DNA of 64,000 nt from Polytrichum commune. Lineage: Eukaryota > Streptophyta > Polytrichopsida > Polytrichales > Polytrichaceae. Position numbers and translations under genes: made by a program. Numbering within the stretch: position 1 is the stretch's first letter; each line of letters begins with the position of its first letter. Shown here one piece after another: positions 1 through 64,000 of this stretch. Under the pieces are notes generated by a model, which saw only the letters and a list, made by a program, of their open reading frames with translations, did no database searches and was not told the DNA's origin. Location: assembly GCA_950295325.1 (NCBI GenBank), contig OX485807.1:52296440-52360439 (forward strand), read 5' to 3'.

Positions 1-263
1 TTGTGAGTATATGGTTGTTGCGATCCGTGATGCAGTCTAGTGGTGGGGTCTCAAGGTTTTTACATATTTTTCTATTTATTCTTTTTGGGTTGGTTTCATA
101 CAATTTTCTGTATTTGGATATGGTTTTCTTAATGCATTATTTAGTGTATTTAGTGGTAGTTTTTCTGGCTTGTAAATTTGTTGTTTTGGCTATCATTGCT
201 ATTTCTTTAATCCATGTGTTAATTAGGGAATCGTCTTCAGGTGGGGGAGGGATGTGTATTCGG

Positions 264-2465
264 CTATATTGTCTTAGTGTGTCCATTATTGGGTGTATGC
301 GTCAGTTTGTTAATTTTTTTTGCAATGTATATAGTTTTCCTGATTAGGTGGTAGGTTGTTATGTGTTGTTTCCAAATTTTTTGGATTTTTTTGGGCAAGT
401 AGCCACCTTGTTGAGTGGCTCTGCTGGTTAAGGTGGGTATAGGTGTGGCACTACACGTTTCTTCAATGTTTTTAGAGATTGTTTGGGTGATATTGTTCAT
501 TTGTGTACATGTTTGTTGCCATTGGTCTGGTGTTAGGTGGTCTTTAGATAGTAGGATGGTTATTTCATTAAGTTGGATTGCGTTTTCTTTGAAAAACTTG
601 GTATTAAAACTATCTAGTTTATCTTGTGGAATGGGGTTTAGAATTCTGGTTGATGGAGGTATTGAGAGTTGTGTTACTCGGACTAATAGGGTGTTGGGTG
701 GTATTTCTAGGATAATTGGTAGGTGGTCTGAGTTTAGGTTTTGTTCTTGTAGTGTACTTGATGTATATGTTGTTGCATATTGTGTATTTGTGTAGAAACC
801 GTCAATAAGGCTAGTGTGCGTGTAATTATATCCTCCTTGTCTAGAGTATGTGGTGTTTGTGGGAATATAGGCGAGGGCTAGACTATCTATGTAGGTTCTC
901 CATTTAATGTCCTCTTCATGTGGGGGAGTGGTACCGTGTTCATTTTGTTTACCTATTAGTGCGATGTCTCTATTAAAGTCCCCACATAGTGTGTGTGTAT
1001 GGTTTGGGTGTGCATTTATCTGGGTATTTATAGTATGCATTATATCCGGAATTAATCTGATGTCTTCTTCGTACGAGGGCATGTACATATGAAGTAGTAA
1101 CCATGGTTTTAGTGGGTCGTTTTTTATATGGATAATTTGTAGATATGGCGATATGTTGGTAGGGGATGGTATTTTGGAAATGTTTCCTTGGAACGCATAT
1201 TTTTTGTGTATGAGTGTGAAGAGGCCCCCTCTAGTTGGAGTATACGGTATCCTTTGTTTGATGCATCTCGTTAGTGTATGTGTGTTGTTAAAGATTAGTT
1301 TATATTCTGGAAATAGGTTTTGTATGTATTTAGTTGATTTAGTTTTTTTTAATTTTGTTTCTTGTATGGTGATTATGGCTGGTTTGTCTTGTGAGTGGTA
1401 TATAATGTTTTGTATGTTAGGTAATGTTGTATTTAGTGATGAGGCATTCCATGTTATGATTTGGGTGTAGTGATTAGTATTTTGGCTATGGTGTGGCAGT
1501 GGGGGTTGGGGCAATGATGATGTAGGTAGAGGGTGTATGTATTCAGTTAGGGGTTCGAATATTTTCAGTGTTTCTTTAAGAAAGTTTATAGGTAGGTAGG
1601 GAAATTGATTACTTAGTGCTTCGAGGCTTGGTGGGTCTTGGTTTTGATGTATGTATTTGTAAATTTTGTCGTGTATGGTAGTTGGTGGATTGATTATATT
1701 TTGGTTATCTTGTAATATTTGGGTATGCGGGTGTATAGTACTAATGTGGTTTTCAGGGGGATTTCTTAGGGCGTTTAGTTTGGTTAGCAATAAAGAGGTC
1801 CAATCCGGGTTTGAATTTTGGATGAGGTATTCACATGTATCTATGTTTGGGCCTATGGTTGTGATTAGTGCAAATAAAATGTTTGGTGTTGGATAATGCC
1901 TATTTTGGTTAATATATGATGAAAGGTTAGGGAATGTTCTAGAGACATTGTTATGGTTAGAGTGGTTTGTGTTTAGTAGCGGTGACAAGGTTTGTGTGAT
2001 GTGTTGGTATTCAGGATGAAACTTTATTGTACTCGGTATAAAGTATGTTTTGGATCTAGATATGTGTGCCGGTGGATGTTCTTTTAGTACGTTAAGCATA
2101 GGTCCTGGGTTTAGTTCTATGTCTCCACATTTTAGTAGTATATTGTGTATAATATTATGTAGGTTTTTAAATTTGGTCTTACTTTTCAAATTTTTATATA
2201 TATATTTTTTCTTAGTTTTGGGGGTTATGATGTTTTTGTGCTTTTTGTTCCTTTGATGGTGTTTGGTATTTTTGAATGGTTGAGTGTTATGCTTTATGGG
2301 TTTCTTGGCTAGGTGCTCGGTATTTAGTTTGGGTGTATGAGGTTTGTTATGTTTTTTCTTATGAGGTATGGTTAGGTGTAGGTTGTTGGTGTAAGGGGTG
2401 ATTTTTTCTATGTTTTTGGTGGTATTTATAGGGGGTTTGAAACCTTTGAAATGTGTGAGGTTCAA
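264..2465 (-). pseudogene. LINE ORF2 N-terminal part: 2A-like motif plus APE endonuclease
   Basis: A 733-codon open frame. It starts with TTG here and stays open up to a TAA near 2550; the first in-frame ATG comes only at codon 123. Residues 1-112 are basic and low in complexity. Residues 114-122 read GDIELNPGP, the 2A ribosome-skipping consensus. Residues about 335-585 are the exonuclease-endonuclease-phosphatase fold of LINE ORF2: TWN at 338-340, QET at 368-370, GDFN at 495-498, LIDGFY at 553-558 and SDH at 579-581, so the catalytic N, E, D, N, D and H are all present. The frame ends at a TAG (264-266), but the same protein continues in the +1 frame as DTLRQYSRIHIPPPPEDD, so a frameshift lies near 290-310. 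The endonuclease nicks target DNA to prime reverse transcription. Family call is secure; clade is not determined. Confidence 0.85.
2100..2126 (-). other. 2A-like ribosome-skipping motif (GDIELNPGP)
   Basis: The codons for G-D-I-E-L-N-P-G-P fit the D-x-E-x-N-P-G-P core of 2A peptides. Upstream residues (NIIHNILLKC) are hydrophobic and helix-prone, as in working 2A sequences. In known cases the ribosome fails to form the final Gly-Pro bond and continues, yielding two products from one frame. A methionine follows the final proline directly. Confidence 0.8.
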
Positions 2466-2820
2466 GTGATGGTTAGTTGTTATTATTATTATTTTTTGTT
2501 CTATGTTGGTGTTTTGGGGGTTTCTTCTTATGTTATGTGGTTCTATTAGTTAATATGATTTTGTGTTAGTGTAGCCGGGTTTATATGAGGGTGAATTTAT
2601 TAGTTTTTAAATTTTATTGAATTTTATTATGTTATTTTTATATATTTTTTGTGCAAGGCCGGTAGGCCGAGCTCCAATTAGGGTTGTTTGATTGGAGTGT
2701 ATTGATCTTTATATACATGTGGTCTATTAGGATTATGGTTTTTACACATGTATGTTAGTTGTAGTTCGTTGGTATTAGGGGTGATTTTTTCTATTATGTT
2801 TTGGTGGGTTTCAATATATT
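2380..2820 (-). repeat. Internal duplication in the LINE ORF1-ORF2 spacer
   Basis: A block around 2380-2440 recurs diverged at about 2755-2820. The shared + strand core is GGGGTGATTTTTTCTAT, and the minus-strand translations both contain an IEKITP motif followed by TNNLHLT or TNELQLT. The copies are about 370 bp apart, so the 5' part of ORF2 (or the spacer) arose by tandem duplication. The right copy sits in a separate short frame (3028 to 2678). Confidence 0.65.
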
Positions 2821-3474
2821 TAGTATATGGATGTTGTGTAAGGATATGCCTTTCGGGAGGGTTTGTATGTTTATTCGGGGGAGTTTTTATTGTTTTGTTA
2901 TTACTTTTGATGTGTTTGGTAAGTGGTTTTGTTGTGATTTTAATTTGTATGTTGTTTATTAGAAACTTTATTGGAGTATTGATGAGTGTTGTATTTATTT
3001 TGTTATTGTTTCTATATATTTTGTGCATAGTTTTTAATATGTAGTATTTGTTTTGTTTTCTATTAGTGTTTGTATATAACTTTGCTATATTGATTCCGTA
3101 TACTTTGTAGGTTTTTTGAGAGTTTTGTCTTTTAAGGTATTTGGTTTGGTATGTGTATTTTGGGTTGATGTTAGTTTTAGTATTGAGTATCTTAGGGTTA
3201 GGTGTGTATTGTTTTCTAAAGGTATTGATTGTTTATTTGTTGGAGTTAAGTTTCTCTATTATTTTGGTGGTACTTATAAATACCTTATTTTGTTTTTGTT
3301 TTTGTGTAGTATTAAAAGATACTTTTAGAGTGTCATGCGGTGTGGCCGGGTCGTTGTGTATCCTTATTAGTTTGACATGTCCATTGTATTGTCATGGGGT
3401 GTACCTTCCGAGTCTTTGGCGACGCTTTCGATGTAGTCTACCGTCATGAGTAGTTATTTTTTGAAGATTTTGAG

Positions 3475-5159
3475 CTAGGCTGTGATAGATTTCATGGATT
3501 TATCGGTGTATGTCGTTGCTCGCCGGTATGCATTTTTTTCTTTCTCCGTCATTTCTTTTCGTAATTTTGTATTTTCCCCTTCCACAATCTTTTTTACCTC
3601 TTGTCTTATTAGCCCATTGGAGGGTGCATTTTCTAAGGCCTCAACCGTACTTGCTAGAGCTGTGTTTACATCTGAGAATCCGAGTTTGGTAAGTTATGTT
3701 TGTGACGGTGCGTTGATACCATCTAGACTTTTGGGATGTGGGGTGAATTCTATATATTTACCAAGGAGTTTTGCATTTTTCTTCACGAATTTCTTATATA
3801 CTGTTGCGTTTAGGCATTGGACATTGCAACTTCCCACATGTTTACCATTCTCAATTTTAAAGAAGACATTGATTACGTTTTTTCCTTCCACGTGTTTTTT
3901 AATTTTGTATTTAATCTCATCCGTGCTTTTCACTTTGTTTAGGTTTCTTATTATGAGGATAAATACATTTTTTATTGCCTTATCATCTTCCGTGAGTTTG
4001 TCTCCTGACGTGAATTTGGCATCCATAATTTCGTTGTGGAGTGAGATTTTATATGTACTAATCTTCTTAGCTTGTTCCGGAGATGTTGTTACTATCCATG
4101 CAAACTCATTTTATTTTTCTTTTAGATATTAGTCACCTTATAGTCATATTTACGGTTAAATCCTTCATTTACTACCTCTTCAAAGATGTTGAAGCATTCT
4201 TTACCAATTAGTGTGTCACTAGAGATTTTTACCAAGAGAGGATTATTCAACGCGAGCATATCGTAAGACTTGCAGACTTTTCCTCTCCAAGATTTTTCTT
4301 CATCCAAAGTGAGTATGAAGGCCTTAGTTCCTTGGAGAAGACTTTTTACATCAACTACCGGATTCTCAAGATGAAGTTTGATTGTACCACTCCATGTGGT
4401 GGATTTGTAGTAGCACATGATAGCTATGAGTTCACCTATCAAGCTTCCGGTTTTTATGTTCATTGTAGCTAATCTTTCCTTAACTTTGTCCATTATTACA
4501 TCTTTCTCTCATTTTATTTTTTTGAGTTCAAAGTGGATTGATATTTGGTAGTCAAAGGAAAATCCATTCTCATCCACCTCCACATCAAATGGGAGTTGGG
4601 TGAGATTGAAGTGTTGTCCCTCAATTCCATCCTTCCTTTTGGAGGGCCACTCCAATTGCGGGACATATGGAAATGAGGGTTGTGTATTCTGTATTTCATT
4701 TGCTTCATCAAAATCTATTCTTTTTTTCATTGGTTCTCTCGTTGTTTCCATATTTTCTTGGGGTAGCTCTTTTTGTTTGTTGATGAGGTTTAGGGCTTGG
4801 AACCCTAGCCACAAAGATAAACCATTTGGTCCTAGACTTTTCTTACTTTTAGTTTTTTTCTGGATGATGGTTACTATGGCCGAGGTGGTTCTTTTTTGTG
4901 AGGTGTTTATGATTTCGTTTTCTTCAACCACACATACATCCATATTCCTTGTGGAACTAGCTTCCGCCATGTATTTAGACATGTATGAAACATCATAGAA
5001 AAGGTTTTTATAGTGGATTTTTAAGGAGATTTTCTTAGTGTTTTTTGTAGTGTTAAGTAAACCGTTACTCCTTTGGGCCTCATAACCAGTATCTTCCCAC
5101 CACTTAATTGATGGGCCTATGCGATAGTTGGTGGTAGAGAAGGAATAGTTTGCATACAT
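3475..5159 (-). pseudogene. LINE ORF1 protein, broken
   Basis: Starts at ATG 5159. One frame runs to an in-frame TGA at 4509-4511, continues through MDKVKERLATM to TAA at 4122, then shifts +1 (NEFAWIVTTSPEQAKK onwards), crosses another in-frame TAA at 3694-3696 and ends at TAG 3475. The pieces join into one protein of about 550 residues. The central part (SCNVQCLNATVYKKF, GKYIEFTPHPKSLDG) looks like the RNA-binding central domain of LINE ORF1 proteins; the last 70 residues are charged and probably coiled coil. By analogy, the intact protein would bind element RNA as a chaperone. Three stops and one frameshift show it is dead. The assignment rests on position upstream of ORF2, common orientation and common base bias. 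Confidence 0.7.
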
Positions 5160-5334
5160 TCTAGAGAGATAAAAACCTACATAATGTATTTTGCTATGGT
5201 TGTTGTAATTATGTCTTAGATAATGTTTACTTTTGTTGAAAAAACAAAGGTAAACATTATTTGCATCATCCCATACTATTGGGTTTGATGTTACATTTTT
5301 ATGTTCATTTTAAAAATAAGATTGTACAAGACAT

Positions 5335-6060
5335 TCCCATAGGTTGTGAGATTTGACACTTTGAGAGTTCCTCCAATATGGTGTGGCTAGCAATAGCCAC
5401 AAAATGAGAATAAGGTTTTTTGCATATGCAAACTTCATATTTTTTCCTATCCTAGCAAATATCTAGCAATTCTATGTGCCTGATACTATGTTTTTGTGTG
5501 CCTAAGTGCAAGATTTTGAATGAATTAGACCTATATACTTGTTCAAACTTACCTTAGTTGATGTTTGGGTGCGTTTTCGTGTCGTAATATCCCTCCAAAG
5601 CTTTGGGTTGTCTCAAAACTCCAAAGGCTTGTAGCTCCGGCACTTCACAGCACGCGACTCCAGCAGCTTGCCGCGCACTACTCCAGCAACTCTCGGTAGT
5701 TGTAGTAGCCTTGCTATTGGGTAATGGTGTCAAAATATCACAGCAGTGTAACTAGTTAGACTTGCAAGCACTGAAGCAAGCCCTGACGCAGCTCCTACGT
5801 CTCCAGCAGGTTCCCCTTCTTATCCACGGTTTCACCAAAGGGTCGCCGCGATGTAACCAGTTGGGCTTGCAAACACTAGGATCACAACCTGATTACACCA
5901 GAAAGTATTCACGATCACTGGGCAACATCAGGTAGAATTTAAATCTCTCACGTCAAAGAATCAGACTGAGTTTTTCCAAGCTAGTCTGGTGGGTTTCGGC
6001 AATTCTATATGTCTCGGAATATTATTGTGGTGGGATGGTTCAGTGGATTTCTAAATTTTT
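5335..6060. other. Non-coding stretch, repeat fragments
   Basis: No coding signal. It contains a TCCAGCAG-rich low-complexity part (5640-5830) and, at about 5850-5905, a fragment of the dispersed repeat seen in full at 45365-45560 (shared core ACCAGTTGG followed by GCTTGCAAACACTAGGATC). Confidence 0.5.
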
Positions 6061-6395
6061 GATGATCTCAGGTGGTCCAGCAGACAGGTGCAGTGGGTTT
6101 CGGAGTATTCTGTGATTTTCAAGACTCTTATGACTTGGCTTAGGGGATTTTGGAGACTCTGAGATGAGATTTCGGAGACTTCTAAGATGAGATCTTCGGA
6201 GACTCTACGATGAGACAGGTCCAGCAGACAGGTGCAGTGGGATTCTGAGTTCTCTGGTGATCTAAAGACTCTTCTGATCCGGCTTAGGAGATTTCGGAGA
6301 TTTTAAGATGCGATTTCGGAGACTCTAAGACTCTAAGATGAGGTTTCGGAGACTCTAAGATGGGATTTCGGAGACTCTAAGATGAGACTCTCTTT
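6060..6395. repeat. GA-rich tandem repeat (TTTCGGAGACTCTAAGATGAG units)
   Basis: Short units of about 22-24 bp built on CGGAGACTCTAAGATGAGAT recur at least eight times with variation. At a higher level, a ~137-bp block containing CCAGCAGACAGGTGCAGTGG occurs twice (about 6070-6176 and 6208-6320). It lies downstream, in minus-strand sense, of the broken mobile-element gene and could be its 3' region. Confidence 0.8.
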
Positions 6396-6932
6396 GTAGG
6401 ATCCGTGAGATTAACAAAGAGCAGCATTGAATGAGTAAGAAATAAGGCTATAATGAGCAGCTATGAATGAGTAGTGAATGAACAAACTATGGGGCAATTG
6501 GGTTTTCTTCTCCTCCTTCAGAACTACACTCTGCCCTCTAGGCAACTTGTGATTCTGACTCTCAGTGTAGATAATCAAATGAATATAGATCTATTGGGTG
6601 GCGTCGTGACTCCCCTCTCCTTCGATCTCCTCCAAAGGTTTGGATCCACAAAACGGAGTTCGGTGATGTTCTTGGCAGGTAGTATCTTCTTTGGTGTCGA
6701 CACGTCCACGTCGGCGTTGGCAGCTTCTCTGCAGTGAAAGCTTGGGGGGAAGAGATGAGTGTTGCGAACTGCAGCTTCAATAGCAACAACGAGAGGTAGC
6801 TTCTCCAACTTCGGGGAAGGGTTGTAGCGGCGTTGTCTATCAACTTCGGCAGCTTCGTCTGGCGCTTGAGATGCAAGGAAGCGAGAGTGAGATGTAGGGA
6901 AGCGAGAGTGTAAGGTGACTTTGTAGTGCTGC

Positions 6933-6951
6933 GGGGGGGGGGGGGGGGGGG
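6933..6951. repeat. Poly-G run (19 G)
   Basis: An uninterrupted run of 19 G on the + strand, able to form a G-quadruplex. It lies at the 3' side of the broken mobile-element gene. Confidence 0.9.
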
Positions 6952-6991
6952 TCATATACTCTAGCGTAGTGATGAGTGGTGGAAATATAAA

Positions 6992-8134
6992 TTAGTACTT
7001 TACCAGGATAGGGAGCGTTTTCCGGGCGGAAGACGGATCCGCTGACTCCATCAACTGGTCGTAAAGGTGTGTTTTGTTGACGATCTCTCCCGGATGGCCC
7101 ACCAACTCCCGGACCCGGCTCAACACCACGACTTGTTCCGCCTGGTACTTCCGGATCTCCTCGCTCTTCTGGGCGAGCTCCCAGGTCATAGCGCCCACTT
7201 GTGCCGCCAGCTTTGCCTTCTCCGTCTCCAGGGTCTCCACCTGTTCCCGGTCCGTCCGCTTGGCCAACCCCCGGAGGATATTTCCGGGTCCACAATTGCC
7301 TAGGGCCTTGTTCACTCCCCAGGTGATGTGCTCCATCCGGAAGTGCTGGTTCTAGAGCTCCGTCAACTCATCCCGGACGCGTTTAAAGGGGGCTTCTGGA
7401 AACTCAAAGGTGGAGAGGTCGATGTCCTTCCAGGGAACTTCTCGGCTGGGTCCAGCTTCTTGTCAGGCCGGTGGTGAGGTGGGTTTCCGGACCTTCGGAG
7501 GGGACGAAACCGGAGGTGGTTTCGGAACCGTTGTGTCGCTGGAATCCTCTGTTCCGGTCTCCACAACTTCGACTTCCGGACTGATCTTGTACACCACCTC
7601 ATTTTCCACTATCGTCAGCATGTCCTCCTCCTCTTCATTGATGCAGTCGTGGTGCTGGTAGAGGTGGAGGATGTAAAGGGGAAAAAAAGAGGGTTTCCGG
7701 CCAATGTGGGGGATGGATTTCTCCACATATTCCTGAATTAATCTACCCCAATTTACAGGCCGGGCTCCGGACATGGCCCCGAACAGGGTGTTGGCCATGG
7801 TAATGCTGAGCCGCTTGGGCTTTTCCGGACTAAGGATGGAGAGAATAAATTCTATGACTCTCCTCTCTCTAGGGTTCCTACAATTCCCGGGATGGAAGCC
7901 GTCCTTAGGATCCGGGTCCGTTCTGAATTTCCCTACGTAAAAACTATCCATGCGGCTAGCCCAGCCCTCGCCCTTTCCTTTCGAAAATCCGTAAACTTGA
8001 GCCCATACCTCCGGCATCCACTTCTCCGGCTCCTGCCTCATCGTCCAAATCCACTGATTGCCTCTCTCAAACAGGAATTCCCGCAATGTGGCCTCCGCTC
8101 GGGGATTCCAGGTTTGGCGAGTAATCCCTCGCAA
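6992..8134 (-). pseudogene. Plant mobile-element (gag-like or transposon) protein, broken
   Basis: One reading frame from 8134 to 6992 is interrupted by two nonsense codons, TGA at 7463-7465 and a TAG near 7352 (probably from CAG, context ELQNQHF). The N-terminal 165 residues contain NPRERRVIEFILSILSPEK and NTLFGAMSGARPVNWGRL, followed by PLYILHLYQHHDCI; this pattern resembles the putative plant transposon protein domain found in many copies in land-plant genomes. A proline-rich linker follows, then a C-terminal coiled coil (about 7160-7260). The 5' end is also damaged: a TAG lies just upstream in the frame, and an ATG-containing frame overlaps from 8160. Base use is GC-rich and TCCGG-rich, unlike surrounding DNA, which suggests a distinct mobile element. 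Function unknown. Confidence 0.6.
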
Positions 8135-8464
8135 CCCATCCGACTAAGGTCCTCTATGAGCTCCTTGAGCTCGTAATCTCTCTTCGGGGTGGCCGGCGAT
8201 ACCGGTTTCACGGGAATCGGGACCTGCTCCCTCTCATCTTCCTCTCGGCTTCCGGCATTTTGCTTCGCACTCTCAATCCTCTAACAATCCCCGGCTTCTT
8301 CCCTCCGGAGTTCTATCTGCCAATCACTAAGGAATCCCAGCAATCCAATTGTTGGCGACTCAAAAAACAGCTCACCGCTCATTCTCTCGACAACGCCGCT
8401 CGCGCAAATGACTCGGAGAAGGAGAGAAATTCCTTTAAGTACTCTCTCCCTCTTCCTCTAACGG

Positions 8465-8640
8465 GCTTGGGTGCTTAACCGTTTCCGTTGCAACCGTCCG
8501 GGTTCCGGTGTAACCGTCTTCCGGTATAACCGTCTTCCGGTCCAGACGCTCCGGACCGGACCGTTTAAAAACGGTCCCCCAGGATTAAGTTCCGGTCCAA
8601 CCAAAGTGTCCGTTCTAACCATTTTAACGCGTAAGGCGGG
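8465..8640. repeat. CCGG/ACCGT-rich degenerate repeat upstream of the mobile-element gene
   Basis: Short repeats of TTCCGGTGTAACCGTC and TTCCGGTATAACCGTC, then CTCCGGACCGGACCG, packed upstream of the broken minus-strand gene. Location and density suggest the promoter or U3-like region of that element. No clear long terminal repeat pair was found. Confidence 0.45.
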
Positions 8641-8649
8641 TGCGTAGAA

Positions 8650-9720
8650 CCTTATTTCATAAAAACAACTATCCAACCCTAGGGAACCCTACTTTGAGAA
8701 CAATACCAGGGTATTATCCGAATATTAATCCGGTTAGGAAGCCAATCCGGACTTCCGTGGATTTTTGGGCTCCCACACCAGTCAAGGGTCATGTTGTGTT
8801 TGGCACGGATGCGTGATGTGGACTACCTTCGTAAAGAAAGAGCTCTTGGGACTTCACAATCAAGCTTTTGAAGGGGGTGATTCACTGCTTATGATATTTC
8901 TACCTTAGAAGAGATTGGATTGCATGCTCAATATATGATACCTATACTAAGCTCAAGAGTCGACGTAATTAAAGACCTACTTATTAATAAACACTTTAAC
9001 CCATCCGATACCTTATATTGACAAACACTCCGGGAAACCACCTCGAAAGTGGGAACGTGGTCACAAAATATTGTGGCATTTATCATAACCCTTTGCACTC
9101 TTAGGATAGATATGGACCACGAACACTCAACCACAAAATAATGAGCCGTAAAACCTACACTTACGGTCTAATTAAGAAGTGTACAACTTTCACGTGTGCG
9201 GTAGATTTTCAATCAAATCTTCAAGTACTCTCCAAATCGATATGTAATAGGTCTGTCAGTCATGGAGCCTCCGAAGCTTTGAATGTCGATATATGATGTC
9301 TCCGGAGTGCAATGCACGATTTTTCTTAAACTCTAGGGCTCCGATCCATTCGATATGCGTGACTAGGAGGAGTATTGAAAGTCAAAATGAAGTAGAACTA
9401 GATATCCATGCTTTCGAAACTCTTGAATTTGGACTAGGCTAGCTAGATGCAAATTGATGCGCACCTTTGCTATTTTTGCACTTGAAGTGACTCTGTTTCC
9501 AGTGTTCATGTTTTTTGTTCTCATCAGCAGCATGCTATTGTTAAGGTCAGTGTGTTGAAATGGGTCGAAGGAAATACTTGTATACTACAATGACAGAATT
9601 TTATCAGATAGAGTTTATCTCCCCGGGCAAGAGGCCGGGTTGATTTCTGCAAGAGAAGTTCAAGTCAGTTTCAATATAAGAAAGAATAACCTTCCCTTTT
9701 TTAATGAATAAGACACATAA
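8650..9720. other. No gene seen
   Basis: No open frame with coding character, splice signals or recognised repeat. AT-rich intergenic DNA. Confidence 0.4.
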
Positions 9721-9724
9721 CATT

Positions 9725-9925
9725 ATTCAGTTGAGTGACTATGTTGGGTGGGGCCGAGAATATGTCAAATAAGGTGGTAGAATAATACCTTACATATCTC
9801 CTTGTCAAAAAGAAGATTAAACCTAAAACACAAGTGAGATGCAGGTGAAGCATTGTCATTGAATATTATTACTATGGAACAGTTGATAGAAGATGAATAA
9901 CGTTATGTCATGTGAGTTTCAAAAA
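9725..9925 (+). repeat. Dispersed repeat family 1, copy a
   Basis: About 190 bp are shared, same orientation, with 21655-21845. Landmarks are GAATATGTCAAATAAGGTG / GAATATGTCATGTAAGGTG and GGTGAAGCATTGTCATT / GGTGAAGCATTGCCATT. Class unknown; no terminal inverted repeat was found. Confidence 0.7.
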
Positions 9926-10120
9926 TTGTGAGAAAAAGAACGACCGACTCAATTTGGATTCGCAAATTATCTTGTATCTATGGCGTGTTCAGTAGTGATA
10001 GGAGATTCGGTGGATGCAGAGCTAAAAGTGTTTGTTTTAGGCCCACTTCAGTTATGGCAGTTGCTAACTATTACAATACATAAGCTTAGGTCTAGGTCAT
10101 TTGAACCAGTGCCCAGGAAG

Positions 10121-10325
10121 TTTTTGGGCATAGTCGGTCAAGATCCTAGTGATTCTTAATCCAGCCGGTTACATGTTGACATCTTCCAGTTTTGCTTCAT
10201 TCATTGAGATGTATTCTATAGATTCCTCTAGAATGATGGGCTATTCTCCTGAAGTCTCCAACTTCAACCGGTTCTCAAACTCAATAACCGGTTCATCTGC
10301 AACTAACCGCCAGTTCTTCCCGGAC
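10121..10325 (+). repeat. Dispersed repeat family 2, copy a
   Basis: This ~205-bp unit has the landmarks TTTTTGGGCATAGTCGGT, CCGGTTACATGTTGACATC and CTTCAACCGGTT. It recurs at 10641-10845 in the same orientation and at 45365-45560 inverted, with a fragment at about 5850-5905. AACCGGTT is frequent in it. Confidence 0.8.
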
Positions 10326-10640
10326 ATAGATTTGAACGGAGCCTCAAATCACCAATAGTTTATTCAACATACGCTAAGATACCATGCCCAGTCTAGACAC
10401 CAATGAATCCTTATGTGATTCCCACACTCTGGGTCATCAACAGTTTGTTAGTTTGAGCATCTCAGGGATCCATACAGACCAAGCATCTGTATAAGATGTT
10501 ATAAGATATTCAACAATAAATGCAAACAAGTTAAGCCGATTGGAATTTATCACAGTTGTGCTCCACACTGCAACTTCCATTATTACTTCAGTATGGTGCA
10601 TTTGAGACTGGGCTCGGAGTCCAAAGAGCAGTGATTGGGG

Positions 10641-10845
10641 AGATTTTTGGGCATAATCGGTTGAGATCCTAGTGTTTGCAAGTCCAACCGGTTACATGTT
10701 GACATCCTTCGGTTTTCCTTTATTAAATTGGGGTATATTCTGTAGATTCTTCTTAAATGATCAGTAATTCTCCTGAAGTCTTGAACTTCAACCGGTTATT
10801 TCTCAAACTCAACCGGTTCATCTGTGACTAACTGCCAGTTCTCCC
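10641..10845 (+). repeat. Dispersed repeat family 2, copy b
   Basis: Direct copy of 10121-10325, 520 bp further on, with scattered substitutions and small indels. The pair may be one local duplication or the two ends of one element. Confidence 0.8.
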
Positions 10846-10859
10846 CGATCATAGCACAA

Positions 10860-11890
10860 TGGTGTTCCACAATGCCACATCATTTTAACTTAACACCAGT
10901 TGTGTGCCAGCATTTTAGAGAATTCTGGCAATCTATATGCTATTCATATTGAATTGGTCATTTTTGCTAACAGATCACTTACAGTCTGCCCAAGGGCGGT
11001 GACCATGCATTTTGTGAGGGCCGTTGACATTCATCCAAAGGCCATAGCATGGAGAATTAGAAGTGAGTTTTTTCTAGTCACTGCTGGCTTTGAAGTGCAG
11101 TGTAAAGACATACCTGATCGGCCGCACAATTGAGTGCTATTTCCTAATTTGAAACAAATTGGATGACATCAAGAAGGTAACCAAGAAAGTAGTCAAAATA
11201 CAACTATAACAGGCAAAAACCTCACCAAGGAATCCCAAGGGACCTGAATTGATATCCATGACCGATTGGAAAAGCAAATTCATATCTCATCACTCACATG
11301 GAATTCTAAAACCTGTAAACCATTAGTTGTCTGCGATTTACCACTCCATGTCCATTCAAACTTTCATTGGCTTCTTACATTCTCAAGCTCGAGTGTAAAA
11401 TGAAGTGAAACTAACTGAACATTTTGCACTGATGAGAATTTACACTTTCAATGCTCATGGGCACACCGATCTTTAGTGTAAGATGCACATGTACAGTTAA
11501 TACATGCAAAATCACATATAAAGATGTGAAGCCAAAGATCTAAGGCCGTAGTGTTTTGGTCTCAAAATGCATTATTCCCAAGATGGGAAAGTATATATAT
11601 ATATATGAACACAATATCGGAAAACTTCTCCGATTTGGAAAGATGAACTGCAGTGTACATTGTTACCATTCACAAAATCTTCCTCGATTACACTGAAAAC
11701 TTTTCAGCACCACTTGCACATGTTGATATGGAAGGGGACACTGGACTCTACATATTAAATACATGTTACCAACCTACAATTGCACAGGTTTTAACATACA
11801 TAGGGGGCAAAACACGAGAACAGCAATCTCTGCGATTGGAGTGTACACCACACCCATTTGAAGAAATTATCAAGGTACCGTAGGAACACC
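10860..11890. other. Intergenic and 3' flank of coiled-coil gene A
   Basis: Contains the presumed 3' UTR of the gene ending at 11891 and a short (TA)n run at about 11592-11606. No further coding signal. Confidence 0.45.
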
Positions 11891-14313
11891 CTAGGAGTCT
11901 TCGACGGTGGTGTTCACTTGCTTCACAAATTGGGTGTCGTCGGCTTTGATGTCTTGCTCGGTTTCTTTCACTTCCTGCTGCAATTCCTGAGCCTTTTCAG
12001 CTTTCTTGACAGCCGATTCCTCTCGTCCCTTGATGGCGGTCTTGTGCTCCTCAACTTGGCCACCAACCTTCTGGAGTTGCTCTTCAAGTTCGGCATTGCG
12101 CTGACGTAATCCGTTCACTTCCTCCTCCAATTCCGCAATTCTCTTCTCGAGAGCCTTAATTTTGTCGTCGACACCATCAGCCTTCTTCACAGCGTCGTCA
12201 CGCTCAAGGCGCAAGCTCTTCAGCTTGCTGCTCAAATCAGCAAGACGGTCACCGTGCCGCTTCAGATCATCATCCTTTGCTGAAATCTCAGATTCCTTGT
12301 CTTGCAGCTCGGATGCAGCCCTCTCACCTGCAGATGCCTTGGCTTTAGTAGCATCCAATTCAGTTGCCAAGTTCTTCTCAGATTCTGCCTTTGCCTTGGC
12401 AGTGTCTGCCACCGAGACGAGATCCGACTCCATATCCCCAAGCTTCTCATCCTTATGTGCCGCTTCGGCAGCCTTGTCATTCGCTAGAGCTTCATTATCT
12501 TCGGCCTTCGAGAATGCTCCCATCATCTTGGTCTTCAATCCGCCAATGCTGTCTAACAATCCTCCCTTCTCACCTTCAAGATCCTTCGCCTTGCTCATAG
12601 CGGACTCCTTCTTTTGCTCCTCGGTCATCTTCTCAGACTCGAGACCCTTCTTGTCCGATTCGATGTCTGTTTTCTCTGCCTCGAGATCAGAAGTCTTTTC
12701 GCCTGCTTCCTGTTCAGTGGCATTGATAACCTTCTCTAGCTCAGCTATGCGCTCGGCCAGTACTCGTCCGTGAGCTCCATTGGCATCATATTTCTTTTTC
12801 AGCTCTGCGAGCTGAGATTCAAGAGAAGATGTTTTCTCCTTCTCATTTGCAAGTGCCTCGGCTAAGGTGTTCGATCGTGCAACAGACTTCTTGAGCTCTT
12901 CCTTGTACTCATCGGCGCTCGCTGCAGTTTTCTCCTTCGCATCCCCAACTTGTGAGAGTTCGGATTCCACGCCCTTCGTCTTAGATTCTAACTCGTTAGT
13001 TCGAGAGTCGAGTTCAGAGGCCTTCTCCTCAGCTGGGATTGCGCGTGACTTGAAGTGATTAACCTGCACATCAAAAATCAACGAGGGTCATTGATGTTTC
13101 CAGGAATTTATCTGCTGCCACGATGGTTATATCATATCCTAATGAACTATTGTAAAAGACAAAGCTCAAGGAATTACGCGCACGAAGTAAATCGAGGCAA
13201 CTGTAGCTCGAAATGTCAGGAAATTCAGCAAATGTAGGGATTAAACTCGACATAATGCATCGTGATATACAAAGCACTACGGAAGGAGCTCCATTTGCAA
13301 TCTGAAGCCTCCAATCAATAGTAGGACGTCTCTTCGAACATATCATACCAAGGAACCCGTTTGAAATGAGTTACGACACACAATTATACTGCCGGGTGGA
13401 TTAAAAAGAAAGATAGATGTCCAAGCTTACCTTCTCAGTTAAATCGGCGACCTGAGCTTCCTTCTTCTCAAGCTCGGCCTGCTTTTCAGCCAACGCCTGC
13501 TTCATGTCTTCCATCTTCATCTCCCTGTCTTGAAGGCCAGTATGCACACCCTCCAAATCCTTTTCGAATTTTACGTTTGTCTGCTGCACTTGGCCAAGCT
13601 TAGATTGGTGCTCTTTCATCTTCTTTTCAGCTTCTGCGAATTTCTCATCGGCTTCCTTGAGCTGAAGCTCTAGATCTGCAGCCTTGGCGCCGGCAGCTTG
13701 AACCTCTCCCTCAAGATCCTTCACGCGAGCTTCCAATTCGGAAATCTTAGCTTTAGCGTCACGTGCCACCTTGTTAGACTTATCGGTCTCACCATTGGCC
13801 ATGTGAAGCGCTTCCTCGCAGTCCTTGAGTGACTTCTTCAGCTTCTCATTCTCAGTCTCTAAGAACTTGATTTTCTGCACAATATCATAAACGGTTTTCA
13901 GGATGCTAATCATTAATACAGGAACCGGCAACCTGTACACAAGGCATGCATAATCGATTTACACTTCTTCCCGCACTATACACCAACCTAATCCAGATCT
14001 TCTGTGAAGATATCCCGGGGAAGCAATCACCTACTAATAACCAGAGGATATGGGAGAAAATACCAATTCCACTTATAATACGAACCGTATGGAAATGAGA
14101 TCGATCTGATAAGGAGATCCTACATTCCAAGACAATCATCCATACCTCTTCGGCCTTCTTTCCGACATCCGATGGCACGACAACTTGCGCAGAGACGACG
14201 GAAGCGTTATCCGATCCTCCCATCTTATCCTGCGTCTCCTTCGCCTGAGCCTCCAACTTCTGCTTCGCGAAGTTCACCGCGTCGGTGTTCTGCTGGGACT
14301 CCATAGACGCCAT
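11891..14313 (-). CDS. Tropomyosin-like long coiled-coil protein A (594 aa, 3 exons)
   Basis: Exons on the minus strand: 14313-14146, 13874-13431 and 13063-11891, all phase 0 with GT-AG borders (GAG|GTATG, AAG|GTAAGC; acceptors TGCAG). Start ATG gives MASMESQQNTDAVNFAKQ. Residues 1-56 carry the conserved SAQVVVPSDVGKKAEE. From about residue 57 to 560 almost everything is heptad-type coiled coil rich in E, K, A, L and D (KIKFLETENEKLKK to EELEEQLQK-type repeats). One break is the glycine-rich, hydrophobic segment GGLLDSIGGLKTKMMGAFSK within exon 3. No signal peptide, membrane helix or catalytic motif is visible. The resemblance to tropomyosin and myosin rods is compositional; the family is not one I can name. 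A scaffold or membrane-tether role is inference. Its paralogue is at 30132-32504. Confidence 0.9.
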
Positions 14314-14354
14314 CCTATTCTTCCAAATGAAATCGAGTCACTTACTCAGAAGTA

Positions 14355-14790
14355 CAAATCCTCTGTTCGACTCCGAATAGCTCCAATCTCCAAAGAAATC
14401 TGCACGGAAGAAAGTCAGGCACTGTAATCAGTATTTCCTCCTAATCAAGAATTTCCTGCAACAGTGACCATTACTCAATACTTAGATTCCCAAATTGACT
14501 TCGAGAGGAGCTCAAATACGTGTAGTCACGACGCCTTACTAACTCTCAAATTGAATCAATTCTCTCTCTCTTTCTCTCTCTCAATGTACAAAGAATCCTC
14601 TACGTAAACCGGAGTAGCTCCAATCTCTAAGAACCTTTCTATCTAGCTACGCTGCAAACAAATCAGGCACCATAGTCAGGCTCTCCTAATTGAGAATTTC
14701 TTCCAACAGCAACCATTACTCAATCCTCAGATCCTCAAATTTACTACGAAAAGAGCTCAAATCCGTGTAGTCACTCCGCATCCTATCTAA
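14355..14790 (-). repeat. Tandem duplication of the 5' leader of coiled-coil gene A
   Basis: The region upstream of the gene A start holds two diverged copies of a ~230-bp unit (about 14360-14545 and 14592-14785) and a partial third (about 14816-14850). Shared landmarks on the + strand are AGCTCCAATCTC, CAACAGTGACCATTACTCAA and GAGCTCAAATACGTGTAGTC. On the minus strand each unit looks like an exon followed by an intron (GTGACTACAC donor-like start, TGCAG acceptor-like end), so the 5' UTR exon and intron seem to have been duplicated. CT microsatellite at about 14563-14582. Confidence 0.65.
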
Positions 14791-15218
14791 CAAACCAACT
14801 CAGTACACTCGCTCTACTCAAACCGGAACATTAGCTCCAATATCCAATAACTTTCCCATGTAGCTAAGCTGCTGCACTCTCGTCCTCACCGAAAGAGGTG
14901 TGTACCGACTTCCCGCTCTACCTACACGAAACAAGGAGCTCTGGTCACTCCAAAACTTTGCGCAAGACGAATATTGTGTTTCGGTAAATACCTGGAGCTC
15001 GAGCTCGAGTCTTATCCTCACTCAAAGCTTTTGTGCACCGACCTCCACGCGCGAATGCCCCGAAATATCCTCTACTAAAACCGGCGTGCCTATGTAGCTC
15101 CGATCACCTGGAGATTTGCGCAAGAGGAAAAAAAAGATCGCGAAAACTAAGCTGGTCTGCGATGCATGGATGCGGGGCACTGCAAGTATGATACCTGGAC
15201 AAGGAGCGCGGAGTAGTC

Positions 15219-15257
15219 ATATAGCGGGCGAGGCATGCGGCAGTGACAACGTGGCGG
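15219..15257 (-). promoter_or_regulatory. Upstream block shared by coiled-coil genes A and B
   Basis: A GC-rich stretch here (GCGGGCGAGGCATGCGGCAG then GTGACAACGTGGCGGC on +) matches 32735-32775 (GCGAGCTCGGCCATGCGGCC then GTGACGTGGCGCC). It includes an ACGT core. It lies about 0.9 kb upstream of the gene A start but only about 0.23 kb upstream of gene B, the difference being largely the duplicated leader. Probably retained core promoter. Confidence 0.55.
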
Positions 15258-15299
15258 CATTGCAACGAGGGTTGCCAGCTCAGGCCGAGCCAGAGGTCG

Positions 15300-16785
15300 C
15301 CACGCCGGATGTCCTGGTGGACAATCAACAAACAACCATTTTACAATTTTACTGTCCTTGAGGAGTCCGGCGGAGAGGGATTATTTGCAACGTACTACTT
15401 CGTAGGCAGCCACTGGACGAACAACATAGCTAAGCTAGGGTCGGCATCGGCATCGCCACTGGCCAGGCGGAGGGGCGTCGGCTGCAGGAGATTCTTCGGA
15501 GCTTCTTCAGACTCGTCCAGCGTCGCGGCTGTGGTCATTTTTCTGGTGTCCAGCTTGCTTGCTGATTTGGAAAGTTACGGTGAGGAGAGCCAGTTGGCAG
15601 TCTAACATGCTGGAGGCAAAAGAAACGCGATACCCCTATGCTCCCGGGCAGTTTAAACTAACTGTCCTTGCCGAAAGGAATTGCCACATGTCAGCCCGCG
15701 ATGCGCTGGACCCGCTTTGAACATGACGTGGAATTCTGACTCTAGGCTGAGACGTGCCCGATCAGACCTGCCAAATCTCCACATCGTCTTTTAAGGGGCT
15801 CCAACCTATCACATGCTGACATGTGTCACGTTCGTCTGGCGGGCATAACTAACCTGACCTGCATAAATCAACTTTCTTTGCTCCCAATTTCTTCTTGTGA
15901 AGATTTTGTTTGTCTATCCTGTTTGCGTGGTGCATGAAATTGTGTTAATGGCAAGTTTCATCATATCACATGATGACATTTTATGAATATTTTTAATACC
16001 ATGACATGTCAGGTAGGAAATTCTGATTTTTTGTTCAATATGGTTACCCATTTGCATAATATGAAAATAATGATAAATTTAGCAGAAAACTCCCATAGGT
16101 TTGCTAAATTTTAATACTTTGATGATCTATTAAGGACAGAGAATTGATGCTTTGAATGATTCAAGGTTTAGGAGTCTGAGTTTGATATCTAGGTTATAGC
16201 TACAAAAAACATGTTTCGTGAGTAAACAAAATTCACAAGATATTAAATGAAATATTCTCACTAGGCTCTTTCTTTGATTGTGCAATTAGGATAGTTGGCT
16301 GCCATTCTTATGTTGAGGCCTGGCAAGCAACCGAATACACATTTTGAATAACGAAGTGCATGTGACTAATAAAAATTACATTCAAAATATGAGCATTGTA
16401 CTAACTATATTTTGAGTCAAGATCTTCAAAATTAACAAATGCTTACACAAATTTTTTTATCTTGTATATACATATTACAATTAACACATGTATGTATAAA
16501 TCAAGTGTAGGTCATTGTTGGTCCCTAAAGGCTGAAGCAACATCGCCCCAACTACTTAAAACAATCTTGTCCAATTTAGAAGCTCACTAAAGAAAATCAA
16601 CATCTCCTATGGTAGATTTGTATGTACAATTCATAGTTTCGTAGGTCACAATAGTTCACACATATTCTCAAGCCATCTTTGGTTATGTTGGATAATAGTG
16701 ACTCCCATGACAAAAATGTCCGCCTCGACCTCTAGAGGTTATTTATTGGTCATTCACTATATGCATGACATATGAAAGAGAAGTT
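15300..16785. other. Promoter flank, then AT-rich DNA with no gene seen
   Basis: 15.3-15.6 kb is GC-rich and belongs to the upstream side of gene A. 15.6-16.8 kb shows no coding signal or recognisable repeat. Confidence 0.4.
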
Positions 16786-16789
16786 GAAC

Positions 16790-17160
16790 ACAGTACAAAG
16801 AGCATGGCCCAAAGAGCATCATCTCCAGGACCATGACTAGTGCACTTCAAGCACTCTCATTGGTGGAAAAGGCAGAGCTGGTCCAAGTTCGCTTCACACT
16901 ACACTTGAGGGACCAACGGAGTAAATGAATGCAAGATGGAAGTAAAGTCTACATGGAATCTTACATGGCATCAATTGGATCATGTTTCGTGGTCACTTGG
17001 ATTATTTTCAAAAACCACCTCTTGGGTGTAGGTCTAATACAAAACCAGAAGACCATGGCACTCTGAACGCTCACAACCGTTGATTTATTCTATTTTATCG
17101 TGTGTGAGGACCCACATGAATGGAAATTCATTGAAATAACATTTGGTTGAGGACTCAATC
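16790..17160 (-). repeat. Dispersed repeat family 3, copy a (probable LINE 3' end)
   Basis: About 330 bp are shared in inverted orientation with 54790-55125. Landmarks are CACTACACTTGAGGGACCAA, GACCATGGCACTCTGAACG and AAATTCATTGAAATA. The other copy lies just downstream of a LINE fragment read in the same sense, so this one may be the 3' UTR of a severely 5'-truncated LINE on the minus strand. That link is inference. Confidence 0.7.
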
Positions 17161-17588
17161 ACATATGACTTCACACTACACTTGAGGGTCCGTGACCACA
17201 CTACATGAGTTTGGAGGTGTGTTGGGGCGGCCTTTGGACACTTTCTTTTGGGCTCTCACAATTTCATGGTCTCGGCTCTTGGCTCGTGTGTGACATGGCC
17301 CTCAGTATGCCTGCATGCTGATTTGTAAAGCTTGTGGGGCAACCAGCCACTTGGCCTCTTCTGTGTTCCCTTCTTGCTACGATTCCCTTCGCTATTGTGT
17401 ATATTGTACCATTTTATATACCCCTACTTTCTTCCGGAATCCTCTCCCACAAGTAGTCAAACTTGGTCAAACTCCATTTGCTTCCTTTGAGCAGCGAGTG
17501 CAAGCATCTTATTGATGTGCCCTAGGCGGCTCTTAAGATAGATAAGGTCTTAAATAAGCTTAAGTCACCTTCTTAGGTGTTTCCGATT

Positions 17589-17781
17589 ACTACACTTAAT
17601 ATTTGGAATTACACAATGGTATAATTATTTACTAAATTTCTTGGTTGTTACCAACAAAGGTCAAATTGGTTGTTTGGATATTATAGAGTATTCACATCTT
17701 TATGTTACATTCATAATAAAAATATATAGCATTTTGTAATTGTAAATAATAAGTGACATTAAATACAATTTCTAGTGTAGT
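17589..17781. mobile_element. MITE, ACTACACTwAAT family
   Basis: It opens with ACTACACTTAATATT and closes with AATTTCTAGTGTAGT, imperfect inverted ends of about 25 bp. The interior (ACCAACAAAGGTCAAATTGG, GTTGTTTGGATATTATAGA) is shared with the copy at 29032-29246. Target duplication not clear. Confidence 0.65.
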
Positions 17782-17835
17782 CCACTCCTTCTAGGATATT
17801 AACTTGTAGAGGATTAATTTTTATCAAGGTGCCAC

Positions 17836-18012
17836 TTTTTTTTCTTTTTTTTAGACAGAAGGCTGACAGGCCAGGGCCAAAGCATAGGAGACAGTTAACC
17901 ACCTGGCAAGTTTCTATCAAGTAGAGAGGAGATTGCATAGCCGGGAATCGAACAGCCAACCTCTTCCTTAAGATTTGGGTATCTCTCCACCATCATCCAG
18001 TAGTTTAGGGTC
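17836..18012 (-). mobile_element. tRNA-derived SINE
   Basis: On the minus strand there is an A-box-like TGGTGGAGAG (17983-17992) and, about 30 bp on, a near-perfect B box GTTCGATTCCC (17943-17953). About 100 bp of unrelated body follow, and the copy ends in an A-rich tail (17836-17852). That order (pol III A and B boxes, body, A-tail) is the SINE plan. The part upstream of the B box cannot fold as a complete tRNA, so it is not called a tRNA gene. Flanking duplication not identified. Confidence 0.65.
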
Positions 18013-18087
18013 GTCTCACATACAATTCACCCAAGAGTACATTCAATGTTATTAGAAAAGTTACCATTATGACATAAATTACCATTT

Positions 18088-18116
18088 GACACTAAAGACA
18101 ATATTTAGTGTAGTGA
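18088..18116. repeat. Half of an ACTACACTwAAT-type MITE
   Basis: TTGACACTAAAGACAATATT followed by TAGTGTAGT matches the right terminal repeat of the elements at 17589-17781 and 59111-59469. No left partner was found. Confidence 0.45.
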
Positions 18117-18597
18117 GACCTATTATTCATAGAAAAGAAAGGGTAAAAAATAAATTTAGTTCTGATTCTAACGTTAAAATTATGTGTCCCTCCATGGGGT
18201 CCGCATCTACTCAATGGGGACTCAATGTTGAAACAATCCCTCTGTTGCTCAAACTTGTCTTGATATATAAAACAACATTTAGTATATGATATGTCAATGT
18301 AGATGGAATCAACTTTTGGTCTCTAGAAAATTTGAAAATGCCCCGTCTACACTCCAACAATGGGTCCATTGAGTAGACATTGAAGCATCGTTTTTCATTG
18401 ACTTGACATCGAGTGCATATCAACGAGTTTCAATGCGAGCTAATTGATGTAATATGTTCTAATTGTTCTCATGTAGAGTTCTAGTTGACAATATTACATT
18501 ATATAAATATGCCAAAGTAATAGTAAATGACCTAAAATTAGGTTGGGATGACAATACTCGTAAACTTATTCATATTTGAAAAGTTTAGGGAGCAAAC

Positions 18598-18630
18598 GGC
18601 GTAACAAATTCCAAAGAGTGTTGGAGGGCC
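18598..18630 (+). repeat. Short dispersed repeat, copy a
   Basis: GTAACAAATTCCAAAGAGTG followed by TTGGAGGGC recurs exactly at 21286-21314. It lies in a stretch (18.2-19.5 kb) with no convincing gene. Confidence 0.75.
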
Positions 18631-19489
18631 TCGTCAAAGCCAACGGAGATGTATGGCATGCTCACTACATGTGGACAACATGGATGTGCATGGGACTCAA
18701 AGCACTGGAGGGACCCATCAAAATCAACACCCACTACCATTCACACCGATTGCAAGAAATGATGAACTGATGTGAACAACAAGGCTCCATGGTAAAAGGG
18801 GTGCATGCACAATAATATTTGGCAAATCTATTAGCAAGAAGGCATTGACATGCACCAAACTCTCATGTGCATTGTGCGCAACATGCAAGATATTATTGCT
18901 ACTCTCATCCACTAGATGTAGATGACCATCTTACAAGAGATCAAAGTTCCGTGGGATCACAACACTTCTTGGCATTTGACGGGCCACCATAGTTTGCACA
19001 CATATTGCAAGGGATGCATCCATGTTTGGCATTGGACCACCTTGCAACGAACGGTGGCCATAGCCCTTACACATGATGCTCGTTGTGAAGACAACATCGC
19101 AATTGAAAGCTCATTTTCGTACACGCTTGAAGCAAGGCAATCGACACATCACATGCAATTGGGAGGGCCAGGAATGTTTCCACTATTGCAATGAATCACT
19201 CCATTAGAGGCGCCTTTGGTGTGATGGCAATCCTTGACAACCTTGGTGTTTCTTGGCACTCTTTCAACATTTCCAAGCAATGCATGCCCCAAGCCGACCC
19301 CACAAAGTATGTAAAACCCCCAAAATGTTAGCAAATAAAGGTTGGCAATAGATTACGTCCTTCGCTGTTAATCTCAAAGGTTGTGAACACCAAAAAAATG
19401 GGAGGTAGAAGAACAAATAAAACAATTAAAACTCCGCTAATCACACCAAGTGCACCACCACAACACTCTAGAGTGGCTACAAGAATTGG

Positions 19490-19900
19490 GCATTCGCAAT
19501 GCGAACTCTGTGGAATGGTTGGTCAATGTTGATAAAGGATCATGGCATGGTTAGGGTGGGTTTAGAGATTAAAAAAAGGCTGGTCATTGGTGGAATTTAT
19601 TGCCGGATGGGGGAAAAGAGGAGGTCTGGATGTTCTTCATCCATTTACAATTTTGATGTGTTTGGGACCCGATTAAAAAAAGGTATCGACGTTGATCTAT
19701 TAGGGAGCTTGGGGTATTTACAAGGGGATTAGGAAAAGGTGCGGAGTGGAAGCAATTACGGGTTTCGTGTGTTTAGGAGCGGATCAAAAAAAAGGTGGGG
19801 ATGTTGATGTAAAATGTACGAACGACGGCATGAAAAAGAGGGTTGGATGTTGATCTGTTTAGGGATAGCAGGGGTATTTAGGGAGGAGTAAATAGATATT
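19490..19900. repeat. Degenerate GATGTTGAT/GGGGTATTTA repeat
   Basis: Loosely repeated words (GATCTATTAGGGAGCTTGGG, GATCTGTTTAGGGATAGCAG, GGGTATTTA) recur every 80-170 bp on the 3' side of the 5S gene. No coding potential. Confidence 0.4.
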
Positions 19901-20141
19901 GCTATAAGGTAATAAAGCCGGATTAAAAGGCGTAGTATTTTGAAACAGATGTGAAGTGTGGTCTTTGGTTGCGATAATGGTTTAGGATTCTGTTTTTTTT
20001 TGTGAATGTAGGGTTGAGGATGGAAAAAGAAGGCGTGGTTTTGATGTAATGGAAGAAAAAGGGTGTGATAGTACTAGTAAGGAAAAGAGAAGAGAAGAAA
20101 GGAAAAGAAAATGAGAGGTGTGGATGAATTGGCGAAGGGAT

Positions 20142-20259
20142 GGATGCAGCACCGGGACTTCCCGGGAGGTCACCCATCCCAGTACTATTCCGGCCCAAAG
20201 GCGCTTGACTTCAGAGTTCTGATGGGATCTGGTGTAGTAGCCTTGGTATGACCGCATCA
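20142..20259 (-). rRNA. 5S ribosomal RNA gene
   Basis: About 118 nt match plant 5S rRNA from GATGCGGTCATACC at the 5' end through AGATCCCATCAGAACTC to GGATGGGTGACCTCCCGGGA and a 3' end pairing with the 5' end (GCATCC with GGATGC-like). The internal pol III promoter is well kept: the C box is intact, while the A box reads GAAGTCAAGCG where most plants have GCAGTTAAGCG, two changes. A TATA-like box lies at about -25 to -32, as in working plant 5S genes. The first T-run downstream is about 30 bp past the 3' end, later than usual. A single copy is seen, not an array. Confidence 0.93.
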
Positions 20260-20283
20260 CGACAGGGTGGGGAGCGGACGTTG

Positions 20284-20291
20284 TATTTATA
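20284..20291 (-). promoter_or_regulatory. TATA-like box of the 5S rRNA gene
   Basis: TATAAATA on the minus strand, 25-32 bp before the first base of the 5S gene, the usual place for the upstream element of plant 5S promoters. Confidence 0.7.
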
Positions 20292-20361
20292 TTGGAGGGG
20301 GTTTTAGGGGGGCTCCGCCTAAACCGCTGGAGCTCCGAAAATTACGGTAAATCGCGGGTCT

Positions 20362-20389
20362 TGGGCCCGGGGGCTGCGCCCCCGGCCCC
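20362..20389. other. GC-rich perfect hairpin upstream of the 5S gene
   Basis: CCGGGGGCTGCGCCCCCGG folds with an 8-bp stem and 3-nt loop inside a very GC-rich island (about 20330-20410) that contrasts with the AT-rich neighbourhood. It may be a piece of ribosomal spacer brought in with the 5S gene. Confidence 0.6.
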
Positions 20390-20911
20390 ATCCTGCACCC
20401 CCTCCCGAGAGGAAAGGAATTTTGGGAACTTCCTCCCAAATTTGTAGTTTGATCTACAAGTATTATGCTCATTTGTGCTATGCGTGGAATTGCAATGTTT
20501 GTGGATTTCTAGGTGTTTTTCTACGTGACAATACGATGATTTGGTTCCTATTTGGTGTTGATCATGTGGTGATCAATTTCATAAAGTCAGCGACAAAAGC
20601 TTACGACATCAACTCAGTGAGACAAACAAAAGGCTAGACATTTTGACAAGTGTATTGAGAATAATACACTGTCTTCAATTAGTGACATTCAAGGCACCCT
20701 AGCTTGTGGGGCATTATTGTTGCAAAAAACTTTGGAAATAGAAGGTTATGTCTCCCTTTGGCCATATCCTATGTGAGGAGTTGGCCTCTTTTTGAAGTTG
20801 CTAGCAATGTCCAATTGTATTAGTATGGCATCCATATTGCCTCCACTTCGAAATGACCTCTTCTTGGAGTGCGTCTTGAAGGTGATTTTAGGAGGGACCT
20901 TCAATGAGGTT

Positions 20912-21263
20912 CTCGGGGGGGGGGGGGGGGCAGTGTGTTAAAAAGTTAAGGATATAGGTGCGAACAACCACTATTTTATAGGGGGGTATTACTTTCAATT
21001 CTCTTCTTTTTTTCACATGCTATCATTATGTAAATTTCTACTTTGGGTTAATAGAAAAATGGCTTGCATTACTTATAATTCCAAATTACCTATTATTCCA
21101 TACCCTATAGTACTTTAAAGATGTCCAATGCCATTTTTGATACCCTATATTACTCTTAAGTCCATTTATAATTTTTAGCTCTCATGTTTTTAAAATACCC
21201 TATCATTTGTTCGCACGTATATTGCTACTCCAACCAATGACTACCCCCCCCCCCCCCCCGAGA
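20912..21263. mobile_element. DNA transposon with CTCGGGGG/poly-G ends and 8-bp target duplication
   Basis: A 352-bp element begins CTC followed by 16 G (20915-20930) and ends with 17 C (21244-21260) followed by GAG. It is flanked on both sides by ATGAGGTT (20904-20911 and 21264-21271), a perfect 8-bp target duplication. Sub-terminal inverted similarity continues inward (GTGCGAACAA on both sides). No open frame, so it is non-autonomous. The ends resemble the CACGGGG ends of the elements at 42556-42964 and 43011-45119, with the G run expanded. Confidence 0.88.
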
Positions 21264-21285
21264 TGAGGTTACTGCCCAAAACAGT

Positions 21286-21314
21286 GTAACAAATTCCAAA
21301 GAGTGTTGGAGGGC
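21286..21314 (+). repeat. Short dispersed repeat, copy b
   Basis: Exact match to the 29-bp word at about 18600-18629, just outside the TIR element. Confidence 0.75.
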
Positions 21315-21654
21315 AAAAACGTGAACCTAAGGAGTTTACACTTGGCAGTGTTGTCACTAGGGCACGAGTTTAGAATATGAGAAAATGAAGCGCCACTAAT
21401 GTGAGCACCACTTTCCAAACAAATCTTGATGGTTCCAACTCAAGAAAACACACCACCCAAGTTTTACAAAACCAAACTTTGAGCTTGAATCTCGAGTTCA
21501 AAAGTAACATGTCCACAAATGAGTATTTTGGACCCCAAGTTGCTCGGACTTTGCCTGCATGTAAACCCACCCTTAATTGGCATGCAAAATTAATACATGA
21601 TCACCTACATGATCACCTACATGATCAATACATGCATAACATTATTTATATGTG

Positions 21655-21845
21655 CAGTCATTAATTATTGGGTGGGTCAAGAATATGTCATGTAAGGTGC
21701 TAGAATTATACCTTATGAATGCTTGTTCATAAGTAGATTTAGCTTGAAAAACATGTGAGATACGGGTGAAGCATTGCCATTCAATTTTATTAAAATGAAA
21801 TGGTTGATTGTAACTAAAGAATATTATGTGTTCACTTACATATTT
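21655..21845 (+). repeat. Dispersed repeat family 1, copy b
   Basis: Direct copy of 9725-9925; see the landmarks there. Confidence 0.7.
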
Positions 21846-22194
21846 TTGATTGATTATTATTGAACTAACCAAAATCTTCAAATTTCGCGAATTAAGTAAT
21901 TTTCCAAGTGTTTAACTTCTTTTTAGAAAATTGGTTGATTACGCCCCACAATTGTAACATGTGCAATCCGGATACCAATCTCTGGTATTTGTGAGAGAGA
22001 CATTGATGAATATTCCCCCCACATGTGTATCCCTAGTTGAGCGTTGCACTAGGTGCAACAATACATGAGGCTAGGGTTTCTTCATCTACATCCTCAATTG
22101 AGTGTTGTGAGGCTCGTACTGAGTTTGAGCCATCTAAGCATTTCAATTCATTTCCAAAAATCATATCCTTCACAATTTACAACATTACAAGTTG

Positions 22195-22300
22195 GTTGTG
22201 GATGGAAAGTAGGTTAGTTGGTGTGCCATTGCAACCACAAGGTGATCATGCCACAATGTCAAGGTTTCGAATCTCCTTGCACGCAAGCATATACTTCTCT
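22195..22300 (+). repeat. Possible tRNA-derived (SINE-like) segment
   Basis: GTAGGTTAGTTGGTGTG resembles an A box and GGTTTCGAATCTCC, about 50 bp on, a B box. Spacing is long for a tRNA but acceptable for a decayed SINE head. No A-tail was identified. Confidence 0.35.
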
Positions 22301-23845
22301 ATTTCATCTTTACTTATGCTGGAATGTAGTTTACACGTGGAGTACAAATGGGCCATGAATGTGAACATAACATGTGGAAAACATTGTGGAGAAAATAAAT
22401 ATTTTGTGTTGAAATAGAGAGCCCTTAATGGAATTCATTTTCAAAGTACGAACCGTCAATCATTTCCTAAGTTTTATGGATGATAAACGGTATCTATGTG
22501 GATGAAAAGTCTCTTCCGGTGAACGAAAATTGAAACAACATCTCCCTCCGCTATCGCCGCTCACTTCCAAGCTCCTCCGCCGTAGCCCGGGGCCCGTTGC
22601 TGAATCGCTGATGTTGCTGCCTCCACTCCACCATCGCCCAATTCTTTTCCTGTGCTACTTGCAAACATATCAATCGACAGATCCCGTTCGCCATGGAGAA
22701 AGAACCTCAAATTTTAGTTTTAGGAGAAAGGAAAAAGAAAAAACTGCTCTCAAAACTGTTACTTCAGTGTTCCCGCGCTAAGTGTGCATTGTTCGGCAAT
22801 AAGTTTTCCCTCTCTCGCTCGGTACAGCTTTCGAGGACTCTCGAAGTGATCAAGGTACGTATGCGCAGCTCGCACATCTATGGTAACTAATAAGTTTCTT
22901 GTTGGTCGCATCCATGGGCATGTGAGATTTTCCGTTGCGTGCAGCAATTTCTACTGATTAAGGAAGAAATGGCCGCCTGCATAATTTATGGGTTTGCCAG
23001 ATAGTTTCCTGTTTATGAACGTTTCGAAATTTTCATGTTGCCTCGATGGCAGTCCATTGGAGGTTTCTGAGGAATTATTGCAATTGCAAGCACTCAGGGT
23101 ATCCACTGCGTCTTAGCATCGTTTCTGGTCATTTGAGACCTCCAGCAACAAGTGAGAGCCTTGTATTCGATTCTTATGTTACTATCTGCATCGTCCAGAG
23201 TGATAATTAGTCGCATTGACGAGGTACTTCATGCACAGTTCTCTTGGACTACGCAATTTTAATTAATGACTGTCTTAAAGTGCAGATCTTAACAACTTCG
23301 GAGGAGGTGAGCTTCAAAACTCTTCATTGGATTTTTCATGATGTGTCATGTTAAGCTGCTGCTTCTGTTGGCATTAACCTAACCTTCAAGAGTGCAACTC
23401 AGTCAGCCTTGTTGAGGAACGTAGTCCTTAAACGAAACCATGTTGATGAATCTCAGTCTTGGAACATTGCCGCAGATTTTTTCAGCTGGAAGTAGGCTAA
23501 GATTTCAAGTCACGAAGATTTTGATGCAGTCACCGATTTCGTTTCATCATGAAGTGAAAATTGAAGGTCATATGTGGGGGTTATGAAATGAGAAGGAAGG
23601 TAGCCAGAAAATTGAGCAAGAGGAATGGCGATGGCTATGGAAACCATATATTTACCACAAACCTATGAAATAATCCACGAACCCACGGAGCCCAGGTTTG
23701 TTATTAGATACCCCTTTACCGAGTCCGTAGTATTTAGGCACGTGGAAAGAGCAAGACATGTAACTTTTAGCCATAGCCAAAGTTTGGCATTGACGGAGAA
23801 CGTTGGAATGATTGACCTGTTACAGGTAGGGGTGTTTCAATCTCC

Positions 23846-23986
23846 TTGACTCTGCAACATCTTCAACGAGCATGGAAACTGCACTATTAAGTGAGGGATG
23901 TAGGTAAGTAAGGGCATCTTGTCATTATCACTTGAATAGCTATAGAGATTGTCATTTGCTTGACTCTGCAACATCTTCAACGAGCA
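23846..23986 (+). repeat. Pair of 26-bp direct repeats
   Basis: TTGACTCTGCAACATCTTCA followed by ACGAGCA occurs at about 23847-23873 and again at 23960-23986, 113 bp apart. Confidence 0.85.
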
Positions 23987-24434
23987 GGAGAGAGAGTGGG
24001 AGATTACAAAGCCCTTCACTCAATGATGCAGGTCGTCTCAAGTCGTGCAACGAAGTTAGCCTGTCGGATTTAGTTCTTACACGAAGCACATGTGGAAAAA
24101 TTATAAAAATTATCTATAATACTTCAATGATTTTGTTTGATTTTGCCTCTGATGTTCTTCTTATAAGAAGCTTATAATTTTAATTTGAGTTCTGATCTAG
24201 TTACTTTATGCAACATTTTCCCTATCATGCTAACTGCCTATTTTCTTGCGAGCTTAACTGTGAAGCACTTCAATGTACAGAAATGTATACCTTGCCTTTG
24301 AGTAAGTATTAGACTCACTGAAGACAGTATATATTTGTTGCAGTCTTGATGACACCATCCATCTTGTGTTGGAAACTGTGCATCTGAAGTCACGTGAAAG
24401 TGACTTCCTTAATGACCGGCTTGGGATTGTCAGT

Positions 24435-24472
24435 GACATATATATATATATATATATCGATATAGATATCTT
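24435..24472. repeat. (AT)n microsatellite
   Basis: About 11 AT dinucleotides followed by CGATATAGATATC. Confidence 0.9.
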
Positions 24473-25198
24473 GAGTCTTCACCTATGGCTTAATTGTATG
24501 CATTTGTGTAATTATTCATCACCTACAACTCTTTGCCAAACATATCTTGCACATGAGCTTAAAATTTCTGAAGAGCATGTTTTTGACCTGATCATTCACT
24601 ACAGAAAAGTTGCTAACAAGCAAAGCCGTGGCCTCTTGTTCCCTACTGCAGCTGAAGAAGCAATACACATTCCCGAATCTCTCAGATGGTGCCCGAGCTC
24701 TCACATCAGGCTTATTCCAGCTGATATCTTTGGCTGAGAGCTTTGTGTATGTTGTTGCTCTTTAAGTCTCCTCATCTGGATTTATTCTATACAAATGCAT
24801 TACAGTCACGTATTTTTATTTGTTGTTTCTAGCATCTGATAGCTTTACATGATTCTAAAAGCAACTGACTGATGTATGTATCAATCTGGATTCTGGACAT
24901 GCTGCAGTCTCATATACATGGGTATGGAGATTGCCATCAAGTCTCGCAGCTGGTCCCATGTTGGATTTATTTTCTTCTCCATTGTGTTTATTCCAATGGC
25001 CAGGTACGTAAGTCTCATGTGACGTTTGAACCAATGTAAGATTATAGGCGACCAACTCCTAGCGAAATGTCTCATTGAGGTAGAGGGAAACTCTTACTTG
25101 CCTTCAATTAGTGTCCAAGTTATAGAGGATGTACAAGAATGGTGAATTCATCACTACAGACATGATTAACCATTCACCACCAATTTCGAAAGCACGCA

Positions 25199-25298
25199 TT
25201 AGTTCATGTGTTTCCTTGGAATTCACAGAATGAGGCATCGATTACCAATTAGTTCATGTGTTTCCTTGGAATTCACAGAATGAGGCATCGATTACCAA
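25199..25298 (+). repeat. Recent 50-bp tandem duplication
   Basis: A 48-bp word starting AGTTCATGTGTTTCCTTGGA and ending CATCGATTACCAA occurs at 25201-25248 and 25251-25298 with no mismatch, so the duplication is young. Confidence 0.95.
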
Positions 25299-25299
25299 G

Positions 25300-28200
25300 T
25301 TCCTCAGTCAGATCTGGACTTTGGGAATACTAATAATAATGGCACAAAGAACTATCCTGCATGGCCGGAGCATTATGGTTCAGAAATTCGTCACAGCTAC
25401 TCAAGATCATCCCTCATTCCATGTAGCAGACGGGTCAACTAATTATGTTCACAAGGAGTTTTATCTTTTGTCCACACAATTGTGAACACATAATTTGTAC
25501 TGAATATAATTTGAAACGTCGAATGTGTAGTCCACATATGAACATCATTGTCATCCATACAACTAAGTTGTAGACAAAGCCTTATTTATGGTAAATCCTC
25601 CATATTGAGGAAACTTTGAATCAATGGCAACTACAATGATTATCCCAATTAATGAGGGAGCGTTAATAGTGGGGAATTAGTGAAGGTGATACAAAATTTG
25701 CGCTTTGAAATTAGTGTCACCAAAAGATCCAAGAAGCATTGTTCATCCCTGCACTATTCACTGAAACCACTGGCATTATACTTCCTGGCACTATTCACTT
25801 AAATTATTATATATAGCAACGCTCTTCACTGAAAGTATTGGCACTATTGACAATATTCATGCTATCCATATGGGCATTAGTTTCTTCCCATAAAGGTAAG
25901 ACAATGGAGGCCCATGTCCAATGCTAAATGTAGAAACATAACTCCACATACGAATGAGTACAGTTGTGGATGTTCTTTTGTTGTCTTTGTTGTATTACAC
26001 ACTTCAATTTTATTTTATTTTTTTGATTAGGAGTACATTGTGGTTGAAATTGTTCATTTATGATAATGAGTTTCTTGTTATTCTTTGTTGTCTTGAATGA
26101 TTTGGTCAAGCATGCATTTCTTCTTGGTCCAAATACTAGGTGAACTTGCATATATGTCTTTGATTATATAATCAAGTTGAAGCCCTTGAGGCAATTCGAA
26201 TTTCAATATGTATAAAGACGTGCTATACATTGGATCTTCAAAGGAAACCTAGACTAGTAAATATTGTTCACTACAACCTTCAAGATCATATCTATAATAT
26301 TTCATATATCATTCCACTAATTATTACATTTTGATAAATTTTTAAACCAAGAATCTAGAATCTCTTCTAAAATAGTTTGTGTATTTAAGAAGTGTATTGT
26401 GGGTTCACAAGATATTTTTGCTTTAAGTTGAAAGTATAGAATTTCATTGGGACTCTAACTATGCTAATCAAAATAACTAAAATGTGTTACCATGTTTTAT
26501 TGAAGTTTTTTTGGAGGGGATTATTTTGAAGTTGAAGAAGTCATTTAATTGAGATGGAGTGTACTTGTACTCTTTGAATTTCATAATGATTGCAAATAAG
26601 ATTTATACTGATATCTATAATCCAAAAATGTCTAGAAATTAACAAAAATGTTCACCCCCGGAGGCATCTAGGGAGTAGAATTTTGATTTGTCAATAATTT
26701 AATAGTTGTTAAATTAACACTCATTCAAGGTAGAGTTTATATAGGAAGGGAAAAAATTCCAAATGCCACTTTTTAGTGCACTAAAGAAACACCAAACCAA
26801 ATGTCAAGGCGGAAAATTTAGGTTGGCTTTGGGGTTCCTTGGATCCAATTCATTTCACCTAATCTCTACACTTGATCATTCTTGACCCTATGTTTAACTT
26901 AATCATTGTTCACCCCAATCTTACATTATTTTTCGTTAGCTCTACTTTCAGATTTTTATTTGTTACCCTCAATTTACATTACTATTATTAGAAAATTGTA
27001 TTTTATATTGAATTTTAAGGTATACAACCAGTACACAATAGGCCTTATTATTCATTTCTTCTAAGCTTTGAGGGAAGTCCATTACTAGTTGATATCTTAA
27101 TAATGCTTCCCAACATGCTTGTTCCAAAACACATTTTTATATCATCCTCATTTGGGCATCATTTATTGGCACAATGCTAAGAGCCTCATGGAACCCGTTG
27201 CTTGCACATCAATGATGTGGCAACAACACCTACACATGTTCCAACCACATGGGACTTGATATTACACCTCAACAAGTAAAAACAATTATATCGTGTTCTC
27301 TATATATAGTGCCTCATATGGAGTTTGGAGCTCACAAGTGCCACAACTAGGACACCATGTGAAAATGTCTATAAAGGAGTTCATGGAGCAATTTTTGCTT
27401 GACTTTCACACATGCGACATTGTAATAGCTTAAGATTTTGAACACAATCATGTCATACGAGCCATTCATTTGTATGAAGAGAACCAAGAAGTGCTTTGGA
27501 TAAAGCAACTCGTGGTGCATAAAGACCATCGCAACAAATTAAAGGTGTGGCAACATGCAAGATTTGGAAACTTTGGACCAAAAGTAATGCGTGGTCATGC
27601 CACCCATATGTTGTGAATGTACACAAAGATTTGAGTGTGCAACATGTGGACAAGCTCATTCAATGTAATTCTCTTCCATGCATGCATTCAAAATAATATG
27701 ATTGCATTTAGTCCTGAGAAAATGTGTTATGCAAAGATATTTTTATACAAAGCACGCCACGGTTGATAAAATTCGTAGATGCTGAGAAGATTGGCAACTT
27801 CAAAGCTTTGTATTTATGAAGGAGAAGAATACTTTGCTTTCTAATTTAAAGATTGTTTCTTGTTTTTGGGTGTTCTTTATATTTATCTAGAATATTGTGG
27901 AAAATCCAAATATTTTTATTCTTTACATTTTATCTAAAATTATGCGGTTAAACCGTGTACGCATGGGTGTGATTGCTCAAACATTTGTAATATGTCAAAA
28001 TAATATATATCAACTTATGGTAAATTGGTGAACTCAAAAATAAATTCAATAATAATAATAGTAATATAAAATTTATTTGAAAATAATTAATATACACCAT
28101 GTGATTTTAAAGATAATACAATATTTGATGAGGATAAAATATTACAATATTTCATATAGGCTACAGTCAGAAACTTATGATTTTCTGAGTATACCCCATC

Positions 28201-29030
28201 CATAACGTTGTCCCACAAGTCTAATTCCAAATAACATACCATTTATTTATAGCTCATATTATATTACCTAAAAAATAATATTTATTTTTATATAATTTTG
28301 TTGTTGTATGTTTTATATTCTACGTTCATTGTTTCATTTTGGTCATTTTATGAACACTTGCACTAATCTATCATTAGGATGACAAAGATAGTTTTAAGTC
28401 ACAAAATTATAACCTCAATGTTAATGAGGATTTTGTAATATTTCTGACCTCCAAGATAATTACGTGCTTCATTGATGGTTTCACTTTTGGAATGAAATCC
28501 CAATCAATTGCTTATTTACTAATTGGAAGTGCACATATATATTGGATTTTAGACCTTGAAGGTGAAGTGCACTCAATATGGGATTTGTAATCAAGCGGCC
28601 TTCAAGAATGCAAGGGCAATGTTTTTTTTCGAAGTTGGACGGGATGGGCAACAATTTTCGATTGGGTTCCAAAAATTGTTTAGAGGGTTGCCCTAGCCCG
28701 GATTTGACACCCCCAAAAGTTCGTGAGGGGGTATTTAATGTCCGCCCATATTAATTTCTTAAAAATAACCGGACTAGTAATCATAGGTTGGCAACGCATG
28801 ATGCACCCACTTGTTTCTATATGAGGCATTTTTATTTTATCTAACCCCCTTTGTATTATTGCCTTAAGTATTAGATTAGACTAGGATCATTTAGAACTAC
28901 TAAAACTTGGTATTTTTGAAACCCTTGAGACAAGGAGCTGACAACGTGAGGTAGTGTGTAAAGTGGTCCATCTCATCCGCAAAGATGAATGAACTCTCAC
29001 TAATGAAAATACATGAGTGCCACGAATCCC
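25300..29030. other. AT-rich intergenic DNA, no gene seen
   Basis: No convincing coding frame, splice structure or RNA gene. Short frames present (for example around 27347-27659) lack family resemblance and have no codon bias. Confidence 0.45.
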
Positions 29031-29031
29031 C

Positions 29032-29246
29032 AGCCGATATTGAGTATCCCTTACTGTTTGGAGTTACGCAATGCTATATCTATTTACTGTACATCTCATT
29101 GTTCACCAACAAACATTGAATTGGTTGTTTGGACATTATAGAACACTAACAACTTTACTTGGGAAAATTCCCATCAATAGTTAAAAAGATATAGGACTGT
29201 GCAAATCCAAATAGTCAGTGAGATTAAACATCATATTTAGTGTAGT
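29032..29246. mobile_element. MITE related to 17589-17781 and 58121-58332
   Basis: Left part (GAGTATCCCTTACTGTTTGG, GAGTTACGCAATGCTATA) matches the left end of the element at 58121; interior (ACCAACAAACATTGAATTGG, GTTGTTTGGACATTATAGAA) matches the element at 17589; right end is TTTAGTGTAGT. It links the two into one family. Confidence 0.6.
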
Positions 29247-29249
29247 TAC

Positions 29250-30130
29250 AATTCATAGTTATCTGTAATATAAATTAGGGAAATGGACACAATTCTCAAT
29301 TAGTATAGTTCTCCACATGTCGATTGTACCCAATTCCCTCATAATTTTTGGAACTCATGCACTTTATTCAACCTGAGATGTAACTTGCATGAAAATATAG
29401 ATATTTTGACAAATTTTGAGCACATCATCAAATCAAATTTTCAGACGCATAGTGTGCTTATGTCCATTTCACGTTTCGATTTACACAACCTCACAGGTTA
29501 AACACAAGTGTGCAATGAAGATGAATAGATAATTACATTAGACACATTTTCCGTAAGTATATAAGGATTAACGATTAAAGTCAATGACCGGTGTAATGCT
29601 CAGCAGACCAACAAACTTACAAACAGGAATTGCTGGAAGTGTGGGGGCTAGTATGCATGTTCATTGGAAATATTATAGGCAACATTTGCACTACATTGTA
29701 GTGAGAGATGATCAAACATTGTTTATTTCAGCAATCTGCAGAAGGTTTACATAATTGAACAGATAACCGTCACACTCAAAACATTCTGCCTGAGATCATT
29801 CTCCGAAGTGTACAATAATGATACAACAAATCCTCTCTCCCAAATTTACTGAGACCGCCATCTAAAATTTCAAAATGCTTTACACTTACCATGACTCTTC
29901 CACCGCATTCCGTGCAGAGAACATGGAATTGAAGATTTTTACATGTACATATCACCTACATATCAGAAGCAGCACAAGTGCACATGTCTGTATATGTTGA
30001 TGAACCTAAATACTCCTCTTCACCACCATTCCTGTCAGCTTCGAATTTGTATCGAGGTCGGTAAAGAAATGGCAGAGTAAGTCTCCACACCATATCAAAA
30101 TTGTGTGTCGAAGAATGCTGCTCTTGAAAA
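29250..30130. other. Intergenic and 3' flank of coiled-coil gene B
   Basis: Includes the presumed 3' UTR of gene B. No other feature recognised. Confidence 0.4.
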
Positions 30131-30131
30131 C

Positions 30132-32504
30132 CTAAGATTCGTTCACGTCACTAACAGTGACATTCACATCTTTCACAAACTCTTTGTCTTCGACTTTCAT
30201 GTCCATCTCGGATTCCTTCACTTCCTGCTGTAATTTCTGCGCCTGCTCATTCTTCTTGATAGCTTCCTCCTCCCGGCCCCTGATAGCTCTCTTATGTTCC
30301 TCAACCTTCACACCAACCTTCCGGAGCTGATCCTCCAGATCCGAGTTGCGCTCGCGCAAATCGTTCACTTCCTCTTCGAGCTCAGCAATTCTGCTCTCCA
30401 AAGCTTTGATCTTGTCGTCAACGCCATCAGCCTTCGCAACAGCTTCGTCACGCTCAAGACGTAAATTCTTCAGCTTGCTGCTCAAGTCAGCAAGACGATC
30501 ACCGTGCTGCTTCAAATCGTCATCCTTTGCGGAAAGCTCAGACTTCTTCTCCTCCAACTCAGCGGCCGCCCTATCACCAGCAGCTGCCTTGGCTTTCGTG
30601 GCATCCAATTCCTTTGACAAATTCTTCTCAGACTCTGCTTTCGCCCTCGCATTCTCAGCCTCCGATTCAAGACTTGCTTGCAAATTGTCAATCTCCCCGC
30701 CCTTCCTAGCTGCTTCCGCCTCCTTCTCCTTTGCCAACGCTTCTTTCTCATCTGCCTTGGAGAAAGCCCCCATCATCTTGCTCTTTAATCCACCAATGCT
30801 GTCCAACAAGCCTCCCTTCTCGCTCTCAAGCTCCTCAGCCCGCCTCTTTGCGGCCTCCTTCTCTTCCTCTTCGGACATCTTTTCAGACTCCAGGCCTTTC
30901 TTGTCAGACAATATGTCTCTCTTCTGTGCCTCAAGAGTAGAAGTCCTCTCGCTAGCTTCTGCCTCTGTGTTACTGATAGCTTTCTCAAGCTCAGCAATAC
31001 GCTCGGCCAACACACGGGCATGGCCTGCATTTGCATCCGACTTCTTCTTCAAATCTTCCAATTCTGATTGAAGTGCAGCAGATTTTCTCTTCTCATTTGT
31101 TAGCGCATCGGCAAGCTTGTTAGACCGCTCCACAGAGCCCTGAAGCTCCTCCTTGTACTCCGCAATGCTGGCCTCGGCCTTATCCTTCGTACTTCCAACC
31201 TGCGAGAGCTTCGACTGTACACTTGTAACCGTGGACTCCAATTCACCAGTTCGAGAATCAAGCTCTGACACCCTCTGCTCAGCTGGAATTGCGCGAGACT
31301 TGAAGTGCTCAACCTGCATTTGTATTGACGGAACACGTCAAAAGTTATCCTTGGTTGCAACGTGTTATATCTTCTTCCAATGCTGAAACTTGTAAGTAGC
31401 ATAAAATATACAAGGAAAACACAGGTACAATAGTCGCTGCCATGTCTTACCTTATCAGAGAGGTCACCGATTGTAGACTCTTTCTCTCCAAGCAGAGCAT
31501 CCTTGTCTGTCAACTTACTTCTCAAATCCCCGACCTTCATGTCCCTGTCTTGTAAGCCGGCCTGCACACCTTCCAAATCCTTCTCGTACTTCACATTTGT
31601 CTCCTGCACCTGGCCAACCTTAGACTTGTACTGCTTCAACTCCATCTCAACCTCCGCATACTTCTCATCGGCCTTCTTGAGCTTCATTTCTAGCTCTGCG
31701 GCCTTGGCGCCAGCAGCTTGGACCTCTCCTTCAAGGTCCTGGACACGCGCTTCCAGCTCGGCAACCTTGGCTTTGGCATCACGAGCAACTCTGTTCGACT
31801 TATCGGTCTCGTTGTTGGCCATTGACAGCGCTTCCTCACAATCTTTGAGTGTCCTTTGCAACTTGTCAACCTCAGCTTCTAGGTATGCAATTCTCTGCAC
31901 ATTGTAAAAAAAATCTTCTCAGAATTCCACTTCTTCAAACACTTTATTCAGCAAAGAAACAGCCACCTAGCATTACATTCCACGTTGAATGATACATACG
32001 CCTTTTCCAATGCACTCACTCTAAAGCACAAAGCCAAAGTGCAAACCTGCTGTGTGTTCGTTTCAGCAGAAGAAAGCGTGTTCAGGCAATTTCTCTACTC
32101 AAACAGTTCATTCAAAATCATCACAATCAATCTACTGCTTCCGGAATTCAATACTATTATGGACTCCACGCAAGATTAAGCCATCACCAATGCGATGAGC
32201 CAAGTAGACCAGGTTATTCTCAAATTTCTCCAGAGTCAGATGAAGCTTGCGTGTCATAGGTTTGGCCAGCGTCAGAGGTCCAATAGTTTGAAAGCAAAGA
32301 ATCATGCATCATCTGCAGCTGCTGAAAATTTCATACCTCCTCAGATTTCTTCCCGATGTCAGATGGCACCACCACCTGCGCAGTGACGACGGAGCTCTTC
32401 TCCGCCCCGCCCGTCCTATCCTGCATCTCCTTCGCTTGTGCTTCCAGAGTCTGCTTGGCGAAGTTGACCGCATCGGCATTCTGCTGCGACTCCATTGTTG
32501 ACAT
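30132..32504 (-). CDS. Tropomyosin-like long coiled-coil protein B (597 aa, 3 exons)
   Basis: Exons on the minus strand: 32504-32337, 31894-31451 and 31313-30132, all phase 0, GT-AG (GAG|GTATG, AAG|GTAAGA; acceptors GCAG). Exons 1 and 2 have exactly the lengths of those in gene A (168 and 444 bp); exon 3 is 9 bp longer. Exon 1 (MSTMESQQNADAVNFAKQ) is identical to gene A at 42 of 56 residues. The rod is again nearly continuous coiled coil, with the same internal break GGLLDSIGGLKSKMMGAFSK and the same C-terminal pattern (DKIKALESRIAELEEEVNDL). The frame stays open into intron 2 beyond 31451, but that extension has no counterpart in gene A and is intron. It is a cytosolic or peripheral scaffold by appearance only; partner and role are unknown. 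Confidence 0.9.
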
Positions 32505-32734
32505 GATCTTTCACAAAATTCACAACGCTCTTCCTGGCAAGCAAACTGAACCCGACCTCACAGGACACTGCTCTGTTTTCGGCGGCGCGAAAACTGAAAT
32601 AATACTAAATCGAGCTTCTCTTCTACCGTCCCCCCCACCGTGTCGATAGAACAGTGATCCTTGGAAAAATGCACGAAGGCAGGGTGAAAGAAGATGGATC
32701 AGTTCTGAGATGAGACGGTGGCGATGGAGGTGAT

Positions 32735-32775
32735 ATACTAGCGAGCTCGGCCATGCGGCCGTGGTGACGTGGCGC
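32735..32775 (-). promoter_or_regulatory. Upstream block shared with coiled-coil gene A
   Basis: See 15219-15257. Here it is about 230 bp upstream of the start codon, with GTGACGTGGCGCC (ACGT core). Confidence 0.55.
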
Positions 32776-32819
32776 CTGCATGCCACCTCAGTCGTCCACG
32801 GTGCCTCCACGCCCCTCCC

Positions 32820-34300
32820 CTCTAGAAGATGCTACCCTATCACCGTCCTCACAACATTGCAAACAACCTGTTAAATATGTTGGATGAAAAATCCTTTCAT
32901 CCATCATAGGCAAGCTTGGCCTTAAATGGGCACTTTTCCTCTCTGCACTACCTAGGGATGATTACCAAATCCAAATCGTGCTCACAGCCATTTCTTCCTA
33001 AATTTTGGAGCTCATATGAATACCTTGTCCATTGTCAACAAGGAGATCCTCTTTCTTATTAAAATGAAGATATAGGTCTCTTCAACTATGTTGCATATTT
33101 GAGTTTACTAGAATGATTAACACATTTTGAGCACGTAGTCTAGTCATTTTTAAACACAAGCTTTTTGGGTGTCCGCTCTTAGATCCACACCTAATTAATC
33201 ACACGCCACTTTAATATAGTTGTTTGTTTAAGACGGGTAACAGAGTGAGGCCCCGCTTACAGACAAAAACATCAAAAATTCTTATAGATTGTGTCCAGAA
33301 CAATCCGACATCTTGTCTTAATAGGGTTAAATTCCATATACGGTCACTCACTATAATGTTGGGGGTTTTCATGTGAGAGGTAACTTGGTACCACTCATCC
33401 ATAGCCCATCCATTCCCTGTGCGATCATCTACCATTTTGATGGGTGTATACCCCCTTGATGAACCCACCGTTAAACCAAAGATGGAGATTTCCACTAGAA
33501 GGTGCAACCTATCCCCTAAGCCATGGATATAACACTAGAAGAATGATGATATAGATGAAGACCAACAGCCAACCCTCGCATCATGTGGAGGCCATTTCAC
33601 GAATAAGATTCTCAAGCATACTGAATTGTTTGAGAGACGTTGGATCGCTTGCCATTACTTTGACTCCAATTATCAAGTATGGATAATGGATGAGCTAAGG
33701 ACATGATGGAAATTGACCCATCATGTAGCACTCAATTCTTTTGGCACAAGTTAGACATGGACCCATGTGCGTCCATTCGATTGTTGGTAATATAAGAATG
33801 ACAAAATCAATACTTAAAATACAATAAGTGTGTGTTGGAACCAACCCTGGTCGTGGGGGTACACCATTGTTTGAATGTGAGTATAGATTGAAAACACCTA
33901 CCACTTCCATACTCAGCTAAGTGGGCCCAATGTGGCCACCTATCTAAATTGGAAAACCTATATTTTAGTGGTGTGTGGTTAGGTATAGATCTAAGAACAA
34001 CACCAAAAAGACATGTTACATTTAAAAGATTCTTGGACTATATCACATTAATTAGTTATAAACTTGTGTACCATGGGCTCAAAGATCCATACAAAGTCAT
34101 TATCAAACAAAGCTCCCAAACTAAATCTAGGTTTACCATGGGAGATCTCCAATGGCAACTATCAAGGCTACCAATTTGACTTGTAACATGTGTGGCTACC
34201 AATGGCTCCGAGATTAACCTTGTTGTCAATTATATATGGCCCTTGCAATTTTAGAAAGAGGCCACATGCTCACAATTGATTAATGTTATGTTCATGCTCA
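32820..34300. other. Intergenic, no gene seen
   Basis: No coding or RNA feature supported. Confidence 0.4.
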
Positions 34301-34348
34301 ATTTTTTTTTCTGGTAACTACTCTAAAGTTAATTGTCAACATGATCGT

Positions 34349-34362
34349 AGGGGGGGGGGGGG
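34349..34362. repeat. Poly-G run
   Basis: About 13 G in a context (GTCAACATGATCGTAGGGG) that matches 60405-60425, where the same site has only GGGG. The run has therefore grown within a dispersed repeat. Confidence 0.8.
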
Positions 34363-34599
34363 ACTCATGCTATATTGCGTTCAGGGAGAAAAATTCTTCA
34401 CTTTGATAATAAATAGGATATTCACACACGGCTCCAAAAGCTATGAGGAAAATGGTTACAACCTCCGAGATGTGGATTCACCAAGAGAAGCCTTGTCATA
34501 AAAGGTAGACAGTCAAGGTAGGTGTGCCGAATTCGGTGCCTTGTCCTAAACAAACATCTATGTTTGAGTTGGTGAATGGTCACGTGTGGATTTATGAAC

Positions 34600-34890
34600 G
34601 GACACCACAAAGACATGTGTTGAAAAGAGATTGGACTAAATGCCCAAAATCATCAACCATTCCAGACGTAACAGTCAAAATAAGTGAGGAGCGGGGGAAG
34701 GGAGGAGACCTATACAACCTTTCATACTTCGGAGAATTTTTCACTTCGAAAATGAATAAGATACTCAAATGAGGTCCAAAATTTATGAAGAAAGTGACTA
34801 CGGACACGATTTGGATGCGCTAATCATCTCACTCTCACACTAATTGCGTGTTTCATATCCCACGAGAAGGGGGTGCAAAGGGAAAAGTGT
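34600..34890 (+). repeat. Dispersed repeat family 4, copy a
   Basis: Shared in the same orientation with 60340-60620. Landmarks are AGACATGTGTTGAAAAGAGA / AGATATGTGTTCAAAAAGAG, CACTAATTGCGTGTTTCATA / CACTAATTGTGTGTTTCATA and TGAGAAG-GGGTG. A partial, older copy overlaps 34300-34480. Confidence 0.75.
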
Positions 34891-35686
34891 CCATTGAAGG
34901 CCCGTCTTCCTAATGATGAAAGGTTTCCCACTCAATTTGTCCACCACAGTTTTCAAATGTACTATGTAAATGAGTCGGGGCCAGTACCTTGGCGGGCATG
35001 GCCAACCACCCATCAAATTGCAGGCCACTTGGCTTGCTCCCAAGGCCTGCTTCAAGATACACCTCGCCCACATCTGCCAAGTGGAATGCATTTTTTGTCC
35101 CGGTTTCATAAAGCTCCTTGCCACACAATCTGGGGATATTGTAACTAGGTAATTGTGCAGCCCTCGGTGTTTTCATCACATCTAGGGGTGCATTTCTTTT
35201 TTATTTATTTTAAAATATTCAGCAAGTTTTGAGGTTATTTTTATGTTTTTGATGATAAATTCACTACTACAGTCAGTCCATGTTAATAGGGTAAATATAG
35301 ACACACGCAACTACATCAATTGTTTCATATTATCGTATAGCATTAGTACATTCAAACTCAACAGCAGTGTCGAAGCTCTGAGCCATGCCACGCAAATTCG
35401 CGAATACCGGAATATGGATTTTCGCATCGGGGGATGATGCATGCGTAGTCTTGGATCAATACTTGGGCGGAGATGGGCTCGAATAACTAATCTTGAAAGA
35501 GGGGGATGTTTCCGACAATGATTTGACAAAAAGGACCTCATGGATTGATGTCTTCAATGATTTTTAATTTAAAAACATTAAAAATGTTTTGAAATATTTT
35601 TAAGTGTATTTTATAATGCCGCCTCCAACCTCTAGAATAAAAAAAATGCATACTAATCACAACACTTGCAATTCACCCATTTTTCT

Positions 35687-36215
35687 CAGGGCCGGTTCAC
35701 CCAAGTCCCAAGTCCCAAGTCCCAAGTCTCAACATGGTGGTGAAGTCCCAACATGTGAGACTCACGTAATCACTAAAATATGGTTAAACATCATTAAAGT
35801 CGGATCTTGGTTTTTTTATGCAAAAATATTCGTGGGACTTGGGTTGAGAGTTGGGTTTTTGCTCGATCCAACTCGCAACACCAGTCCCGAGCCGATCCTC
35901 CAAAAAGTGTTGCTATGTACGCATCCATGTCATAGTTGGGACTTAGGACTTCGGAGCCATGTGAAGTGGTAAGTCCCAACTCCCGTGCTCTCAACGGTTG
36001 AGATTGGATGGATTGACCTCATGTAACTTGAGACTTCGGCCCAAGGTGGCAACTAGTGCAAATAATTTGTAACGGATAATCCATCCATATTATCTGTGTA
36101 CATTCATACCAAAGAACAATTTTACAACGCGTAGAATGGAGTGATGTAGTGCACAATGAGAACGTCCATAATAACATTAATGTAGATTATTTTGGGACCT
36201 GTGTGAACCGGCCCT
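35687..36215. mobile_element. TIR DNA element (AGGGCCGGTTCAC ends), copy a
   Basis: Left end CAGGGCCGGTTCACCC, right end GTGTGAACCGGCCCT: a perfect 13-bp inverted repeat. The interior (AAGTCCCAAGTCCCAAG, AAAAAGTGTTGCTATGTACG, CATCCATGTCATAGTTGGGA) is shared in the same orientation with 58594-59020. CAGGG-type ends point to hAT, but the expected 8-bp duplication is poor here. Non-autonomous: no transposase frame. Confidence 0.75.
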
Positions 36216-36602
36216 CAGTTCTCGTCGCCATTGGACCAGCCATTTGACCTACTTCCACTAATCACATCTTAGCAGGAAGCAGATGCTACAAGTTCATTCA
36301 TGCGGAATTGTAAACTTGAAGCATATCGAGTTGATGAATGCTGTTGGAATGCTGTGCCCTGTAAGCCGAGCTTGATCGAGATAAGTATGCACACATCCAA
36401 TGGAGTGGTCCTTTAGAAGTCCGGACATGTACGTTTATGCCAATTTCTGACATGAATTTTCATGTGGATGCAGACTGAAGAATGGCAAGATGAGATTGAG
36501 TACAGTACTTTTCCAGCTGAATAGTTTAAAACGAATATTTTTGCATGCGAAAAACTTTGAGATAGGTTTTGTAGTAGCATAAGTCGGGAATGAAATGCCT
36601 AC

Positions 36603-36721
36603 CTAGTTCAGCATGCTCCCTCTCCAATGCCAGATGGAGGGCAGAAATGCGAGCACTGTGCTTTTTGCAGGTGCCATGGGCAGATGGCTGAATTTCCTTG
36701 CGACACATGCTACTTTTTGAC
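36603..36721 (-). other. Orphan exon-like segment
   Basis: On the minus strand 119 bp lie between a good acceptor (TTGCAG|GTC) and a donor (CTAG|GTAGGC), open in one frame (CRKEIQPSAHGTCKKHS, ALHLALEREHAEL), phase 1 on both sides. No partner exons were found; it could be a relic or part of an unannotated transcript downstream of the homoserine dehydrogenase gene. Confidence 0.3.
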
Positions 36722-37314
36722 CTGCAACGCAAGTGACGTGGGACACATTGCTGGCATGGTTATTAAAAGTTAGACGCATAGAGGTCTACTGTAAAGTTAT
36801 GCGGTTGGGCATAATCAGAATGAAAAGGTTAGGATGGATGTCTTTGACTTTGATGAAAGCTTTGTGAGCAGCCAAAGTCATTGAACTCCACTACATTTTG
36901 AATTTCTATCAGAAGGAGGAATCACCAAGTGAGTGAAGGGTGAGCTCATATCGAAAAGTGAAACTATAACTCTAGTGTGATTTAATATTGATTTGAATTG
37001 ATACAACATACGAAGAATTTAAAGAGTCAATGCCATGCTCTATCCCCCTGGTGGATGTGAATTGCGACTCACCCAAGACAGTGAATTCCTTTCATTCTGA
37101 GTAGATGAGACATTTTGGATGTGAAACTCTTTCAGTGCTGCCGTTTTCTAAAAAGCTCTTCTGGCTCAGAACAGTCAGACAAAAACCTCAAAATTGTTAA
37201 TATCTTGAACTATGTGATGCAAGCGGCTTTTTACATTGTGAAGAGATGTTGCTTGACTACAGAGTTCATAGGACTCCGATCTTCACTACTCAGCCACTCG
37301 AAGCATTTTTGAGC

Positions 37315-40300
37315 CTATGAAGGTGCACCCAAGTAGGATGCCAGACGTAAAAGGTCGCTGAAAACACCAGCTGCTGTGACCTCTGCTCCAGCTCCAGGAC
37401 CCCTCACAATAAGTGGCTGCTTCAGATATCTGGATGTAGTGAAAGCAATGATATTATCAGAGCCAGAGAGTTGAGCAAATGCATTTGATTTCGGGAACCT
37501 TCCCAGTTCAACTCTGCCTTCATTGGCTCGCACATCCACTACCCCTACATATCGCAAAACCTGCAAAATAAACAATATACATGAGTTTCAAGGGTTGAAA
37601 ATATACTTGAAATAAACTCATTCTGAGATTTGCAATGTAAGAAATAAATAAAGAAGTACATCTTATATGGAATGTCCATCTTGCCCTAGTCATTGAGGCA
37701 AACCCAAAGAAATGCTATCATCATTCCATGGATTCATTCGACTTACCTCTCCTGATGCCTCAGCATCTTTTCTCTGTGATTCTATTTCCCCGTCGAAGTC
37801 TGGAAGCTTTTCCAGGAACTCATCCACAGAACTCAACCCCTGAACCACAGAATGCACAGTTCAAGATCTCATTGTGTCAGTGGCTTCATCCAATGCCTGC
37901 ATTTTAATGATAAGGCTACAAGTTCCTCTCACTAGCAGATAGATGTCTTACCTGCAGAGGTTGTGGCACCAAGTTTTGAACCTTTACATCATCCAGTTCC
38001 AGTCGTAATCCACATTCTCGTGCAAGAATTACAACCTGTAATATTTGTCATACAACTACATCAATCGCCTTAGCTCTCCTCTGAAGGGTCTTAACTAACA
38101 ATAAATTGGGCATGAACTTTAAGCACTACACACACATGGGGAGTATCACGTAGAAATGCTTGAAACTATTTGTCTAAACTCTTTTGAGCATAACACACCT
38201 TACGAGCAACATCCATTCCAGAGAGATCATCCCTGGGATCAGGTTCAGTATATCCCGCTGCCCTAGCCTCTTTCACAATTTGGCTGAAAGATTTATCACC
38301 GCTGAAGCAGTTGAAAATGTAGCTCAAAGTCCCACTGCACCACAAGACCAATTTTTTACTCTAAACAAAAAATAGAACACATTTTGTTGGAAATATCAAA
38401 ATACGTATTTAGTGTCACGTACACTGTTTGCGATGCCTAAACTAGATGCCTAGAGGTCTCAAAGTGTCAAGCCTGCTAATTGCCTATATGATTTCATTCA
38501 TTAACATAAGTAACTTCTTTAAGTGGGAAAAATATCTACATTATGGCATTTAGAGTAGCACATTGGGATACATTGGATGATAGTCTTGCATTGTAGTATG
38601 CAAGGGGAAGATATTTTTGAGCATACTAATGGTAAGTGTCATTTGTGTACACTATAAGACAACTTGTAGACCATTGTGTAACATAGGCATGCACCTCATA
38701 ACAGTATTGAACATACTCATGCCAAAATATTAGTAATCGCACTTGAACATCAAGTGTCATGAGTTGACACTTATGGTGAAGTTTTTAATCATCAATGTAA
38801 CCTAGCATACGCCTCAAAATAGGTAAGTGACCCTATTACGCATAGGACACTAAATACCATAAGCAGTGTACTACTTAGAGCCTGTGCATCAAAGAGCACT
38901 TTATTGGTATCCAATATACTGAGAGGCTACTAATACCCATAAGCTGAAACTCAAGATTATGTGTTGCCACCCAACTTGCCTGAAAATGCCCTCCACCTTG
39001 AAAACCTTGTCACCAGTTTCTCGAAGACTTCGCAATGTGCTTACAATTGGCAGGCCAGCTCCAACAGTGGCTTCATAGAAATAGTGTGTGTATGTTTGAC
39101 GTTGGAGCACTCTTAATTGCGCATACTAAAGCAGAATGCGCACAAGATAAATCAGTTGTCATCAGGGTTCTGAATGATAGACCATTTAATCACATCTCAG
39201 GAATTCAAGCAGCATCAGGTTGCGCAATTGAAGGACAGTTTCCCAAAAGTGATCTTCTCCAGAATGAAAATCAGCCTTCAAGCTTAGGATTCTGTCCCAG
39301 ATTGTCGACAACCTGGAAACTACATTATAAATAACCAAAACCACTTGCATGGAAGATGAGCCCTTCAACCTCTCAACTGAAAATGTCCAAATTTCCATAC
39401 ATTATGCAGGAGGAAAATGCATTTGAGAAGGAATGTAACCTGATCGAATGGGCCCGAATTGGCTCTTTTGTTTGGAGTTACGATGTGGATACCCTGCTTC
39501 AGCCATTGGTAGTACATATCCGCAACTGTAGCACTAGCTGTACAGTCGATGACGACCGCATTCAGAGAAGACTCTATCTTTAAAAGAGCTGTGAACTTCG
39601 ACATATCTGCCATTTCTCCTCGTGCCGCAAGCAAGTCCCTCCATTTTGACAAATCTAGGCCTCTAAACAGTCAAAGGAGCCACATCAAGAATATCAAAAC
39701 AGTTTTTGTAAACTTCACCCTAATGCAAGTTGCAAATTCACATGATACAATTTTGAGCTCTGCATTGACAGGTCACGAGCGACGTATCCAGAAATGCATT
39801 TGAAACTGTTCATCATGTGTATTAATGTGCAGTTAGAAATCTGCAAAATAATGTAGCGGCATATTCTGGATCTTCATGTTGGTGGCAATTAGGACTGGAC
39901 TACCTCAAATACCAGTGTGGAGGCTCTACTCTTAGTCAAGAATTCGTTCCAATCAGATTCTGAAATTTACTGCAAGAAGAGCTCAAATCGGTGTACTCAC
40001 GATTCATCAAGACACATCCGCTTCGAATCGATGATCCCCTTGACTCGCACATCGATATTGAACTCCTCCCTCAACGTGGTGGCCTACAGACACCTACACA
40101 ACAGGCTCAATTACCAATGGATCACCAACAACAACGACATAAACTTAATACACTCCCACATGAGTTTGCACATCAGATACACAAATGGGTAAGGACAAAC
40201 GACCTGGTCCCTGAATTGATCGAGAAGAGTCTTTCCAATGAGCCCTGGCCCCACAAGACCAACCACAAGAACAACACTGGACCGCTCGAACCGCAGAGGT

Positions 40301-40530
40301 CCGCTACTAAGAGATTTCGTAAAATCCTCCTGAAACACAACGAAACAAAAACATAGCTCCACCATTATCTGATCGGAATAGCTGCACACCAAAATTGCAC
40401 ATTATAACAACAAACCAATTCCGTTCTCCGAATTCACTTAGAAGATTCACGAAACATCTGAAACAAAATTCAGTAAGTATGCCGACATTACCTCCTGGTT
40501 CGGCAATTTTGAGCCAGCCAAATGCTCCAT
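37315..40530 (-). CDS. Homoserine dehydrogenase, stand-alone, AK-HSDH-type (391 aa, 9 exons)
   Basis: Reduces aspartate semialdehyde to homoserine with NAD(P)H on the way to threonine, methionine and isoleucine; in plants a plastid step. Exons: 40530-40492, 40329-40204, 40083-40001, 39662-39440, 39125-38980, 38334-38199, 38035-37952, 37839-37747 and 37560-37315, phase-consistent throughout. Visible motifs: nucleotide-binding GLVGPGLIG in exon 2, VTPNKRANS with the catalytic lysine, [17 protein letters not shown], and the family signature [20 protein letters not shown]; the C-terminus is [11 protein letters not shown]. These match the dehydrogenase half of plant bifunctional aspartokinase-homoserine dehydrogenase better than the usual monofunctional plant enzyme, yet no kinase lies upstream. 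The intron after exon 5 has a GC donor (AG|GCAAGT). The frame stays open upstream of the ATG for over 150 bp (SLARSAISTIYSQNHRAFS, transit-like), so the true start could be further 5'. Confidence 0.92.
39127..39439 (-). other. Homoserine dehydrogenase intron 4
   Basis: It separates ...SGPFDQ from [16 protein letters not shown]. Donor CAG|GTTACA; acceptor CTTTAG|TATGCG. No coding content. Confidence 0.7.
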
Positions 40531-40539
40531 CTCGATGCA

Positions 40540-42550
40540 ATCAGGTTCAAGGGAAAATGCTCTGTGATTTTGTGAATAAATCGTGGATATGGCGCTTCTA
40601 GCAAGGCTTCGAGGATCGCATGAGAGTAAATTAGGGCTTTGGACCTCACCGAGGTATGGGAGTGTATGAACCGAGGTATAACAGATGTCAGCTCTTCATA
40701 CCCGGCATTATTAAACTAGATACCCGGCATGGATGTATTCCATGGTTTATCAGTGGACATGTGGTCGTAATGTGGGCATTTTGAACTCCAAAGACATTTC
40801 TAAGCATAACTTAGTTGTTAGATGGACACAAGGATTGTCTCATCCAGTTAGCAATTGCAAATCACGAAGATTGTCATGTCAAGTTTCAAAATATAGGTAA
40901 TGTGTTTTCAGCTAGGAAAGGGATTGGGAATTGGAATTGGAATAGAGATGAAAAAGGTATAAGAATCCAAAATAATGATTTTCTTACTTTTTAAATTATG
41001 ATATAGGTCCACCCTATTTTTAACTATTCCATCTAGATTGGTGTCTATATTTTGAGCAAATGTTTTATTGAAATAGGTCCACTTAACTTATGGCAAGGCC
41101 TTCACTTAAAATTGAATACCAAATTTGGTTACTTATTTTAATCCCTTAAATGTTCTTTCTAGGGTCATGTATGATCCCAAATGTTTATAAAACTTTCGTG
41201 TTGATATTGTAATTTTCTCAATATGGGTTGAATTTTCGGCAAAAGTGAGGTGTTCCCACACACATGTATGCATGTATATATGTATGGTGGGTCAAATATG
41301 AATGTATGGCAAGTCATATATGTACACAAACAATTGGGCATCCATATAGTTTCATTTTTTCAATCATGTATGGATTTCCACAATCAAACTCTTCGTGAAC
41401 CTTCGATACTAAGTTCACATGTTTTCACCCTACTGTTGAGGTTGCATTGTCAATCAAGAGGTTTTTTAACATTAAATGATGTAAGGTGCATTAATGCTTG
41501 AGGGAGGTGCAACACTAGTAGAATAGGTAAGAGTACTACTAGAAGGAGGTGTAGTATCACTTGTTATTACATTTGTTTAACTTTGAAAATTTGAGTCAAG
41601 ACATGCAAAATACTTGCAAGAGCTTGGACAACCTCACTTTGTTTAATTATTGTAAAGTAGGCATTGTCCGCGACTAATAATTATTGTTCGTATTTCCATA
41701 CGTCATGCCTGTGTTGACATGCCATTTGTTTAGCAAATAGCTTAAGTTGGACCTCAATATTGTTTGACTCCATTTCTTAAGTCGTGGACGTCATCTGCTT
41801 CAATTAGATTGCAATTGCCTTCGCGGATGCCTTTGTAACTTTCACATGTGCGGCTTGGCTACCCTATGATTTCCGTCTAATTGTAGTGTTGTCCATTTTC
41901 CATTTGCTAAACTATTGAATTCATAAGGTCCCAACCGTCCAGTGTATCGAGCTCCATTATAAATTCTTTTGTCTTAGCATCCACCAAGGCCACACATTTA
42001 TTACAAATTCCTTGCAAGGTCCAATGAGCCCCCGGTCACATCTTGCTTTTGTGAGGGCTCCCCTTGCAATGGTGAGGTGGAAGTCCTTTTGCCATGCAAA
42101 TTTGAGGAAGATCCAAAAGATGATTCGTTGACCACCTTGATTGGCCAAAATATTAGGACACAAAAAACCTAATATCCCGACATAATTCATGTAAAATGCA
42201 TTTTATAAAGACATCAAATTGAAAAGCATGAATAATATTTTATTATTTTATTATAATTTGGACATAAACATGAAACTTTTTTTGTATGAGGTTTGTATGA
42301 TGGTAGATATGATATGATTAAATTATATTCATGAAGGCTCTAGTATGTTGTGCTACATTGCTCAAGGTCGGATACACCAATGCTATCATTCAATATGAGA
42401 TTACCAATGTTGGTTTAGAGTATCATTACACACAATGAGGTTGTTATCAAGCAGACAATCGGCTTTCTATTGAGGCTAACATCATTACAGGCCAAGACAA
42501 ACCCTTTATTGGATTAGGTCTAGGTTAAGTTCACACATTCAGCATATAGG
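40540..42550. other. Upstream region of the homoserine dehydrogenase gene, no further gene
   Basis: I looked for aspartokinase motifs on the minus strand here and saw none. AT-rich; no repeat recognised except weak shared words with 58.5 kb. Confidence 0.45.
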
Positions 42551-42555
42551 TAGGC

Positions 42556-42964
42556 CACGGGGAGGTCACTTCATTGCCAAGTTGACACCACGTGCGGACA
42601 AAGTTTTCTACCCCTATATTACATGCCATATATAATTTTAAAATTTATGATATTTTTTCTACATATACATAACCATTGATAGTATCTTTTGTATATTTTT
42701 TTGAAATTTTTAGTCATCTTTATTTTTTTAGTAATTGTTTTAGTTCAATTCTGTGTCATTCTAGTTAGAAACGGTATGTTTTATGAATAAAACAAATCAT
42801 TAAATTTAGTTACCACTTTTAACTATGTCATAGGTACTGTGTATATCTACTCATGAAAAAAATTTGATAAAATTTTGACCCATTTTGGTGGTGCAACTTA
42901 CCAAAAGAAGATTTTTTTTGGTCGCACGTGGTGTTCAACTTGACAATGGAGTGATCCCCCCGTG
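42556..42964. mobile_element. DNA transposon (MITE) with CACGGGG ends and 8-bp target duplication
   Basis: The 409-bp element has long inverted ends of about 50 bp: left CACGGGGAGGTCACTTCATT then GCCAAGTTGACACCACGTGC; right is its near reverse complement, ending in CCCCCCGTG. It is flanked by a perfect 8-bp duplication AGGTAGGC (42548-42555 and 42965-42972). No coding capacity. Confidence 0.92.
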
Positions 42965-43010
42965 AGGTAGGCTCACAAAGTTAAGTCTATAGATTTACAG
43001 AGGTCTTTTA

Positions 43011-45119
43011 CACGGGGAGGTGATTATTGAAATTTTAGAAACCACGTGAGATAAAAAATAGGGTCAATTTAATTCATCGAGGGTAAATTTTACAAGTTCG
43101 TTAGATCTACTATAGCATTGGAAATATGTCCTCTACATGATTATTTGTAAAATAGGGTGGTGAATAATTCCTTCATTTTAGTAATCAATAGGAAAAAATA
43201 GGGTATTAGATATTGGATCCCCCCAAATGTGTGTAGTAGGATCGATAGAATAATTATGGGTTTGACTACTTGGATGAAGAATTGTGTAAATTTTGTCCAA
43301 ATTTGAATGAAACGTGTTAGTATGGAGGGAAATGTTGTGGATTTTTTGGGCGGAAGGAATGTTGTGAAATCTCAATGGCCCTTGGCTTGCTTAAGGTTGG
43401 GCAAGCACAGTGGCATGAAGGCGGTGAAGCGTTCGGGTAGGAGGTCTTGCGTTACGTTGGTGAAGTGTGGCGCATAGGCGGTAGGTAAGACACATTTTTT
43501 GGAGTTTTCTTCTTTGTTTCATAACGTTCACACAAGGTGTTTCATATGCATGAGCGCCAAAGATTCAGCTTGCTCCGCTTGCATGCGGTAAGAATTGATT
43601 TCAAACTCTAACTCCTTGATTTTTCCCTTTCATTGTCTGTTTTTTGACGACATGCTATTGATTTCCGACGCCCTCCTAAATGTGAGATGTAGAATGATGA
43701 ACAGTTACAAAACCTGAATGTGAGCGTAGAAAGATGAGATGCTTTCCAAGTTATTCTGTACTTGTATCTTGTTCTTTGAGACATCTACCTCAAGTGGGAT
43801 GTTCTGATGTCGCTACCAATAGTTGTAAAAATGTGTACGTTTTGATGAGATGTGTCATTCGGATTTTGTATAGCACGTGATTTCGTAGTCAGAGGACGAG
43901 GTCCTACTGGAGATTGTAGTGTCATTCCATGAGAGGCCAATTTTGTCATTGAACTGAAACTAATGTCGTGGAAACTAGGAGATTACTCAGATGAAAAAGA
44001 GATTAAGAAAAGTTCGTGAGGTTGGAATTGGGTTCTAGAAGGCTAATATTGGGATCATCTCGGAAATGTGAGCCAATTTTTTTCATGTGATCCTTTTCAA
44101 CCCTAGAATTATGGGTTTCTTTCGAAGATTTCAAACATAAAATTACAAATTTTATTATGTAATCATAATAATGCTAGTAGTGTCCAATATGCCAACATTC
44201 TATTGATTATGTTTTTGCTACAACAATCTTTTGTAGATGATCGATGATGCGCTACAACATTTGGCAACGTCACCGTTGTAGACGTAGAGGATTGCGCTTT
44301 GCCTTGCACTCTGCCTTGGATGAAGACTTGGTGGAGTGGTTGGAGACTTCAAAGGTTACCCGCTTCATGCCATCAATTAGTTTTAGTTATTCGTCATCAT
44401 TGGTGTTAAACAAATCTCTCCAATTTTTTTAGTCTTATCATGACATTGTAGAGGATATTGACATATATTGGAGGGTGCATAGTTATATCCTAACCCTTCA
44501 CATTGTAAATATTTGGTACAAGGTTTAATATGTTTGTGAACACAATTGAAGTAAATGTTTTCAATTTGTGTATTTAATTTTCTTTCACTTGATTGCAATA
44601 TTTTGTTTTTGGAGTACATAGTTGTGAAAAAAATCATGTTTTGTGATAATTGATTGTGTTTCTTGTTTTGTTCTATCCGTTTTTACAACTTGTCTATGTT
44701 AGCTTGTACATTTTGTTATCTCCATATTTATTGGTAACCTTTTAAATAATATCCAAGTGTTATTGATTGTGTTTTGAACGGCATTTTGAACGGTTTAGCA
44801 TTGGTAAAACTAATTGAAACCGATTAAATGACAAGATGGATGCTATGAAACGTTTGTTGCTCACATAGTCAACTTTGCAATGCTATAGTATTCCGTCTAC
44901 TATTTGGTACTTGTACGATTTATAAAAAAAAATGATGCCAAAAATTAGCCTTCCTAAATAATTACAAATAAATATAGGGTGTTAAAAAAAACGTCAAAGT
45001 AGCTTTATATCTACATATAGGGAGGGAAAAAAATATTGAGAGGTGCATAAATATCCCCCCATCAAATACCCCATTATCGCACGTGGTTACAAAATGTAAG
45101 GGGGTGTAATCCCCCTGTG
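43011..45119. mobile_element. 2.1-kb DNA transposon with CACGGGG ends and 8-bp target duplication
   Basis: Starts CACGGGGAGGTGATTA, ends GTAATCCCCCTGTG, and is flanked by a perfect 8-bp duplication GTCTTTTA (43003-43010 and 45120-45127). It begins 46 bp after the 409-bp element and shares its terminal CACGGGGAGGT. The interior has no intact transposase; 43.4-44.4 kb is less AT-rich and holds a short frame (44244-44432; ALDEDLVEWLETSKVTRF) that I do not recognise and that could be captured host sequence. An 8-bp duplication fits hAT or P-type elements, but the ends do not match the usual hAT CAGGG start. Confidence 0.88.
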
Positions 45120-45127
45120 GTCTTTTA

Positions 45128-46070
45128 TCGAGTACTTAGAACAAAGAGAGCAAAAGCTTGAGGAAGGGTACCCATAAGCAAATTGAATAGAAATTAGGAA
45201 GCAAAGGTAAGAGTTGCCTATGTTTGAAGTAGGAGAAAGTTTTAGAATGGAGATAGTGATAACAGGGGTAGCCTCCTAGAGTAGCAATTCAATACAATTG
45301 AAGAATATTTGTAAGTAGTAATGACAAGAGAATGAACTGCAGTCATCTTGAGCTATGATCAGTGAGAACCAGCAGTTAGTTACAGATGAACCGGTTGAAT
45401 TTGAGAAATATCCGGTTGAAGTTCAAGACTGCAAGAAAATTAATTACCGATCATTTTAGAGTATACCCCAACTTAATAAAGGAAAACTGAAGGATGTGAA
45501 CATGTAACCAGTTGGACTTGCAAACACTAGGATCTCAACCGATTATGTCCAAAATTTCCCCCCATCACTCATCTTGAGAGCAGAGACGAACCAAAAAAAA
45601 TAAAAAATAAAAAATCAACCTTTTGAAGAAGAAGTCAATTACCTGGGATTCGGCCAAATTTCATGAATTTGGGAATAGAGCTTCGGAGACGTCGAATTGA
45701 AACTGAGAACCTAAGTTTAAATTTGCATTCAGAGGACAAAATTGGCAGGAGATAGAGATCGAGAGAAGAATAGTGTGATTTACAGGTAGGCAAAATGTGA
45801 TCTACGATTGGTAGGGTACTAGCATCATATCAATGCCATTGAGGCGCTATGAATGGAGGGTGTGTGGTTGTGGGCAAACCACATCCAAGCTATCCACTCA
45901 CAGAGCCCCATCCTACGGTCTACGAAACCACTTGGGCAGTTCCAAAAAAAACTTTAGCCAGATGAAATTTTGGCAGATGAAAAATTAATGTTTGCAAGAT
46001 GAAGGGGTTGACTGTTCATCCCATCGTATGAGAGCATTTGTGTGGGATTTTGGAGGTTCCCATAGGGTTC
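45128..46070. other. Intergenic with repeat family 2 copy c
   Basis: Apart from the inverted repeat copy at 45365-45560 and an A-rich run (45590-45620), nothing is recognised. Confidence 0.45.
45365..45560 (-). repeat. Dispersed repeat family 2, copy c (inverted)
   Basis: Reverse complement of the units at 10121 and 10641: GATGAACCGGTTGAATTTGA, GTGAACATGTAACC and TCTCAACCGATTATG. Confidence 0.8.
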
Positions 46071-46074
46071 CCTA

Positions 46075-46405
46075 AGTTCCCAATGGAGTTGATGGCTAGT
46101 ATCCTTGGTTCTACCTTTCAGAAGGAAGAGGTAGGAGTTCACCCCCCCCCCCCGCGGTTTGGCATCATCTCCTCCACATGAAGGACTTAGTTTAAAAAAA
46201 GTTATCCAAGATTCGCGAGTGGATGAAGGTGGAGATTTCATCCAACATGAGTTCCCAATGGAGTTGATGGCTAGTACCCTTGGTCCCCCCCCCCCCCGCG
46301 GTTTGGCATCATCTCCTCCGCAAGTCTTTTTAATGAAGGACTTAGTTTTAAAAAAGTCATCCAAGATTCACGAGTGGATAAAGGTGGAGATTTCATCCAA
46401 CATGA
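46075..46405 (+). repeat. Tandem duplication of a ~175-bp unit, each with a poly-C run
   Basis: Both units start TTCCCAATGGAGTTGATGGC, carry 12-14 C followed by GCGGTTTGGCATCATCTCCT, and end GGTGGAGATTTCATCCAACA. The second has a small insertion (AAGTCTTTTT). Confidence 0.9.
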
Positions 46406-46614
46406 AGTTTTTCAAACTCTACCCAAGGGGAAGAGAAACTAGAAGCTAGGGCAGCATAGGAGCTTTACCTTTAAATATGTGATATCGCAATGGACGGCTT
46501 AAATCTTCCTAGCCCCCACCACATGGGAGACATTCAGAGCGCCTCAGTGACGCGGACATCAGACTGTGAGGGCAAATCGAGTATGAGTTTCTAAGAGGTT
46601 GTGGAGCTCACCTT

Positions 46615-47640
46615 GCAGATGTGTAGCTGCAGGCAGAGTTGCAGAGTTGGGATGCCACCAAATATCCAGGACAAGCTTGATTGCCCATTACATTGCAACA
46701 AATGAATGAGTTTGACGGTAAGCTGGATCCACAACTCTGATTCGGGGCGCAAGATTTACTAATAACACTCCGTAGTGCCGCTGTAGCCTGCCAATTCCTC
46801 GGCAACTTGGTCTACCTATGGCGAAGTTTGCAGTTTGCATCTGAAGACTAACTCCTCACCACAATCTACAGGTCGCAGCATGCAGATCGTAGATGTATAT
46901 TAACTCCTCCCTAGAATTTGGTAGATGCACTCAAAACTAAGAGACTTGGTGAGTGGCGAAGCAGATGTGTAGCTGCAGGCAGAGTTGGGATGTCACCAAA
47001 CGGCCAGGACAAGCTTGATTGGCCATTGCATAGCAACAGGTGAGTTTGACGGTAAGCTGGGTCCACAATCCTGATTCCGGGCGCAAGATTTACTAACACT
47101 CCATAGTGCCGCCTTAGCTAGCTTGCCAATTCCTCAGCAACTCGGTCTACCTATGGCGAAGTTTGCAGTTCGCATCTGAAGGCTAACTCCTCACCACAAT
47201 CTGCAGGTCGCAGCATGCAGATCGTAGATGTATATTAACTCCTCCCTAGAATTTGGTAGACACACTCAAAACCAAGAGACTTGGTGAATGATGAAGCAGA
47301 TGTGTAGTTGCAGGCAGAGTTGGGATGTCACCAAACGGCCAGGACAAGCTTGATTGGCCATTACATTGCAACAAATGAGTTTGACGGTAAGCTGGATCCG
47401 CAATTCTGATTCGGGGTGCAAAATTTACTAACACTCCGTAGTGCCACCGCAGCCTGCCAATTCCTCAGCAACTCGGTCTACGTACCTATGGCGAAGTTTG
47501 CAGTTCGATCGCACCTGAAGACTAATTCCTCGCCACAATCTACAGGTCGCAGCATGCAGATCGTAGCTTTTTATGTTAACTCCTCCCTACAATTCTGTAG
47601 GCGCACTCAAAACTAATAAGAGATTTGTTGGTGAGTGATG
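46615..47640 (+). repeat. Three tandem copies of a ~340-bp satellite-like unit
   Basis: Units 46615-46960, 46961-47295 and 47296-47640 begin GCAGATGTGTAGCTGCAGGC and share CCAGGACAAGCTTGATTG, GAGTTTGACGGTAAGCTGG and CAGGTCGCAGCATGCAGAT. Copies 2 and 3 resemble each other most in their first half; copy 1 has small insertions. No conserved open frame across the units, so they are unlikely to be coding repeats. Confidence 0.92.
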
Positions 47641-47644
47641 AATT

Positions 47645-49130
47645 CAGAGGCCCTAGTTCGAGCTCTTGTTAATAAGGTGGGAGATAACTTAGTGGTTGTT
47701 GTGAGGAGTCGACTTGGAGGAAGGCGAGCTGGTGCTGGCAATTGGCTGGAATTTCGGGGCGGACTTCAAAGTTTTAGTGAAATGGTCGTTGGAGCCTCTC
47801 CAATAGCTAGTGCCAGGTTCAACCAAATGAAATGGCCTAGAACCAACACACTTAGCCATACTAAAAGCGCGCAGTGTTAATAGGATTCTGGGGCAAGGTC
47901 GGTGCCACAAAGCAATCAACAACGATATTAAACATGCCACCTAGGATTGCCACCTAGGTTCGGCACTAGAAGTCGTTGTAGGTGGGGAACGGTGGTAGTC
48001 AAGTTAAATTTCTAGCCTAAAAGATATGATGTTAGAGTCATGTGGGGAAGGGGTATAAGAATCATCTTTACTTTTAAGATGTTCATGTAACCCAAAATGG
48101 GTTGCCACTTAATATTTTGATATGGTTTGCAACTCAATAGGTGGCAATCTGCGTGGATGAAAGGTATCTACTGGTGTAGGGTGGTACAAACTACCATGTG
48201 GACCAAAATAACATAGAAAAACTTCAAGCTTCAAGCATTTTAGTGAGTTTGGCATTGCTTGTTTTGGGAGAAGTGTTGCCTAAATGTAGGAGCCAAATCA
48301 AGGAGCCAATATCTTATCTTTCACATATGATGTCCAATTTGGGTGAGAATTTATCTTTTACATTAGGACAAGGTGATGGTTGTGCACAACTTGACTGAAT
48401 GGATTTGGGAAGAAAAATAAACTAGTGCACATGTGTGGTTGCTCCATGGAAAAGGGGAAATCTCCCAAAATGACCTCATTTGACTTTCCAACTTTGAGGC
48501 TAGCGGAGTTCATCTAAATATGCTAAAAAAAACCCCTAATTTTGGGGAATAGCTTATTTTTCATCCACATAACATATTACGAAAAAGTTGCCAACTTTCT
48601 AAAATTTGTGACATGACCAAAATGGCCATGAAACAAAAAAAAAAAAACCCATAGTTTTCTTTAGCTGCCCCCCCCCCCCCCGAATGAAAGCCATGTTTAT
48701 ATGCCAAGCTAACCTAGCAAATGCAGTCCGATTGTTATCATATTTGTACAACAAGAATATATGGCAGTCTAGTTCACATCCGTACGACTGGATTTCAAGT
48801 AAACAGACTCTACTTTTGCTACAGAACAAAAGATTTCAGCACTAGTACCGGAAATGCCCGGAAATTGAATGTGAAGGCTGGAGCGTTGAGGGGTTAAATA
48901 AGTCCCATAAGATTATGAACGGGTCCCCAAAAGTTGGCGATAAGGGGGTCCACTCATGCTCACGTCCTAGTTTCAATCCGGACTGGATATGGATGGGAGG
49001 TGGGGAGCGGACATTGCTGCGTCTGGGTGTGTAAAAAACACCGACATTCCTTTTTGCTTTCCTTTTTGCAGGAAGATCTGTTCCAGTTATGTATCCCACA
49101 AGTTGCTTGAAATCTAATTACAAGCCTGCG
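47645..49130. other. Intergenic, no gene seen; poly-C run at about 48668-48681
   Basis: Nothing coding. A run of at least 14 C ends in CGAATG, similar to the C-run end of the 352-bp element at 20912, but no left partner or target duplication was found. Confidence 0.45.
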
Positions 49131-49133
49131 TAA

Positions 49134-49145
49134 CGCCACGTGGCG
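49134..49145. promoter_or_regulatory. G-box palindrome CGCCACGTGGCG
   Basis: A perfect 12-bp palindrome around CACGTG at the edge of a GC-rich island (49.13-49.87 kb) that precedes the gene starting at 49877. A second ACGTG occurs near 49242. G-boxes bind bZIP and bHLH factors in plants; use here is inference. Confidence 0.5.
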
Positions 49146-49876
49146 GGTCCCTCTCCATCATTCTCCCCGAGCATGTGTCACAACTACATTATAAGTGGAC
49201 GCATCTGCGCCGTCGTATGCACTAGATCGAACGGCCGGGTGGCCACGTGCTCCCTCTTCTTTCCTTTGCTTCGCAAGTTCGCACTTCTTCCGATTCGCTT
49301 CAAACCCTTGATCGCGACCACTCCCGCGAATTTCATAATGATGCCTCCGTAGCCGCCTGCGCGATTCACCTCAACAGTTTCTGCTCATCATCTGGATCCC
49401 GGAGCTTGTTTCCGCTTGCGAAGCTGTTGCGTGGGCAGGAAGTTATGTCGTGTGAGAGGGATGTGTGATTGAGGGCGGTGAAGAGGAGTTTTAGGTTTTA
49501 GGGTCGTGGGAGTGATCGGAGCTGGGGCGCGATGTAAGGAGGTGCAAGATTTGTTAAGAAGATTTGATGGTGGAGACGGGTAATCGTGAGGATTTTTGCG
49601 GCCTCTGAAAATGGGCTAGGGTAGGGTTTGAGTTCGGGGGCAGGGTGACGGTGGTTGTGTGAAATTTTCCGCCGAGACATGGCTAGGGTTTGAATGTGAT
49701 GGGAGCAGTGTGCAAATCAAAGCAGTTCTGGACGTTTCTTGATTGCGAATGGTGTCGGTGAAGCAGCAAACGACTGCAGTGTGCAATTAAGGAAGAGGCA
49801 TATGGTTGGTTTATGTTAATGTCTTGGAGCTAGGTTGTAGCATTGGCGTTGTGACTGATTGGAACGACGTCGCAAA

Positions 49877-52452
49877 ATGGCGGGGAGGGAAGTGAAAGAG
49901 TATACAAATTTGAGCGACCCTAAAGGTAGGGTATCTGGTCTTAACCCCTCTTTGTATTTCTGCTCTCAGTCAAGTCCACGTGCAGGCTTCTTTATTGTCC
50001 AGGTTTCCTGCTTAAAGGTTCCGTTGCAAATGAGCAATTCATTGTTAAAAATCTGCCACTGGGGAAATAAGGGTTGTGCTAGGGTTTTGTTGAAATGCGG
50101 TGTTTCCAGAAGGACTGGCTTAAGAGGAAATCAGCCTGCATTGTCAGATTTTTAAGCTCTTTGTTTTGGCAAGGAGAAGCGTCCTCTTGTTTGAGGCCTG
50201 GAAGAGTCAGTGTATAAATAATTGGGCAGAGGCTGAAAGAGAGGTCTTATTCAATCTGAGTGCATTGTAAGTGACTCTCAGGTGTAGGAAATTAAGCATG
50301 AGCATTAATTTGGAAAGATACAGGTGATTGTTTCTCTTTGTGCTATTATTCTGTAGTTGCGTTGTTTAGGGTTGTGATTTGTTATCCGTAATGCTTGTTG
50401 ACAGATAAAAAGTGGAGCTCCAAAGGTGGTAAAGATAAGACCGATGATGAAGATCTGGCATTCAAACGCATGGTAGCAAAGGTTAGTGCAGTTTATTGTT
50501 GCCCAGTGCATATCACATTTCGACAACTCTCCATTTGTACCATACGATGTGTGAATATCTGTACGCTCCTTGTTCAGTAAGACCAAGTTTTGACAGTACA
50601 GTAATACTATGTGGCTGTAGAAACGGATGAGCATCTGCAAGATTTAATCAAATTATGATATGTTGCATATGCATTTGAGTCTTTTTTCTCTAATTCTCTG
50701 TCGTTTGCATTCAAGATACTTGATATCTATCATGAATATGTGGCAATGAGGATCTCTGAATTTAGCTCTGTTGCTTGTGTACTTGGATGGTGTGCTGAAG
50801 CAGATGCAGGAGGTGGCTGGTGAACGAGGGGGCTATCTTCATGGTCGAGGAGGTACACTTATTTTTTACTTCTAGACATCTATAACACTATGCTAGTTCA
50901 TTTTTCTCTGCCACATCTGTGTTGATTTATTGGGTGTTATGCTTTTTGAGGTAGTCGGATCCTGGACAGCCTTGCAGCTGGTGTAGGGGTAGTAGACTGT
51001 AAGGTACAAGTTTAAAGTCTCTGTTTTATTAGACTTACTGACGTGATTCCAAACCTTTATTCTGCAAAAGAGATACATTCTGTAGTATCATGAGGAATAG
51101 TATCGAGTTTCAGAATATAGTCATGTTAATTATGACAGATAGGGTGTTGCCCAGCAGTTCAGAAGCATATACATGGGAGCTAGTCTTCTTGAATGCATAC
51201 TCTCATCTCTTTGCCTTTTGGTTCTCATCATTGAATCTGCAAGAATCTCAACTGAAGATTCTGAATGTTGTCAATATATAGCTCTGGATAGCGATGATCT
51301 ACTGTACCTGAAAGAGCAAATGGAGGCTGAGGAGGATGCTGAACGGTTACGGCGAAGAACAGAAAAGAGAGCATTTGCAGCCTTCAAAATATCCTTCACA
51401 ACTCATTATCTCTATTTTGGACGATTGCTCTTCATCTTTTTGAGCTGTGATGTAACATTCTAGCTTTGTTAGTAGCGATAACTGGTAAGACAATTTGTGG
51501 CCATTGACAGAGTCCTAAAATGATGCACTGTTTCAAGAACTTTGGGAAGATCATGTAAGAACTTAATAGTGCCTTAACATCTTATTGTTTTTCGAGGTCC
51601 TCAATGCAAGGGTAATGGAACTATATAATGCAAATTTCTCGCTGCCTTTCAGCATTGAATGAGTAAGCTATGTTGCATAGTGGAAATTATTAAATGTGAA
51701 TTGAATATAGGAAACTTGAGTGGAATCCTTGACATGGAAGCACAAAGCGGCAAGCTTGGTGGACTCTGCCTCTGTCCCAACAATTCCAGCCATACGAGTG
51801 GAGCCCAAACCTAGGAGTGGGATTCGGTAACAACTTTTGCTCTGAACTTATCCAACTCCTTTGTTAACTAGCTGTGTGTTAATAAGAGTTTTGGGGGAAC
51901 AAAAAGGAGTAGTCCACTTGTGTCCAGGTTATGATGGTAATGGTCAGTTTTACAAGTCTAAGGTAGGCACCATGAACAGATAGTGAAAGGTATCTGGCAA
52001 TCAGATCTGGTAGGATAAACTAAGTCCTATATTGTGTGTGTTTGCTGACTTTCAGGCAGCGGGTATTGGTAAAGAGCATCGTGGAAGTGAAGCCTAAGCG
52101 CCCACGAATCAGTGAAACTACTTCTTGTTCTGAAGTAGCCCATAGTGTGGATGCTGGAAGTCCCAGCACTAGCTCCGGGGATATGGGTTCTAAGAGCATT
52201 TCAACCACTGGCACTCCTCGAGAGGTCCCAGCCACAGACACCACAAAGACTCAAGGGGGTTTGTTGGGCTTGGCCTATGAGAGTGAAGATGACAGTGATG
52301 CGGAGCTTGAGGAAATGCCTATACAGAGGAATTCTACAGGGACTAGCAAGGTGGCACAAGGTTTACTTGTCAGAGGTTCATTAGATGCAAATAGGTTGGA
52401 GAGTTTGAACGACCACAGCAGATCTGATGTGAAGCTGGGTGGAATCTCTTGA
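49877..52452 (+). CDS. Conserved plant nuclear-type protein (253 aa, 6 exons, one U12 AT-AC intron)
   Basis: Exons 49877-49925, 50405-50481, 50804-50852, 51282-51388, 51744-51826 and 52056-52452, phase-consistent. The N-terminus MAGREVKEYTNLSDPK continues through DKKWSSKGGKDKTDDEDLAF and MQEVAGERGGYLHGRG to ALDSDDLLYLKEQMEAEEDA and RRTEKRAFAAFKKAAS, a block conserved across land plants in proteins of unknown function. Later come RVEPKPRSGIRQ, VEVKPKRPRI (basic, nuclear-signal-like), a Ser/Thr-rich part and LLGLAYESEDDSD near the end. No enzyme motif is visible. Intron 4 (51389-51743) is U12-type; the others are GT-AG. The gene follows a GC-rich 5' region with a G-box. Molecular role unknown; I recognise the family pattern but not a named function. 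Confidence 0.9.
51389..51743 (+). other. U12-type AT-AC intron
   Basis: 5' splice site AAA|ATATCCTTC is the U12 AT-AC consensus; the branch site TCCTTGAC (51726-51733, branch A at 51732) lies 11 nt before the 3' end GCAC|AAAGCG. Joining the exons gives FAAFK-KAAS, which restores the conserved plant sequence in frame. Confidence 0.93.
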
Positions 52453-52459
52453 CAAAAAT

Positions 52460-53370
52460 TGAGATTTTTTCCATTTTTTTTCCCTTCTGTGGGGTGACCA
52501 CTGTTCTTCCACATATTATTTTCCTAGGATTTCATAATGTGTTCTGAAAAGCAATACCCTGGACTGAAGAGATCAAAAGAGACCTGGAGGTGTGACTCCA
52601 GCCCATGGTATGATAGCTCAATTGAGAAGCCCAGCGACTTCACACATGTTCACGGTTTCAAACTTCAAACCTGCTTGATGGAAACCCTTGGTGGGTGTAC
52701 TTTGAGCTTGACCAGTGGCACTGAGCATGGGTGTTGTATCTTAGTTTGGTCTAAAGGAGTAGGATGCTCGTCTTCAATTTTTCTGTGTAGGTTAGTTGAG
52801 TTTGAAGAGGCTGGCCTGTTTATGTAAAGACGCAGAGTAATGCAATTTGAGAAACTTCTTCCTCGGGAAACATTTCTGATGACAATAATTGGAGTCACCA
52901 AGTAAGTGTTGAGTGGATTTGCAACTGTTTATTTTATTATACTTAGTAGGCTCTTGTGACTTAAAGCAACACCTTACAATCACTTAGCTAAATAAAAAGC
53001 TTGTGTTGTGGTTTTTCAATGGTTCACAGCAATAGGTCTATTTGGAAACTGTAGACCTATTGCTGTGAGCTATTGAAAAACTGGTCAAAGGAATTTTGTA
53101 GCAAATTATGCAGCCAGATGTACAGTCAAATCTATTGCAGGAAGTGGAAGTTTGATTTGTGCTGGAGGTGGCTTGCATTAGCAGTCCATTGATAAACTGT
53201 GACATCTTTCAACTCTCCTTCACCGAGGCTGTGAAAGCTATATAAAGATTTATATTTTGACTGGTCAATGTTTACTCATCCAAATAAGTTATTATTTGGC
53301 GAAGAAAATAAGATTACTGGCATTTTGGGTATTCTTTGGAAAAGACTGGCACTTTTGAACATGTGAAATT
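52460..53370. other. 3' flank of the 253-aa protein gene
   Basis: Probable 3' UTR to about 52.8-53.0 kb; it contains the long hairpin listed separately. No other gene seen. Confidence 0.45.
53011..53081 (+). other. 30-bp stem hairpin, 11-nt loop
   Basis: GTTTTTCAATGGTTCACAGC then AATAGGTCTA pairs with TAGACCTATTGCTGTGAGCT then ATTGAAAAAC with two mismatches. It is a foldback long enough to be a small-RNA precursor or a tiny inverted-repeat element. Confidence 0.85.
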
Positions 53371-54790
53371 CCTCTACCCTCATTCTACTCGTTGGGCATA
53401 TTCCTTCCCTTTGTACAACCTCCCATACACAACACTAACCTCAACCAAAAACTCTCTCACCTAACCAAACATGCCCAATTCCTTCGAGCATACCGCACCT
53501 CACATTTCATATACACCCTAATAGTTTTCATAAGCTCCATACCAATATAATGCAACACTAGCTTCCAAAATGCAGTCTATGCACATAGTCTCACTATATT
53601 AAATTTACACAATATCCCACCCCCGTTACTATTTGCCCCATCATCCAATCACTCACCACTGTGCATGCACCGTAACAACTAGCACAAAAACTATATGACC
53701 ACATCAAACTCAACATCTCATGCAACACCACCCCCTCGCCATTTTCATTCCAATGACCATTCACAACCTAACCCCTGGAACTCATAAAAGAATCCCTCAA
53801 AATTCTACAACCAATACTCGGCTTCTCACATTAATCACACCAAACTCCAAACTCAACAATAGCATCTAAGCTTATAACAAACCAACATAACACATACACC
53901 CAAATACCATTACATGTCTCACATAAAATTGCGTACACCTGAGCCACCAAAGTGCTCCCAACATATACATTCATATTCACAAACAACCTCAATATATATA
54001 TATTCACTTCAATCACATAAGAAACCCATCCTCTCAATATAATCACCTACATAAGCTCCCCACAACCCGAATAGTATATATGTTAAAAACCTCCCACCAC
54101 AATATCAACATCTGCAAAGTCAGAGCCCACACAAACATCAACATAAATGACGAGGTTGATAAACTGGCCAAACAATGAGCATAACAACCCCACATTGTAA
54201 AAACTCCTTTCCATCTCATGAACCATTGGACAATGTATTGACCATCTATCCCCCGACATCCACACAACATGACGGCTTAGTCCACAACCTCAAAAATTAC
54301 ATAGAGAAGGAATATGTAAGTGCACTCATCTCCTATGCAAAAAAAATTATAAGACCTTACATGGACAAATGGCTCTTCAACACAACCATACACATAAAAT
54401 GGTCAAATCTATTATGCAATGTCCCCTATATTATTGATGCGCAAATAACACAAACCCTCAAATTTAGATATGGCATATACTTAGGGAACTACTGGAAAAA
54501 ACACATCCTTAAACAAGACATGCTACCAACATGTAACCTATGCACATCCCACTAGAATGACATATCCCTCCACTTACTATCATGTCACGCTAATAAACAC
54601 ATAAACAATCTAAGGACAAACTGACACAATAAAGCAATACAAACACCAGAAAACACATTACTGGCACACAACACAACTTGTTGCTTTACCCCAATCAACA
54701 CCACTAACATTAAAGACCACACAATTGCATATGCTATCTATCAAGATATAAATGCCTAATTCAACTTATACCCAATATATTATGCATCTT
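53370..54790 (+). mobile_element. LINE 3' fragment (RNase H remnant and C-terminal zinc-finger region)
   Basis: Sense strand is A/C-rich and G-poor, as in the 1-5 kb LINE. At 54104-54178 one frame reads KVRAHTNININDEVDKLAKQ, the C-terminal motif of RNase H (conserved His, N-x-x-x-D). In another frame (54175-54555 and past a stop) come TLKFRYGIYLGNYWKKH and CNLC...HLLSCHANKH, the Cys-His cluster that ends many LINE ORF2 proteins. Stops and frameshifts are frequent. No reverse transcriptase remains recognisable to the left; the copy is 5'-truncated or too decayed. Confidence 0.75.
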
Positions 54791-55125
54791 AGGAGCCCCA
54801 TTGGGCCCTCAACCAAATGCTATTTCAATGAATTTCTATTCACGTCAGTCCTCACACGTGATAAAATAGAATGAATCAACGGTTGTGAGTGTTCGGAATG
54901 CCATGGTCTCCTGGTTTTGTGTTAGGTCTACCTCCAAAAGGTGGTTTTTGAAAATAGTCCAAGTAACCATGAAACATGATCCATTCGATGCCATGTGGGA
55001 ATCCATGTGGACTTTACATCCATCTTGCATTCACATACTCCGTTGGTCCCTCAAGTGTAGTGTGAAGCGAACTTGGACCGGCTCCGCCTTTTCCACCAAT
55101 GAGTGTACTTGAAGTGTAATGGTCA
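54790..55125 (+). repeat. Dispersed repeat family 3, copy b (probable LINE 3' UTR)
   Basis: Follows the LINE C-terminal coding remnant directly and matches 16790-17160 inverted. It ends about 220 bp before the SMN-like start codon. Confidence 0.7.
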
Positions 55126-55345
55126 CGGGCTCTTAGTCTCGTGTGTGAAGTGGCTTTTAGTTGCATTTCACTGTAATTTATAGAAAACCACGTGGGTGCT
55201 TCTTCTTTCCTTTCTTCTTGGAATTTGTGGGTAGGGTTAGGGTTAGCGATGTATGAAGTCTCGTGACTGATTAGTGTTGTTGGTTTGTGAGTTTGGGAGC
55301 TTTCGAGGTGTCTCGTGTTCTTGTTCGAGGAAGTGTCTCTGCAAG

Positions 55346-56989
55346 ATGGAGTCCGCATGGGATGATACGGTGCTCGTGGAAGCCTTCGATGCTGCCATAG
55401 CCAAGTATCAGGTGTGGCACATTTTTGCAAGAAATTTTGAAACCTTTTGACGTCCGCTGGATGGACTCTATCGGTGATGTCGATGCAGTACCTCAGACCA
55501 TCACGAGTCACAGATAGAGGGAGCACCGTCACGATCGGGTGACTTTAAGTAATTTGATATGTTACATTTGTGGAGTTTGCTGTTAACATCCTGCTCTAGA
55601 TGTTCTCTTTTTGAGCCCGATCTTCAGAATGAGAACTTCTAGAGCATGATGTCAACAGCTGATTACACGTATAGCATTTCAGATTATTACTAGCTGCCTT
55701 GTATTGTCGATGCTCAAGCCCTTTGTCATCAACTCATGATTGTCTGGGAACTGCGTTAGGGGTGCATGCATTTCCCTGAGTAAACGGGCACAAATTTTTC
55801 TTCTTGCTGGAAGGAGTCCTAGGTTAGAGAAGTAGGGAGTTTTATAGCCGATCTGGTCTAGGGTGGAATTCTTTTGTTCATTTTTAAGGCTTCATATGAA
55901 GTGCCAATATTTGCACTTCAGTCATGATGTTTTGATTGCTTGCATGTCTGTGATGCAGATGCGTGAAGTGCTGTCGAAACGAAAGAGCAGTGGGCATGAG
56001 TCGCATGAGGATGTAGGCAATCAGCAGGATGGCCTCAGCGGAAGTAGTTTGCAAGAATGGTAAGTTTCTGCATAGTTTGTTACCGACAAAATTTTGTAAA
56101 CTTTTGGAATGATCACTTTTGGCAATCTCAAGGTCTTTAGAATACATTTTAGGTCTGTAGTTGTGAACTATGAGTTCGAAGTTGGGAAGATGCTGCGAGC
56201 TGTTCAAGATCTGAACCTGCCATTTCTGTTCTGCTGGATGGAGTACGACATGGATATTAGACCAATATTCTGGCTACTTGTGGTGAAACTGCTTTAGGAG
56301 CTGACATTAAGATGTTGCTTAGTGATAGGTTATCAAGATGGGAGCCTATTCTTGTGTGGAACTTCAATCTTTGAAATTACTGGAATGAGAAGCATTGGTC
56401 GTCCTATACTTCATGAAGGTGATATTTAGGATTTTTGGAGACTGCAGGAAGGAGTCTGCAAGCGTAGGGCAGAAGAAAGAAGACACCATGTTTGTTGCAG
56501 AGGAGGCTGTAGAGACTAATCATCAGTTGCAGAAAGGCGCTGAAGGGCAGACATATTACTTCGGATCAAAACACGAGAGGCTTCCACCCGCCACAGAGGT
56601 ACATTTGGTCCTACACAGGGCGTCTTTACATTAGTGGGCATAGAATGGAGTTTTCGTGGGACAATTTGTCTAGAAATAGTACCATTTAAGGACCTTGAGT
56701 CCTTAAAAGGGGCTATTTTAAATTACGAGGGACTTATTGGGTGGCCGAGAAAGCTAAGGAGCAGAAAGTTACATATATAGTGCTGAAATACACTGGATTA
56801 AGACCATTGGACACCTCTTCATATTTGACACTTGGACTGAGCTCAATCTTTCTTGACAATCAGGAGTCATGGCAGCAGCAACAGCTACAGAATCTAGCAG
56901 ACCAACAGGAAGAAGTCTTCAAGCAGCTTTATCATGTTGCAACCTACATGTTCAGGTCTGGAGCCAGTGGTCATCAGTTTTGGAGCTAA
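55346..56989 (+). CDS. SMN-like protein (Gemin2-binding motif), 3' end unresolved
   Basis: Exon 1 (55346-55411) encodes MESAWDDTVLVEAFDAAIAK-YQ, the W-D-D-[TS]-x-L-[IV]-x-A-[FY]-D-x-A motif by which survival-motor-neuron proteins bind Gemin2 in snRNP assembly. Exon 2 (55959-56059) gives MREVLSKRKSSGHESHEDVG; exon 3 (56448-56598) gives VGQKKEDTMFVAEEAVETNH to SKHERLPPATE; exon 4 starts at 56864 with ESWQQQQLQNLADQQEEVFK. Phases agree to there (106 codons to exon 3). Exon 4 can run to TAA 56989 (147 aa) or splice at 56955 (AG|GTCTGG) into exons near 57043 or 57433; I cannot choose. No Tudor domain is seen between, so it is shorter than animal SMN. It could alternatively be a plant SMN-related protein of other function. 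Confidence 0.65.
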
Positions 56990-56999
56990 TTTTCTTTTA

Positions 57000-58120
57000 C
57001 AGCTCATTTTCTCAATTGGACCAATACTTTGTCAACAACAGGTGGTACACCGATCCTTTATATGTCCGACGCTTGTACTAATCACAGATTTGAGATCGAA
57101 GGCCTCGTCCAGAATATGGTCTTTGGACGTCCTGAAAGCCTGGTGTTTCATCAAAATTGTTGGGGTGCCAGAAATGAGGCTCCTCAATCATTGGTGCACT
57201 CCAAGTGCGGTTTCTACAAAAGGATCCTACACAGTCCTCTCGAGTACTAAAAGTGGAACGGACATGGTGTACGTGCATAGATATGCGAATGATTTTGGTC
57301 AATAGTGGCAATGCTTTCTACTTACATTTTGAGTAGTCTTCTGCCATGGCAGAGCTTTAAGGTCTATGCATTTGTGTACTTACTATATTTTGAGTATAAG
57401 GTAATGGGAATATCTTTTCTGACCAACAGCAAGAGCATCAAGGGAAGCACACAGGTGCACAGAGTCTGTTTCTTCCACCACCTCGTTGGTAGTTTTTATT
57501 TACAATATGATCAAATGGTGAGTATGATTTCCAATGATGAATGAAGATATAACCCACAAGCACCTGACAAAAGAGTCAGGCTAGATAGAGAGGGACACAA
57601 GAAGGACTGACCAGAATCTCTATGTTGGAGATTCTATAGTTGCTTGTTATATCTTACAAGTTATCAACCTCCAGGAAGTTCACTGATACTGTTTTGTAAA
57701 TATATTGGACAGTAATGCTGGGAGCCTGAGGGGTTCTGTAGATCATATAGCACGGATTGTGTGCCTGTTACTACTAGATGTGTGTCAGCCCAAATTACTC
57801 TGGGTCTCAGTTCACTACTAGAAACAAGTTACTTTCACGACAGCATCATCTGACAGCTTTCGTTTGAGTTGAAATATTTTGACAGCTATGGTTTGGAGTT
57901 GAAACTTTCCATAGTGTTTCGGGAGGTCAATTGGGGTAGTTTCGCATTGGTTGAAACAGGTTTGGATTGTTATAAGAGGTTCGGTGATCTACTTCATAGG
58001 TTCAGTAGCTATGATTGAGGTATAGTGTTTGCTATGTACTCTTTGTGCCGCCCTAATTAATTTACAGGCATGAGTTGAAATAGAGTTTTGGTAAATGATA
58101 TTATTATTTTTCATTTCATC
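57000..58120. other. Possible 3' exons and flank of the SMN-like gene
   Basis: Acceptor-like sites occur at about 57043 (CAACAG|GTGG) and 57433 (CAACAG|CAAGAG, frame ending SLFLPPPRW then TAG). Nothing else recognised. Confidence 0.35.
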
Positions 58121-58332
58121 TTAGCTCTATACTGATTATCCCAATTAGTGCATCACTTTTCGGAGTTATGTAGTGCTATAAATATTTATCGAGAATGTGA
58201 TATTTTACCAAGCAAAGTCATTTATGTTTTTTAATGTCTGAACAACCTATTGAACTCTTGAGCAAGACATGTTTGCACTGTGTAACTCCGAATAGTAACA
58301 TGCACTAATTGGGATAAGCAGTGTAGCATCAG
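58121..58332. mobile_element. MITE with ~50-bp inverted ends
   Basis: Left CTATACTGATTATCCCAATT then AGTGCATCAC and CGGAGTTATGTAGTG; right is its reverse complement (CACTGTGTAACTCCG, ATGCACTAATTGGGATAAGC). Related to 29032-29246. No coding capacity. Confidence 0.85.
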
Positions 58333-58593
58333 GTATTTAGCATCCATGAAATTTCATTGGGTGAAATGTTTCATTGAGCGAGTCACAAAAATTGTCATAT
58401 CAAGTTTACAATAAGAATTTAGATGGCAGAATTTAGAGGAGGTGGTAGTAACTGTATATATTTATCTATATATATGTATTAAAGTGATCATGTAGGTCTC
58501 TCGATTATGTTTATTATTGATTCTGGAATGGTATTTATATTTTGATCACAAACCTTGTTCTCATTGATGTTTTCATATTTTGAGCACATTCTT

Positions 58594-59020
58594 CAAGGCC
58601 AGTTTACATGGGTCCCCAAGTCCCAGCATGGAGGTAAAGTCTCAACTTGAGAGCCTCAAGTAATTACTAAAATATGGCTAAATATTATTATAGTTGGATC
58701 TTGACTATTTTATGCAAAAATATTTGCAGGACTCGGGTTGAATGTTGGGTCCAGCTTCTTACTCGACCCAACTTGTAACACAAGTTTCAAGTCTCACCTT
58801 CAAAAAGTGTTACCATATAGGCATCCATGTCATAGTTGGGACTTAAGACTTGGGACCCATGTGAAGTGGTAGGACCCATGGAAGTGATGGGACCCATGGA
58901 AGTGTTGGGACCCATGGAAGTGGTAAGGCCCAACTTTCATGCTCTCAACAGTTGAGATTGCATGGACTGACCTCATGTGACTTGGAACTTAGGACTTGGG
59001 ACCCATGTGAACTAGGCCTT
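58594..59020. mobile_element. TIR DNA element, copy b of 35687-36215
   Basis: Ends AAGGCCAGTTTACATGGGTC and GACCCATGTGAACTAGGCCT form ~22-bp inverted repeats; interior as in copy a. Flanks ACATTCTT and ACATTCAA agree at 6 of 8 bases, a decayed 8-bp duplication. The right half holds about three tandem copies of GGGACCCATGGAAGTG (58870-58925) absent from copy a. Confidence 0.75.
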
Positions 59021-59110
59021 ACATTCAAGCTTTGGGGTTCAAGGAAGTTTGAATAAATGGAAAACTACATGGACTCCACCTAACATAAAGTGGATAATGT
59101 GTTCAGGCTA

Positions 59111-59469
59111 CTACACCAAATATAGTATTTTATGTCACAATGGTAAGGTTCCTAATGACACTTCTTATGAATAAGTTTACAAATATTTTCATCCCAATTT
59201 ACTTCTAGTTCATCCACTTTTGGTATATTTTGCATCCTCACATTTCTATAATGCATTACCGTCTTGGATAATTGAGATTTGCATGAAAAACCACTTAGTA
59301 AGTGATTGTAATTGCAATGTTGTGAATATGTGTCGTCCAATTTTTTGACAAGGATTGACAAATAAAGTTTGGCATACATTTAGTGTTGGTAATACTACAT
59401 GGGTGGTTAACAATAGGTATTGAGCTAGACAAAATAATTTGGTGACACTAAATACAATATTTAGTGTAG
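59111..59469. mobile_element. TIR element, CTACACyAAATA ends
   Basis: Left CTACACCAAATATAGTATTT then TATGTCAC; right GTGACACTAAATACAATATT then TAGTGTAG. Inverted ends of about 32 bp. Terminal words match 17589-17781 and the half element at 18088. Confidence 0.8.
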
Positions 59470-59479
59470 ATTTTGTGAC

Positions 59480-60195
59480 CAACCCACCTAAAAGAGATGG
59501 CTCTAATCGAAAGGCCATGACATTTCAAAGTCTCATAACCTTTGATTTGGAGTGAGAGTAAGGTTGATGTAACTTGTTCATTAGATTGAACTTCAAGAAT
59601 CATTTCGCAAACATCAAATGCTACATGGCATCCAATCTAGGTTCCACCTAGCTATTCTAGCACTAATAATGTGGATGTTAATGATCATAAACTCTTATCC
59701 CTATATATCAAGTCACCTTGGATGTGAAGTTGGCTTGGGTGCTTGGCTCTAATGAAGTGGTGGAGGGTTTGAGTGTGGGTACTATCCAATAAGGTAGAGT
59801 TGCCAATTAAAATACCTTGCACTTCTATATTCATGACATGATTTGGTAGCTATAATTCTTTTATGATACGATTCATCCTTAATTAACGATGCATTGGTGA
59901 AGCTCGGTATAGGTTTGGGAGATGGACATGAAATGAGTCATGGGTTTCGCATGACATGAACAAGTGATCATGATGTTTGCACATCCAACACTAAACTTGA
60001 AAACTCGAACCTCATTTGACTTGGGTCAAAGTGGCCCATGCTTAGTTATAATGTAGTCAATTTGCAGTCAAACTGAAATGCATTTTCTAGTAGTCGTTGT
60101 ACTGAATGGTTGAGATAAATGAGAATGAGAATGAGAAGTGGGATTCTCCTTGCACCTTCAAGCATTTGTCTTTTTTCCTGCCATATGATGATTTA
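59480..60195. other. Intergenic, no gene seen
   Basis: No feature supported. Confidence 0.4.
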
Positions 60196-60302
60196 TGTCA
60201 AATTATTTAGAATTTTGGATATCTATATTTGAATAGATATCCAAAATTCTAGTTGTGTTCATGTCAAATTAACTAAAATTTTGGATATCTATATTTGAAT
60301 AG
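60195..60302. repeat. Direct repeat and perfect 18-bp-stem hairpin
   Basis: AGAATTTTGGATATCTAT and its exact reverse complement are separated by ATTTGA (60211-60252). The segment GTCAAATTATTTAGAATTTT to TGAATAG recurs about 66 bp later with three changes. Confidence 0.85.
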
Positions 60303-60339
60303 TATGTGGTCACCTCTGAATCTAACATCCAGTACCAAC

Positions 60340-60620
60340 AAGATATGTGTTCAAAAAGAGATTGGACTTCATCTTCAAAATATGCTAACCATTTAAGGTT
60401 CAATAGTCAACATGATTGGGGGAACCTAAGTGATTGCTTAATGAGCACAAAAATCTTCACTTTGATAGTGAAGATATTCATATGAGCTTGAAAAATTATG
60501 AGGCAAATGACTATGGGCACAAAATTTGCTAACTTAGTCATCTTGCACTAATTGTGTGTTTCATATCCTATGAGAAGTGGGTGTAGACATAAAAGTATCC
60601 ATATTAGGCACATCTACCTT
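60340..60620 (+). repeat. Dispersed repeat family 4, copy b
   Basis: Direct copy of 34600-34890; see there. Confidence 0.75.
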
Positions 60621-60905
60621 ACTATTCGTTGACCTTCAAAGGTGGGACTGTAGGCATGTTATTGTTATTTGATGTCTTTTCGCTACAGTAGTTGTCTCTG
60701 CATGAAAAAATCGTCATTGGCAACGGTTGGATCTTCGCAAATTTAATCAAAATTGTGAAGTCTTTGTTTTGTAGATAGGGTTTTGAATCCCCCATCTATC
60801 AATTGTGGTCTAAACTTTCCTTCCTCAATGAAATCAACCCCCCATGGTTCACATCAGGCTCTCGTGATGGTTGTGAAATCCGTCTTTTTATAAATTGAAT
60901 TGTTA

Positions 60906-61443
60906 GGGGCACTTTATATTAGGGCCCATTTGGAGTTGAAGTGGGCCTTAACTTTAGCCCTACTTTACAAAGTGGGCCGTAGGAGTGGGCCTTGCAATAT
61001 AAAGTCCATAGGCCCACTTGTAGGGCCCAAATTGAAAATTCTACTTTAAAGTGGGCCTTCCACATGGGCCTAGGGACTTTATATTGTAAGGCCCAATCCA
61101 CGGCCCACTTGGGCTTAAATGAATTATGCCCTTGCTTGAACTAAAGTCATAAAGTCATAAAGTCATAAATGACTATATGACGGAAGTTGGGCAAAGTGGG
61201 CCGAAGGTGAGAAGTGGGTCTCCATAAACCCTCGACCCAATTTTTTGACATCGGCCCATTTCTTTCCCTCCAAAATGCCGCCATGTCACCCGCCACATAA
61301 GCTTTAGGAGAAGTGGGCCGACTCTCAATATAAAGCCCTTGGGCCCATATTAGGGCCCATTTGGGCAATCTAAACACTCTCATTGGTTGATGCCTAGGGT
61401 TTGGAAATGGACCCTAGAAATGGGCCCTAATATAAAGTGCCCC
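60906..61443. mobile_element. Tourist/PIF-Harbinger-like MITE rich in GGGCCCA
   Basis: A 538-bp element with perfect inverted ends GGGGCACTTTATATTAGGGC-CCATTT, flanked by TTA on both sides (60903-60905 and 61444-61446), the 3-bp duplication typical of PIF/Harbinger. The interior holds more than ten GTGGGCC/GGGCCCA words in both orientations, four TTTATATT-type words and a triple AAAGTCAT (about 61142-61166). No transposase frame. Confidence 0.9.
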
Positions 61444-61449
61444 TTATTA

Positions 61450-62650
61450 GTATACCACTTCCCTGCCACTCATAACCACAGAATTTCCGCAATCCTAGAC
61501 TCTTGCAAAGGCCTCCAACCCAAAATAAATTAGGGTTCCATATCTATTAGCTCTTTTCAGTTCATGTATTATGAGAAGATAGAAAAGCACTCGTCTATGA
61601 CTGTCGTTGGAATGGAAAGCTGCAGCAGGTGGGTATGTCGGAATTTTCTCAAGAGATGGTGGGATGTCCACAAAGTGATGAAACATGCATGAAACATGCA
61701 TGCACAGTCCAAAAATCTCAAGCAATGTTAAGAGCTGTACTGTGACTGATACACTGGTCCCTCTTACATGTGAGAGACAGGAGGGACTAATTTGATGCAA
61801 TTGTACCTGTCTGGAATGATTTGGTGATCTGATTTGGTGAACCAGTTCACGTTATGGGAGCAGTTCGCAATTTTAATGTAAATAACCTATATCATAATCC
61901 AATACATTTGCAGTATTGATCAGATCATCAGAAGACAGTAAAACCTCACTTGCTGGGCCTTGTGTGTAATCTCTTCTTAATTGGACATCTCCACTTGATG
62001 CAGATAGACTTTATTGATATGTGGCCATTTAAATTTATTGCCCTGCATGCTCGGAAAATATTATTCATTCTTCTGGATTCAATTCAGTGACGATTTGGGG
62101 TGCCTATGTGACCAGTTAAAAGAGAAGACAATCTCCATGTGGACCTCCTATAAGTATTGAATCACAACTCTGATTCTGAAATTTAAATGAAAACCTATGC
62201 GCATAGACTCAGAGTCGCTAACTGGATGAGACAATTCCCGATCTGATCCAACAGTCAAAACCACCTATCGAGTTGGAAGTGTCCATAATAGGGCACACAT
62301 ACCAGAATGGCACTGCGGACAGTTGAGTTTCCCTTCTGAATCAAGCCAGATCAATTATTCAAGAATAAGAAACCGAAGATTACAACAGAAAAGCCTGAAA
62401 TCACCCGTGCGGCCTACAGGTCCTGCATCTCAGTGTTTCAAAAACTCATCACTGATGATATGAGGGCTGATCTGCCACCCAAAACCAGCGGCACCAATAT
62501 TGTCCAAGAATACTACAAGTACACCCCCCCATGCACGGAATTAAGCACAGTTTCCAAATGGGTACACAAAACCAAACAACCACAACACGTTCATGATCAT
62601 GATCTTCGTTCGGTATCTGCCTAGACCTTAGAATGGATTACTGCACCCAT
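61450..62650. other. Intergenic and 3' flank of the protodermal-factor-like gene
   Basis: Nothing further recognised; the right part should include the 3' UTR of the minus-strand gene ending at 62655. Confidence 0.4.
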
Positions 62651-62654
62651 CAGG

Positions 62655-64000
62655 TTAATCCGAACACTGATCTGTACCACGCGCGTGGTTTGCATTCTGG
62701 AATTTCTGGCCCTGCACACCAGCTGCCATTCTTGATGGCAATGCAGCGAGGAACTGCTCGATCACAGCGTCGTGTCGAAGAGGGAAATCGGGCTTGGTGT
62801 AAGCATTCATCAGGGATGCAACACCGTGGGAGAGAAGCTGGCTGTACCCATCTGCTCTATTGTCATACAATGCCTGCAGAAGCGTAGTGGTGCCATAGAC
62901 ACGTCCGGCTTGTGTTCCGAAAGCTTGCGCTACCTCTGTCCTCACGTTGAAGAAGGCCGGCCAATGGTTCACATGCTCCGCCCAGTACCTGCAACAATCA
63001 CAAACATAACAATGTCACCACAACATCCTTATCATGAACTCATCGGGTGGAAAACATTGCAAGCGTCCCAATGTGAGATCAGGGTTTTCTTAATCTCGGG
63101 GCACTAGAAGGGGAGGAAAAAACCAATCTTCTTAATGGTCTGTCAGTTCATTTAACCATGTGAACCGTGGGTTAAATGCCACGTGCAGGTGAACTTCAAC
63201 CAACATGTGGTCAAGTCGTCTTGTCTTGTCCGCATCTGTCACGGAAAATAACTCCCAAGTAGGCTAGTCGCCGCAACAACTACATGCTTGACATGTAAGG
63301 CGGCGCCCCTGAGTAGATGCTTGAGAAAAGAAAGGCGGTTGTATGCACACATGTGAGGGAGCTACCTTCTTCGGAAGACTTCTCCTCTACTCTAGTGCAA
63401 TCACAAGCTTGCAGTTGTGCCATGTGATAGAGAAACACTTGACTTTCGGTGAGACGCGGTTTGCTTGTTTTGTTTCCTTCTGCTAGATCTTTTTAGCATG
63501 GAAGAAGGGTACTAGTCGTCATGAATCAAGTTTCGGTAGGGGACCAACAATCAATATCAACGCAATTGTCAGACATCCTCATCACGAATCTCTCAGTAAC
63601 CAACAATCTCACTAAATTCAACAGAGACAACATTGCAAGGGTTATGCATGATTTCGCCATGGCGAGGAAGGCACAGAACGGCATCAAGCTTACATGTTAG
63701 CGCATCCGCCATGGCCGCCAGGAGCATTGTGCTGATTGCCGTTCCTCGATGCAAAGACAGGCGACGTACTGCCATAGCTGACGGTAGGGTCATCTGTGGA
63801 CTGACTGTTCTGGAAGTCGAACTGCGAGTACACTGCATCGTCAGCCGGGTTGTCAGTGTGGTAGGAGTTGTCTCCGAACGTGTTCACAGGTCGGCCGCCA
63901 TGGCCAGCTGCACTGAACCTATACGCAAAGTCGCGGGGAGAAGCCTGGCTCCTCGCATCGAAGACATACTCTGCCTGACCACTGCCATTGTCAAATTTCG
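62655..64000 (-). CDS. Protodermal-factor-1-like secreted protein, 3' part (gene continues past right edge)
   Basis: Two exons are visible: 64000-63694 (incomplete on the 5' side) and 62988-62655. Donor AAC-AT|GTAAGC and acceptor TGCAG|GTACTGG join to CANM-YWAEHVNHWPAF. The last exon has VYGTTTLLQALYDNRADGYS, SLMNAYTKPDFPL and AGVQGQKFQNANHARG. This pattern (C-x-x-Y-W-x-x-H, then TLLQAL-x-x-x-R-x-DG, then a helix ending in the Q-x-x-F region) fits the C-terminal domain of plant protodermal-factor-like extracellular proteins. The upstream exon is rich in G, S, N, D and Y with a repeated AGHGGRP / PGGHGGCA motif, low-complexity as expected of a wall-associated region. The signal peptide would lie beyond the window. 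Function in epidermis or wall is inference from the family. Confidence 0.7.
62989..63693 (-). other. Intron of the protodermal-factor-like gene
   Basis: A 705-bp GT-AG intron with no coding content or recognised repeat. Confidence 0.65.

Follow-up and report, generated by a model that had tools for sequence, protein, structure and literature searches.

On the minus strand at one end of the window, the 64,000-nucleotide stretch of Polytrichum commune DNA that was analyzed here, lies a decayed non-LTR retrotransposon (Table 1). Within its ORF2, the nine residues GDIELNPGP (GGA GAC ATA GAA CTA AAC CCA GGA CCT) lie in a frame of 761 codons from stop to stop (264 to 2549), with their last residue at position 150, and NPGP occurs only this once across the six frames of the window. 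A first-pass annotation of this DNA had proposed a 2A ribosome-skipping motif here, 215 residues before the APE endonuclease and with the first in-frame methionine immediately after the final proline. The motif reads as claimed, the APE starts about 213 residues after it, and in the window copy the methionine is where it was said to be. Upstream of the 2A, this copy has no in-frame AUG before the first stop is reached, and the same holds for some other copies.

The ORF2 frame of the window copy breaks at 264 to 300, and its RT, PCIF1-like domain, RNase H, and restriction-like endonuclease (RLE) regions lie to the left of the window (G000:C5, about 52291500 to 52296440), in several broken frames. 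ORF1 is interrupted by a stop around codon 43 (near 5310) and by frame breaks, and in the leader the 2A frame stays open no farther than 2549, with a second open piece at 2678 to 3232. A Pfam search with the window ORF by itself gave zero matches, and the domains were identified via intact relatives. At its start, ORF1 encodes a hydrophobic, signal-peptide-like stretch, MKFAYAKNLILILWLLLATPYW, both in the window copy (5438 to 5373, minus strand) and in a relative, L033. In a look at composition (window 1 to 3400 and the leaders of L001 to L064), G was very scarce on the sense strand of ORF2 and the leader, the 1.5 kb that precede the 2A being about 9% G and 46% A; GC skew is 0.45 across window 1 to 4000, and ORF1 is seemingly less biased. 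Elsewhere in the window, two long minus-strand frames (11891 to 13087 and 30132 to 31337) resemble each other and have only coiled-coil matches (Tropomyosin-like, below the cutoff); they are probably parts of another repeated element.

Table 1. Parts of the retrotransposon in the window (window positions, 5′ to 3′ on the forward strand)
Feature	Position	Strand	Basis
ORF1 of the same element	3370..5438	-	tblastn with ORF1 of L033 and L031 (36 to 51% identity over 5459 to 3370)
Leader/spacer, ORF1 stop to 2A	2127..3369	-	Stops depleted only in the 2A frame; dN/dS near 1
Predicted functional 2A region with upstream hydrophobic stretch, NLHNIIHNILLKCGDIELNPGP	2100..2159	-	dN/dS 0.2 to 0.36 at codons -20 to -9; L-rich, with (C/S)G before D
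2A/StopGo core, GDIELNPGP	2100..2126	-	Direct reading; kept in relatives; dN/dS about 0.05 across copies
ORF2 past the 2A: linker of about 213 residues, APE (about 1463 to 700), start of the RT-leading region	264..2099	-	Homology to intact ORF2 of L031 and L032; PF03372 in P0002
ORF2 continuation in another frame	1..301	-	tblastn with intact ORF2; frames of L067

Intact relatives consist of an ORF1 and a long ORF2. In the ORF2 product of L031 (P0002), the APE domain (PF03372; E = 1.3e-5; residues 801 to 965) lies N-terminal to the RT (RVT_1, PF00078; E = 3.6e-27; residues 1418 to 1681), and Pfam RNase H (PF00075) is found both there (E = 1.4e-14) and in the ORF2 product of L032 (P0003; E = 3.5e-12), which likewise has APE and RT matches. 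Among solved structures, the RT is closest to R2 proteins (E = 7.5e-33). Both products match PCIF1_WW above the Pfam cutoff, in the interval from RT to RNase H (residues 2171 to 2299 of P0002 and 2169 to 2264 of P0003). PCIF1_WW is a cap m6A methyltransferase family with a catalytic NPPF; the elements read HPPN or HPHN where NPPF would be expected, and it is therefore doubtful that the PCIF1-like domain has methyltransferase activity.

The last 220 residues of ORF2 contain a CCHC motif followed by R(F)(K/R)PDIL..EFTY..KY. A sequence-profile search of the RLE region against the PDB gave no match, and the signal came from structure comparison alone; for a low-confidence model (P0007; pLDDT 52.5), the five best matches were the C-terminal endonuclease of R2 proteins (Z of 5.6 to 6.7), and the next were bunyavirus PD-(D/E)XK endonucleases. 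From this comparison, we would assign the ORF2 C terminus, with moderate confidence, to the R2-type PD-(D/E)XK RLEs. Past the ORF2 stop, L065 and L066 have a similar stem-like stretch (CGAAAGGGGAGAGTAGT ... GACCGGAGT), and their 3′ ends then close with a short run of (TATC)n.

The motif of the window copy recurs throughout the genome. When the 407.8-Mb assembly (64 contigs) was scanned, the DNA pattern for GDIExNPGP was found at 255 sites and the wider D(I/V)ExNPGP pattern at 268, compared to 0 for the reversed control of each; with 255 sites against none, the motif does not reflect chance. A homology search with the window protein gave 61 places, of which 30 copies, found by homology and not by the motif, were taken for comparison. 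A 2A site was readable in 28 of these (at L023 it was not alignable), and when these relatives were examined for absence of the motif, 24 of the 28 proved to carry an intact GDIExNPGP. The sites that are not intact read GDIK (E to K; L010 and L030), E to K plus NLGP (L007), or NPRP (L024), and L004 has a nonsense change within the motif. GDIExNPGP persists in relatives whose protein is only about 51% identical to that of the window copy; the 2A of L032 and L034 reads GDIK rather than GDIE. A scan of IMG/VR for relatives found none. In one copy, L062, a second 2A-like string, GDNETNPGPIPNNL, follows LLLLHN upstream of the main 2A (amino acid 355, plus strand, frame 2) and is probably a fragment of another copy. 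As to the host genome, the WRKY domain, an indicator of a plant, gave 34 matches at the level of exons, which may represent about 20 genes, and dynein heavy chain gave 13 matches; dynein heavy chains are kept by plants with swimming sperm and are not known from flowering plants. The two together point to a seed-free land plant, such as a bryophyte.

The first-pass annotation had called for a check of purifying selection on the motif across copies, and among the copies in this genome selection is strongest exactly there. In pairwise codon comparisons anchored at the motif, the nine codons of the 2A core, with dN/dS of about 0.05 to 0.07, were the most constrained stretch tested. For the copies found without use of the motif, core changes amounted to 28 at 87 synonymous sites and 5 at 261 nonsynonymous sites (dN/dS 0.046), counts for which Fisher p-values are not independent, since the copies share ancestry. 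Going upstream, dN/dS rises from the value given in Table 1 for codons -20 to -9 to about 0.5 to 0.7 at codons -60 to -20 and to about 0.85 to 1.0 beyond 60 codons, where it equals that of the wrong frames; downstream of the 2A, it is about 0.2. In the two wrong-frame controls, upstream values were about 0.8 to 1.0 and core values exceeded 1; they thus lack the low core value, which assigns the selection signal to the 2A frame. Given that the same pairs are constrained downstream and not in the leader, the difference does not stem from postinsertion decay. Together, the intact copies and the peak of selection at the motif bear out the proposal that a plant non-LTR element carries a 2A-type motif ahead of its APE.

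GDIELNPGP conforms to D(V/I)ExNPGP, the defining core of 2A/StopGo peptides, and what precedes the core is conserved as well. Of 55 copies, all have L or I at position -12, 48 have L at -11, 54 have C, S, or G at -9, and 55 have G at -8; D-I-E/K-x-N-P-G-P comes next. This is a permissive upstream context for StopGo, L-rich and then C/S-G before the D. Li et al. 2026 describe an L-rich StopGo class that ends in (A/S/C)G before D and has a highly active representative (PMC12846837). That the 2A site lies inside a translated frame is indicated indirectly, by the depletion of stops described below and by dN/dS below 0.4 from about codon -20. It is very probable, judging from these patterns, that the motif is a 2A (StopGo) peptide that opens the enzyme part of ORF2, the leader being released by predicted skipping. 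We imagine that ribosomes would enter ORF2 upstream of the 2A, near the end of ORF1, and translate a long leader of indifferent amino acid content, which would be released at NPG/P without a stop codon, both the skipping and its efficiency being predicted. Translation would then resume with Pro-Met-Pro-Asn as the N terminus of an APE-RT-RNase H-RLE protein.

The leader itself is open but unconstrained. Over codons -60 to -9 of the homology-found copies, stops account for 9 of 1,428 codons in the 2A frame versus 208 of 2,856 in the other frames, about a tenfold depletion, and the depletion reaches to about codon -200 (59 of 2,240 versus 292 of 4,480). Beyond that it fades, as would be expected from frame-shifting indels in old copies. 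Over the whole leader, which runs for 547, 549, and 268 codons between ORF1 stop and 2A in L031, L032, and L033, these copies have 0 stops in the 2A frame and 19 to 39 in each other frame; L031 to L034 were picked for their long frames, which biases these zeros, and the pooled counts from the homology-found copies were not so picked. Indel lengths as a test of frame, divisible by three in 38% of cases in the spacer versus 17 to 22% downstream, are no more than suggestive, being blurred by postinsertion decay. The leader thus appears to be translated though its amino acids are unconstrained, as expected if ribosomes traverse it and it is then shed at a 2A. The idea of a conserved leader protein was considered and rejected, since dN/dS beyond codon -60 is the same as in wrong frames. 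The basic N-terminal piece envisaged by the first-pass annotation is retained here in that the frame is kept free of stops, and not as a conserved protein, the part more than 60 codons upstream evolving like noncoding DNA; the piece that the 2A would release is probably disposable. An open but unconstrained leader would be a new kind of evolutionary evidence for an active 2A, and one that can be searched for in other elements.

In L032 and L034, an AUG in the 2A frame overlaps the ORF1 stop (ATGACTAG), an arrangement that suggests termination-reinitiation as a way for ribosomes to reach the leader. No common start site or frame relation was established at the ORF1/ORF2 junction, other copies differing in frame. 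That the copies have no consistently placed upstream start codon speaks against the 2A reading, as does GDIK in the two copies with the overlapping AUG. The ORF1 tails are alike (NMDxxxN, then TAA or TAG) in L032/L034, L003, L010, L027, L029, L033, and L047.

An alternative is that ORF2 starts at the AUG right after NPGP, with the 2A-like string upstream of it untranslated. An ATG does directly follow NPGP at 207 of the 255 sites (81%), and the window copy offers no in-frame AUG farther upstream. However, the codons preceding the AUG are under selection at the protein level, most strongly in the core, avoidance of stops extends well over 100 codons upstream and is confined to the 2A frame, and the ATG is absent at 48 of the 255 sites, with L039 and L061 having Ser and Leu in its place and the 2A kept. 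We regard this alternative as improbable. The first-pass annotation had remarked that internal initiation at this methionine, like skipping, would yield a similar N terminus; the open leader, the constrained residues before the Met, and the two copies lacking it disfavor this, making initiation there unlikely as the main route, although the frequency of the Met leaves room for some.

With the 2A reading, the leader and motif would be translated and then separated. They could instead be translated and stay fused, the motif being a conserved protein segment with no skipping; resemblance to a recoding motif is no proof of activity, and the data here are sequence data. Against this, all of the fixed positions are those that StopGo requires (D-x-E-x-N-P-G-P and an L-rich stretch with G as its last residue), and the single variable position, x, is the one that varies in StopGo too. 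The attached leader, moreover, is unconstrained, as one would hardly expect of a permanent domain. A fused segment therefore strikes us as quite improbable. We give the least credence to a 2A that acts as a partial switch, sending unskipped and skipped products to different places in the cell as do N-terminal 2A signal sequences of sea urchins, for which dual targeting has been described (PMC4981915); hydrophobic residues do precede the core, but in intact copies they come after a long leader, which lacks the conservation expected of a signal.

The earlier finding stands, then, and is stronger than first stated; the 2A of this plant retrotransposon is family-wide and under selection, with skipping as its predicted activity. 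We lean somewhat toward a broader proposal as well, in which StopGo is in natural use at over 250 sites of a land-plant nuclear genome, all in a so far undescribed lineage of dual-endonuclease retrotransposons whose 2A would free the enzyme from an obligatorily translated, sequence-indifferent leader. If so, ORF2 would be coupled to upstream translation without the cost of a fused junk domain. StopGo is an everyday biotechnology tool in plants; a 2A kept through deep divergence would mean that natural StopGo is something plant ribosomes have encountered for a long time, and this element family would supply plant-adapted 2A sequences. 2A sequences are known to work in plant cells (PMC4981915), and StopGo has been reported as functional in plants, with no natural use found among plant viruses and cellular use called rare (PMC12846837). 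Searches of the literature, limited in coverage, turned up no plant retrotransposon reported to carry a 2A. A catalogue of eukaryotic 2As is said to have been assembled by Rao in 2025.

2A ribosome-skipping peptides occur in animal viruses and in some animal and trypanosome non-LTR elements. The L1Tc 2A is placed upstream of the APE. 2A-like sequences in APE-type non-LTR retrotransposons, namely L1Tc/ingi of trypanosomes and several animal LINEs, were reportedly described by Odon et al. in 2013. The moss elements share with these the D(V/I)ExNPGP core and its position ahead of an encoded APE; they differ in their land-plant host, in the putative additional R2-type endonuclease, and in having the 2A end a long, unconstrained, stop-free leader. 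With viral StopGo motifs 2 and 6, which are LLLLSG-like, they share an L-rich stretch running to (A/S/C)G, with the D at position 12, whereas here the setting is a chromosomal retrotransposon in a plant (PMC12846837).

Like the L1 and RTE LINEs of plants, this is a non-LTR element with APE and RT, and some of those also have RNase H; unlike them, it has an R2-like RT, a 2A, and a putative second, RLE-type endonuclease. Assignment to L1 or RTE was rejected on the last count, given that those have a single, APE-type endonuclease and that the C terminus here is modeled as an R2-type one. The label of plant LINE used in the first-pass annotation is thus right for a plant non-LTR element with an APE and does not extend to an ordinary plant LINE. 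The Chlamydomonas Dualen element has a cysteine protease domain; Pfam gave no cysteine protease match in ORF2, although a divergent domain could be missed. The Dualen/RandI group of green algae is defined by the presence of both endonucleases, APE and PD-(D/E)XK (PMC3636483, PMC4640811). In a review of land plants, L1 and RTE are the only LINEs listed (PMC9033089). The present family would extend dual-endonuclease elements to land plants. By its domain order, and not by placement in a clade on an RT tree, our element is Dualen/RandI-like, with the order APE-RT-RNase H-RLE and apparently both endonucleases in one element; it differs from that group in its land-plant host, its 2A, and its PCIF1-like domain.
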